Shown piece after piece: positions 1 through 41,927 of a stretch of DNA of 41,927 nucleotides (position 1 is the stretch's first letter; each line of letters opens with the position of its first letter). A program made the translations under genes and the position numbers. Under the pieces are notes generated by a model. The model searched no databases. It was not told the DNA's origin and saw nothing but the letters and a program-made list of their open reading frames with translations. Location: the NCBI RefSeq assembly GCF_943181405.1, contig NZ_CALPBY010000011.1:1-41927 (forward strand), read 5' to 3'. This stretch comes from Cellulosimicrobium sp. Marseille-Q4280. GTDB taxonomy: Bacteria; Actinomycetota; Actinomycetes; Actinomycetales; Cellulomonadaceae.

Positions 1-1264
1 CGAGCGGGGCCCGCCCCCCCGGCCCGATCGCCCCGACGCGCCCCCGGCCGGGCTCGTCGCCCGCGCGCAGGCGGTGCTCGTCGCGTCGCCCGCGCCGCAG
101 CCCCGGGCCGCCGACGACGCGGTCCATCAGCCCGCGCACGCGCCACGCGAGGGACCACGAGTACCAGCCGCCCTGCCCGCCGATCTCCTCGACGACGCGC
201 CACAGCACGTCGTGCGGCGCGTCGACCACGGTGCGCCGCTCGTCCACGTACAGCGAGCCGCCCGCCCAGTCGGGGTCGGTCGGCAGCGGGTCCGACGGCG
301 CGCCCGGCACCGACGCCGACGACCACCGGGTGGTGACCTCCCCGTCGTGGATGCGCTGCAGCGCGAGCCCGACGGCCTGGTCGAAGCCCAGGAGGCCTCC
401 CGGCGGGTCGGGGACGTACCGGGCGATGTCGTGCTCCTGGCACACGACCTCGTGCTGGAGCGACTCGACGAGCGGTCGCGCGATGCCGCTGGGCACCGGG
501 GTGACGAGGCCGACCCAGTGCGACGACAGCTTCGGCGTGAGCACCGGGACGCTGACGATCCGGCGCCGCGGCAGGCCGGCGACGCGCGCGTAGCGCTGCA
601 TCATGTCCCGGTAGGTGAGCACCTCCGGCCCGCCGATGTCGAAGGCGCGCGAGACGTCGTCGGGCATGGACGCCGAACCGACGAGGTAGCGCAGCACGTC
701 GCGGACCGCGATCGGCTGGATCCGGTTGTCGACCCACTTCGGCGTCGTCATCGCGGGGAGGCGCTCGGTGAGGTAGCGCATCATCTCGAAGCTCGCCGAG
801 CCCGAGCCGAGGATGACGGCCGCCTGGAGCACCGTCGTCGGGACCCCCGACGCGAGCAGGATCTCCCCGACCTCCTTGCGCGACGCGAGGTGCGGCGACA
901 GCTCGCCCTCGGGCACGTCCGGGAACATCCCGCCGAGGTAGACGATCCGTCGCACGCCGGCCTCGCGCGCCGCGCGCGCGAACGTCAGCGCGGTGCGCCG
1001 GTCGCGCGCCTCGAACGTCGGCCCGGTCCCGAGCGAGTGGATGAGGTAGTACGCGACGTCGGTGCCCTGGAGCGCCGACCGGATCTGGTCGAGGTCGCTC
1101 GCGTCGGCCTCGACGAGCTCGACCTGCGACGACCCGGCCCAGTCACGCCCCGCGAGGCGCTCGGGGTGGCGCGCGAGCGCCCGGACCTCGTGCCCGGCGT
1201 CCAGCAGCTCGGGGACGAGGCGCCCGCCGACGTACCCGGTGACACCCGTGACGGCGATCTTCAT
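1..1264 (-). CDS. NAD(P)-binding SDR-type oxidoreductase with DUF2867 (3' end outside window)
   Basis: The protein begins MKIAVTGVTGYVGGRLVPEL, a Rossmann nucleotide-binding motif (TGxxGxxG) of atypical/extended short-chain dehydrogenases related to NmrA and complex I assembly-type proteins. Middle-region stretches such as VVLQAAVILGSGSASFEMMR-like sequence and WVDNRIQPIAVRDV are typical of this family. After about residue 290 a second module begins (DPDWAGGSLYVDERR, then WYSWSLAWRVRGLMDR), matching the DUF2867 half that follows such domains. The reading frame stays open to base 1, so the C-terminus is missing. The ATG overlaps the TGA of the upstream topoisomerase gene (ATGA at 1261-1264), so translation is probably coupled. 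The exact substrate is unknown; a cytoplasmic redox or NAD(P)-sensing role is inferred. Confidence 0.85.
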   Translation of the reverse strand, partial: MKIAVTGVTGYVGGRLVPELLDAGHEVRALARHPERLAGRDWAGSSQVELVEADASDLDQIRSALQGTDVAYYLIHSLGTGPTFEARDRRTALTFARAAREAGVRRIVYLGGMFPDVPEGELSPHLASRKEVGEILLASGVPTTVLQAAVILGSGSASFEMMRYLTERLPAMTTPKWVDNRIQPIAVRDVLRYLVGSASMPDDVSRAFDIGGPEVLTYRDMMQRYARVAGLPRRRIVSVPVLTPKLSSHWVGLVTPVPSGIARPLVESLQHEVVCQEHDIARYVPDPPGGLLGFDQAVGLALQRIHDGEVTTRWSSASVPGAPSDPLPTDPDWAGGSLYVDERRTVVDAPHDVLWRVVEEIGGQGGWYSWSLAWRVRGLMDRVVGGPGLRRGRRDEHRLRAGDEPGRGRVGAIGPGGRAPL

Positions 1265-2253
1265 CCCAGCAGCTCCAGCACTTCTCGTTCGGCACGCGAC
1301 GGCGACCGGGTGGACCCGATCGTCTCGCCACGCTCCCACAGGTCGAACAGGCGTGGGTCGATGTACGACGACCGCGCGACCGCCGGGGTGTTGCCGAGCT
1401 CCTCGGCGACGTCCTTGACGATGCCCGTGACGACGCGCCGTCGGGCGCGGTCGGACCGCGGGGCGGCGCCCGCGTCGGCGAGCGCGCGCGCCGCCAGCAC
1501 CGTCGCGTGCCACGTGCGGAAGTCCTTGGGCGTCGCATCCGGTCCCAGGCGCTCCTTGATGGCGGCCTGCACGTCGGCGCTCGTCACGTCGTGCCACACG
1601 GCTCGCCCCGCGACGTCCTCGCGCCACGCGAGGAGCTCGCCGCTCCCCGAGGGGTCGCGACGCCGCTTGAGGGTCGTGACGAGGTCGGCCACCACCGCGT
1701 CGTCGACGACGACGTCGCGCACCTGACCCGACTTGGCGGGGTAGTGGAAGTGCACGCTCCCGTCGCGGCGGACGCGCGCGTGCTCCTTGCGGATCGTCGC
1801 GAGGCCGTAGCTCTTGTTCTGCTTCGCGTAGATCTCGCCGCCCGCGCGGAAGTAGGCGAGGTCCAGGAGGCGGAACGCGAGGGCCAGGACCTTCTCGCGA
1901 CCCATGCCCGGCAGCTCCAGGTCCCGGGCGACGTGGCGCCGCGCCGCCGGCAGCCGCCGTCCGACGTCGAGCACGTGGTCGTGCTTGCGCCGCGCGCGCG
2001 TCCGTTGCCACTGCTCGTGGTACAGGTACTGGCCGCGACCGGCGGCGTCACGGCCGAACGCCTGGATGTGGCCGTTCGGGAACCGGCAGATCCACACGTC
2101 CTCCCACGCGGGCGGGACGGCGAGCTGCGTGCACCGGGCGACCTCCTCCTCGTCGGTCAAGGGCACCCCGTCGACGTCGAGGAACACCCACGCGTCGCCC
2201 TTCGGGCGGCGCGAGTACCCCGGCGAGGTCACGGACACGCGGCGCAGTCGCAC
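1261..2253 (-). CDS. DNA topoisomerase IB (poxvirus/bacterial type)
   Basis: Predicted 330-residue type IB topoisomerase, which relaxes supercoils through a transient 3'-phosphotyrosyl link. The bacterial N-terminal domain is visible (PGYSRRPKGDAWVFLDVDG, then PPAWEDVWIC). The catalytic part follows: KSYGLATIRKEH carries the first catalytic Arg, KDFRTWHATVLAA the second Arg and its helix, and RSSYIDPRLFDLWERG the nucleophilic Tyr (about Y297). I chose the GTG at 2253 because family members start only a few residues before the PGYxRR motif; an in-frame ATG at 2364 would add 37 low-complexity residues and lie 2 bp from the next gene's stop. The stop overlaps the start of the SDR gene. Such genes are common in actinobacteria beside the essential type IA enzyme. 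Confidence 0.9.
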   Translation of the reverse strand: MRLRRVSVTSPGYSRRPKGDAWVFLDVDGVPLTDEEEVARCTQLAVPPAWEDVWICRFPNGHIQAFGRDAAGRGQYLYHEQWQRTRARRKHDHVLDVGRRLPAARRHVARDLELPGMGREKVLALAFRLLDLAYFRAGGEIYAKQNKSYGLATIRKEHARVRRDGSVHFHYPAKSGQVRDVVVDDAVVADLVTTLKRRRDPSGSGELLAWREDVAGRAVWHDVTSADVQAAIKERLGPDATPKDFRTWHATVLAARALADAGAAPRSDRARRRVVTGIVKDVAEELGNTPAVARSSYIDPRLFDLWERGETIGSTRSPSRAEREVLELLG

Positions 2254-2365
2254 CCGGACAGTGTCAGGTGGGGTGCCCGCGGTCGCAGCCCGAGCGCCTG
2301 ACCGCGAACGCGGGTGGTGGTCGCCCGACCGGCGACCGCCACCCGCCACCCGCCACCGCGTCATG

Positions 2366-5077
2366 TCACGACGCCGTGCACTCCTCGCCGTTCAGGGCGA
2401 AGGCCTCGGGCGTCCCGGGGGTGCCGGAGCCGATGAGCCCGACGTCCGACGACGCGCCCGGTGCGAGCGTCGTCGCCCAGCCCGGCGCCGCGACCCGCAC
2501 CGAGGCGCCGGTCTGCGTCGCCGTCCCGCCCCACGCCTGGGCCACCTGCTCGCCCGCCGTGAACCGCCACACGAGGTCCCACCCGGCGACCGGCGCGTCG
2601 CCCGTGTTCGTCACGCGGGCGGTCGCCTGGAACCCGCCCGGCCACGAGCCGACGACGTCGTACGCGACCGAGCACGCGGCGTCGCCCGGATCCTCGGTGG
2701 GCTCCTCGGTCGGCTCCTCGGTCGGCTCCTCGGTCGGGTCGGTCCCCGGGTCGCCCGTGAGCTCCCCGACGACGACGCCCCGCCCGTTCGTCCCGACGTA
2801 CACCCGGCCGTAGACGTCGGGGTCACCCGTGACGACCGAGCCGGTCCACGCCCACTGGTGCTCGCTGTCGTTGATCCGGACCCACGTCGCACCGGCGTCG
2901 TCGGAGCGGAAGACGCCCCGCACGCCGTCGATCTTCGACGACGTGTAGACCGCCGGGTAGTCGGCACCGGGCGCGGCCTTGCCGAACCCGACCGCGTCGC
3001 CCTCGTCGACGTCGGCGAGGCGCGTGAACGTCGCGCCCTGGTCGGTCGAGCGCCACATGCCGTACGTCGCTTCGGCCGTCCCGCCCGCGAGCCACACGTC
3101 GCCCCCGTGGCCCGGCACGGCGGCGAAGCGGATGTTGCCCTCGGCGGGCAGGCCGGACGCCGCGGACGCGGTGAAGGAGGCACCGCCGTCGGTGCTCACG
3201 TAGAAGGTGCCCGCCGCGTACGCGTAGAACACCTCCGGGTCCACGCGGTCCGCCTCGACGCGCGCGCCGGCCGGCACGCCCGTCGACGCGGTCCACGACG
3301 AGCCGAGCGTCGTCGACACGTGCACCCCGGTGCCCTGCGGGCTCCACACGATGCGACCGCCGTCGGCGCCCACGGCCACGGTCCCCGCACCCGTCACCCC
3401 GGACGGCTCCTGACCGGCCCACCACGACGACCCGCCGCTCGTCGAGACGCCGATGTGGGACGCGACCGCGCCGTCGACCCCCTGGCCGACGCGCACGACG
3501 GTCGACGGCGCGAGCTCCGCGTAGTCGAGGCCGTGGACGGCGCCGTGGTACGGCTGGGTGAACATCATGTCCGGCACCTGCGTGATGTCGTCGTGGACGA
3601 AGCCGCCGATGTCGCCGAGCCCGGAGATCACCTCGGCGCCGCCGGGTGGCGCGACGAGGTCGAGCACCGCGGTCTCCTCGATGCCCTGCGCCTTCACGGA
3701 GATGTCCACGGTCCCGCCCGTGTCCCAGTCGGTGAGGTCCGTGCCGCCGTAGACGGTCGCGCCGGTGCCGTAGAAGAAGCGGTCGGAGTCGAAGGGGTCG
3801 ATCTCGAACGACTCGGTCATCCAGCCGAGCTTCGGGCTCGGCTCGGGCGGTGTGGGTTGCTCGGCGAACGTGAGCCACGGCGCGCCCGAGATGTCGAGCG
3901 AGTAGCGCAGGTCCCGCTCGGGGTACGCGGCCCACTCCCAGATCGACGTCCACGTCTCGCCGCGGTCCGTGCTGCGGTACACCTGGATGTCCGGCCACCA
4001 CGAGATCTGGCTCACGACCATGAGCGTGTCCGGGTCCTGGCGGTCGATCGTGAGACCCGAGTAGCCGAAGTAGGCGTCGGCGCTGGACGACGGGACCGGG
4101 CTGATCTGCGTCCACGTCCCCGTCGCGGTGTCGAGGCGCCAGACGTCGCCCTTGCCGCCGTCGTACGGGCCGCCCGTGTCGGACGTCGCGAGGTACAGCT
4201 GGCCGCCCTCGTCGTCGAGCACGACCTTGTGCGGGATGAAGCCCGTGGGGGCGCCGGGGACGGGCTCCCACGTCGCGCCGGCGTCGGTCGAGCGGTAGAG
4301 CGGGTCGTCCTTGTCCGCGACCCCCACGTAGAGGGTCGGGGTGGGGGAGCCCGGCGTCCCGGTGGAGGTGTCGGGCACGACCGTGACCACGCCCTGGTTC
4401 GACGTGAGGTAGTCGTTGGCGTCCGACGGGTCCTGGACGTAGTTCCCCGGGTTCGGGAACGACGTGACCTCGGACCACGTGACGCCCGCGTCGGTGCTGC
4501 GCCACAGCCCGTTGCCGCCCTCGGTGCCGAGGTACAGCACGTCGTTGTCGTGGGGGTCGACCACGAGTCGCTCGCCCATGCCGCGGCCCGGCATGTTCCC
4601 GCCGACCTTGAACGGCAGGTCGGTCCGCTGCCACGTCTCGCCGCGGTCGGACGAGCGCAGGATCGCGCCGGGGTTCGGGTCCCACGCGTTGGTGTACGTG
4701 CCGACGGCGGCGTAGACGTTGTCCGGGTCCACGGGGTCGGTCGCGATGCTCTGCACGCCGGTGTGGCCCCAGTCGTCCCAGCCCACGTGGTCGAGCAGCG
4801 GGACCCAGCGCTGCGTCTGCTGGTCGAGGCGGTAGGCACCGCCGATGTCGGTGCGCGCGTAGACGAGGCCGGGCTCGGTCCGGTTGAAGACGATCCCCGG
4901 CACGAATCCGCCGCCGACGATCTCGACGTTCCCCCAGTCGTACTCCGCCGCAGCGGTCGTGGTCGCGCTCGCGGCGGTCCCTGCCACGACCCCGGGGACG
5001 ACCGCGGCGGCCGCCCCCAGTCCCGTGGCGAGGAGCCCGCACCCGACGAGCGCGGCGATGGCTGGTCGCAAGCTCAT
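2366..5077 (-). CDS. Secreted GH74 xyloglucanase with C-terminal CBM2
   Basis: About 903 residues. A signal peptide (MSLRPAIAALVGCG, hydrophobic to about residue 37) is followed by a GH74 double beta-propeller full of BNR-like repeats (YRSTDRGETW, WRSTDAGVTW, FRSDDAGATW). The two conserved catalytic Asp contexts are ARTDIGGAY (D77) and GLGDIGGF (D489), as in inverting endo-xyloglucanases of this family. A PTEE repeat linker leads to a CBM2 cellulose-binding domain bounded by Cys residues (ACSVAYDVVGSW to GEECTAS). The ATG at 5077 is preceded by GAAGGAG at good spacing; an in-frame ATG 48 bases upstream would interrupt the signal peptide. Two LacI-type operator boxes lie 80-110 bp upstream. 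It cleaves xyloglucan backbones outside the cell. Specificity (endo versus chain-end) cannot be told from sequence. Confidence 0.95.
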   Translation of the reverse strand: MSLRPAIAALVGCGLLATGLGAAAAVVPGVVAGTAASATTTAAAEYDWGNVEIVGGGFVPGIVFNRTEPGLVYARTDIGGAYRLDQQTQRWVPLLDHVGWDDWGHTGVQSIATDPVDPDNVYAAVGTYTNAWDPNPGAILRSSDRGETWQRTDLPFKVGGNMPGRGMGERLVVDPHDNDVLYLGTEGGNGLWRSTDAGVTWSEVTSFPNPGNYVQDPSDANDYLTSNQGVVTVVPDTSTGTPGSPTPTLYVGVADKDDPLYRSTDAGATWEPVPGAPTGFIPHKVVLDDEGGQLYLATSDTGGPYDGGKGDVWRLDTATGTWTQISPVPSSSADAYFGYSGLTIDRQDPDTLMVVSQISWWPDIQVYRSTDRGETWTSIWEWAAYPERDLRYSLDISGAPWLTFAEQPTPPEPSPKLGWMTESFEIDPFDSDRFFYGTGATVYGGTDLTDWDTGGTVDISVKAQGIEETAVLDLVAPPGGAEVISGLGDIGGFVHDDITQVPDMMFTQPYHGAVHGLDYAELAPSTVVRVGQGVDGAVASHIGVSTSGGSSWWAGQEPSGVTGAGTVAVGADGGRIVWSPQGTGVHVSTTLGSSWTASTGVPAGARVEADRVDPEVFYAYAAGTFYVSTDGGASFTASAASGLPAEGNIRFAAVPGHGGDVWLAGGTAEATYGMWRSTDQGATFTRLADVDEGDAVGFGKAAPGADYPAVYTSSKIDGVRGVFRSDDAGATWVRINDSEHQWAWTGSVVTGDPDVYGRVYVGTNGRGVVVGELTGDPGTDPTEEPTEEPTEEPTEDPGDAACSVAYDVVGSWPGGFQATARVTNTGDAPVAGWDLVWRFTAGEQVAQAWGGTATQTGASVRVAAPGWATTLAPGASSDVGLIGSGTPGTPEAFALNGEECTAS
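2691..2738. repeat. 12-bp tandem repeat encoding (PTEE) linker
   Basis: Four tandem 12-bp units of the form TCCTCGGTSGGC. On the minus strand they encode the PTEE-type linker between the GH74 catalytic domain and the CBM2. A likely slippage site that can change linker length. Confidence 0.85.
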
Positions 5078-5143
5078 CCGTCTCTCACTCCTTCGTGCGT
5101 GAGGCGGGGGCGAGCCCCCGGGCACGTCGTCGTGCCGCGCGCC

Positions 5144-5187
5144 ACGCTAGGTGAAGCGCTTCGACGGCCGAGTGCGTGAAACGTTTC
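5144..5187 (-). promoter_or_regulatory. Double LacI-type operator and probable promoter of the GH74 gene
   Basis: Two perfect 10-bp palindromes with a central CG, GAAGCGCTTC (5153-5162) and GAAACGTTTC (5178-5187), have centres 25 bp apart. A TAGCGT -10-like hexamer (minus strand 5149-5144) adjoins the first box, so bound protein would block polymerase. The CG-centred palindrome is typical of LacI-family operators. The local LacI gene at 9604-10755 is the obvious candidate regulator. Confidence 0.6.
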
Positions 5188-5200
5188 GGAGGGCGGAGGA

Positions 5201-5240
5201 CGTGCTGACCCGGGCCGGGGGCGCGGCCCGGGTCAGCACG
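5201..5240 (-). terminator. Terminator hairpin after the GH10 gene
   Basis: Perfect 16-bp stem (CGTGCTGACCCGGGCC and its complement) with an 8-base loop, downstream of the GH10 stop on the minus strand. No U-tract follows, as is usual in high-GC actinobacteria. It also insulates the GH74 operator region. Confidence 0.75.
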
Positions 5241-5260
5241 CGTTCTCGCGAGGCCGCGGA

Positions 5261-5285
5261 CCGGGGCGGCCCCTGCACGCCCCGG
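5261..5285 (-). terminator. First of two tandem hairpins after the GH10 gene
   Basis: 8-bp stem CCGGGGCG/CGCCCCGG with a 9-base loop containing CCCCTGC. The hairpin downstream of the GH6 gene has a similar stem and loop. Confidence 0.5.
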
Positions 5286-5324
5286 GCTCGCGGCATCCGA
5301 TGCGGCATCCGACGCGGCAGCCGA

Positions 5325-6995
5325 TCAGGCGACGGTGCAGGTCTCGCCGTCCAGGGTGAAGGAGGTCGGCTCGGTGTTGGTGCCGGAGTGGGAGCCGTTG
5401 AAGCCGATGTCGACGCTCGCTCCGGCGCCCAGCGTGGTGTTCCAGGCCGCCGGGGTGACGGTGACCGCGGAGCCGGACTGCGCGTACTGCGCCGACCAGC
5501 CCTGGGTGATGGTCTGGCCGTCCGGGAACGCGAAGGCGAGCCGCCAGCCCTGGAGCGTCGCGGGGGAGTCGTTCGTGATCCGCACCGACGCGGTAAACCC
5601 GGTGTTCCACGAGCTCGCCGTGTACGCGACCGTGCAGGCGCCGGCGGGCTCGCCGCCGTCGTCCTCGGTCGTGCCGGTCACCGTGCCGGACGTCGCGGAG
5701 ACGTTGCCCGCGGCGTCGACCGCGCGCACCGCGTACGCGGAGGACGTGCCGGGCTCGAGGCCCGTGTCGGTGTACGACGTCGCAGCGACCTCGGCGACCT
5801 GCGTCCCGTCGCGGAAGACCCGGTATCCCGTGACCCCGGTGTCGTCGCTCGCCGCGTCCCACGCGAGCGACACCGAGGACGGCGTGGCGCCGGAGACCCG
5901 CAGGCCGGTCGGGGCGGACGGCGCCTGGTCGTCGCCGCCCGAGCCGTCGTCCTGCGCCCCGAGCGCCTGGGCGATCGCGGCGTACGCGGGCTTGGCCGTG
6001 TACGCGTCGTCCCAGACCAGGGCGGCGCCCTGCCCCGGGAAGACCCCGGGGATCCACGAATACCTGTCCGTGATACCCCACAGCGTCACGCCCGTGCAGC
6101 GGTCCACGTCGAGGCAGGCCTGGAAGACCTTCGCGTAGTCGGACGCCTGCTGCGCCAGCTTCGATGCGTCGGCAGGGGTGCTCATGCGGATGTCCAGCTC
6201 GGTGATCCGCACGTCGACCCCGAGGTCGGCGAACCGCTGGAGGTTCTGGGTCAGCGTCGACGGGACCTGGCCCACGATCAGGTGCGCCTGGAAGCCCACG
6301 CAGTCGATCGGCACGCCCCTGGCCTTGAAGTCGCGCACGAGGTCGTAGATCGCCGTGCTCTTCGCGTTGACGGCGTCGGTGCTGTAGTCGTTGATGCACA
6401 GGTCGGCGTCCGGGGCGGCCGCCCTGGCGGCGCGGAACGCGTCCTCGATGTAGCGGTCACCGAGGCGCTGCTGGAAGATGCTCTGCCGGCGGGAGCCGTC
6501 GTCCTCGAACGCCTCGTTGACGACGTCCCAGGCCGCGACGTCCCCGGCGAGGTGCCCGGCGACGGCCGTGACGTGGTCCGTCATGGCGGTGCGCAGCTCC
6601 GTGCCCGACAGCCCCTGGACCCAGCCGGGGAGCTGGTTGTGCCACACGAGCGTGTGCCCGTAGAGGTCCGCGCCCTGTGCTGCCGCGTAGCTCGCGACCT
6701 GGTCCGCCGCTCCCCAGGAGAACGAGCCGCGCGACGGCTCGGTCGCGTCCCACTTCATCGCGTTCTCCGCGACGACGACCGAGAACTCGCGGTCGGCGAC
6801 GGCCCGGTAGCCGCTCTCGGAGAGCCGGCCGGGGTCGAGCGCGAAGCCGACGGTCTTGCCGTGCCGGGCGGCCGCGTCGCCGAGCGGCTCGGTGGCGGCC
6901 GTCGCCGTGGTGGCGACCGGGACCACGGTCGCGGCGGCGAGAGCCGTGGCCGCGAGCGTCGTCGCGAGCGATCGTCCGATGCTGTTCCTGCGCAT
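5325..6995 (-). CDS. Secreted GH10 endo-beta-1,4-xylanase with FN3 and CBM2
   Basis: 556 residues. A signal peptide ([16 protein letters not shown], cleaved near ATAAT at about residue 35) precedes a GH10 TIM barrel (about 36-345). WDVVNEAF holds the acid/base Glu (E161) and ITELDIRM the nucleophile (E266). KWDATEP and TLVWHNQLP are standard substrate-site motifs. Then come one fibronectin-III domain (about 359-445) and a CBM2 (about 455-556) with Cys at both ends and conserved aromatics ([25 protein letters not shown]). The ATG at 6995 has GGAGAG nine bases upstream; an upstream in-frame ATG at 7136 would add an unlikely basic extension. The FN3-CBM2 half is almost identical to that of the next gene (GH6). 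It hydrolyses xylan outside the cell. Confidence 0.96.
5331..5925. repeat. Long direct repeat (FN3-CBM2 module), copy 1
   Basis: The DNA for the last FN3 and CBM2 of GH10 is nearly the same as 7197-7785 in the GH6 gene, in the same orientation, with one small in-frame size difference near the linker. Identity is highest over the CBM2 and linker and falls toward the start of FN3. The partner copy is listed separately. Confidence 0.85.
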
Positions 6996-7040
6996 GGTGC
7001 ACTCTCCAAGCGTGGGCCGACGTGCGGCCCGCTTCTGGGG

Positions 7041-7090
7041 GGAACGATCCCGACGGCCATGTCGGGAACGATGTCGATAACGATGTCGAC
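7041..7090 (-). promoter_or_regulatory. Direct-repeat element upstream of the GH10 gene
   Basis: An 11-bp direct repeat AACGATGTCGA occurs at 7067-7077 and 7079-7089 (12-bp period). A further GGAACGAT is at 7041-7048, exactly 24 bp before the GGAACGAT at 7065-7072. The cluster lies 46-95 bp upstream of the GH10 ATG, where a promoter or activator site is expected. It differs from the GAAACGTTTC box of the other cellulase genes. Confidence 0.4.
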
Positions 7091-7149
7091 CCGCCGCGCG
7101 ACTCCTGGTCAGGATCGCGGGTGGCACGTCGTGCATCAGAGGGGCCGGT

Positions 7150-7177
7150 GGCCGGGGCGCCCCTGCGCGCCCCGGCC
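7150..7177 (-). terminator. Terminator hairpin after the GH6 gene
   Basis: Perfect 11-bp stem GGCCGGGGCGC/GCGCCCCGGCC with a 6-base loop, 13 bp past the GH6 stop on the minus strand. Confidence 0.7.
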
Positions 7178-7190
7178 GCCGGTCAGCCGG

Positions 7191-9491
7191 TCACGCGACG
7201 GTGCAGGCCGCGCCGTCCAGCGCGAAGGAGGTCGGCTCGGTGTTGGTCCCGGAGTGGGAGCCGTTGAAGCCGATCTCGACGCTCGCTCCGGCGCCCAGCG
7301 TGGTGTTCCAGGCCGCCGGGGTGACGGTCACCGTCGAGCCGGACTGCGCGTACTGCGCGGACCAGCCCTGGGAGATCGTCTGACCGTTCGCGAAGTCGAA
7401 CGTGAGGCTCCAGCCCTGCAGCGGCGTGGCCGAGTCGTTCGTGATCCGCAGGGACCCGGTGAACCCGGTGTTCCACGAGCTCGCCGTGTACGCGACCGTG
7501 CAGGCGCCGGCGGGCTCGCCGCCGTCCTCCTCGGTCGTGCCGGTCACCGTGCCGGACGTCGCGGACACGTTGCCCGCGGCGTCGACCGCGCGCACCGCGT
7601 AGACGTGCGCCGTGCCGGCCTCGAGGCCCGTGTCGGTGTACGACGTCCCGGCGACCTCTGCCACGACCTCGCCGCCGCGGTACACGCGGTAGCCGTCCAC
7701 GCCCGTGTCGTCGCTCGACGCGTTCCACGCGAGCGAGACGGAGGACGTCGTGACGCCGGCGACGCGCAGACCCGTCGGTGCCGTCGGTGCGGTCGTGTCC
7801 TCGCCCGGCCCGGCGTCCTCGTCGGTCGTGACGGTGAGCGGCGCCGACGCGGCGGAGACGTTGCCGGCCGCGTCACGGGCGCGGACGGTCACGGCGTACG
7901 ACGTGTCCGCTGCGAGCCCTGTGACGGTGAAGGAGGTCGTCGCCGTCGTGCCCACCGCCGTGCCGTCCACGAGGACGGTGTACGCGGTCACGCCGGTGTC
8001 GTCCGTCGACGCCGTCCAGCTCACGGTCGCGGACGTCGCCGTGGTCGCGCCGGCCACGAGGCCGGTCGGGACGGACGGCGGCGTGCTGTCGTCCGGGACC
8101 TCGCCGCCCGGCTCGATCACCGGGTAGGCGTTCTCGACGAGCATCTGGAACTGCGACTCGAACCACTGCCCGGCGAGCGGGGCGTCCGGGAGCGCGCCCG
8201 TGAGCTGGTTGGCCAGCTTGGGGGAGACGAACGTCGGGTCGCACATGCGGTCGAACCGCTTGCCCTGGTCGTTCGGGATCTCGGTCGACGCGCCGTCCGA
8301 CTCGCCCGGGGGCTTGACCCACACGTAGGCGTGCAGGTGCGACTCCGGGTAGCCGGCGGGCGTGGCCTGCGGGCGCTCGCCGATGCCGGCCCCGGCGGGG
8401 TTGCACCACGCGCCGCGGTGGACGCGCTGGTCGACGCGGGACTCGTCCACGTAGGTGTTGTGGTTCGTCGACGTGCTCACCGCGGTCGGGCGGTCGGGGC
8501 CGCCCCAGCCGTTGCGGGACGTGTCGATCAGCATGCCGATCGACGACGGGAAGCCCTCGGCGACGAGCAGGTCGTAGAGGTGCGCCGTCCAGTCGGTCTC
8601 GTCGAAGTCCGCGTTCCACTCGTAGAAGGTCGCCGAGCGCACGGGCGTGCTGCCGATCTGGACGTCCTCGAGGAACGGCTCGTGCAGCGGGGTCGAGTTG
8701 GCGGTGTTCGTGACGAAGCCCGTCACGGACGCGTAGCCCGCCTCGGTGGAGAGCACGACCTCCTTGAAGAGCTTCGCCGCCGGGCCCGCGTTGCTCGGCC
8801 AGCCGAGCCAGCCGGCGTGCGCCGCGTCGATGTAGGAGTACACGTTGCCGACGTCGTGGAGCGCGTCCAGCGCGTACTTCACGCCCTCGCGGTAGTACGG
8901 CGCGGACGCCTGGCAGTCGGGCGTGCTGATGTTCGTGATGAGGTTCGGCAGCGAGTCCGGCTCGATCGTCGCGACGATGCGCAGGTCCTCGTAGGCGGGG
9001 TCGTCGAGGATGTCGGCGATGACGTCGATGTACTCGGTCTTGTACCGCTGCATGTCCGCGGCGGTGGGCTTGAGCTCGCCGTTGGAGGCGAGCGCGTAGC
9101 AGTCCCGGCCGGGCAGGTCGTAGATCACCAGGTTGAAGACCATCGGCACGCCGGGCTGCTTCTGCTCGAGCGCGGCGTCGAGGTGCGTCCGCAGCCCGGG
9201 GCCGTCGGCGTTGCCCTCGATCGCGCTGATCCGGTCCATCCAGACCGAGGTGGGCTCGTCGGCGATCGTCAGCATGCGTGACCCGAGGTCGCCGCCCGCG
9301 CGAGCGGCCGCGGCCTCGACGTTGTCCGACCAGTAGTCGTTGACGTACTGGGTGGCGCCGGCGAACGGGTTGCTCACACGGGGCTCGGCGGCGCTCGCGG
9401 GCGCCGTGGCGGCGACCAGGGGCGCGCTCAGCAGCGCGAGCGACGCGACGACCGTCGCGCCCTTGCGCAGTCGACTCGAACGGGATGGCAC
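7191..9491 (-). CDS. Secreted GH6 cellobiohydrolase with two FN3 domains and CBM2
   Basis: 766 residues. A signal peptide (MPSRSSRLRKGATVVASLAL, cleavage after PASAA about residue 35) leads to a GH6 barrel (about 38-470). LVIYDLPGRDC carries the helper Asp (D125) and ATIEPDSLPNL the catalytic acid (D179). AHAGWLGWP and WVKPPGESDG are conserved substrate-tunnel motifs, and the large insertions point to an exo-acting (non-reducing end) enzyme. Two FN3 domains and a CBM2 follow. The GTG at 9491 is chosen because CTGGAGGA lies five bases upstream and the signal peptide begins there. An operator overlaps the stop of the preceding lacI gene about 110 bp upstream, and two leader hairpins lie between. 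It releases cellobiose from cellulose ends and complements GH48. Confidence 0.95.
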   Translation of the reverse strand: MPSRSSRLRKGATVVASLALLSAPLVAATAPASAAEPRVSNPFAGATQYVNDYWSDNVEAAAARAGGDLGSRMLTIADEPTSVWMDRISAIEGNADGPGLRTHLDAALEQKQPGVPMVFNLVIYDLPGRDCYALASNGELKPTAADMQRYKTEYIDVIADILDDPAYEDLRIVATIEPDSLPNLITNISTPDCQASAPYYREGVKYALDALHDVGNVYSYIDAAHAGWLGWPSNAGPAAKLFKEVVLSTEAGYASVTGFVTNTANSTPLHEPFLEDVQIGSTPVRSATFYEWNADFDETDWTAHLYDLLVAEGFPSSIGMLIDTSRNGWGGPDRPTAVSTSTNHNTYVDESRVDQRVHRGAWCNPAGAGIGERPQATPAGYPESHLHAYVWVKPPGESDGASTEIPNDQGKRFDRMCDPTFVSPKLANQLTGALPDAPLAGQWFESQFQMLVENAYPVIEPGGEVPDDSTPPSVPTGLVAGATTATSATVSWTASTDDTGVTAYTVLVDGTAVGTTATTSFTVTGLAADTSYAVTVRARDAAGNVSAASAPLTVTTDEDAGPGEDTTAPTAPTGLRVAGVTTSSVSLAWNASSDDTGVDGYRVYRGGEVVAEVAGTSYTDTGLEAGTAHVYAVRAVDAAGNVSATSGTVTGTTEEDGGEPAGACTVAYTASSWNTGFTGSLRITNDSATPLQGWSLTFDFANGQTISQGWSAQYAQSGSTVTVTPAAWNTTLGAGASVEIGFNGSHSGTNTEPTSFALDGAACTVA
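7197..7785. repeat. Long direct repeat (FN3-CBM2 module), copy 2
   Basis: Partner of 5331-5925. It lies in the 3' part of the GH6 gene and encodes the second FN3 and the CBM2. Confidence 0.85.
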
Positions 9492-9515
9492 GGGGTCCTC
9501 CAGCGGGGTCAGGTG

Positions 9516-9552
9516 ACGCGGACGGCGGTCCGCGTGCCGGGCGAGGCGCCCG
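9516..9552 (-). other. Two tandem hairpins in the GH6 mRNA leader
   Basis: ACGCGGAC-GGCG-GTCCGCGT (9516-9535, 8 bp) and CGGGCG-AGG-CGCCCG (9538-9552, 6 bp) are adjacent perfect stems about 25 bp upstream of the GTG. They could stabilise or attenuate the leader, or partly terminate lacI read-through. Confidence 0.4.
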
Positions 9553-9596
9553 ACGGGGACCACCGTGATCACCCGGAGCCGGGATGCACACCGCGC

Positions 9597-9606
9597 GAAA
9601 CGTTTA
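9597..9606 (-). promoter_or_regulatory. LacI-type operator of the GH6 gene, overlapping the lacI stop codon
   Basis: GAAACGTTTA differs by one base from the perfect box found upstream of GH74 and GH48. Its last three bases are the TAA stop codon of the lacI gene read on the minus strand. Its centre is about 110 bp from the GH6 start. Confidence 0.6.
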
Positions 9607-10755
9607 GGCGCGCCGGGGTGGCGCGGTCGTCCCGCGCAGGACGAGCTTCGCCACCGGGGCCGGACCGGGCCGCTCGCCGGTCCCGGCGCCGTCGGGCCGG
9701 GCGCCGTCGGGCCGGGCGCCGTCGGGCCGGGCGACGGCGCGTCCCAGTCGGAACCGGTGCACGAGGGTCTCGGCGACGTGCGCGCCGAGCGGGACGAACG
9801 GGCGGTGGACCGCGGTGAGCGCCGGGGCGACGAGCCGGCACGTCGCCGAGTCCTCCCCGGACAGGACGGACAGGTCCCACGGCACCTCGAGCCCGCGGCG
9901 TCGGGCGGCCTCGAGCACGGCGAGCGCACTGACGTCGCCGTCGGTGAGGACCGCGGTCGGCCGGGACGTGTGGGCGAGCAGGCGTGCGGCGGCCGCCCGC
10001 GTCTCCTCCCACGTGCGGCACTCCACGAGCTCCACCCGGGTCTCGGGGCCGCCCGCGCCGCTCATGGCGTCGTGCAGGGCGCGCGCGACGTCGTCGTGGG
10101 CGTCCGACACGAGGAGGGCGACGCGGCGGTGCCCGAGCTCCACGAGGTACCGCGCCGCGCGCGCGTCGGCGTCGCCGGCGAACCACACCGGGGTGTCGGG
10201 CCCGCTGCCCTGCGGCACGCCGGGACGCTCGTCTGGTCCCCCGCCGTCGGCGACCTCGACGAGCGGGATCGTGCCGTCCCGCGCGACCCGACGCCGGGGG
10301 TCGCGCTCGTGCACGCCCGTGACGACGAACGCCGCGTGCCGCCGCTCCGACCAGCCCGTCTCGATGTCGCGACCGCCGTCCTCGCGGTCGGAGACCACCT
10401 CGACGCTCAGGGCGAGGTCGTGCGCGGCCAGCGCCGGCCGCATGCCGGCGGCGAGCGCGACGGCCCGCGCCGGTCCCGGCGAGCCCTCCGGTCCGTGGAC
10501 GACCTGCAGGCTGACGCTGCGGGCGCGCGCGCGCAGCGACCGTGCGGCCGCGCTGGGTCGCCAGCCCAGGTCGGCGGCGGTGCGCAGGACGTGCCGCCGG
10601 GTGCGCTCGGACACCCCCGGGCGGTCGTTGAGCGCGTACGAGACGACGGCGATCGAGACGCCCGCCGCGCGCGCGACGTCCGTGATCGTGATGCGCCGCT
10701 CACCGGGCGTCGGCGGGCCGGAGGACGAGGCCCCCGGCGAGGGATTTGTGGTCAC
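9604..10755 (-). CDS. LacI-family transcriptional regulator, probable cellulase-cluster repressor
   Basis: About 383 residues. The N-terminal HTH is clear (ITITDVARAAGVSIAVVSYA, followed by NDRPGVSERTRRHV), then a hinge helix (WRPSAAARSLRARAR) and a type I periplasmic-binding-like effector domain (SVSLQVVHG to AETLVHRFRLGR). The extreme C-terminus holds three DGARP-like repeats. It should bind CG-centred palindromes; four near-identical ones sit upstream of GH74, GH6 and GH48, so it is likely a cello-oligosaccharide-responsive repressor comparable to CelR/CebR (inference). The start is uncertain: I give the GTG at 10755, but an in-frame ATG at 10785 lies five bases after a TGATAT hexamer and could be leaderless. 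It precedes GH6 on the same strand and is divergent from the sensor gene. Confidence 0.9.
   Translation of the reverse strand: MTTNPSPGASSSGPPTPGERRITITDVARAAGVSIAVVSYALNDRPGVSERTRRHVLRTAADLGWRPSAAARSLRARARSVSLQVVHGPEGSPGPARAVALAAGMRPALAAHDLALSVEVVSDREDGGRDIETGWSERRHAAFVVTGVHERDPRRRVARDGTIPLVEVADGGGPDERPGVPQGSGPDTPVWFAGDADARAARYLVELGHRRVALLVSDAHDDVARALHDAMSGAGGPETRVELVECRTWEETRAAAARLLAHTSRPTAVLTDGDVSALAVLEAARRRGLEVPWDLSVLSGEDSATCRLVAPALTAVHRPFVPLGAHVAETLVHRFRLGRAVARPDGARPDGARPDGAGTGERPGPAPVAKLVLRGTTAPPRRA
9686..9730. repeat. 15-bp tandem repeat in the 3' end of lacI
   Basis: Three exact copies of GCGCCGTCGGGCCGG. They encode (ARPDG)3 on the minus strand, beyond the conserved effector domain. 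Confidence 0.9.
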
Positions 10756-10824
10756 GCTCCCACACTGTGCCCGGTTTGGGTGCATGATGCATATCAGGAC
10801 TCGACGACGAGGACGGTGAGGCAG
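10756..10824. promoter_or_regulatory. Divergent promoter region of lacI and the sensor gene
   Basis: This 69-bp spacer has a relatively AT-rich core (10776-10800) containing the repeat TGCATGATGCAT and, on the minus strand, TGATAT (10796-10791) as a possible -10. No GAAACGTTTC box is present, so lacI does not seem autoregulated through that site. Confidence 0.4.
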
Positions 10825-13632
10825 ATGTCGACGGACGCGACGAGGCGACCGAGGCAGGCGGGGGAACAGCTCACGTTCGGGGTGCTGTGCCCGGTGGTGG
10901 GGGGCTTCTACTTCGGACGGTCGCTGGCCGGGATAGCCAGGGTGCTGCGCTCGCACGGGCACCGTGTCGTGGCGCTCCAGACGTACCCGGCGGACCTCGA
11001 CCGCGACGAGTTCCCCGGGCCACCGGGGCGCAGGCCGGTGCTCGGGCGGTCGTCGTTCGACGGCTTCGTCGTCATGACGACGGCGCTCGCCGACGCCGAG
11101 CTCCGCGAGCTCGACGCCTCGGGCGTCCCGCTCGTGCTCCTCGGCGTGCGCGCGGACGGGCTGCGTGCCCCCACCGTCGCCCCCGACAACGCGGGTGGCG
11201 TCCGCGCGGCCGTCGACCACCTCGCCGGCCACGGCCACCGCAGGATCGGTTTCCTCGGGAACACCGAGCAGCGGGACACGCTCGAGCGGTTCGACGCGTA
11301 CCGCACCGCCCTCGACGCGCACGACCTGCCGTTCTCGCCGTCCTGGGTCTACCGGACGCGCGACAACCAGGAGGCCAGCGCCGAGACGGTCGCGCGCCGC
11401 CTCGCCGCTCGCGGCCTGCCGACGACGGCCACCCTGGCCGCGACGGACCGCAACGCGATCGGGTTCATGCGCGGGCTCCAGGCGGCCGGCCTGGAGCTGC
11501 CCGCGGCGCAGGCCGTCGTCGGGTTCGACCACGCGGACGCGGGCGCGCGGTCACGCCCGCGCCTCTCGACCGTCGACCCCCTGCACGACCAGGTGGGGGA
11601 GCGGGTCGCCGAGCTGCTCGTGGCCCGGGTGCGGGGCGAGGACGTCGTCCGGGAGAACCGCCTGGGCCGCGCGGCGCTCATCCGGCGCGAGTCGTGCGGA
11701 TGCCTCGAGGGCACCCAGGGCGAGCTCATCCGGGCGGGCGGGCGCTCCGGCTCGGCCCGCGAGGCGGTGGCCGGTCCGCCGTCGGCTCCGGCGGCGCCCA
11801 CCGACCCGCCGGTCCGGCCGCTCGACGAGGTCGCGCGTGTCGTGTTCGCGTCCGTCGCCGAGCGGGGCGACCTGCGCGGGGCCCGACGGCGCGCCCGTCC
11901 GGGAGACGCGGCGCGACGCGCGACGCCGCTCGACGCCTGGCTCCACCTGCTCCGGCACATGCTGCGGGGCGCGGCCGAGGGCGCCGTGGTGCCCCCGCCC
12001 GCGGCGCTGCGCTCGTTCGCCGACCGCACCGCGGCGCTCCGACCCTCGCAGGAGGCGCTCGAACAGCTCGTCCCCGCGGTCGAGGCGGAGGTCGCGGACC
12101 TCGTGCGGGACGTGCGCCGGCGCCGGGCGAGCGCCGCCGCGACCCAGCTCGGCCGGACGGTGCTCGCGCGCAGCGCGCACCGCGACCGGGCGCCGATCTC
12201 GGCGACGGCTCGTGCCGAGGCGCTGCGTGCGACGGCGACGGAGGTCGTCGTGGCGCTCGCCCGCGGGTGCGCCCACGGCTCCCTCGCCCGGACCGGCCGC
12301 CTCGAGCAGGACCTCGTGGACCTCTACGAGGTCGACCTGGGGCTGCTGCGGGGCGACGGGGAGGCGCTGCGCCGGCTCGACTGGCTGCCGCGGGGCCTCG
12401 GCGGGACCGCCGCCCTCGCGCTGTGGGACGACGCCGGTGACGGCAGCGCGCGGCGGGTGCTGCGGATCGTGGGGGTGCGCGGCGGCGGGAGCGCCGTCGA
12501 GCGGCTCGCGGACGCCACCTTCCCGACCGCGGAGTTCCCCCCGCGCGAGCTCCTCGACCCCCGGTCGATGACGATCGTCGCGCCCGTCGCGTTCGGGCGT
12601 TCCGACTGGGGCTTCCTCGTCGTGGGCGGGCTGCTCGACACGCGCTCGACGAGCACGCGCGAGCGCTACAACCACTGGGCCGCGATGCTCGCGGTCGCGC
12701 TCGACCAGGAGGCGCTGCTCAGCTCCCTCCAGGACCAGCAGCACGCGCTCGCCGACGCGGCCGAGCGCGTGCGCGAGCTCGTGCTCGAGGTCGAGGCCGG
12801 CGCCGAGCGTGCCGCCCTCGTCTCCATCGCGTCCCACGACGGGACCTGGGAGTGGGACGTCGAGGCGGGGACGGTGCAGTACTCCCCGGCCTGGGCGCAG
12901 ATCGTCGGGTGCGACACGCGGGACCTGCGCGACGACCCCGACGAGTGGCTCGGGCGGGTGCACCCGGACGACGTCCAGGCGGTGCACGCCGCGCTGGCCG
13001 CACAGCTCGCCGGCACGAAGGAGCCGCTCGACGTCGAGCACCGGCTGCGCTGCGCCGACGGCGAGCACGTCCGGGTGCGCTGCCGCGCGGTGACGGTGCA
13101 CGACGCCGGTGGACGGCCGGCGCGGATGGTCGGTGCGCTCGCGGTCCTGTCCGACGTCGAGCGGTACCGCAGCGAGCTGCGCGAGCGCGTGCTCGTCGAC
13201 CCCGACTCCGGCGTGCTCCACCGTGGGCTCTTCGTGGACCGGCTCGCGCAGTCCGTCGAGCGCGCGCGCCGGGTCGCCGGCTACGACGCGCACCTGCTCG
13301 CCGTCGGGTTCACGACCCCGCCGACGGTCCCGGCGCTCCACCGCCTGCGGGGCGTGGTGGGCGACGCGGGGTCCGTGTGCGAGCTCGCCCCGACCGACTA
13401 CGTCGTCCTGCTCGACGGCTCGACGGCCGACGACGCCGTGCGGACCGCTGCCCGCGCGGGGGCGACGCTCTCTCAGGGCATCGTCGTCGAGCACGTCGGG
13501 AGCGTCACCACCGCGCCCGACGCCGGCGAGCTCCTGCGCCGCTCCGGCGCCGCCCTCGCGCGTCGACGCGCCCGGGCGCACCTGCCGGCCCTGTCGCGCC
13601 TCCGGGTCCCCGAAACGTTTCGGCCGTTGTGA
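10825..13632 (+). CDS. Cytoplasmic sensor: LacI-like ligand-binding domain (no HTH), PAS, degenerate GGDEF
   Basis: 935 residues with no signal peptide or membrane segment. Residues about 15-285 resemble the sugar-binding half of LacI proteins (TFGVLCPVVGGFYFG, VAPDNAGGVRAAVDHL, GHRRIGFLG, VGFDHADAG) but no HTH precedes them. A RRESCGCLEG motif closes this part. The middle is not firmly assigned; VAFGRSDWGFLVVGG looks GAF-like and is followed by a probable coiled-coil (LQDQQHALADAAERVREL). DGTWEWDVEAG to WLGRVHPDD (from about residue 672) is a PAS-3 fold. The last part (VDPDSGVLHRGLFVDRLAQS) aligns with GGDEF starts, but the signature site reads ELAPTDYVVLL, so cyclase activity is unlikely. 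The ATG follows GGTGAGG. The gene is divergent from lacI, and its last codons contain the GH48 operator. A sugar-responsive signalling role is inferred. Confidence 0.85.
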   Translation: MSTDATRRPRQAGEQLTFGVLCPVVGGFYFGRSLAGIARVLRSHGHRVVALQTYPADLDRDEFPGPPGRRPVLGRSSFDGFVVMTTALADAELRELDASGVPLVLLGVRADGLRAPTVAPDNAGGVRAAVDHLAGHGHRRIGFLGNTEQRDTLERFDAYRTALDAHDLPFSPSWVYRTRDNQEASAETVARRLAARGLPTTATLAATDRNAIGFMRGLQAAGLELPAAQAVVGFDHADAGARSRPRLSTVDPLHDQVGERVAELLVARVRGEDVVRENRLGRAALIRRESCGCLEGTQGELIRAGGRSGSAREAVAGPPSAPAAPTDPPVRPLDEVARVVFASVAERGDLRGARRRARPGDAARRATPLDAWLHLLRHMLRGAAEGAVVPPPAALRSFADRTAALRPSQEALEQLVPAVEAEVADLVRDVRRRRASAAATQLGRTVLARSAHRDRAPISATARAEALRATATEVVVALARGCAHGSLARTGRLEQDLVDLYEVDLGLLRGDGEALRRLDWLPRGLGGTAALALWDDAGDGSARRVLRIVGVRGGGSAVERLADATFPTAEFPPRELLDPRSMTIVAPVAFGRSDWGFLVVGGLLDTRSTSTRERYNHWAAMLAVALDQEALLSSLQDQQHALADAAERVRELVLEVEAGAERAALVSIASHDGTWEWDVEAGTVQYSPAWAQIVGCDTRDLRDDPDEWLGRVHPDDVQAVHAALAAQLAGTKEPLDVEHRLRCADGEHVRVRCRAVTVHDAGGRPARMVGALAVLSDVERYRSELRERVLVDPDSGVLHRGLFVDRLAQSVERARRVAGYDAHLLAVGFTTPPTVPALHRLRGVVGDAGSVCELAPTDYVVLLDGSTADDAVRTAARAGATLSQGIVVEHVGSVTTAPDAGELLRRSGAALARRRARAHLPALSRLRVPETFRPL
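13612..13621 (+). promoter_or_regulatory. LacI-type operator of the GH48 gene, inside the sensor gene's last codons
   Basis: Perfect palindrome GAAACGTTTC, extended to CGAAACGTTTCG (13611-13622). It encodes Glu-Thr-Phe five codons before the stop of the sensor gene. TTGTGA (13627-13632) and GACAGT (13651-13656), 18 bp apart, are a possible promoter directly downstream. The centre lies about 124 bp from the GH48 ATG. Confidence 0.6.
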
Positions 13633-13674
13633 CCGCTCGGCGCCCGTGACGACAGTCGAGCCCACCCGCCGCGG

Positions 13675-13700
13675 CGGGCCCGCCGACGAGGGCGGGCCCG
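13675..13700 (+). terminator. Hairpin between the sensor and GH48 genes
   Basis: Perfect 10-bp stem CGGGCCCGCC/GGCGGGCCCG with a 6-base loop, 42 bp after the sensor stop. If GH48 has its own promoter near the operator, the hairpin is also in the GH48 leader, 40 bp before the ATG. Confidence 0.5.
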
Positions 13701-13739
13701 GACCCGTTGCGACGGGGCTCGACGACGAGAGGGAGCACG

Positions 13740-16478
13740 ATGCCACGCACGTCCCGGCGCGCCGCGCCGCCACCATCACCGCACGCCCCCGCTGTGCCTG
13801 CCTGGCCGGTCGGACCCGGGCGTCGGGGCCGTCACGGCCGCACGGTCGCCGCCGCGCTCACCGCGTGCGCCACGCTCGCAGCGCTCGCCGCGGTCCAGCC
13901 GGCGAGCGCCCGGCCGACCGCCCCCGCGGCGCAGGCCGCCGTCACGGTCGCCGTCGACGGCGAGTACACGCAGCGCTTCCTCGAGCTCTACGACAAGATC
14001 CACGACCCGGCGAACGGCTACTTCTCGCCGCAGGGCATCCCGTACCACGCGGTCGAGACCCTCATGGTCGAGGCGCCCGACTACGGGCACGAGACGACGT
14101 CCGAGGCGTACTCCTTCTGGCTGTGGCTCGAGACCTCGTACGGGCAGGTCACGGGCGACTGGGAGCCGTTCAACCACGCGTGGGACACGCTCGAGCAGTA
14201 CATGATCCCCACGACGGAGAACCAGCCGACCAACGCGGCGTACAGCCCGAACAGCCCGGCCACCTACGCCGCCGAGCACAACCACCCGAGCGCGTACCCG
14301 TCGCAGATCACGGCCGGCGTCACGACGGGCAAGGACCCCATCGGCGCCGAGCTGCGCCAGACGTACGGGACGCCCGAGATCTACGGGATGCACTGGCTCG
14401 CGGACGTCGACAACGTGTACGGCTTCGGCGCCGCCCCCGGCTCGTCGACGCTCCTCGGTCCCGACCACGAGGGCACGTCGTACATCAACACGTTCCAGCG
14501 CGGTCCGCAGGAGTCGGTCTGGGAGACCATCCCGCAGCCCTCGATCGACGACTTCAGCTTCGGCGGCGAGAACGGCTACCTCGACCTGTTCACCGGTGAC
14601 GCGTCGTACGCGAAGCAGTGGAAGTACACGAACGCGCCGGACGCCGACGCGCGCGCCGTCGAGGCCGCGTACTGGGCGAACAAGTTCGCGACCGAGCAGG
14701 GCCAGCCCGAGGCCGTCGCCGAGACCGTCGGCAAGGCCTCGAAGATGGGCGACTACCTGCGCTACGCGCTGTTCGACAAGTACTTCAAGACGCCGGGCTG
14801 CGCGTCGATGTCGTGCGCCGCCGGCACGGGCAAGGACAGCGCCCACTACCTGCTGTCCTGGTACTACGCGTGGGGCGGCGCGCTCGACACGGCGAGCCCG
14901 TGGGCATGGCGCATCGGCTCGAGCCACGCGCACTTCGGGTACCAGAACCCCATGGCGGCGTGGGCCCTCGCGAACGACCCTGCGCTCGAGCCGTCGTCGC
15001 CGACGGGCGCGGACGACTGGAGCAAGAGCCTCGACCGTCAGGTCGAGCTGTTCCAGTGGCTCCAGGCCCCCGAGGGCGGCATCGCGGGCGGCGCCACGAA
15101 CTCGTGGGACGGCGCCTACGCGGCCCGGCCCGCCGGGACACCGACGTTCTACGGCATGGCGTACACGGAGGCGCCGGTCTACCACGACCCGCCGTCGAAC
15201 CAGTGGATGGGCATGCAGGGGTGGGGCATGGAGCGCATCGCGCAGCTCTACCACGAGACGGGCGACGAGCGGGCCGAGGACATCCTCGACGGCTGGGTGC
15301 CGTGGGTCGTGGACAACATCACGGTCACCGACGACTCGTGGCAGATCCCGTCCGAGCTCACGTGGACCGGCAAGCCCGACACGTGGGACCCCGCGAACCC
15401 CGGCGACAACTCCGGGCTGTCCGTGAGCGTGAAGAGCTACGGCCAGGACGTCGGTGTCGCCGGCGCGCTCGCCCGCACGCTCATGTACTACGCGGCCGGG
15501 TCGGGCGACACCGTCGCCCAGGAGACGGCGCGCGACCTGCTCGACGCGATCTGGGAGCAGAACAGCGACCCGGTCGGTGTCGCGACCGACGAGACCCGCG
15601 GCGACTTCGGTCGCTTCGACGACGTCCTGACCTCTCCCACCGGGAACGGCACGTTCGTCCCCGCGGGCTGGTCCGGCACGATGCCGAACGGCGACGTGAT
15701 CGAGCCGGGCGTCTCGTTCCTCGACATCCGCTCCTTCTACCTCGACGACCCCGACTGGGACAAGGTCCAGGCGCACCTCGACGGCGGTCCCGCGCCCCAG
15801 TTCCGGTACCACCGGTTCTGGGCGCAGACGGCGGTCGCGACGGCGCTCGCGGACTACGACCGCCTGTTCGGCGAGGACGTCCCGCCGGTGGAGGACACCG
15901 AGGCGCCCACCGTCCCGACGGGCCTCGAGGTCACGGGGCAGACGGGCACGACGGTCTCGCTCGCGTGGGAGGCGTCCACGGACGACACGCGCGTGAACGG
16001 GTACACGGTGCGGCGTGACGGCGTGGTCGTCGGGTCGACCGGCGGCAGCGTCACGGCGTTCACGGACGAAGGGCTGGAGCCCGGGACGTCGTACTCGTAC
16101 ACGGTGAGCGCGCGCGACGCGGCGGGCAACGTCTCGGCGCCGTCCGGTGCGGTCTCGGGGACCACGGACGACGACGCCGGGCCCGAGCCGGGCGCCTGCA
16201 CCGCGGCCTACGCGACGCGCGGTTCGTGGGGTGGTGGCTACCAGGGCGAGGTCACGGTGACGGCCGGACCGTCGGGCGTCGCCGGGTGGACCGTCGCGCT
16301 CGACCTCGCGCCGGGCGGGCTGTCCCAGGCGTGGAACGCGACGACGAGCGTCAGCGGGGGAGTGCTCACCGCGTCGAACGTCGGCTGGAACGGCACGCTC
16401 GCGGCGGGCGCGAGCACGTCGTTCGGGTTCATCGGGACGGGCGCACCGCCGGCCGACACGGCGGTCAGGTGCGGCTGA
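13740..16478 (+). CDS. Secreted GH48 reducing-end cellobiohydrolase with FN3 and CBM2
   Basis: 912 residues. A long signal region (basic and Pro-rich, then VAAALTACATLAALAAVQPA) is followed by the GH48 alpha/alpha barrel (about 60-705). The highly conserved EAPDYGHETTSEAYSFWLWL stretch includes the family general-acid Glu (E118). PQGIPYHAVETL, WAWRIGSSHAHFGYQNPMAA and the GWGMERIAQLYHETGD region are further GH48 signatures. An FN3 domain (about 715-805) and a CBM2 (ACTAAYATRGSWGGGY to the terminal RCG) complete it. This module pair is clearly divergent from the GH10/GH6 pair. The ATG follows GAGAGGGAG. GH48 enzymes attack cellulose from reducing ends and act with GH6 exocellulases. A perfect LacI-type operator lies upstream. 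Confidence 0.96.
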   Translation: MPRTSRRAAPPPSPHAPAVPAWPVGPGRRGRHGRTVAAALTACATLAALAAVQPASARPTAPAAQAAVTVAVDGEYTQRFLELYDKIHDPANGYFSPQGIPYHAVETLMVEAPDYGHETTSEAYSFWLWLETSYGQVTGDWEPFNHAWDTLEQYMIPTTENQPTNAAYSPNSPATYAAEHNHPSAYPSQITAGVTTGKDPIGAELRQTYGTPEIYGMHWLADVDNVYGFGAAPGSSTLLGPDHEGTSYINTFQRGPQESVWETIPQPSIDDFSFGGENGYLDLFTGDASYAKQWKYTNAPDADARAVEAAYWANKFATEQGQPEAVAETVGKASKMGDYLRYALFDKYFKTPGCASMSCAAGTGKDSAHYLLSWYYAWGGALDTASPWAWRIGSSHAHFGYQNPMAAWALANDPALEPSSPTGADDWSKSLDRQVELFQWLQAPEGGIAGGATNSWDGAYAARPAGTPTFYGMAYTEAPVYHDPPSNQWMGMQGWGMERIAQLYHETGDERAEDILDGWVPWVVDNITVTDDSWQIPSELTWTGKPDTWDPANPGDNSGLSVSVKSYGQDVGVAGALARTLMYYAAGSGDTVAQETARDLLDAIWEQNSDPVGVATDETRGDFGRFDDVLTSPTGNGTFVPAGWSGTMPNGDVIEPGVSFLDIRSFYLDDPDWDKVQAHLDGGPAPQFRYHRFWAQTAVATALADYDRLFGEDVPPVEDTEAPTVPTGLEVTGQTGTTVSLAWEASTDDTRVNGYTVRRDGVVVGSTGGSVTAFTDEGLEPGTSYSYTVSARDAAGNVSAPSGAVSGTTDDDAGPEPGACTAAYATRGSWGGGYQGEVTVTAGPSGVAGWTVALDLAPGGLSQAWNATTSVSGGVLTASNVGWNGTLAAGASTSFGFIGTGAPPADTAVRCG

Positions 16479-16517
16479 CGCCTCGCTGAGGACGTCCCAC
16501 GGTCCGTCTCCCGGTGC

Positions 16518-17471
16518 TCACAGCGCCGGGAGGCGGACCATGCCCTCCTGCGCGATGGACGCGACGAGCGTCCCGTCCTGGGCGAACACGCGCGCGGCCC
16601 CGAGGCCGCGACCGCCCTGCGCGCTCGACGACGACTGCACGTAGAGCAGCCAGTCGTCGACGCGCACGTCCCGGTGCCACCACATCGCGTGGTCGAGGCT
16701 CGCGATCGAGATCCCCGGGGTGACCCAGGCGATGCCCGCCTCGCGCAGGATCGGCTCGAGCATCACCTGGTCGCACGCGTAGGCCATGAGCGCGCGGTGC
16801 AGGAGCTGGTCGTCGCCGACGTCGCCGCGCGCCCGCATCCACACCATCTGGTGGTCCTTGGGCTCGCCGTCGGGGCCGAGGTAGAGCGACCCGCCGACGT
16901 GGCGCAGCTCGAACGCGGAGTGGTGCGACCAGAACCGCGCGATGGGGTGGTCGATCCCGCCGAGCACGTCGAGGGCCGACGGCACGGTCTCCGGGTCGGG
17001 CGCGTCGGGCATCGACGACGAGTGCTCGATCCCGCCCTGCTCCTCCTGGAACGACGCGATCATCGACAGGATCGGCTTGCCGTGCTGGATCGCGTGCGTG
17101 CGGCGCGCGCTGAACGAGCGGCCGTCGCGCAGCCGCTCGACGGCGAGGTCGATCGGCACGGAGAGGTCTCCCGGACGCAGGAAGTACCCGTGCAGCGAGT
17201 GGGGGAGGCGACCCTCCGGGACGGTCCGGCCCGCGGCGAGGACCGCCTGCGCGAGCACCTGGCCGCCGTACACGCGCCCCGTCGGCTGGTGGACGCTGAC
17301 CCCGCGGAAGTGTTCCGGGTCGGCCGCGGAGCCGTCGCCGTCCCCGACGCGCTCGAGCTGCAGGACCTCGAGGAGGTGTCCCAGCGGGTTGGGGACCTGC
17401 TCGGCCGGGGCGGCGTCGGACGTCGGGCCGGGCGACGGCGCGGAGTCGGTCTCGGGGTGCTCGGAGGTCAC
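16518..17471 (-). CDS. tesB: Acyl-CoA thioesterase II
   Basis: 317 residues with the TesB double hot-dog fold: FRGVSVHQPTGRVYGGQVLA, then SLHGYFLRPGD and RRTHAIQHGKPILSMIASFQ in the first half. In the second half SIASLDHAMWWHRD supplies the catalytic Asp, LLYVQSSSSA the Ser/Thr site and ASIAQEGMVR the Gln. It hydrolyses acyl-CoA to free acid and CoA in the cytoplasm. The GTG at 17471 has AAGGAG ten bases upstream. The Pro/Glu/Ser-rich first 25 residues before NPLGHLLEVLQLE are an unconserved extension. It lies 49 bp downstream of the globin gene on the same strand and probably shares its transcript, and it converges with GH48 across 39 bp with no obvious hairpin. Confidence 0.93.
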   Translation of the reverse strand: MTSEHPETDSAPSPGPTSDAAPAEQVPNPLGHLLEVLQLERVGDGDGSAADPEHFRGVSVHQPTGRVYGGQVLAQAVLAAGRTVPEGRLPHSLHGYFLRPGDLSVPIDLAVERLRDGRSFSARRTHAIQHGKPILSMIASFQEEQGGIEHSSSMPDAPDPETVPSALDVLGGIDHPIARFWSHHSAFELRHVGGSLYLGPDGEPKDHQMVWMRARGDVGDDQLLHRALMAYACDQVMLEPILREAGIAWVTPGISIASLDHAMWWHRDVRVDDWLLYVQSSSSAQGGRGLGAARVFAQDGTLVASIAQEGMVRLPAL

Positions 17472-17520
17472 GGGTCTCGGGCTCCTTGGTTCGGCGTCGG
17501 TGGCCGGCGCTGCGGTGCGC

Positions 17521-17994
17521 TCAGTCGTCGAAGGTGTTGAGGAGGGAGTGCGCGGCGCGCTCCAGATAGTCCCACAGCGTGGCCTCCTGGATCGGCGCGA
17601 GGCCGATCGAGCCGACCGCGGTGCGCATGTGCGTGAGCCAGCGGTCGCGCGCGTCGGGGTTGACCTTGAAGCCGCCGTGCCGCATGCGCAGCCGCGGGTG
17701 CCCGCGCTGCTCGCTGTACGTCGTGGGACCGCCCCAGTACTGCTCGAGGAACGCCGTGAGACGCCAGCGCGCCGGCCCGAGGTCGTCCTCGGGGTACATG
17801 GGCCGCAGCACCGGGTCCTGCGCGACGCCCTCGTAGAACGCGTCGACGAGACGGACGAACGTCTCGTGCCCGCCGACCTCGTCGTAGAACGTGCGGCTCG
17901 GGCGTGCCGGGGACGACGTGGGGGCGGCGGGTGCGGCACCGTTCGTCATCCCGGCGACCGGCAGCGTCGTGCGGGGGGTGGGCTCCGTGGTCAC
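17521..17994 (-). CDS. Group II truncated haemoglobin (trHbO type)
   Basis: 157 residues. After a variable Pro/Ala-rich N-terminus of about 35 residues the two-over-two globin fold runs from FYDEVGGHETFVRLVDAFYE to the end. YPEDDLGPARWRLTAFLEQY, WGGPTTYSEQRGHPRLRMRH (the terminal His is the proximal F8 ligand) and FKVNPDARDRWLTHM with the G8 Trp are hallmarks of group II proteins such as mycobacterial GlbO. It binds haem and O2 or NO in the cytoplasm; an oxidative or nitrosative protection role is family knowledge. The GTG at 17994 is preceded by GAGGAT; an internal ATG (residue 16) would also keep the full fold. Confidence 0.93.
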   Translation of the reverse strand: MTTEPTPRTTLPVAGMTNGAAPAAPTSSPARPSRTFYDEVGGHETFVRLVDAFYEGVAQDPVLRPMYPEDDLGPARWRLTAFLEQYWGGPTTYSEQRGHPRLRMRHGGFKVNPDARDRWLTHMRTAVGSIGLAPIQEATLWDYLERAAHSLLNTFDD

Positions 17995-18055
17995 GACCCC
18001 ATCCTCGCACCGCGGGTGCGCCGGACCTGGCCCGCGGGGTGGCGTGCGGCGAGGA

Positions 18056-19753
18056 TCACAGACCGAGCCCGGCCAGCTGCGGCAGGTTCTCCCGCACGAC
18101 GGCGCGCGCGGCGGCCGCGCTCTCGGCGTCCAGGGCGAGGCGCGCGAGGCGGCGGCACTCGTCGAGGTCGACCTCGCGCAGGAGCGCCGCGACGTCGGGG
18201 ATCGCCCGGGCCGTCATCGAGAGCGAGGTCACGCCGAGCCCGACGAGCACGACCGCGAGCACGGGGTGCGAGGCGGCCTCGCCGCACACGCCCACGGGAC
18301 GTGCCTGCTGGGCGCCGCCCTCGCACGTCGCGGCGACCAGGCGCAGCACCGCCGGCTGCCACGGGTCGGACAGCTCGGCGAGCGACCCGAGCAGCCGGTC
18401 CGCGGCCATCGTGTACTGGGTCAGGTCGTTCGTGCCGATCGAGGCGAACGCGGCCCGGGCGAGGATCGGGCCGGCGAGCAGCGCCGCGCTCGGCACCTCG
18501 ACCATGACGCCCGCGACGTCGAGTCCGTGCGCGTGGCACCGCTCGACGAACCACTCGGTCTCGCCGACGGTCGAGACCATCGGCGCCATGACCCAGACCT
18601 CGGCCTCCTCGGCGGCGGCGGCCTGCGCGATCGCGTCGAGCTGCTGCTCGAGCAGGTCGGGCCAGTGCGCCGCGGTGCGCAGACCGCGCACGCCGAGCGC
18701 CGGGTTCTCCTCGTCGGCGACGGTGAGGAAGTGCAGGGGCTTGTCGGCTCCGGAGTCGAGCGTGCGGACCACGACCTTGCGCCCGGGGAACTCGCGCAGC
18801 ACGGCCCGGTAGGCCTCGACCTGCTCGGCGACCGTCGGCGGCTCGTCACGGTCCAGGAAGCAGAACTCGGAGCGGAACAGCCCGACGCCCTCGGCTCCCG
18901 CCGCGGCGGCCGGGGCCGCGCCCGCCGGGTCGCCGACGTTCGCGAGGAGCTGGACGCGGTGCCCGTCGCGCGTGCGGCCCGTGCCGTCGAAGGTGCGGGC
19001 GTGCTGCGCCCGCGCGCGTGCCGCCTCGACCTGCTCGGGCGACGGGTGCACGACGACGGTCCCCGCGGACCCGTCGACGAGGACCAGGTCGCCGGGCGCC
19101 AGCGCGGCGCTCGCGCCGACGGCGGCGACGACCGCCGGGATGCCCATGGCGTTGGCGACGATGGCGGTGTGCGACGTCGGGCCGGCGCCGTCGGTGACGA
19201 TCGCGAGGACGCGCGCGGGGTCGAGCGCGGCGGTCGCGGACGGCGCGAGGTCGGGGGCGACGAGGACGAACGGCTCGCTGTGCTCCGGGACCCCGGGCGC
19301 GGGCCGGCCGGTGAGCGCGGCGACCAGGCGGTCGCGGACGTCCGCGACGTCGCGGGCCCGCTCCGCGAAGTAGCCGCCGAGCTCGGTGAGGCGGCGTGCG
19401 ACGTCGTCGGCCGCCTCCCACACGGCGCGCTCGGGGACGAGGTGGTCGTCGAGGACGCGGCGGCGGGCGTCCGCCGCGAGCGTCGGGTCGGCCGCCATCG
19501 CCGCCGTCGCCTCGAGGACGTCGTGGCTCTCGCCCTGCGCCGCCGCGGCCGCCCGCTCCAGGTCGGCGACGACCTGACGTGCGGCCTCGTCCACGCGACG
19601 GGCCTGCGCCTCGTGGTCCGCGCGGGGCGGCAGGCGCAGGCCGGGCGCGGGCTCGGCGACCGGCTCCGGCATGAGCACGACGGGCCCGACGACCGTCCCG
19701 GCGCACACGCCGATACCGGTGATGACCTGCCGCACCTCGTCCTGGGATCCCAC
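18056..19753 (-). CDS. ptsI: PTS enzyme I (phosphoenolpyruvate-protein phosphotransferase)
   Basis: 565 residues. It takes phosphate from PEP and passes it to HPr. The N-terminal domain starts at ITGIGVCAGTVVGPVV. The phosphorylated His is in GAGPTSHTAIVANAMGIPAVV-type sequence (H195). The PEP-binding barrel shows GVGLFRSEFCFLDRD, RTLDSGADKPLHFL and the active-site VCGEAASHP (C490). ASIGTNDLTQYTMAADR is also diagnostic. The GTG at 19753 follows AGGAGCGAGCTC. It is divergent from a small EIIB gene across 183 bp, but no HPr, EIIA or EIIC gene is in the window, so the rest of the chain must be elsewhere. Confidence 0.95.
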   Translation of the reverse strand: MGSQDEVRQVITGIGVCAGTVVGPVVLMPEPVAEPAPGLRLPPRADHEAQARRVDEAARQVVADLERAAAAAQGESHDVLEATAAMAADPTLAADARRRVLDDHLVPERAVWEAADDVARRLTELGGYFAERARDVADVRDRLVAALTGRPAPGVPEHSEPFVLVAPDLAPSATAALDPARVLAIVTDGAGPTSHTAIVANAMGIPAVVAAVGASAALAPGDLVLVDGSAGTVVVHPSPEQVEAARARAQHARTFDGTGRTRDGHRVQLLANVGDPAGAAPAAAAGAEGVGLFRSEFCFLDRDEPPTVAEQVEAYRAVLREFPGRKVVVRTLDSGADKPLHFLTVADEENPALGVRGLRTAAHWPDLLEQQLDAIAQAAAAEEAEVWVMAPMVSTVGETEWFVERCHAHGLDVAGVMVEVPSAALLAGPILARAAFASIGTNDLTQYTMAADRLLGSLAELSDPWQPAVLRLVAATCEGGAQQARPVGVCGEAASHPVLAVVLVGLGVTSLSMTARAIPDVAALLREVDLDECRRLARLALDAESAAAARAVVRENLPQLAGLGL

Positions 19754-19810
19754 GAGCTCGCTCCTGTCCGCCTCCGCGCCACGCGAGCACACGCGCGTTG
19801 CGCCCCCGTT

Positions 19811-19833
19811 TCACCGTGGCGTCGATCCGGTGA
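19811..19833. promoter_or_regulatory. Inverted repeat in the ptsI / EIIB divergent region
   Basis: TCACCG (19811-19816) and CGGTGA (19828-19833) are separated by 11 bp, about 60 bp from ptsI and 105 bp from the EIIB gene. TAGGCT at 19851-19856 could be the -10 of the EIIB gene. A shared regulator site is possible; the arms are short. Confidence 0.3.
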
Positions 19834-19936
19834 CAACCGTGCCAGGAGACTAGGCTGTCCCCAGGGTGCACGGCACCCCGACACCCCGGATCCGCGGTCC
19901 GGGCCCCTCCCGCACTCGCCTCAGGAGACGACTTCG

Positions 19937-20182
19937 ATGAGCACCCCCTCGGACCAGAAGGCCCAGCAGATCCTCGACGCCCTCGGGGGCCAGGGGAACG
20001 TCGTCGACCTGGAGCCCTGCATCACGCGACTGCGGGTCGAGGTCACGGACCCCGAGCTGGTCGACGAGGCGCGGCTCAAGGCCACGGGCGCCTTCGGCGT
20101 GGTCCGCTCGGGGCGCGTCGTGCAGGTCATCGTCGGCCCGGAGGCCGACAACCTGGCTGCGGAGCTCGACGGCCTGCGCTGA
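19937..20182 (+). CDS. Stand-alone PTS EIIB domain, glucose/sucrose family
   Basis: 81 residues covering one PTS EIIB domain and nothing else. The phosphorylated Cys is in LEPCITRLRVEV (C28), followed by the usual TGAFGVVRSGRVVQVIVGPEAD stretch. EIIB domains of this family carry phosphate from EIIA to a sugar in the EIIC channel and are normally fused to EIIC. AGGAG lies nine bases before the ATG. It is divergent from ptsI, which suggests joint control, and its stop is 2 bp from the stop of the convergent MscS gene. Since no EIIC is nearby it may serve a distant permease or act as a regulatory phosphoprotein (inference). Confidence 0.92.
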   Translation: MSTPSDQKAQQILDALGGQGNVVDLEPCITRLRVEVTDPELVDEARLKATGAFGVVRSGRVVQVIVGPEADNLAAELDGLR

Positions 20183-20184
20183 CG

Positions 20185-21252
20185 TCAGGCCGGGCCGGCG
20201 GCGTCGGGTCTCCGCACGGCTGCCGCCGCGGCAGCACCCCGCGCGGCCGAGCGCCCGGCGGGGCGCGACCCGTCGTCGTCCCGCTCCGCCGGTGAGTGGT
20301 CGAGGACGACCACCTGCTGCGCACCCGCGAGCGGGATCCGCGCGTCCTCCAGGGCCTCGCGGACCGCCGCGCGCAGCGCACGACCGACCTCCCACTGCTG
20401 CGCGGCCCGGGTCTTGATCTGGACCTTCAGCAGCATCCCCTCGGCGGTGAGCTCCTCGATGCCGAGCACCTCGGGCGCCTCCATCACGGACGAGCCGAGG
20501 ACCGGGTCCGCGCGCACGCCCTCCGCCGCCTGCAGCAGGACCGAGCGCACCTGGGCGACGTCGGCCCAGTACGCGACGCGGACCTCGACCACGGCGCGGC
20601 CCCACTCCTGCGTGAGGTTCCCCGTCCGCAGGATCTCGCCGTTGCGCACGTACCAGAGCGTGCCGTCGCCCGCCCGCACCTTCGTGACCCGCAGGGCCAC
20701 CTCCTCGACCGTGCCGACCACCTCGCCGAAGTCGACCACGTCACCGACGCCGTACTGGTCCTCCAGCAGCATGAACGTCCCGGACAGGAAGTCCTTGACG
20801 AGGCTCTGCGCGCCGAAGCCCAGCGCCACGCCCGCGATGCCCGCGGACGCGAGGAACGGGCCGATGTTGAGGCCCAGCTCGGCGAGGACCATGAGGACGA
20901 CCGTGGTGCCGATGATGATGTTGGCGGCCGACCGCAGCACCGACCCGATCGTGCGGGCCCGCGCCGCGCGCCGCGCGTTGGCGAGCGGGTTCGCCCGCAG
21001 CAGCGCGCTGCCCACCTCGGTCTGGCCCAGGCCCTTGAGCCGAGCGCTGCGCAGGGTCGGCGTGCCGTCGGCGATGTGGTCGGTGACGCGGCGGATCACC
21101 CGGCGCAGAAGGGCGAGCGCGATCGAGCCGATCGCGACGATGAGGATCACGCGCAGCGGGACGCCGACGAACCACGTCAGCCAGTCGTCGGGGTTGCTCG
21201 CGTCGAAGCCGTCCGGATCGGTCGTGGAATCGGTCAGGAAGGAGGGGAGCAT
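20185..21252 (-). CDS. mscS: MscS-family mechanosensitive ion channel
   Basis: 355 residues. A first hydrophobic helix (VPLRVILIVAIGSIALALL) is followed by a basic linker. A second helix comes next (NIIIGTTVVLMVLAELGLNI), then the Gly/Ala-rich pore helix ASAGIAGVALGFGAQSLVKD, the MscS signature. The cytoplasmic beta domain (FMLLEDQYGVGDVVDFGEVVG, then VRNGEILRTGNLTQEW) and alpha/beta domain follow, with a disordered charged tail. It opens on membrane tension to release osmolytes. No Shine-Dalgarno site precedes the ATG; TAGCCT ends seven bases before it, so the mRNA is probably leaderless. It is divergent from malQ and convergent with the EIIB gene, leaving only 2 bp between the stop codons. 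Confidence 0.93.
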   Translation of the reverse strand: MLPSFLTDSTTDPDGFDASNPDDWLTWFVGVPLRVILIVAIGSIALALLRRVIRRVTDHIADGTPTLRSARLKGLGQTEVGSALLRANPLANARRAARARTIGSVLRSAANIIIGTTVVLMVLAELGLNIGPFLASAGIAGVALGFGAQSLVKDFLSGTFMLLEDQYGVGDVVDFGEVVGTVEEVALRVTKVRAGDGTLWYVRNGEILRTGNLTQEWGRAVVEVRVAYWADVAQVRSVLLQAAEGVRADPVLGSSVMEAPEVLGIEELTAEGMLLKVQIKTRAAQQWEVGRALRAAVREALEDARIPLAGAQQVVVLDHSPAERDDDGSRPAGRSAARGAAAAAAVRRPDAAGPA

Positions 21253-21259
21253 GGGCGGC

Positions 21260-21326
21260 AGGCTACCCGCCGCTCCTGGGCGCGCCGGGGCGAGGGCCTG
21301 CCCCGACGTCCCTGTTCTGGCAGGAT
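21260..21326. promoter_or_regulatory. Divergent leaderless promoters of mscS and malQ
   Basis: On the minus strand TAGCCT (21265-21260) is followed by seven bases and the mscS ATG. On the plus strand CAGGAT (21321-21326) is followed by seven bases and the malQ GTG. Both arrangements put the +1 at the start codon. Confidence 0.45.
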
Positions 21327-21333
21327 GCGGTGC

Positions 21334-23505
21334 GTGAGCGAACCCTCTCAGACGGACCTGCCCGAGCCGTTGGTGCAGCTGGCCGACGCCCACGGCGTGG
21401 CGTCCGACTTCTGGGGCTTCGACGGCACGGAACGACAGGTACGGGCCTCGACGCTCGTCGCCGTCCTCGAGGCGCTGGGCGTGCCGGCCTCGTCGCCGGA
21501 GAAGGTCGCGGTGTCCCTCGAGCACTCCCGCGACGACGCGTGGCGGCAGATGCTCCCGCCGACGGTCGTCGTGCGCCAGGGCGAGGCCGTCCCCGTCCCG
21601 GTGCACGTGGCCGACGGCGCGCCGGTCGAGGTGTGGGTCGAGCTCGAGGCCGAGCAGCGCCCCGCACGGCCCCACGCGCGCGGCGTCCGGGAGCGGCGCG
21701 ACCTGAGCCAGCTCGACGTCTTCGTCGAGCCGCGGACGGTCGACGGACGACCCGTCGGGCGCGCGACGTTCGAGGTCCCGGCGGACCTGCCGCTCGGATG
21801 GCACGACCTGCACGCGGAGAGCGCGGGCACGCAGGGGCGCGCGACGCTCGTCGTCACGCCGCGGCGCCTCGAGCTGCCCGAGGCCCTCGTCGACCGTCCC
21901 TCCTGGGGTTTCATGGCGCAGCTCTACTCGGTGCGGTCCCGCGCGTCGTGGGGGGTCGGCGACCTCGCGGACCTGGCGGACCTCGCCTGGCTGTCGGCGC
22001 GCGAGGCCGGCGCTGACTTCGTGCTCGTCAACCCGCTCCACGCCGCCGAGCCGCGGACGCCCATGACGCCGTCGCCCTACCTGCCGACGAGCCGGCGGTT
22101 CGTCAACCCGCTGTACCTCCGCGTCGAGGACATCCGCGAGACCGCGTACCTCTCGGCCGCGGACCGCTCCCTCGTCGAGTGGTCCTTCGACCCGGTGCGC
22201 GAGCTGTGCACCGACCCCGGCCCGATCGACCGGGACGCCGCCTGGGAGGCGAAGAAGGCCGCGCTCGAGGTCGTGTTCGCGGCCCCGCGCTCGACGGCTC
22301 GACAGGCGTCGTTCGAGGCGTTCCGCGCCGAGCAGGGCCGAGGGCTCGAGGACTTCGCGACGTGGTGCGCCCTCGTCGACCACTACGGCGACCGCGACTG
22401 GCCGCCGGGGGCGACGGACCCCGCGAGCCCGACGGTCGCCGCGCTGCGCGAGCACGTCGCCGACCGCGTCGACTTCTACTGCTGGCTCCAGTGGGTCGCG
22501 GACGAGCAGCTCCGCGTCGCCCAGCGCACCGCGCGCGAGGCGGGGATGACCGTCGGGATCATGCACGACCTCGCGGTCGGCGTGCACCCCGAGGGCGCCG
22601 ACGTCTGGGCCAACCGCGCCGTCCTCGCCACCGGGGTCTCGGTCGGGGCGCCCCCGGACATGTACAACCAGCAGGGCCAGAACTGGTCCCAGCCGCCGTG
22701 GCACCCCCGCGCCCTCGCGCGCGCCGGGTACGCGCCGTACCGCGACATGCTGCGCACCGTCCTGCGGCACGCGGGCGCGATCCGCATCGACCACGTCATC
22801 GGCCTGTTCCGCCTGTGGTGGATCCCCGGCGGCGCCCGTGCCGACGCCGGGGCCTACGTCCGCTACGACCACGAGGCCCTCGTCGGCATCCTGTGCCTCG
22901 AGGCGCACCGTGCGGGCGCGATCGTCATCGGCGAGGACCTCGGTGTCTTCGAGCCGTGGGTGCGGGACTATCTCTCGGAGCGCGGCGTCCTCGGCACGTC
23001 GGTCCTGTGGTTCGAGCGCACCGAGGACGGCGCACCGCTGCCGCCCGAGGAGTACCGGCCCCTCACGCTCGCCACCGTCACGACCCACGACCTGCCGCCC
23101 ACGGCGGGCTACCTCGCCGGCGAGCACGTCGAGCTGCGCGACCGGCTCGGGGTCCTCACGGAGCCCGTCGCGGACGTGCGCCGTGCCGCCCGCGCGGAGC
23201 GCGACGCCATGCTCGCCTTCCTGGGCGAGCGCGGGCTCGTGGGCGAGGACCCGTCCGAGCGCGAGCTCGTCGAGGCGCTGCACCGGCTGGTCCGGCAGAC
23301 CCCCGCTGCCCTGATCGGGGTCTCGCTCGCCGACGCGGTCGGGGAGCGGCGCTCGCAGAACCAGCCCGGCACGAACACCGAGTACCCGAACTGGAAGGTC
23401 CCGCTCGGCGACGCGTCAGGAAACGTCGTCCTGCTCGAGGACCTCTTCGACAACGCGCGTCTCCGCTCGCTCGCGAAGGCGATGAACGACCCCCAGCCGA
23501 GGTAG
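21334..23505 (+). CDS. malQ: 4-alpha-glucanotransferase (amylomaltase)
   Basis: 723 residues, GH77. The long actinobacterial-type N-terminal beta domain (about 1-170: LVQLADAHGVASDFWGFDG to RGRATLVVTPRRLELP) precedes the barrel. WGFMAQLYSVRSRASWGVGD opens the catalytic domain. IRIDHVIGLFRLWWIP has the nucleophile Asp, VIGEDLGVFEP the acid/base Glu and TTHDLPPTAGY the third carboxylate. QNQPGTNTEYPNWKVPLGD is the characteristic C-terminal stretch. It transfers glucan segments between malto-oligosaccharides in the cytoplasm. The start is GTG 21334 or ATG 21325; GTG fits a leaderless message from CAGGAT. Its stop codon lies inside the left arm of a giant inverted repeat shared with pepN. Confidence 0.95.
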   Translation: MSEPSQTDLPEPLVQLADAHGVASDFWGFDGTERQVRASTLVAVLEALGVPASSPEKVAVSLEHSRDDAWRQMLPPTVVVRQGEAVPVPVHVADGAPVEVWVELEAEQRPARPHARGVRERRDLSQLDVFVEPRTVDGRPVGRATFEVPADLPLGWHDLHAESAGTQGRATLVVTPRRLELPEALVDRPSWGFMAQLYSVRSRASWGVGDLADLADLAWLSAREAGADFVLVNPLHAAEPRTPMTPSPYLPTSRRFVNPLYLRVEDIRETAYLSAADRSLVEWSFDPVRELCTDPGPIDRDAAWEAKKAALEVVFAAPRSTARQASFEAFRAEQGRGLEDFATWCALVDHYGDRDWPPGATDPASPTVAALREHVADRVDFYCWLQWVADEQLRVAQRTAREAGMTVGIMHDLAVGVHPEGADVWANRAVLATGVSVGAPPDMYNQQGQNWSQPPWHPRALARAGYAPYRDMLRTVLRHAGAIRIDHVIGLFRLWWIPGGARADAGAYVRYDHEALVGILCLEAHRAGAIVIGEDLGVFEPWVRDYLSERGVLGTSVLWFERTEDGAPLPPEEYRPLTLATVTTHDLPPTAGYLAGEHVELRDRLGVLTEPVADVRRAARAERDAMLAFLGERGLVGEDPSERELVEALHRLVRQTPAALIGVSLADAVGERRSQNQPGTNTEYPNWKVPLGDASGNVVLLEDLFDNARLRSLAKAMNDPQPR

Positions 23506-23579
23506 TACGGCAGTCGGCCGAGGGAGTACCGGGGTCCCGACCCCGGTACTCCCTCGGCCGACTGCCGTACTCCCTCGGC
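23496..23579. terminator. Bidirectional terminator with 41-bp arms between malQ and pepN
   Basis: Arms 23496-23536 and 23539-23579 are complementary at 40 of 41 positions (one T/C mismatch at 23503/23572), with two central C bases. The inner 33 bp are perfect. The left arm starts inside the last codons of malQ and the right arm ends 8 bp before the pepN stop. Within each arm a GCCGAGGKAGTAC motif is repeated at 21-bp spacing, giving four copies. Function as a terminator for both convergent genes is clear from position; the internal repeat suggests a REP-like element. Confidence 0.85.
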
Positions 23580-23587
23580 GGACCGGG

Positions 23588-26179
23588 TCAGGCGTCCGCG
23601 GCCTGTGCGGTCAGGGCGCGCTCGACGCCCGCGAGGTTCTCGACGACGAGGCGGCGCAGCGCGGGGGCGGCCTCCGCGTTCGCGTCGAGCCACTCCTGCG
23701 TCGCGTCGCGCAGGGCCGCGGTCGCGAGCGGCGCGGGGTACAGGCCCGTGACGAGCGCCTCGGCGATGTGGTAGGACCGCTCGTCCCACAGGGGCAGCAG
23801 GGCGTCGAAGTACGCGCCGACGAGGGGAGCGAGCGACGCCGGGTCGTTGACGTGCTGGAAGCCCTGCGTCGTGGCGCGCACGATGGCGTTCGGCGCGCCG
23901 TCGGTGGCGACGAGCCGGTCGAACGCGGCGCGCTTGGCGTCCGCCGTCGGGACGGTGGCCCGGGCCCGTGCCGCGGACTGCTGTCCCGTGGCGGTCGAGT
24001 CGTCCGCGAGGGTCTCCTCGATCGCCGCGTCGTCCGCGAGGTCGAGGAGCACGAGGCCCTTGAGGATCTCCCACCGCAGGTCCGTGTCGATCTCCAGGCC
24101 GTCGAGCGCGGCGGTCCCGTCGAGGAGCCCCCGCAGCGCCTCGCCATGGGTCGGTGTCGACGCGAGGTGCGCGAAGAACTTCACGAGCTGGAACTGCAGG
24201 TCGGAGCCGGCGTCCGCCTGACCGGCGAGCTCCCACAGGGTGTCGCCGACCTCCACGAGCGTGTCCGCGCGTCGCTCGGGCGCGACGTACGTCTTCGCGG
24301 CGAGCGCGAGCTGGTTGAGGGTCGTGCGGATCGTCGTCGACTCGGTCTCGCGCGCGATGTTGCCGAGCACGAGGCGCACGTAGTCGCTCGCCGGCGTCTC
24401 GCCGTCGCGCGTCGCGTCCCAGGCGGAGCCCCAGACGAGCGAGCGGGCCAGAGGGTCGGCGATGTCCGCGAGGTGCTCGGTCGCGACGGCGAGCGAGGCG
24501 GGGTCGAGCCGGATCTTCGCGTACGCGAGGTCGTCGTCGTTGAGCAGCACGAGCTGCGGCCGGTCGAGACCGAGCAGCTCGGGCACCTCGGTGCGCGGGT
24601 CGTCGACGTCGACCTCGACGCGGTGCACGCGGGAGAGTGCTCGTCCGCCGTCCACCTCCTGCAGGTCGTAGAAGCCGATGCCCAGGCGGTGGGGGCGCAG
24701 GGTCGGGTGGTCGGCGGTCGCCGACTGGAGCACCGTGAACGACACGATGCGCCCGTGCGCGTCGAGCTCGATCTCGGGGCGGAGCGTGTTGACGCCGGCC
24801 GTCTCGAGCCACTTCGCCGACCAGGCGGTGAGGTCGCGCCCGCTCGTGGCCTCGAGCTCGACGAGGAGGTCGCGCAGCTCGGTGTTCCCCCACGCGTGCT
24901 TGCGGAAGTACGCCGCGACACCGGCGAGGAACTGCTCCTGGCCGACCCACGCGACGAGCTGCTTGAGCACCGACGCGCCCTTCGCGTACGTGATGCCGTC
25001 GAAGTTGACGAACACGTCCTCGAGGTCGTTGATCGTCGCGACGATCGGGTGCGTCGAGGGCAGCTGGTCCTGGCGGTAGGCCCAGGACTTCTCCATGGCC
25101 GTGAACGTGGTCCAGGCCTCGGTCCACTCCGTGGCCTCGGCCGTCGCGAGCGTCGACGCGTACTCCGCGAACGACTCGTTGAGCCACAGGTCGTTCCACC
25201 ACCTCATGGTCACGAGGTCGCCGAACCACATGTGCGCGAGCTCGTGCAGGATCGTCACGACACGACGCTCCTTGACGGCGTCGGTGACCTTGGAGCGGAA
25301 GACGTAGGTCTCCGTGAAGGTCACGCAGCCCGCGTTCTCCATCGCGCCCATGTTGTACTCGGGCACGAAGAGCTGGTCGTACTTGTCGAACGGGTACGGG
25401 TGCTCGAACGCCTTCTCGAAGAACGCGAAGCCCTCGCGGGTCTTGTCGAAGACGTAGTCCGCGTCGAGGTGCTCGGCGAGCGAGGCGCGCGCGAACACGC
25501 CGAGCGGGATCGTGCGGCCGTCGGACGACGTGAGCTCGCTGCGCTCCACGACGTACGGGCCTGCGACGAGTGCGGTGATGTAGGAGGAGATGCGCGGCGT
25601 CGGCTCGAAGGCCCAGCGCGCGACCGCGACGTCGCCAGCCCCCGTGCCGGTCGGGTCGGCGACCGCCCCGAGGGCCTCGGGCTCGGGCGTCGGCTGGTTG
25701 CTCACGACCTGCCACGCCGCGGGTGCGGTGACGGTGAACGCGAAGGTCGCCTTGAGGTCGGGCTGCTCGAACACGGCGAACACGCGGCGCGAGTCCGGGA
25801 CCTCGAACTGGGTGTAGAGGTACACCTCGCCGTCGACGGGGTCGACGAACCGGTGCAGGCCCTCGCCCGTGTTGGTGTAGCCGCAGTCCGCGACGACGCG
25901 CAGCTCGTTGTCCGCCGCGAGCCCGTCGAGCGCGATCCGCGAGTCCGCGAACACGTCGGCCGGGTCGAGCGCCCGTCCGTTGAGCACGACCTCGCGGACC
26001 GACGGGGCGACGAGGTCGACGAACGTCGACGCGCCCTCCGTCGCGGTGAACCGGACCACGGTCGTCGAGGCGAACGTCGTCGCGCCCGTCGTCAGGTCCA
26101 GCGCCACGTCGTAGGAGCGGACGTCGACGACCGCCGCGCGCTCGCTCGCCTCGGCGCGGGTGAGGTTCTCTCCGGGCAC
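23588..26179 (-). CDS. pepN: Aminopeptidase N (M1 zinc metallopeptidase)
   Basis: 863 residues. The substrate-recognition motif GAMENAG is at about residue 278. The zinc site HELAHMWFGD (H312, E313, H316) is followed by the third ligand in WLNESFAEY (E335). The N-terminal beta saddle (VRSYDVALDL to RFVDPVDGEVYLYTQFE) and the long C-terminal helical ERAP1-like domain (LDRPQLVLLNDDDLAYAKI onward) match Streptomyces/mycobacterial PepN. It removes N-terminal residues from peptides in the cytoplasm. The GTG at 26179 has GAGGAG five bases upstream. It is divergent from the DsbA-like gene and convergent with malQ, which it meets at a very large hairpin. Confidence 0.96.
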   Translation of the reverse strand: MPGENLTRAEASERAAVVDVRSYDVALDLTTGATTFASTTVVRFTATEGASTFVDLVAPSVREVVLNGRALDPADVFADSRIALDGLAADNELRVVADCGYTNTGEGLHRFVDPVDGEVYLYTQFEVPDSRRVFAVFEQPDLKATFAFTVTAPAAWQVVSNQPTPEPEALGAVADPTGTGAGDVAVARWAFEPTPRISSYITALVAGPYVVERSELTSSDGRTIPLGVFARASLAEHLDADYVFDKTREGFAFFEKAFEHPYPFDKYDQLFVPEYNMGAMENAGCVTFTETYVFRSKVTDAVKERRVVTILHELAHMWFGDLVTMRWWNDLWLNESFAEYASTLATAEATEWTEAWTTFTAMEKSWAYRQDQLPSTHPIVATINDLEDVFVNFDGITYAKGASVLKQLVAWVGQEQFLAGVAAYFRKHAWGNTELRDLLVELEATSGRDLTAWSAKWLETAGVNTLRPEIELDAHGRIVSFTVLQSATADHPTLRPHRLGIGFYDLQEVDGGRALSRVHRVEVDVDDPRTEVPELLGLDRPQLVLLNDDDLAYAKIRLDPASLAVATEHLADIADPLARSLVWGSAWDATRDGETPASDYVRLVLGNIARETESTTIRTTLNQLALAAKTYVAPERRADTLVEVGDTLWELAGQADAGSDLQFQLVKFFAHLASTPTHGEALRGLLDGTAALDGLEIDTDLRWEILKGLVLLDLADDAAIEETLADDSTATGQQSAARARATVPTADAKRAAFDRLVATDGAPNAIVRATTQGFQHVNDPASLAPLVGAYFDALLPLWDERSYHIAEALVTGLYPAPLATAALRDATQEWLDANAEAAPALRRLVVENLAGVERALTAQAADA

Positions 26180-26235
26180 TGCAACTCCTCGGTCTGGGTG
26201 GGTCTCGGTCACGGCCTGTGAGCCACGGACGATCA

Positions 26236-26272
26236 TCCCACGGGCCGGTCCCGCACCCCGTGGGAATACTCT
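26236..26272. promoter_or_regulatory. Perfect 9-bp inverted repeat abutting a -10 hexamer, pepN / DsbA-like region
   Basis: TCCCACGGG (26236-26244) and CCCGTGGGA (26257-26265) with a 12-bp spacer. TACTCT (26267-26272), a plausible plus-strand -10 for the DsbA-like gene, starts 2 bp after it. This suits a repressor site, but could also fold in the pepN leader. Confidence 0.4.
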
Positions 26273-26317
26273 GCGGTCGCCCGGTGTCGGGTTATGCCGA
26301 GAGCGCTCGCCGATCCC

Positions 26318-26334
26318 GGTCGCCCCGGGCGACC
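26318..26334 (+). other. Leader hairpin of the DsbA-like gene
   Basis: GGTCGCC-CCG-GGCGACC, a 7-bp perfect stem, ends 6 bp before the GAAGGAG ribosome site of the downstream gene. Confidence 0.35.
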
Positions 26335-26356
26335 ACCCACGAAGGAGACCAGTCCC

Positions 26357-27031
26357 GTGACCCTTGCCGCGACGTCGGACACGACCGCACCCGTCACCGC
26401 ACCGCACGACCCCGTCGACCCGCGGGCCGGTGTGCAGGTCGCCGACTTCTGGTTCGACCCGCTGTGCCCGTGGGCGTGGATGACGAGCCGCTGGATGGGC
26501 GAGGTGGAGCAGGTGCGCGACGTGACCGTCCGCTGGCACGTCATGAGCCTGGCCGTCCTCAACGAGGGGCGCGAGCTGCCCCCGACGTACCGCGAGCTCA
26601 TGGACAGGGCCTGGGGACCGGTCCGCGTCGTCACCGCGGCGCGCGTCGAGCACGGCGACGAGGTCGTCAAGCCGCTCTACGACGCGATCGGCACGCGCCT
26701 GCACCCCGGCGGTCGGGACGACCACGACGCCGTGATCGCCGAGGCGCTGGCCGAGGTCGGCCTGCCCGCGTCCCTCGCCGACGCCGCGACGAGCGACGCC
26801 TACGACGAGCAGCTCCGGGCGTCGCACGCCGAGGGCATCGGCCGCGTCGGGGAAGAGGTCGGCACGCCCGTCGTCGCGTTCGGCGACACCGCGTTCTTCG
26901 GTCCGGTCGTCACCCCGGCGCCGAAGGGCGAAGCCGCAGGTCGGCTGTGGGACGGCTGCGTCCTCGTCGCCGGCACGCCGGGCTTCTTCGAGATCAAGCG
27001 GACGCGCACGCAGGGTCCCGTCTTCGACTGA
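26357..27031 (+). CDS. DsbA-family protein, mycothiol-dependent nitroreductase (Rv2466c) type
   Basis: 224 residues with a thioredoxin-like fold and helical insertion. VADFWFDPLCPWAWMTSRWM holds the active-site Cys; the position of a second Cys in a CxxC motif is Ala, so only a monothiol site is visible. WHVMSLAVLNEG and GIGRVGEEVGTPVVAFGD (cis-Pro loop) are family features. The GTG at 26357 follows GAAGGAG by ten bases. In M. tuberculosis the homologous gene also neighbours pepN and rpiB, and its product reduces nitro compounds with mycothiol. That chemistry here is inferred from family and context. A perfect 11-bp hairpin ends the transcript. Confidence 0.88.
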   Translation: MTLAATSDTTAPVTAPHDPVDPRAGVQVADFWFDPLCPWAWMTSRWMGEVEQVRDVTVRWHVMSLAVLNEGRELPPTYRELMDRAWGPVRVVTAARVEHGDEVVKPLYDAIGTRLHPGGRDDHDAVIAEALAEVGLPASLADAATSDAYDEQLRASHAEGIGRVGEEVGTPVVAFGDTAFFGPVVTPAPKGEAAGRLWDGCVLVAGTPGFFEIKRTRTQGPVFD

Positions 27032-27038
27032 CCGAGGC

Positions 27039-27065
27039 GCCGCGCCCTCCTGCCGAGGGCGCGGC
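27039..27065 (+). terminator. Terminator of the DsbA-like gene
   Basis: Perfect 11-bp stem GCCGCGCCCTC/GAGGGCGCGGC with loop CTGCC, 7 bp after the stop. Confidence 0.75.
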
Positions 27066-27155
27066 CGGCCGGTCGTCGAGGGCGCGACCGGACGCGCTCC
27101 CAGCATCCGTCGAGGTTCGACCGGCGGCGGGACGTCGTGCCATGCTTCATCGGTT

Positions 27156-27181
27156 GCGGGCCCTGCCGACACCGGGCCCGC
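27156..27181 (+). other. Hairpin in the leader of the Pro-rich membrane protein
   Basis: GCGGGCCC/GGGCCCGC with a 10-base loop, 55 bp before the ATG. TTCGAC (27116-27121) and CATGCT (27141-27146) upstream are a weak candidate promoter. Confidence 0.3.
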
Positions 27182-27236
27182 GCATCGCCCGGCGACGGCC
27201 GGGCGGGTCCGACGAGGAGTCCGCAAGGAGTCGAGC

Positions 27237-28331
27237 ATGTCCCCGAACGCACCCGTGCCGCCCCCGCCGCCGCCCCCGGGCGGCGTCCGGGGAACGCCGG
27301 CTGCCCGCCGTGCGGACACGCAGGTCGACAGCACGACCGCGTGGTCGGCCGGTGCCCCGCCGACCTTCGCGCCCTCCGCCGCGCCGGCGCAGCGCTCCCA
27401 CGAGCCCGCGTACACCGACGGACCCGCCACCGTCGTCCAAGCGGCGGTCCCGGCCCCGTCTCCGGCGTCGGCCACCGCGGTCCCCCCGCAGCGGGTGCGG
27501 TACGCGACCGACCAGGCCGGCTTCGCGGCCGTCCCGACGCAGTCCGCGGCCTACGCACCACCGCCGGGCTACGCGCCGCCCCCGGCGTACGCGCCGTCGC
27601 CCGCCCAGGCGCCGAGCCTCGGCGGGGCTCCGGGCACCCCGGCGGCGGCCGCACCGGCCACCCAGCCGGCGTACCACCCGCCGTCATCGGCAGCCGCCCC
27701 GACGTCCCCGGCGCGCGGCGCGTCCTCCGGTGGCGGCCCGGTCTCCCCGCCCCCCGCGGGCCGCGCCGGCGGTCGCGGCGGCAGCGGTCGCGGATCGTCC
27801 GGCCGGCTGAGCCCCGGCTGGATCGCCTTCATCGTCGTCGACGTCCTGCTCGTCATCGGCGCGGTCGTGTTCGCGATCTCGCTCCTCGGCGGCGGTGGCG
27901 GCGCGGACGACCCGGCCGACCCGGGCGCCGCGCCGTCCGCGGGCACCACCCAGGGCGCCGAGCCCACGACCCAGGCGCCGACGGAGACCGCGGCGTTCGC
28001 GTCCGAGACCCGCAACATCGCGTGCGAGATGACGGACGTGGGCGTCACGTGCTCGATCGCCGAGCTCGCGACGCAGCCCGCGCCGGTCTCCGGGTGCGAG
28101 GGCACCGTGGGATACCGCGTGGTCCTCGACGACGCCGGGGTCAACCAGCCGTGCGTGCCGGCCGCGGAGCAGCCGCAGCCCGCCGCGGACGGCGTCGAGG
28201 TGCTGCCGTACGGCCAGTCGAAGACCGTGGGCGGGTACACGTGCGACAGCGAGAACACGGGTGTGACCTGCCGTGACGAGGCCACGGGCAAGGGGTTCAC
28301 GGTCGCCAAGGCGGGCATCCGCTCGCTCTGA
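27237..28331 (+). CDS. Pro/Ala-rich single-pass membrane protein with Cys-rich extracellular domain
   Basis: 364 residues. Residues 1-190 are low-complexity, Pro/Ala-rich and probably cytoplasmic (a PPPPPPP run near the N-terminus and YAPPPGYAPPPAYAPSP later). One transmembrane helix follows (WIAFIVVDVLLVIGAVVFAI). The outer part of about 120 residues has paired Cys in ETRNIACEM, GVTCSIAEL, SGCEGTVGYRV, NQPCVP, GYTCDSE and GVTCRDE, similar to small secreted domains of actinobacterial membrane and lipoproteins (DUF6636-like pattern). AAGGAG precedes the ATG. No enzymatic motif is seen; a cell-envelope role is inferred only from topology. It ends at a strong bidirectional hairpin shared with the M13 peptidase. 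Confidence 0.85.
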   Translation: MSPNAPVPPPPPPPGGVRGTPAARRADTQVDSTTAWSAGAPPTFAPSAAPAQRSHEPAYTDGPATVVQAAVPAPSPASATAVPPQRVRYATDQAGFAAVPTQSAAYAPPPGYAPPPAYAPSPAQAPSLGGAPGTPAAAAPATQPAYHPPSSAAAPTSPARGASSGGGPVSPPPAGRAGGRGGSGRGSSGRLSPGWIAFIVVDVLLVIGAVVFAISLLGGGGGADDPADPGAAPSAGTTQGAEPTTQAPTETAAFASETRNIACEMTDVGVTCSIAELATQPAPVSGCEGTVGYRVVLDDAGVNQPCVPAAEQPQPAADGVEVLPYGQSKTVGGYTCDSENTGVTCRDEATGKGFTVAKAGIRSL

Positions 28332-28353
28332 CGAGCCGGCGCGCCGACGACCA

Positions 28354-28393
28354 CGGGGTGGTGCCGGGTCCCGTCGGACCCGGCACCACCCCG
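28354..28393. terminator. Bidirectional terminator between the membrane-protein and M13 peptidase genes
   Basis: Perfect 18-bp stem (28354-28371 with 28376-28393; arm core GGGGTGGTGCCGGGTCC) and a 4-base loop CGTC, between convergent genes. Confidence 0.85.
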
Positions 28394-28410
28394 GCGTCAC
28401 GGCCGGCCGG

Positions 28411-30468
28411 TCACCAGATGCGCACGCGGTCCTCCGGAGCGAGGTAGAGCGCGTCCCCGGGCTGCACGTCGTACGCCTCGTAGAACTCGTCGACGTTGCG
28501 CACCACGCCGTTGCACCGGAACTCGTTGGGCGAGTGCGGGTCGGTCGCGATGCGGCGCACGACCTCCTCGTCGCGGCCCTTCGACTGCCACACCTGGGCC
28601 CAGCCGAGGAACACGCGCTCGATGCCCGTCAGGCCGTCGACGACCGGTGCCTCGGACAGCGGCCGGCCGAGCGCGATCCGGTACGCCTTCAGCGCGATCG
28701 AGAGCCCACCGAGGTCGCCGATGTTCTCGCCGATCGTCAGCGCGCCGTTGACGTGCGGGCCGTCCGCGTCGAGCTGCTCGGGGCGGTAGGCGTCGTACTG
28801 GTCGATGAGCGCCTTGGTGCGCTTCTCGAACTCGTCGCGGTCGGTAGGTGTCCACCAGTCCTCGAGGCGGCCTGCGCCGTCGTACTTGGAGCCCTGGTCG
28901 TCGAACCCGTGCCCGATCTCGTGGCCGATCACGGCGCCGATGCCGCCGTAGTTCACCGCGTCGTCGGCGTCGGGGTCGAAGAACGGGGGCTGCAGGATCG
29001 CGGCCGGGAAGACGATCTCGTTCATCCCCGGGTTGTAGTACGCGTTGACCGTCTGCGGCGTCATGAACCACTCGTCACGGTCGAGCGGCCTGCCGATCTT
29101 GCCGAGCTCGCGGTCCTGCTCGAACGCGTGCGCGCGCCGGACGTTGCCCACGAGGTCGTCCGGCTCGACGACGAGCGCCGAGTAGTCGCGCCACTTCACC
29201 GGGTACCCGATCTTGGGCGTGAAGGCCTCGAGCTTGGCGAGGGCCTTGGTCCTGGTGTCCCCGGTCATCCAGTCGAGCCCCTGGATCGACTCGCGGTACG
29301 CCGCGACGAGGTACGCGACGAGCTCCTCCATGCGTGCCTTGTGCGCCGGCGGGAAGTGCCGGGCGACGTACTGCGCGCCCACGGCCTCGCCGAGCGCGCC
29401 CTCGACGACCGACACGCCGCGCTTCCAGCGCTCCCGCACCTCCTGCGCGCCGGACAGCGTCCGGCCGTAGAAGTCGAAGTTCGCCTCGACGACCTCGTCC
29501 GCGAGGTACGGCGCCCGGGCGGTCACCAGGTGGTAGACCATCCACAGCTTCCAGTCCTCGAGCGGCTCGGAGTCCCACAGCGCGGCGAAGCCGGTCGCGA
29601 AGTCGGGCTCGCGCACCACGACGTCGTCGAGCGACCCCTCCGGCGCACCGAGCGCGAGGACCCAGGCGCGCCAGTCGAAGCCGGGAGCCTCGTCGGCCAG
29701 CGCGACGAGCGTCCGGGGGTTGTACGTGAGGTCCGCGTCGCGGTCGCGCACGACGTCCCAGTGCTTCGCGGCGAGCTTCGTCTCGAGCGCGAGGACGCGC
29801 TGCGCCGCGTCCTCGGGCGTGGCGCCCCAGATCTCCGACGTGACGCCCGCGAGGCCGAGCATCCGCGTCACGTGCGGGACGTACTTCTCGCGCACGGGCG
29901 CGTACTGGTCCTCGCGGTAGTACGCCTCGTCGGGCAGGCCCAGTCCGGACTGGTAGAGGTACGCGACGTAGCGCTCGGGGTCCTTCGCGTCGTTGTCGAC
30001 CCAGAACCCGAGGGCGCCCGCTCCGCCGGTGCGCTGCAGCGCACCGAGGGCACCGGTCAGCTCGGCCTGGGTCGTGGCCGCCGCGACGAGCGCGAGGTCG
30101 GCCTGGAGCGGCGTCGTGCCGAGCGCCTCGATGCGCTCCGTGTCCATGAAGCTCGCGTACAGCGCGCCGACCTTCGCGGCGTCCGGGCCGACGTCGGCGG
30201 CACCCGAGGCCACCGCCTCCCCGAGGTCCGTGATGATCTCGCGCACGTGCACCTCGGCCTGGTCGTGCAGCGCACGGAACGCGCCGTCCATCGCCCGGTC
30301 GGCGGGGATCTCGTGGGTCGCGAGCCACCGCCCGTTCACGTGCCGGTACAGGTCGTCCTGGGGGCGGACGGCCTGGTCGAGGGCCGAGAGGTCGATGCCG
30401 GAGCCCCGCTCCGCCGGCGTGGCTGCGGACAGGGACCCAGGAGTGGTCGAGGAGGAGGTCTGTGTCAT
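28411..30468 (-). CDS. pepO: M13-family zinc endopeptidase (PepO / neprilysin-like)
   Basis: 685 residues without a signal peptide, so cytoplasmic. The N-terminal part (RPQDDLYRHVNGRWLATHEI) is the M13 start motif. NAYYNPGMNEIVFPAAILQP, the zinc site GAVIGHEIGHGFDDQGSKYD (H516, E517, H520) and the ENIGDLGGLSIALKAY region with the third ligand Glu are diagnostic. The C-terminal FRCNGVVRNVDEFYEAYDV and final VRIW match family ends. It cleaves oligopeptides. The ATG lacks a ribosome site, but TAGCCT ends seven bases upstream, suggesting a leaderless mRNA. It is divergent from rpiB across 60 bp. Confidence 0.94.
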   Translation of the reverse strand: MTQTSSSTTPGSLSAATPAERGSGIDLSALDQAVRPQDDLYRHVNGRWLATHEIPADRAMDGAFRALHDQAEVHVREIITDLGEAVASGAADVGPDAAKVGALYASFMDTERIEALGTTPLQADLALVAAATTQAELTGALGALQRTGGAGALGFWVDNDAKDPERYVAYLYQSGLGLPDEAYYREDQYAPVREKYVPHVTRMLGLAGVTSEIWGATPEDAAQRVLALETKLAAKHWDVVRDRDADLTYNPRTLVALADEAPGFDWRAWVLALGAPEGSLDDVVVREPDFATGFAALWDSEPLEDWKLWMVYHLVTARAPYLADEVVEANFDFYGRTLSGAQEVRERWKRGVSVVEGALGEAVGAQYVARHFPPAHKARMEELVAYLVAAYRESIQGLDWMTGDTRTKALAKLEAFTPKIGYPVKWRDYSALVVEPDDLVGNVRRAHAFEQDRELGKIGRPLDRDEWFMTPQTVNAYYNPGMNEIVFPAAILQPPFFDPDADDAVNYGGIGAVIGHEIGHGFDDQGSKYDGAGRLEDWWTPTDRDEFEKRTKALIDQYDAYRPEQLDADGPHVNGALTIGENIGDLGGLSIALKAYRIALGRPLSEAPVVDGLTGIERVFLGWAQVWQSKGRDEEVVRRIATDPHSPNEFRCNGVVRNVDEFYEAYDVQPGDALYLAPEDRVRIW

Positions 30469-30475
30469 GCGTCTC

Positions 30476-30522
30476 AGGCTACGGCCTCCCCCCGACGGCC
30501 CGGTGGCCCGCTGCGGCATGAT
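30476..30522. promoter_or_regulatory. Divergent leaderless promoters of pepO and rpiB
   Basis: Minus strand: TAGCCT (30481-30476), seven bases, then the pepO ATG; this copies the mscS arrangement. Plus strand: CATGAT (30517-30522), six bases, then the rpiB ATG. Confidence 0.45.
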
Positions 30523-30528
30523 GGGCGC

Positions 30529-30990
30529 ATGCGCGTTCACATCGCCTCCGACCACGCGGGGTACGAGCTCAAGGTCCACCTCGTCGAGCACCTCGGGGCC
30601 GCGGGCCACGACGTCGTGGACCACGGGGCCCACGAGTACGACGCCCTCGACGACTACCCGTCGTTCTGCTTCGCGGCGGGCGAGGCCGTCGTCGCCGAGC
30701 CGGGCTCGCTCGGCGTCGTCATCGGGGGTTCCGGCAACGGCGAGCAGATCGCCGCGAACAAGGTCACCGGCGTGCGCGCCGCGCTCGCGTGGAACCTCGA
30801 GACCGCGCGGCTGGGCCGTCAGCACAACGACGCGAACGTCGTCGCGGTCGGCGCCCGCCAGCACCCGGTCGACGAGGCCGTGGCTCTCGTCGACGCGTTC
30901 CTCGCCGAGCCCTTCAGCCAGGACCCGCGCCACCAGCGCCGCATCGACCAGCTCGCCGCGTACGAGGCGTCGCGCGGCACGACCGCCTGA
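30529..30990 (+). CDS. rpiB: Ribose-5-phosphate isomerase B
   Basis: 153 residues. MRVHIASDHAGYELKVHLVE and VIGGSGNGEQIAANKVTGVR are the RpiB/LacAB signatures. The catalytic position has Glu (E72 in GSGNGEQ) in place of the Cys of E. coli RpiB, as in mycobacterial enzymes. NLETARLGRQHNDANVVAVG is the phosphate- and sugar-binding region. It interconverts ribose 5-phosphate and ribulose 5-phosphate. The start has no ribosome site and appears leaderless. The stop is one base before the nei1 start, so the two are co-transcribed, the same pair order as in mycobacteria. Confidence 0.95.
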   Translation: MRVHIASDHAGYELKVHLVEHLGAAGHDVVDHGAHEYDALDDYPSFCFAAGEAVVAEPGSLGVVIGGSGNGEQIAANKVTGVRAALAWNLETARLGRQHNDANVVAVGARQHPVDEAVALVDAFLAEPFSQDPRHQRRIDQLAAYEASRGTTA

Positions 30991-30991
30991 G

Positions 30992-32023
30992 GTGCCGGAG
31001 GGGCACACCGTCCACCGGCTCGCGCGAGCGTTCGCCGAGCTCTTCCGTGGGCAGCGGCTCGCGGCGACCAGCCCGCAGGGACGCTTCGCCGCCGGTGCGG
31101 CGCTCCTCGACGGCCAGGTGCTCGTGGCGAGCGAGGCGTGGGGCAAGCAGCTCTTCCTCGGCTTCGCGGCGCCGTCGGGCACGTCCGACGTGCCCAGCCG
31201 CTGGCTGCGCGTGCACCTGGGCCTGTACGGGGCGTGGACGTTCGCGGGGGACGGGAGCGCCGCCGTCGTGCACGCGATCGGTGCGCCCCGCCGTCGTGTC
31301 GGCGAGCGGGAGACCGTCCCGGCAGCGGAACCGGGCGGCGGTCCCGTCCCGCGGCCCGACGACGCGTGGTCACCACCGCCGCCACGCGGCGCGGTGCGCG
31401 TGCGGTTCGTGGGCGAGCACGCCGTCGCGGACCTCACCGGCCCGACGGCCTGCGAGGTCGTGACGGCCGACGAGAAGCGCGCGGTCGAGGCGCGCCTCGG
31501 GCCCGACCCCATCCGCGAGCCCGCACCGGGCGACCCGGACCCGCGCGAGGCGTTCGTCACGGGGGTGCGACGCTCGCGCAGCCCGGTCGGGCTGCTCCTC
31601 ATGAACCAGGACGTCGTCGCCGGCGTCGGGAACATCTACCGCGCCGAGTCCCTGTTCAGGGCCCGGCTCGACCCGCTGCGCCCGGGGCGCGACGTCCCCG
31701 CGGAGGTCCTGCACGACCTGTGGGACGACCTCGTCGTGCTCATGAGGGACGGGACGCGCACCGGGGCGATCGTCACGACGCGCCCCGAGGACCGAGACGC
31801 CCGGCAGACGTCGCCCCGCGACGGCGCGGACCCTCCGGCGGCCGGTCGCGGCCGGGCTCGCGTGCGGCAGAACACCGACGGCGCGCCGGACGCCGTCCCT
31901 GCCGACGAGGCCTTCTACGTCTACCACCGGGACGGGCTGCCGTGCCGCGTCTGCGGCGCGACGGTGCTCCGCTCGGAGCTCTCGGGCCGCAGCCTCTACC
32001 GCTGCCCGTCCTGCCAGGGCTGA
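30992..32023 (+). CDS. nei1: Formamidopyrimidine/endonuclease VIII-type DNA glycosylase
   Basis: 343 residues. The GTG start gives PEGHTVHRLARAF, so Pro2 and Glu3 are the catalytic pair of Fpg/Nei enzymes. SPQGRFAAGAALLDGQVL, AWGKQLFLGF and VHLGLYGAW follow the Nei1 pattern. LLMNQDVVAGVGNIYRAESL is the helix-two-turns-helix. The zinc finger CRVCGATVLRSELSGRSLY ends in RCPSCQG. It removes oxidised pyrimidines and nicks DNA. An insertion of about 30 residues rich in Pro and Glu (near RRRVGERETVPAAEPGGG) and another near TSPRDGADPPAAGRG enlarge it. It begins one base after rpiB. Confidence 0.93.
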   Translation: MPEGHTVHRLARAFAELFRGQRLAATSPQGRFAAGAALLDGQVLVASEAWGKQLFLGFAAPSGTSDVPSRWLRVHLGLYGAWTFAGDGSAAVVHAIGAPRRRVGERETVPAAEPGGGPVPRPDDAWSPPPPRGAVRVRFVGEHAVADLTGPTACEVVTADEKRAVEARLGPDPIREPAPGDPDPREAFVTGVRRSRSPVGLLLMNQDVVAGVGNIYRAESLFRARLDPLRPGRDVPAEVLHDLWDDLVVLMRDGTRTGAIVTTRPEDRDARQTSPRDGADPPAAGRGRARVRQNTDGAPDAVPADEAFYVYHRDGLPCRVCGATVLRSELSGRSLYRCPSCQG

Positions 32024-32060
32024 GCGGGAGGGGGCGAGGTCGGCGGCGCCGCGGGACGTC

Positions 32061-33428
32061 TCAGAACACCCAGCTGCACACCGGCGCCACGGGCCACGAG
32101 AACGCTGCGCTCGTCCGCGCGAGCGCGCCCGGCGTGTGCTCGGCGACGAGCCCTGCCGCCGCCAGCTCCGCGAGCGTCACGCCACCGAGGTAGGCGGCGC
32201 CGAGCTCGCGCACGTCGAGGGACAGGTCGGCCGCGTCGTCGGTCCGGGCCGCCTGCGCCGGTCCGAACGCGTCGGCGCGCACCCGCCAGTGCCCCGCGTT
32301 GTCCGCGAGCCGGTCGTCGGTCAGGTGCACGACGACGTCCACGTCGCTCGCGTACCGGCGTGCGGCGAGCGCGCCCGCCACGTCCACGACCCGCACCCAC
32401 AGGTTGTCCGCGACCCGCGGGGACGCGGACCGCGGGTCCACGAGGAGGTGCGTGACGACGTCGTCCACGGGGAGGACGAACGGGACGACCTCGTGCGTGA
32501 GGTCGAGGTCCGTGAGCACGCCCCACAGGGCCCGCGCGGCGGCCGCGTCGAGCGCGACGACCTCGCCCGTGCGGACCGGGCCGCGCGGCCCGGAGGGCTC
32601 CCAGGACAGCGTGCGGTGGAAGCGCGCGTAGCCGCGCGGCTCGCCGTCGAGCTCGACGATCGCGATGCGCGTGGGCTCGCGGTCCTTGCGGAACACCTTT
32701 GCGTCGTCCCAGAGCACCGCCTGGAGCTCGGGCGTCTCGCGCGTCGCCCAGCCGGGCCGGTTGACGGTCCCGAGCCCGGTCGGGTCCGCGCCCGCGCGCT
32801 CGTGCAGCCGCGCGACGAGCTCGGCGTGGCGGGCACGGTCGGCGCGCTCGATCCGGACCGTGTGCCGCTCGGCACCCGGGACGTCGCGCAGCGCGGCCCC
32901 GCGGGGGATCGTCAGGCGCAGGTCGTCGGCCGCCCGGCCGTAGCCGAACCGCCCGTAGATCGCCGCCTCGGCGGCGAAGAGCGCCGACAGCGGCTCGCCG
33001 CGCTCGCGGCAGCGGGCGAGGTGCTCGTCGACCATCGCCGTGAGCAGGCCGCGACGACGGTGGCCCGGGTGCACGGCGACCCACGTCAGCCCGGCGACGG
33101 GTGCCGTGCCGCCCGGGACGGGGAACCGCGAGAACGGGTAGGACGCGCGCAGCGCGACGAGCTCGCGCAGGACGGGCACCGCCCCGTCGGCGGGCTCGGC
33201 GGCCGGGTCGGGGCGCTCGTGCACGACGCCGCGCACCCGTGACCAGGTCAGCGAGAGCGGGCGGTCGAGGATCTCGTCCACCTCGAGCGCGGAGGGGAAG
33301 ACCGTGCTGTCGAGCTCGAGGACCGCGCGCAGGTCGTCGGGTGCCAGGTCGGTCGGCGCGTAGCCCTCGGGCAGGCGCCCCGCGCCGGCGTCGGAGGTAC
33401 CGCCCGTGCCTGCGTGCTGGTGGCTCAT
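32061..33428 (-). CDS. Eis-like GNAT N-acetyltransferase
   Basis: 455 residues in the three-part Eis layout. An N-terminal GNAT domain has the acetyl-CoA loop VAVHPGHRRRGLLTAMVDEH and EAAIYGRFGYG, whose Tyr matches the Eis catalytic acid. A second GNAT-like domain and a C-terminal sterol-carrier-like domain (DVVVHLTDDRLADNAGHWRV) follow. The protein ends ...VCSWVF, with a C-terminal Phe as in Eis, where its carboxylate is the general base. In mycobacteria Eis acetylates aminoglycosides and Lys residues; the natural substrate here is unknown. The ATG has GAGGA eight bases upstream. It converges with nei1 across 37 bp. Confidence 0.9.
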   Translation of the reverse strand: MSHQHAGTGGTSDAGAGRLPEGYAPTDLAPDDLRAVLELDSTVFPSALEVDEILDRPLSLTWSRVRGVVHERPDPAAEPADGAVPVLRELVALRASYPFSRFPVPGGTAPVAGLTWVAVHPGHRRRGLLTAMVDEHLARCRERGEPLSALFAAEAAIYGRFGYGRAADDLRLTIPRGAALRDVPGAERHTVRIERADRARHAELVARLHERAGADPTGLGTVNRPGWATRETPELQAVLWDDAKVFRKDREPTRIAIVELDGEPRGYARFHRTLSWEPSGPRGPVRTGEVVALDAAAARALWGVLTDLDLTHEVVPFVLPVDDVVTHLLVDPRSASPRVADNLWVRVVDVAGALAARRYASDVDVVVHLTDDRLADNAGHWRVRADAFGPAQAARTDDAADLSLDVRELGAAYLGGVTLAELAAAGLVAEHTPGALARTSAAFSWPVAPVCSWVF

Positions 33429-33555
33429 GGCACGATCCTCGCCGTCCGTGCCTCGCGGCGCCAGGAGAATCACCCGGCTGAGGCGCCCGTCGCAGGCCAC
33501 CGGCGTCGTGGCACGATGGGCCCACGCCCGAGCCGACGACCCCGGAGACCGCCGC

Positions 33556-33705
33556 ATGCCGCACCCAGCCCACGACCCGGGCCCGTACCGGCCGCAGCAG
33601 CGTCCCCAGCAGGTCCGTCCGCAGCCCCGCTCCGTCGTCGTGGGGCTCGTACGGGCCGGCGCCCGGCGCGACGTCCGGGCCGGCGGCGTCCCGACCTCCC
33701 GATGA
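33556..33705 (+). CDS. Small 49-codon ORF overlapping the alkyltransferase-like gene
   Basis: The ATG at 33556 has GGAGA eight bases upstream, a better ribosome site than that of the next gene. The product is Pro/Arg/Gln-rich (MPHPAHDPGPYRPQQRPQQV, then RPQPRSVVVGLVRAG). Its TGA overlaps the next ATG (ATGA, 33702-33705). I recognise no family. It could be a translated leader that delivers ribosomes to the next gene, or a chance ORF in GC-rich DNA. Confidence 0.4.
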   Translation: MPHPAHDPGPYRPQQRPQQVRPQPRSVVVGLVRAGARRDVRAGGVPTSR

Positions 33706-34043
33706 GCGGACCTGCCGAGGAGTACGCCTCGGCGGTGCTCGCGCTCGTCCGGCAGATCCCCGCCGCCCGCGCGATGACCTACGGCCTGGTGGCCGAGGTC
33801 GTCGCGGAGTCCCTGCACCGGGGCGGGCCGCGTCAGGTGGGCCAGGTCCTCGCGGGCTCCTCGGGCGTGGACGACGACGGCGTGCCCGTCCCGTGGTGGC
33901 GCGTCGTCAACGCGGCGGGCGCACCCCCGGCCCACCACCGGGACGCGGCCCTGACCGAGCTGCGCGCCGAGGGCTGCCCGCTCGTGCGGGACGGGACGCG
34001 CGTGGACCTGCGCCGTGCCGTGTGGTTCCCCGAGCAGGACTGA
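33702..34043 (+). CDS. Alkyltransferase-like (MGMT-fold) DNA-binding protein
   Basis: 113 residues, only the DNA-binding domain of O6-alkylguanine-DNA alkyltransferase. YASAVLALVRQIPAARAMTY, GQVLAG and VPWWRVVNAAG are visible. The alkyl-acceptor PCHR motif reads PWWR, so repair by alkyl transfer is impossible. Alkyltransferase-like proteins bind O6-alkylguanine and flag it for nucleotide excision repair; they usually have PWHR, so loss of the His as well is unusual. No ribosome site precedes the ATG; it overlaps the stop of the small ORF upstream, suggesting coupled translation. Confidence 0.85.
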   Translation: MSGPAEEYASAVLALVRQIPAARAMTYGLVAEVVAESLHRGGPRQVGQVLAGSSGVDDDGVPVPWWRVVNAAGAPPAHHRDAALTELRAEGCPLVRDGTRVDLRRAVWFPEQD

Positions 34044-34048
34044 GCGGG

Positions 34049-34076
34049 CCGGCAGCGACTCGGGCGTCGCAGCCGG
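34049..34076. terminator. Hairpin between the ATL and LLM genes
   Basis: CCGGC-a-GCGAC / GTCGC-a-GCCGG, two 5-bp stems around an A/A mismatch with a 6-base loop, between convergent stops. Confidence 0.55.
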
Positions 34077-34079
34077 GCG

Positions 34080-35144
34080 TCAGCCGGTGGTGGCCGTCGG
34101 CGAGGGGGCCGTGCCGAGCATCCCGGCGAGCGTGGTGACCGCCGTCGCGTCGCCCTGCACGAGCAGGGTCGTGACGGCGGTGTCCTGCCAGGCACGCAGG
34201 TCCTGGGCGATCTTCCGGGACGGGCCGACGAGGGCGACGTCCTCGACCATCTCGGTCGGCACGGCCGCCGCGGCGAGGTCCTTGCGGCCCGCGAGGTAAT
34301 GGGCCTGGATCTCGTCGCACGCGGCGGAGTAGCCGAGGCGGTCGAGCGCGTCGCGGTGGAAGTTCGCCCCCTTGGCGCCCATGCCGCCGACGTACAGCGC
34401 GAGGAACGGGCGGACCTTGTCCGCCGCGCGCTCGACGTGCTCGTCGACGACCACGGGGACCGTGGCGCTCACCTCGAAGTCGGAGACGGCGGAGCGCTCC
34501 GGCGCGCGACGGGCGAAGCCGTCCGCGAGCAGCTCGCGGAACGCGTCGTCCATGCGCGGCGAGTAGAACAGCGGGAGCCAGCCATCGGCGATCTCCGCGG
34601 CGAGCGCGATGTTCTTCGGCCCTTCCGCGGCGAGGTGGATCGGGAGGTCGGCGCGCAGCGGGTGGACGGTGGACCGCAGCGCCTTGCCGAGTCCCGTGCC
34701 TGCGCCGTCCGGCAGCGGCAGGGGGTAGTGCGGGCCGGCGCTCGTCACGGGCGCCTCGCGCGCGAGGACCTGTCGCACGACGTCGACGTACTCGCGCGTC
34801 CGGGCGAGAGGGCGGGCGTAGGGCTGGCCGTACCAGCCCTCGACGACCTGCGGGCCGGACACCCCGAGCCCGAGCACGAAGCGCCCGCCGGAGAGGTGGT
34901 CCATCGTCAGAGCGGCCATGGCGGTCGCGGTGGGCGTGCGCGCGGAGACCTGCGCGACAGCCGTGCCGAGGCGGATCCGCGACGTGCGCGACCCCCACCA
35001 GGCGAGGGGCGAGAAGGCGTCGGACCCGTAGGCCTCTGCGGTCCAGACCGAGTCGACACCGAGCCGGTCGGCCGCGACGACCGCCTCCGCGACGCCCTCG
35101 GGAGGACCGGCGGACCAGTAGCCGGTGTGGATGCCGAGGCGCAA
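34080..35144 (-). CDS. LLM-class F420-dependent oxidoreductase
   Basis: 354 residues with the bacterial luciferase-like TIM barrel: LGIHTGYW at strand 1, DRLGVDSVWTAEAYGSDAFS, TSRIRLGTAVAQVSARTPTA and LSGGRFVLGLGVSGPQVVEG. These match F420-dependent enzymes of mycobacteria and streptomycetes. PIHLAAEGPKNIALAAEIAD and the C-terminal VALVGPSRKIAQDL are also typical. The substrate is unknown. The start is TTG at 35144, supported by GAGGAG seven bases upstream and by the immediate MRLGIHTGYW beginning. A 12-bp-arm inverted repeat lies in its upstream region. Confidence 0.9.
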   Translation of the reverse strand: MRLGIHTGYWSAGPPEGVAEAVVAADRLGVDSVWTAEAYGSDAFSPLAWWGSRTSRIRLGTAVAQVSARTPTATAMAALTMDHLSGGRFVLGLGVSGPQVVEGWYGQPYARPLARTREYVDVVRQVLAREAPVTSAGPHYPLPLPDGAGTGLGKALRSTVHPLRADLPIHLAAEGPKNIALAAEIADGWLPLFYSPRMDDAFRELLADGFARRAPERSAVSDFEVSATVPVVVDEHVERAADKVRPFLALYVGGMGAKGANFHRDALDRLGYSAACDEIQAHYLAGRKDLAAAAVPTEMVEDVALVGPSRKIAQDLRAWQDTAVTTLLVQGDATAVTTLAGMLGTAPSPTATTG

Positions 35145-35183
35145 GGCGACTCCTCGTCGTCGAGGGTGGACGGGTGCGTGAGC

Positions 35184-35245
35184 GCGGTACCCGGGCCGGC
35201 GTGACGGGCAGGGGGATATCCGAAACGCTGCGTCCCGGGTACCGC
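35184..35245. repeat. 12-bp perfect inverted repeat upstream of the LLM gene
   Basis: GCGGTACCCGGG (35184-35195) and CCCGGGTACCGC (35234-35245), 38 bp apart, in the 253-bp gap between the LLM start and the cysE stop. Either a long-range regulator site or an mRNA leader stem. TAGGGT on the minus strand near 35260 may be the -10. Confidence 0.5.
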
Positions 35246-35335
35246 AGGTCCTACCCTAGCGGACCTCGGGGGCTGCTCGGGAACCCGGCCGGGCGCCGTC
35301 GGACGGCCCGCGCGAGCCCTCGTCGCGAGGACGGC

Positions 35336-35372
35336 GCAGGGGCCGCCCTCCCGGTGGGAGAGCGGCCCCTGC
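35336..35372 (-). terminator. Terminator of the cysK-cysE operon
   Basis: 11-bp perfect outer stem GCAGGGGCCGC/GCGGCCCCTGC, one C/A mismatch, then a 5-bp inner stem CTCCC/GGGAG with loop GGT, 25 bp past the cysE stop. Confidence 0.8.
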
Positions 35373-35397
35373 GGCGCCCGACGGAGCCGGTGACGGA

Positions 35398-36030
35398 TCA
35401 GATCACGTACTCGATGAGCAGCGAGGGGTCCTCGACCGGGTCGGCACCCCGGTGTGCGGCGGGCATGCGGACACGGGCCGGCACCCCGACGGCGACCGCA
35501 CCCGCCGGGACGTCCTTGACGACGACGGCGTTCGCACCCACCTGCGCGTCGTCGCCGACCCACACCGGTCCGAGGATCTTCGCGCCCGCACCCACGACCA
35601 CGCGGTCACCGAGAGTCGGGTGCCGCTTGCCGCGCTTCATCGACCGCCCGCCGAGCGTCGACGTGTGGAACAGGACCACGTCGTCCCCGACGACGGCCGT
35701 CTCGCCGACGACGACCCCCATGCCGTGGTCGATGAAGAGGCGTCGGCCGATGCGCGCGCCCGGGTGGATCTCGACGCCCGTCAGGGCCCGCGCCACCTGC
35801 GACACGAGCCGCGCCGGCAGGCGCAGCACCGGCTCGCGCCACATGCGGTGCGCGAGCCGGTACGACCACACCGCGTGGACGCCGGGGTAGGCGAGCGCGA
35901 CCTCGAGGCGACTGCGCGCCGCGGGGTCGCGGTGCCGCGCCGCCTCGAGGTCCTCGGCGAGCACGCGCAGGAACCGCCGCACCCGCGACGGTGCGCCGGC
36001 GGACCCGCGCGACGGGATGTGGTCGACCAC
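35398..36030 (-). CDS. cysE: Serine O-acetyltransferase
   Basis: 210 residues. It makes O-acetylserine for cysteine synthesis. The helical N-terminus ([20 protein letters not shown]) and the left-handed beta helix of hexapeptide repeats ([38 protein letters not shown]) are clear. [16 protein letters not shown] holds the catalytic His and Glu. The protein ends in EYVI; a C-terminal Ile of CysE is known to enter the CysK active site in the cysteine synthase complex, so that complex is likely. The start is GTG at 36030, one base after the cysK stop, so the pair is an operon. A strong hairpin follows. Confidence 0.95.
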
Positions 36031-36031
36031 G

Positions 36032-36967
36032 TCAGTCCAGGAGGTCCGCGTAGAGGATCGAGGACAGGTACCGCTCGCCGAACGACGGGATGATCGTCAC
36101 GATGAGCTTGCCCGCGTTCTCCGGGCGCTCGGCGAGCTGCAGGGCCGCCGCGATCGCCGCGCCGGAGGAGATGCCGACCAGCAGGCCCTCCTCCTTCGCC
36201 GCGCGACGCGCGTACTCGACCGCGGTCTCCGCGTTGACGTCGATGACCTCGTCGTAGACCGACGTGTCGAGGATCTCGGGGACGAAGTTGGCGCCGATGC
36301 CCTGGATCTTGTGCGGGCCGGGGGCGCCGCCGTTGAGGATCGCGGACTCCTCGGGCTCGACGGCGACGATCTGCACCCCGGGCTTGCGCTCCTTGAGCAC
36401 CTGCCCGACACCCGTGATCGTGCCGCCGGTGCCGATCCCGGCGACGACGATGTCGACCTCGCCGTCGGTGTCCGCCCAGATCTCCTCGGCGGTCGTCGCG
36501 CGGTGGATCGCCGGGTTGGCCTCGTTGGCGAACTGGCGGGCGAGGATGGCGCCCTCGCGCTCGGCGACGACCTCGTCGGCCTTGTTCACCGCGCCCTTCA
36601 TGCCCTCGGAGCCCGGCGTGAGGATGAGCTCGGCGCCGAACGCGCGCAGCAGGGCGCGGCGCTCCTTGGACATCGTCTCCGGCATCGTCAGGACGACGTC
36701 GTAGCCGCGCGCCGCGCCGACCATCGCGAGCGCGATGCCGGTGTTGCCGGACGTCGCCTCGACGATCGTCCCGCCGGGCTTCAGCTCGCCCGACGCCTCG
36801 GCCGCGTCGATGATCGCGACGCCGATGCGGTCCTTGACGGAGTTCGCCGGGTTGTAGAACTCGAGCTTGCCGACGACGGTCGCGCCGACGCCCTCGGTGA
36901 GCTTGTTGAGGCGGACGAGCGGGGTGTTGCCGACGAGCTTCGTGACGTCGTCGTAGATGCGTGCCAT
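36032..36967 (-). CDS. cysK: Cysteine synthase A (O-acetylserine sulfhydrylase)
   Basis: 311 residues. It converts O-acetylserine and sulfide to cysteine. [20 protein letters not shown] starts the protein. The PLP Lys is K45 in [11 protein letters not shown], the substrate loop is [12 protein letters not shown], and [15 protein letters not shown] binds the PLP phosphate. [16 protein letters not shown] is the C-terminal signature. GAGGA precedes the ATG. It is followed by cysE one base later. A leader of about 390 nt containing a Cys-codon-rich small ORF lies between the probable promoter and cysK, suggesting control by cysteine supply. Confidence 0.97.
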
Positions 36968-37184
36968 GGCTTCCTCTTCTGTCGACGGCTCGGACGAGCC
37001 AGGGGGACCAACAGGGTGCGACGGTGCGGGGGCACCGGGTGCTGCGGGGGAGTGCTCCAGGACACTCGGACGACCTGTCCCGGGAGTCCGTCGCCGCGCG
37101 ATGTCGCGTGAGCGGGCCGACGCCGTGGCGACGGGCGGGGGACGTGCGACGGGTGCGCGGAGCGGCGGGCGCGTCCGGCGGTCG
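36968..37184 (-). promoter_or_regulatory. Long cysK mRNA leader downstream of the cysteine leader ORF
   Basis: 217 bases between the leader ORF stop and the cysK ATG. A GGCTCG/CGAGCC hairpin (36987-37000) lies about 20 bases before the ATG, just ahead of the ribosome site. Short mutually exclusive pairings are possible around 37060-37095 (GGACA/TGTCC versus CGGAC/GTCCG in the RNA). I cannot fold the RNA here, so the switching structure is not shown. Confidence 0.45.
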
Positions 37185-37268
37185 TCAGCGACAGCCGTGA
37201 CAGCGACAACAGGAGGTGCGCGCGAGAGCGCGACGGGGCGATGCGGGACGCGCGCCGGTCGCGGTCAT
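37185..37268 (-). CDS. Cysteine-rich 27-residue leader peptide upstream of cysK
   Basis: The ATG at 37268 is preceded by AGGAGGAGCGAGGA, the strongest ribosome site in the window. The peptide starts [17 protein letters not shown] and ends [10 protein letters not shown], four Cys in its last seven residues. All four Cys codons are TGT, although the genes of this window use TGC almost exclusively. It lies on the same strand as cysK, 217 bases upstream, after a good promoter. Polycysteine leader ORFs that act as cysteine-responsive attenuators are known in mycobacteria. By analogy, ribosomes stalling at these codons when Cys-tRNA is low would change the leader fold and raise cysK-cysE expression (inference). 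Confidence 0.6.
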
Positions 37269-37361
37269 TCCTCGCTCCTCCTGCTCGACGGCGCCCGTGC
37301 CGGTGGATGGCCGGACAACCGGCCGACGTGCTCGGCCGCGCCGGGGGCGCTCGATGGTCCG

Positions 37362-37391
37362 AGGGTATCCGCCCACGTCGTGGCGCGGCAA
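37362..37391 (-). promoter_or_regulatory. Probable promoter of the leader ORF-cysK-cysE operon
   Basis: On the minus strand TTGCCG (37391-37386), an 18-bp spacer and TACCCT (37367-37362). Transcription would start near 37355, giving about 87 bases before the leader ORF. Confidence 0.5.
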
Positions 37392-37411
37392 CGCCGTCCG
37401 CCGACCGGACG

Positions 37412-37450
37412 ACGACGGGCGCCCCGCCGAGGTGGTGGGGCGCCCGTCGT
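37412..37450 (-). terminator. Terminator of the tRNA-Gly gene
   Basis: 17-bp stem (37412-37428 with 37434-37450; core ACGACGGGCGCCCC) with one G-U pair and a 5-base loop, directly after the tRNA on the minus strand. It separates the tRNA from the cysK promoter. Confidence 0.8.
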
Positions 37451-37456
37451 GGGTCG

Positions 37457-37530
37457 TGGAGCGGGCGACGGGAATCGAACCCGCGTAATCAGTTTGGAAG
37501 ACTGAGGCTCTACCATTGAGCTACGCCCGC
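37457..37530 (-). tRNA. tRNA-Gly (anticodon TCC)
   Basis: Read on the minus strand: acceptor GCGGGCG/CGCCCGC, D-arm TAGCTCAATGGTAGAGC, and anticodon stem CTCAG with loop CTTCCAA giving TCC. The T-arm is GCGGG-TTCGATT-CCCGT. A T discriminator and CCA are encoded, total 74 bases. TAAGGT on the minus strand (37602-37597) is a likely -10. Confidence 0.97.
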
Positions 37531-37652
37531 GTCGGGTCGGTACTGCTCCGGGCTGTGTGGCTCCGGCCTGAGTGGCACTGCCGACCTGCGGCCGCAACCT
37601 TAGCAAACAGGCAGCAGGCCGACGAGCCGCCGGACCCCGCCCTTCCCACCAG

Positions 37653-37658
37653 TACACT
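37653..37658 (+). promoter_or_regulatory. Probable -10 box of the tRNA-Pro gene
   Basis: TACACT, 30 bp upstream of the mature tRNA 5' end. No convincing -35 hexamer is visible. Confidence 0.4.
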
Positions 37659-37688
37659 TGCGCTGGCCCGTCGTCCTCGACGGGTGCA

Positions 37689-37763
<75 letters not shown>

Positions 37764-37780
37764 ACATCGTGAAGCGGGCC

Positions 37781-37812
37781 GAGGGCGGGCGTCCCGACGG
37801 GTCGCCGCCCTC
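37781..37812 (+). terminator. Terminator of the tRNA-Pro gene
   Basis: GAGGGCGG/CCGCCCTC 8-bp stem with an inner CCCG/CGGG pairing, 19 bp after the tRNA. Confidence 0.6.
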
Positions 37813-37858
37813 CTGCGGCAGCGCTCGTCCGACGGAGGACACCGTCGCTCGGACGGGT

Positions 37859-37888
37859 GGCGTACCCTTGATGGGTTGCCCGTACGCC
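37859..37888 (+). promoter_or_regulatory. Probable tig promoter region with inverted repeat
   Basis: TACCCT (37863-37868) is a candidate -10, the same hexamer as at the cysK promoter. It overlaps the left arm of GGCGTAC (37859-37865) / GTACGCC (37882-37888), a 7-bp inverted repeat that could be an operator. Confidence 0.35.
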
Positions 37889-37997
37889 CGTCGGGGTCGC
37901 ACGTGGGTCCGGAAGGATCCGCCGGTCCCGTGGCGGCGCGCGCAGCTCGTCCCGTAGCCGCACGCCGGCCCGCCCCGATCAGTTGGAGATCATCGAA

Positions 37998-39461
37998 GTG
38001 AAGAGCGCCGTCGAGACCCTGGACCCCACCAAGGTCAAGCTGACCGTCGAGGTGGAGTACGACGAGCTCAAGCCGAGCATCGACCACGCCTACCAGCACA
38101 TCGCGGAGCAGGTGAACATCCCCGGCTTCCGCAAGGGCAAGGTCCCGCCCCGCATCATCGACCAGCGCGTCGGCCGCGCCGCGGTCCTCGAGCACGCCGT
38201 GAACGACGGGCTGTCCGGGTTCTACCGCCAGGCCGTGAGCGAGTCGGGCATCCGCCCGCTCGGTCAGCCCGAGGTCGACGTGACCGAGGTCCCGGTCGAC
38301 GCGGAGGGTCCGCTCAAGTTCTCGGCCGAGGTCGAGGTCCGCCCCGAGCTCGACCTGCCGGAGCTGTCCACCCTCGCGGTGACGATCGACGCCGCGGAGG
38401 TCTCGGACGAGGACGTCACCGAGCGTCTCGACGCGCTCCGCGAGCGCTTCGGCACGCTCGTCGGCGTGGACCGTCCCGCCGCGGAGGGCGACTTCGTCGT
38501 CCTCGACCTCAAGGCCGTCATCGACGGCGAGGAGGTCGACTCGGTCTCCGGCATCAGCTACCAGATCGGCTCGGGCAACATGCTCGAGGGCCTCGACGAG
38601 GCGCTCACCGGACTGTCGGCCGACGAGACCACGACCTTCTCCGCACCGCTCGCCGGTGGTGAGCACGAGGGCAAGGACGCCGAGGTCACCGTGACCGCGA
38701 CGACCGTCAAGCAGCGCGACCTGCCCGAGGCGGACGACGACTTCGCGCAGCTCGCGTCGGAGTTCGACACGCTCGCCGAGCTCGAGGCCGACCTCCGCGA
38801 GCAGGTCGCGAGCATCAAGACGTCGAACCAGGCCGTCGCCGCGCGGGACGAGCTCCTCAAGGCGCTCACCGACGCCGTCGAGATCCCCGTGCCGGCCGGC
38901 GTCGTCGAGGCCGAGGTGCACCGTCACCTCGAGTCCGAGGGCCGTCTCGAGGACGACGCGCACCGCGCGGAGGTCGTCGAGGAGGCCACGACCGCGATCA
39001 AGAACCAGATCCTGCTCGACACCCTCGCGGAGAAGCTCGAGATCAAGGTCGCCCAGAACGAGCTGCTCGAGTACCTCGTGCAGGCCTCGCGCCAGTACGG
39101 GATGGACCCGAACCAGTTCATCCAGTCGCTCGACCAGGGTGGTCAGATCCCGGCCATGGTCGGCGAGGTCGCCCGGTCCAAGTCGCTCGCCGTCGCGCTG
39201 CGCCAGATCGAGGTCAAGGACTCGGCGGGCAACGTCGTCGACCTGACCGAGTTCATCGGCTCGGACGAGGACGACGCGGCCGGCGAGGTCGCCGAGCTCG
39301 TCGAGGAGGCCGCCGAGGTCGCCGCCGCCGAGGCCGTCACCGAGGAGCTGGCCGAGGAGGCCGTCGCCGCGGTCGAGGCCGAGGAGGCCGAGGAGAAGGC
39401 GGCGAAGAAGAAGACCGCGAAGAAGTCGACGAAGAAGGCCGCGGAGACCACCGAGGCCTGA
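37998..39461 (+). CDS. tig: Trigger factor (ribosome-associated chaperone and PPIase)
   Basis: 487 residues. The N-terminal ribosome-binding domain carries NIPGFRKGKVPPRIIDQRVG, with the GFRKGKVP signature that contacts ribosomal protein L23. The FKBP-type PPIase domain (about 155-240) shows EGDFVVLDLKAVIDG and YQIGSGNMLEGLDEALTGLS. The helical chaperone domain follows, with YLVQASRQYGMDPNQFIQSL. The tail is highly acidic (EELAEEAVAAVEAEEAEE) and then Lys-rich (KAAKKKTAKKSTKKA), a common actinobacterial extension. The GTG at 37998 has GGAG nine bases upstream and gives the usual start VKSAVETLDPT; a TTG at 37983 is less likely. It ends at a 17-bp hairpin before clpP1. Confidence 0.97.
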   Translation: MKSAVETLDPTKVKLTVEVEYDELKPSIDHAYQHIAEQVNIPGFRKGKVPPRIIDQRVGRAAVLEHAVNDGLSGFYRQAVSESGIRPLGQPEVDVTEVPVDAEGPLKFSAEVEVRPELDLPELSTLAVTIDAAEVSDEDVTERLDALRERFGTLVGVDRPAAEGDFVVLDLKAVIDGEEVDSVSGISYQIGSGNMLEGLDEALTGLSADETTTFSAPLAGGEHEGKDAEVTVTATTVKQRDLPEADDDFAQLASEFDTLAELEADLREQVASIKTSNQAVAARDELLKALTDAVEIPVPAGVVEAEVHRHLESEGRLEDDAHRAEVVEEATTAIKNQILLDTLAEKLEIKVAQNELLEYLVQASRQYGMDPNQFIQSLDQGGQIPAMVGEVARSKSLAVALRQIEVKDSAGNVVDLTEFIGSDEDDAAGEVAELVEEAAEVAAAEAVTEELAEEAVAAVEAEEAEEKAAKKKTAKKSTKKAAETTEA

Positions 39462-39480
39462 CGCGCCGAGCGCTTCCGAC

Positions 39481-39517
39481 GCGGCCCCTGCACCCCGTCC
39501 CGGGGTGCGGGGGCCGC
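39481..39517 (+). terminator. Terminator of tig
   Basis: 17-bp stem (39481-39497 with 39501-39517; GCGGCCCC-T-GCACCCCG) with one T-G wobble and loop TCC, 19 bp after the tig stop. Confidence 0.85.
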
Positions 39518-39536
39518 CGTCGTCCGGGCCCGTATG

Positions 39537-39595
39537 CGCTGTCGGCGAAAAGCGGCCTGGTCGGGACGAACGGCGGATGCCGTGCACGTTAGGGT
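39537..39595 (+). promoter_or_regulatory. clpP1P2 promoter with candidate ClgR site
   Basis: CGCTGTCGGCGAA (39537-39549) has the CGC-N5-GCG core of ClgR boxes known from Streptomyces and Corynebacterium clpP promoters. TAGGGT (39590-39595) is a likely -10 and no good -35 is visible, which fits an activator-dependent promoter with the site near -60. Confidence 0.5.
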
Positions 39596-39691
39596 CACTG
39601 CAACGGCGACGTCCCGGGCCGCACCGCACGCCGGTGGACGTCGTGACCGGGGCCACGGCCCCGGAGACGAGGAGCGACGAAGGAGATGGAC

Positions 39692-40333
39692 GTGAACGAT
39701 CAGCTGCTGCGGACGGACGCCGCAGGTCCCCTGGCCCGAGCGGAGGGCGCCGGTCTCGGCCTCAACGACTCCATCTACAACCGGCTCCTCAAGGAGCGGA
39801 TCATCTGGCTCGGCTCCGAGGTGCGCGACGAGAACGCGAACGCGATCTGCGCGCAGATGATGCTCCTCGCCGCGGAGGACCCGGAGAAGGACATCTGGCT
39901 CTACATCAACTCGCCGGGCGGTTCGATCACGGCCGGCATGGCGATCTACGACACGATGCAGTACATCCAGCCCGACGTCGCCACGATCGCGATGGGCATG
40001 GCGGCCTCGATGGGCCAGTTCCTGCTCTCGTCCGGCACCAAGGGCAAGCGGTACGCGACGCCCCACGCCCGCGTGATGATGCACCAGCCGTCCGGCGGCA
40101 TCGGCGGCACGGCGACCGACGTGCGCATCAACGCCCAGCTGATCATGCACATGAAGCGGGTCCTCTCGGAGCTGACGGCCGAGCAGACGGGCCAGTCGCT
40201 CGAGCAGATCATCAAGGACAACGACCGGGACAACTGGTTCACCGCCGAGGAGGCGAAGGAGTACGGCTTCGTCGACCACGTCGTCACGAACGCCTCGTCG
40301 GTGACCGGCGGCGGCGGCACCACGGCCTCCTGA
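39692..40333 (+). CDS. clpP1: ATP-dependent Clp protease proteolytic subunit 1
   Basis: 213 residues. The catalytic triad is Ser in GMAASMGQ (S106), His in MMHQPSGG (H131) and Asp in NDRDNWF (D180). [20 protein letters not shown] is the ClpP signature strand. It forms the mixed barrel with ClpP2 and degrades proteins fed by ClpX or ClpC. The GTG at 39692 is chosen because AAGGAG lies six bases before it; the ATG at 39686 would touch that ribosome site. clpP2 follows after 37 bp with its own site, so both are one operon. A ClgR-like box lies upstream. Confidence 0.97.
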
Positions 40334-40370
40334 CCCGCAACCGGACCCAGACTTCACCCGAGGAGAACCC

Positions 40371-41087
40371 GTGAGCTTCAGCGCCGAGTCCCAGTACCTG
40401 TCCACCGCGCAGCGCCTCGCCGGCGCGGGCGCCCGTCCGGGCGGCGTCGCGCTGCCCGGCGGCGCGCCGTCGGCCCGCTACGTGCTCCCGCAGTTCGAGG
40501 AGCGCACGGCCTACGGCTTCAAGCGCCAGGACCCCTACACCAAGCTGTTCGAGGACCGCATCATCTTCCTGGGCGTCCAGGTCGACGACGCGTCCGCCGA
40601 CGACGTCATGGCCCAGCTCCTCGTGCTCGAGAGCCAGGACCCGGACCGCGACGTCATCCTGTACATCAACTCGCCGGGCGGGTCGTTCACCGCGATGACC
40701 GCGCTCTACGACACGATGCAGTACATCAAGCCGCAGATCCAGACGGTCTGCCTGGGCCAGGCGGCCTCCGCAGCCGCCGTGCTGCTCGCCGCGGGTCAGC
40801 CCGGCAAGCGCCTCGCGCTCCCCAACGCGCGCGTGCTGATCCACCAGCCCGCGATGGAGGGCGGCGGCTACGCCCAGGCGTCGGACATCGAGATCCACGC
40901 GAACGAGCTGATCCGGATGCGTGAGTGGCTCGAGGACACCCTCGCGCTGCACTCGGGCAACCCGGTCGAGCAGGTCCGCCAGGACATCGAGCGCGACAAG
41001 ATCCTCACCGCCGCCCAGGCGAAGGACTACGGTCTCGTCGACCAGGTGCTCGAGAGCCGCAAGGCCGTCGCGGTCAACAAGCCCTGA
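40371..41087 (+). CDS. clpP2: ATP-dependent Clp protease proteolytic subunit 2
   Basis: 238 residues. The triad is S133 ([10 protein letters not shown]), H158 ([11 protein letters not shown]) and D209 (IERDKILTA). The first 40 residues ([20 protein letters not shown] and a Gly/Ala/Pro stretch) are a propeptide-like extension before [20 protein letters not shown]. Mycobacterial ClpP2 is likewise processed and pairs with ClpP1. GAGGAG precedes the GTG. A 13-bp hairpin 35 bp downstream ends the operon before clpX. Confidence 0.97.
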
Positions 41088-41122
41088 CGCGCCGTACCGC
41101 ACGCCTGAGGCGGGACGACGCC

Positions 41123-41161
41123 CACCGCGCCGCCGACTCCTCCGGGAGCGGCGGCGTGGTG
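41123..41161 (+). terminator. Terminator of the clpP1-clpP2 operon
   Basis: 13-bp stem CACCGCGCCGCCG / CGGCGGCGTGGTG with one G-U pair. An inner CTCC/GGAG stem caps it. Confidence 0.75.
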
Positions 41162-41211
41162 CGTTCCGGGCAAGGTGTTGCACAGATGTGACCTGCGCAC
41201 GGGGAGCCCAC

Positions 41212-41240
41212 CTGACAACGGGGGTCCCGTGGTGTGGAAT
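41212..41240 (+). promoter_or_regulatory. Probable clpX promoter
   Basis: CTGACA (41212-41217), a 17-bp spacer and TGGAAT (41235-41240), about 87 bp before the clpX GTG and after the clpP2 terminator. Confidence 0.45.
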
Positions 41241-41326
41241 GGGGAGAAGGACCCGCTCGGACGTGGCACCGGTCCGGACGCCGCGTGCGGCGGCCCGGCT
41301 CTACCACCCGGACAAGGAGACGCGTA

Positions 41327-41927
41327 GTGGCTCGTATCTCGGACGGCGCCGACCTGCTCAAGTGCTCGTTCTGCGGGAAGTCGCAGAAGCAGGTCAAGAA
41401 GCTCATCGCGGGCCCCGGTGTGTACATCTGCGACGAGTGCATCGACCTGTGCAACGAGATCATCGAGGAGGAGCTCGCCGAGGCCACCGAGCTCGGGCTC
41501 GTCGACCTTCCCAAGCCCCGCGAGATCTTCGACTTCCTCGGGCAGTACGTCATCGGCCAGGACCCCGCGAAGCGGGCCCTGGCCGTCGCCGTCTACAACC
41601 ACTACAAGCGGATCCAGGCCGGCGAGTCGACGAAGGCGTCGTCCGACGACCAGGACCACGTGGAGCTGGCGAAGTCGAACATCTTGCTGATCGGTCCGAC
41701 GGGGACGGGTAAGACGTATCTGGCGCAGACGTTGGCGCGGATGTTGAACGTGCCGTTCGCGATCGCGGACGCGACGGCGTTGACGGAGGCGGGGTATGTG
41801 GGTGAGGACGTGGAGAACATCCTGCTGAAGCTGGTGCAGGCGGCGGACTTCGACGTGAAGAAGGCTGAGCAGGGGATCATCTACATCGACGAGATCGACA
41901 AGGTGGCCCGCAAGGCGGAGAACCCGT
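41327..41927 (+). CDS. clpX: ATP-dependent Clp protease ATP-binding subunit ClpX (3' end outside window)
   Basis: The first 200 residues are present. The zinc-binding domain has C13, C16, C35 and C38 ([23 protein letters not shown]). The AAA+ domain shows Walker [10 protein letters not shown] (123-130) and Walker [11 protein letters not shown] (184-192). ClpX unfolds tagged proteins for ClpP. The GTG at 41327 follows AAGGAG by seven bases and gives the usual [17 protein letters not shown]. From about 41675 the codon choice changes sharply from C-ending codons to ttg, acg, gcg, ggt and tat, while the protein stays conserved. Confidence 0.97.

Follow-up and report, generated by a model that had tools for sequence, protein, structure and literature searches.

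The cysK-cysE locus and its leader ORF

The DNA analysed here (the window) is a stretch of 41,927 nt from Cellulosimicrobium sp. Marseille-Q4280 (contig NZ_CALPBY010000011.1 of assembly GCF_943181405.1, positions 1 to 41,927). All leader, promoter and cysK-cysE coordinates are positions of this window, on the minus strand, which a preliminary description of the region had left unstated. The naming of the two genes in that description is borne out by protein family models scoring above their cut-offs. The features discussed are the following:

36032..36967, minus strand: cysK, cysteine synthase A (TIGR01139, 451 bits against a cut-off of 351), ATG at 36967
35398..36030, minus strand: cysE, serine O-acetyltransferase (TIGR01172, 236 bits against a cut-off of 211)
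37386..37391, minus strand: -35 element TTGCCG, from the sequence; TTGC in 25 of 25 aligned loci of the genus and its sisters
37362..37367, minus strand: -10 element TACCCT (TAnnnT type), separated from the -35 element by 18 nt; GATA[GC][CG]CTC in the same 25 of 25 loci
37277..37282, minus strand: Shine-Dalgarno (SD) sequence AGGAGG of the leader; AGGAGG in 17 of 17 genus loci
37185..37268, minus strand: leader ORF of 27 codons, the proposed cysteine sensor; ATG at 37268, body variable, tail conserved
37191..37211, minus strand: stretch with four TGT codons (first bases 37211, 37208, 37202 and 37193), the last Cys lying two codons before the stop
36968..37184, minus strand: C-rich spacer between leader and cysK, 217 nt; 48% C and 30% G in its first 205 nt

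The cysK frame runs to 36032 and that of cysE begins at 36030, so that the two genes have the appearance of a single operon. Neither translation (window 35398..36967) contains a cysteine residue, so that both enzymes could be synthesised during cysteine starvation.

The promoter-like pair, the 27-codon ORF with its AGGAGG site 217 nt ahead of cysK, and the four Cys codons near its end, all of them TGT, had been reported in the preliminary description, and each is found as reported. A generic sigma-70 consensus scan of 36900..37900 called no promoter, having missed this one because TACCCT agrees with TATAAT at just three positions; the pair is supported by its conservation in the aligned genus and sister loci. 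An intrinsic-terminator scan of the same interval returned no terminator-like sites. Among relatives, the alignment shows that the spacer between leader and cysK varies in both length and sequence.

Upstream of the promoter lies a tRNA-Gly (TCC) gene (37530..37457, minus strand). Directly after it, an inverted repeat was spotted by eye, CGACGGGCGCCCC...GGGGCGCCCGTCG (about 37413..37449), which is probably the terminator of the tRNA gene; it was not called by the intrinsic-terminator scan.

The TGT codons had further been described as hardly used elsewhere in the window. The count agrees, with 4 TGT against 80 TGC in the 18 window ORFs taken as likely genes by their codon-position GC, some of which overlap on opposite strands so that not all can be real. 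A TAG stop is used once among these 18. An ORF of the leader type, meaning here one whose final 10 codons include three or more Cys and whose SD match is at least 5, occurs in just one of 276 overlapping 600-nt windows taken from both strands of the 41.9-kb window.

Conservation of the leader in the family

An alignment of relatives had been proposed as a check on the ORF and its Cys codons, and both prove to be conserved. We compared 80 loci, each consisting of the 600 nt upstream of cysK: that of the window and those of 79 other family genomes, of which 16 belong to the window's genus. A match was present in 213 of 221 family genomes, and the loci were picked by hand from the listed places, favouring higher identity; the genera sampled include Cellulosimicrobium, Oerskovia, Cellulomonas and Demequina. 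The start of each leader was fixed by giving priority to the number of Cys in the tail and after that to the SD, a rule that leaves some starts doubtful (L153 and L165 among them).

A short ORF with at least two Cys in its last 10 codons is present in all 80 loci, although this test is a loose one that 11 of the 80 antisense sequences also pass. When at least three Cys and an SD match of at least 4 are demanded, the ORF is found in 71 of the 80 loci, against 1 of 80 antisense sequences and 3 of 778 control windows. GC-rich DNA abounds in short ORFs (a 6.5-kb part of the window is overlapped by 57 with 20 aa or more), yet conservation of this kind excludes a Cys-rich ORF arising by coincidence, a possibility so slight as to be negligible. 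Outside the family, a leader satisfying the stricter test was found at none of 30 Micrococcaceae loci and none of 18 other named loci, groups that were sorted by hand.

The geometry of the leader end is fixed, with the last Cys codon exactly two codons ahead of the stop in 80 of 80 family loci. The preliminary description regarded the locus as a variant architecture on account of its strong ribosome site and its non-contiguous Cys codons; the first feature stands, whereas the second is not peculiar to this locus, since split Cys codons (CCRC[LR] and the like) are common in the family leaders. TGT outnumbers TGC in these leaders by 221 to 91, and the last Cys codon is TGT in 77 of 80. TGT is thus preferred in the leaders although it is rare in the window genes that were counted.

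In the window's genus, promoter, SD and Cys tail have hardly changed, in contrast to a spacer of variable length and sequence. Cys codons clustered near the stop, positioned upstream of a cysteine-metabolism operon and retained while their flanks vary, are also what characterises the Cys leader attenuators of Actinobacteria, and the window's leader shows all of this. In the body of 16 genus leaders (codons 2-18), each of the three codon positions varies at a similar number of sites (10, 8 and 8 of 17), and the ORF as a whole has a ratio of nonsynonymous to synonymous changes of 2.03, where 2.47 would be expected; only 5 sites vary in the tail (codons 19-27). The near-equal variation of the codon positions and this ratio indicate little amino-acid constraint on the leader, a pattern that argues for a sensor acting in cis over a role for the encoded protein.

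The ORF might instead encode a functional small Cys-rich protein, binding metal or thiols, that is a neighbour of cysK by chance, and its conserved CCxC-like tail and strong SD would suit such a product. We consider this highly improbable, given that the body of the leader is under so little amino-acid constraint, that the tail is conserved at the nucleotide level, including the choice of TGT and the bases around the stop, and that the leader is linked both to cysK and to the covarying hairpin at the stop codon described next.

A stop-anchored hairpin in related genera

Most of the sampled relatives have an RNA hairpin that starts within the stop codon of the leader. At the 63 family loci outside the window's genus the leader stop is always UAG, in the context TGTCNNTAGAGCG at 56 of them and TGTCNNTAG[AG]GC at 62, and a stem of the type GAGCGCUGGC/GCCAGCGCUC begins at the G of this UAG. 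Folding yields the anchored hairpin, with a length of 25-80 nt, at 59 of the 63 loci (not at L112, L118, L165 and L188).

In an alignment of 40 rows, 90.5% of the cells of the 10-bp stem are paired, compared with 33-47% in slid controls; the former value is inflated because the rows were selected for the hairpin, whereas the slid and shuffled controls use identical rows. The selection was by hand from 70 distinct rows, which derive from the 88 of 108 loci already folding the hairpin, and L129 and nL022 were dropped. Cells changed on both sides of the stem number 38 against 13.1 in shuffles (0/500), and 7 of the 10 pairs show a double change.

A covariance model of the hairpin (R1) was built from 26 rows, the majority belonging to loci that the family test then searched again. 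With a threshold of E<=0.01 it has a match in 146 of the 220 family genomes and, across the order, in 79 of the 396 genomes taken. Among the listed family matches, 122 were compared with the position of cysK (28 others, in genomes without a listed cysK place, were left out), and 117 of them lie on the cysK strand, less than 700 nt ahead of the gene. The remaining five comprise one match at a contig end (G054, E 4e-11) and second or weak matches in G107, G084, G167 and G146 (E 8e-4 to 4e-3). Twenty order-wide matches were examined: 13 precede cysK and are associated with a Cys-containing frame ending at UAG, and these include four families besides that of the window, while the other seven each have E values of at least 0.0014, one being cut by a contig end. 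Little weight attaches to a class-wide scan with 0 of 394 genomes at E<=0.001, in which only 12 candidates per genome were scored and G139, a match at 4.8e-5 in the family scan, was missed.

Only tRNA exceeded the Rfam gathering score, both at eight relatives' loci carrying the hairpin and in 3.2 kb of the window, and the open-licence PMC literature that was searched yielded no paper on the Cellulomonadaceae cysK leader or on a stop-anchored hairpin. The element thus appears to be a covarying RNA structure absent from Rfam and undescribed in that literature.

Folding and covariation make the existence of the hairpin in the relatives well supported; that it acts as a terminator we infer. The sequence most commonly following the stem is GCCCC (31 of 70 rows), and in 40 of 70 rows the 9 nt beyond the stem are devoid of T. 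With a U tract mostly missing, even in the sister genera any output step is putative. In a relative of lower GC content (L171), the stop-anchored hairpin is followed by TTTTTCTTG, so resembling an intrinsic terminator.

Loss of the hairpin and a candidate pairing in the window's genus

The window and its 16 genus mates do not carry this element. At the cysK leader, R1 matches none of the 17 genus loci at E<=0.05, as opposed to 62 of the 63 other family loci at E<=0.0035 (the last, L118, has 0.028). In the window's own genome, R1 gives only matches with E>=0.85 and the motif TGYCNNTAGAGCG does not occur. The stop codon of the leader is TGA in 17 of 17 genus loci, and the ORF runs three codons further beyond the CCRC-like core. 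Judged by these sequences, the window's genus has lost the stop-anchored hairpin.

Such a loss might mean that regulation disappeared together with the hairpin and that the leader is a relic, with a slowly decaying ORF. R1 indeed has no match in any of the 17 genus loci, nor in the genus genomes listed in the family scan. We nevertheless regard a relic as quite improbable, as the Cys tail, the SD (17 of 17) and the promoter have remained nearly invariant at all 17 loci despite a scrambled spacer, and as a second Cys leader (see below) is intact at every one of the 16 genus loci where it was found.

With the hairpin gone, the best candidate that we can offer for an inhibitory structure in this genus is a pairing of the Cys codons themselves with the SD region of cysK:

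37194..37214, minus strand: candidate anti-SD arm, the Cys-codon stretch UCCUGUUGUCGCUGUCACGGC (alifold consensus, duplex test)
36972..36989, minus strand: cysK SD region GCCGUCGACAGAAGAGGA, candidate partner of the Cys-codon stretch (alifold, duplex test); TCGACAGAAGAGGAA in 17 of 17 genus loci
36987..37000, minus strand: local hairpin GGCUC/GAGCC adjoining the cysK SD (alifold)

In the minimum-energy consensus that RNAalifold gives for 15 genus rows, the Cys-codon stretch is paired with the SD region of cysK; the centroid hardly shows this pairing. The 3' arm of the GGCUC/GAGCC hairpin would compete with this pairing. A covarying hairpin specific to the genus was also considered and rejected, the alifold consensus near the cysK SD being built on nearly invariant bases.

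In the genus, the duplex of Cys tail and SD has a mean energy of -20.2 kcal/mol; other segments of the leaders average -11.1, and the mean rank of the tail is 0.04. These values come from 17 loci sharing ancestry and from a pairing without covariation, its bases being nearly invariant. In the rest of the family (n=63) the corresponding energies are -13.2 and -12.1 kcal/mol (rank 0.40). The pairing looks weaker than this when the tail itself is shuffled as a control: only 9 of the 17 genus loci reached p<=0.05 (mean 0.10). The rank among other segments is moreover poor in L123 (0.20) and L126 (0.28). The informative difference from the relatives lies mainly in a GACAG 5' of the cysK SD and possibly reflects a single evolutionary event.

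Folding of the leader for alternative structures had also been proposed earlier. Full-length partition-function folding of the 17 genus loci, with and without a modelled stalled ribosome, revealed no consistent freeing of the SD, and in the window the SD became slightly less free with the ribosome in place (from 0.68 to 0.63 or 0.59). Sequestration of the SD of the next gene by leader RNA is thus favoured in part by the complementarity and receives no support from full-length folding. The original suggestion that stalling reshapes the leader may now be put more narrowly, as a stop-anchored hairpin in the relatives and possibly a Cys-codon/SD pairing in the window's genus.

We tentatively propose, allowing it rather less than an even chance, that the UAG of the sister genera provides the first base of a covarying hairpin and that the window's genus has kept the sensor while exchanging this hairpin for the Cys-codon/SD pairing. 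If this is true, stop codon, last Cys codon and hairpin foot form one fixed module in the sister genera, and the output has been exchanged, from a hairpin to translational control, with the sensor ORF left as it was; the genome concerned has a leaderless-looking Cys leader as well.

A second Cys leader in the genus

This further leader, MTTATRTLLVTSRHGMPACALTCLSCCR followed by a stop, precedes a sulfite/nitrite-reductase-like gene that adjoins two genes of the PAPS-reductase family:

G000:C7 8677..8591, minus strand: second Cys-rich leader ORF (locus L251), 140 nt before the sulfite/nitrite-reductase-like gene

The best NCBIfam matches of the latter gene are below their cut-offs. The leader has a TACTGT seven bases ahead of its ATG and no SD, and from this promoter spacing it looks leaderless, so that one genome appears to contain both an SD-led and a leaderless Cys leader. 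It was kept at 16 of the 16 loci found among 17 genus genomes. Its RNA is strongly conserved, and alternating CUCAG/CUGAG segments could form competing hairpins.

The anti-SD duplex test was negative at the 16 loci of this second leader (mean rank 0.58), which shows that the test does not fire everywhere. The genus also has a second CysK/Cbs-like gene (L099-L111), at which no Cys leader was found in any of 13 loci; by eye, that gene is apparently leaderless.

Proposed mechanism and its output

Taken together, the sequence comparisons make it likely, in our view, that the leader is a cis-acting cysteine attenuator of cysK-cysE. The interpretation offered in the preliminary description is thereby supported, with the stalling caused by a shortage of Cys-tRNA, and what it does to cysK, as the parts that we infer. 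The ORF, its conservation, the fixed distance between Cys codon and stop, the covarying hairpin of the relatives and its loss here can all be read from sequence; the model adds ribosome stalling, the direction in which control acts and the step that it acts upon. The leader, conserved in the sampled family members, probably senses cysteine and turns on cysK-cysE when cysteine becomes scarce.

In this model a ribosome would translate the 27-codon leader and, where Cys-tRNA is scarce, stall at the TGT codons near its end, a position that would allow cysK-cysE to be expressed. With sufficient cysteine, the ribosome would complete the leader and depart, whereupon an inhibitory RNA structure would form. 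In most of the sampled relatives this structure would be the hairpin that starts at the last base of the stop codon. Because of that starting point, a ribosome on the last Cys codon, the first base of which is 8 nt upstream, would cover the foot of the hairpin, and an antiterminator would be unneeded. In the window's genus the Cys-codon stretch would pair with the cysK SD region, amounting to translational control. Granted an attenuator, we hold translational output in the window to be a reasonable possibility that falls a little short of even chances, and premature termination of transcription, by Rho or otherwise, to be a genuine but doubtful one; the rest goes to a mixed or undecided output.

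A close rival, though on balance an unlikely one, is that Rho loads on the C-rich spacer once the ribosome has left the leader and stops transcription before cysK, unless the site of loading is shielded by a ribosome held at the Cys codons. Shielding of a Rho loading site by a stalled ribosome has been proposed for mycobacterial cys leaders and has a precedent in the tna operon of E. coli. The spacer averages 52% C and 29% G over the 17 genus loci, and the excess of C over G in the window's spacer (+0.18) lies beyond the 1% tail (0.143) of 200-nt windows, the spacer itself being included among these. Its lack of conservation in sequence and length is, moreover, what a diffuse rut site would permit. 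However, the spacers following the hairpin in 59 relatives are equally C-rich (50% C, 27% G), in a comparison confined to cysK spacers of the family, and action of Rho leaves the complementarity between Cys codons and SD unexplained. Rho has been suggested for cys leaders before, in a prediction that the available text of Seliverstov et al. (PMC1262725) terms weak.

Comparison with known systems

Attenuators with Cys leaders are already known; the architecture described here adds a new variation to that kind. Among the closest known systems are the polycysteine sORFs of mycobacteria. These leaderless sORFs reportedly head cysteine-metabolism operons, and stalling on them is said to have been proposed to free the RBS of the next gene. 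The likeness consists in a Cys-rich ORF ahead of a cysteine-metabolism operon and in the RBS freeing on stalling that we envisage for the window. Unlike them, however, the window's leader has a 5' UTR, a strong SD and split Cys codons (CCRCxxC), and most of its sampled relatives have a stop-anchored hairpin. It would therefore fall outside the leaderless polycysteine type, as its AGGAGG and the conserved -10 element 93 nt before the ATG indicate; this difference from the mycobacterial form had been pointed out earlier and is upheld. In the text available, PMC13236596 (2026) cites Canestrari et al. 2020, on the mycobacterial polycysteine sORFs, as translation attenuation in M. smegmatis, and PMC4633059 (2015) notes Cys-rich small ORFs in mycobacteria.

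Cys leaders were predicted for cys operons of Mycobacterium and P. acnes and for cbs of B. longum by Seliverstov et al. 2005 (PMC1262725), who, in the part of their survey available, describe no conserved terminator hairpin for the Mycobacterium leaders and leave the mode of regulation open, suggesting Rho. Compared with the leaders in that part of the survey, the target here is cysK, and a covarying hairpin is present in other families.

The classical amino-acid attenuators (trp type, such as ilvB1 of M. tuberculosis as presented in the available text of PMC13236596) likewise possess a leader ORF with many codons for the amino acid that the operon makes. They differ in that the relatives' hairpin starts inside the stop codon and that a competing antiterminator was not found in an unsystematic search, and in the window no intrinsic terminator with a U tract was found ahead of the first gene (36900..37900). 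The closest precedent found for a ribosome covering a hairpin foot is the tlrB (yxjB) attenuator of Bacillus subtilis, in which, according to the portion of PMC6851288 available, a terminator hairpin has its base covered when a ribosome stalls close to the leader's end. The two would share the covered hairpin foot, the lack of an identified antiterminator and possibly an additional SD-sequestering structure; in tlrB, however, as far as that portion describes it, the stall signal is tylosin together with an RYR motif and not tRNA charging, and U residues after the hairpin are needed for termination.

Our data would widen the range of cysteine-sensing leader ORFs, so far mycobacteria and a few other species, by several more families of actinobacteria, and they supply an RNA structure backed by covariation, something that the 2005 survey did not find for the cys leaders of Mycobacterium. 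With the same sensor apparently coupled to different outputs, these loci offer a natural comparison for the evolution of attenuator output.
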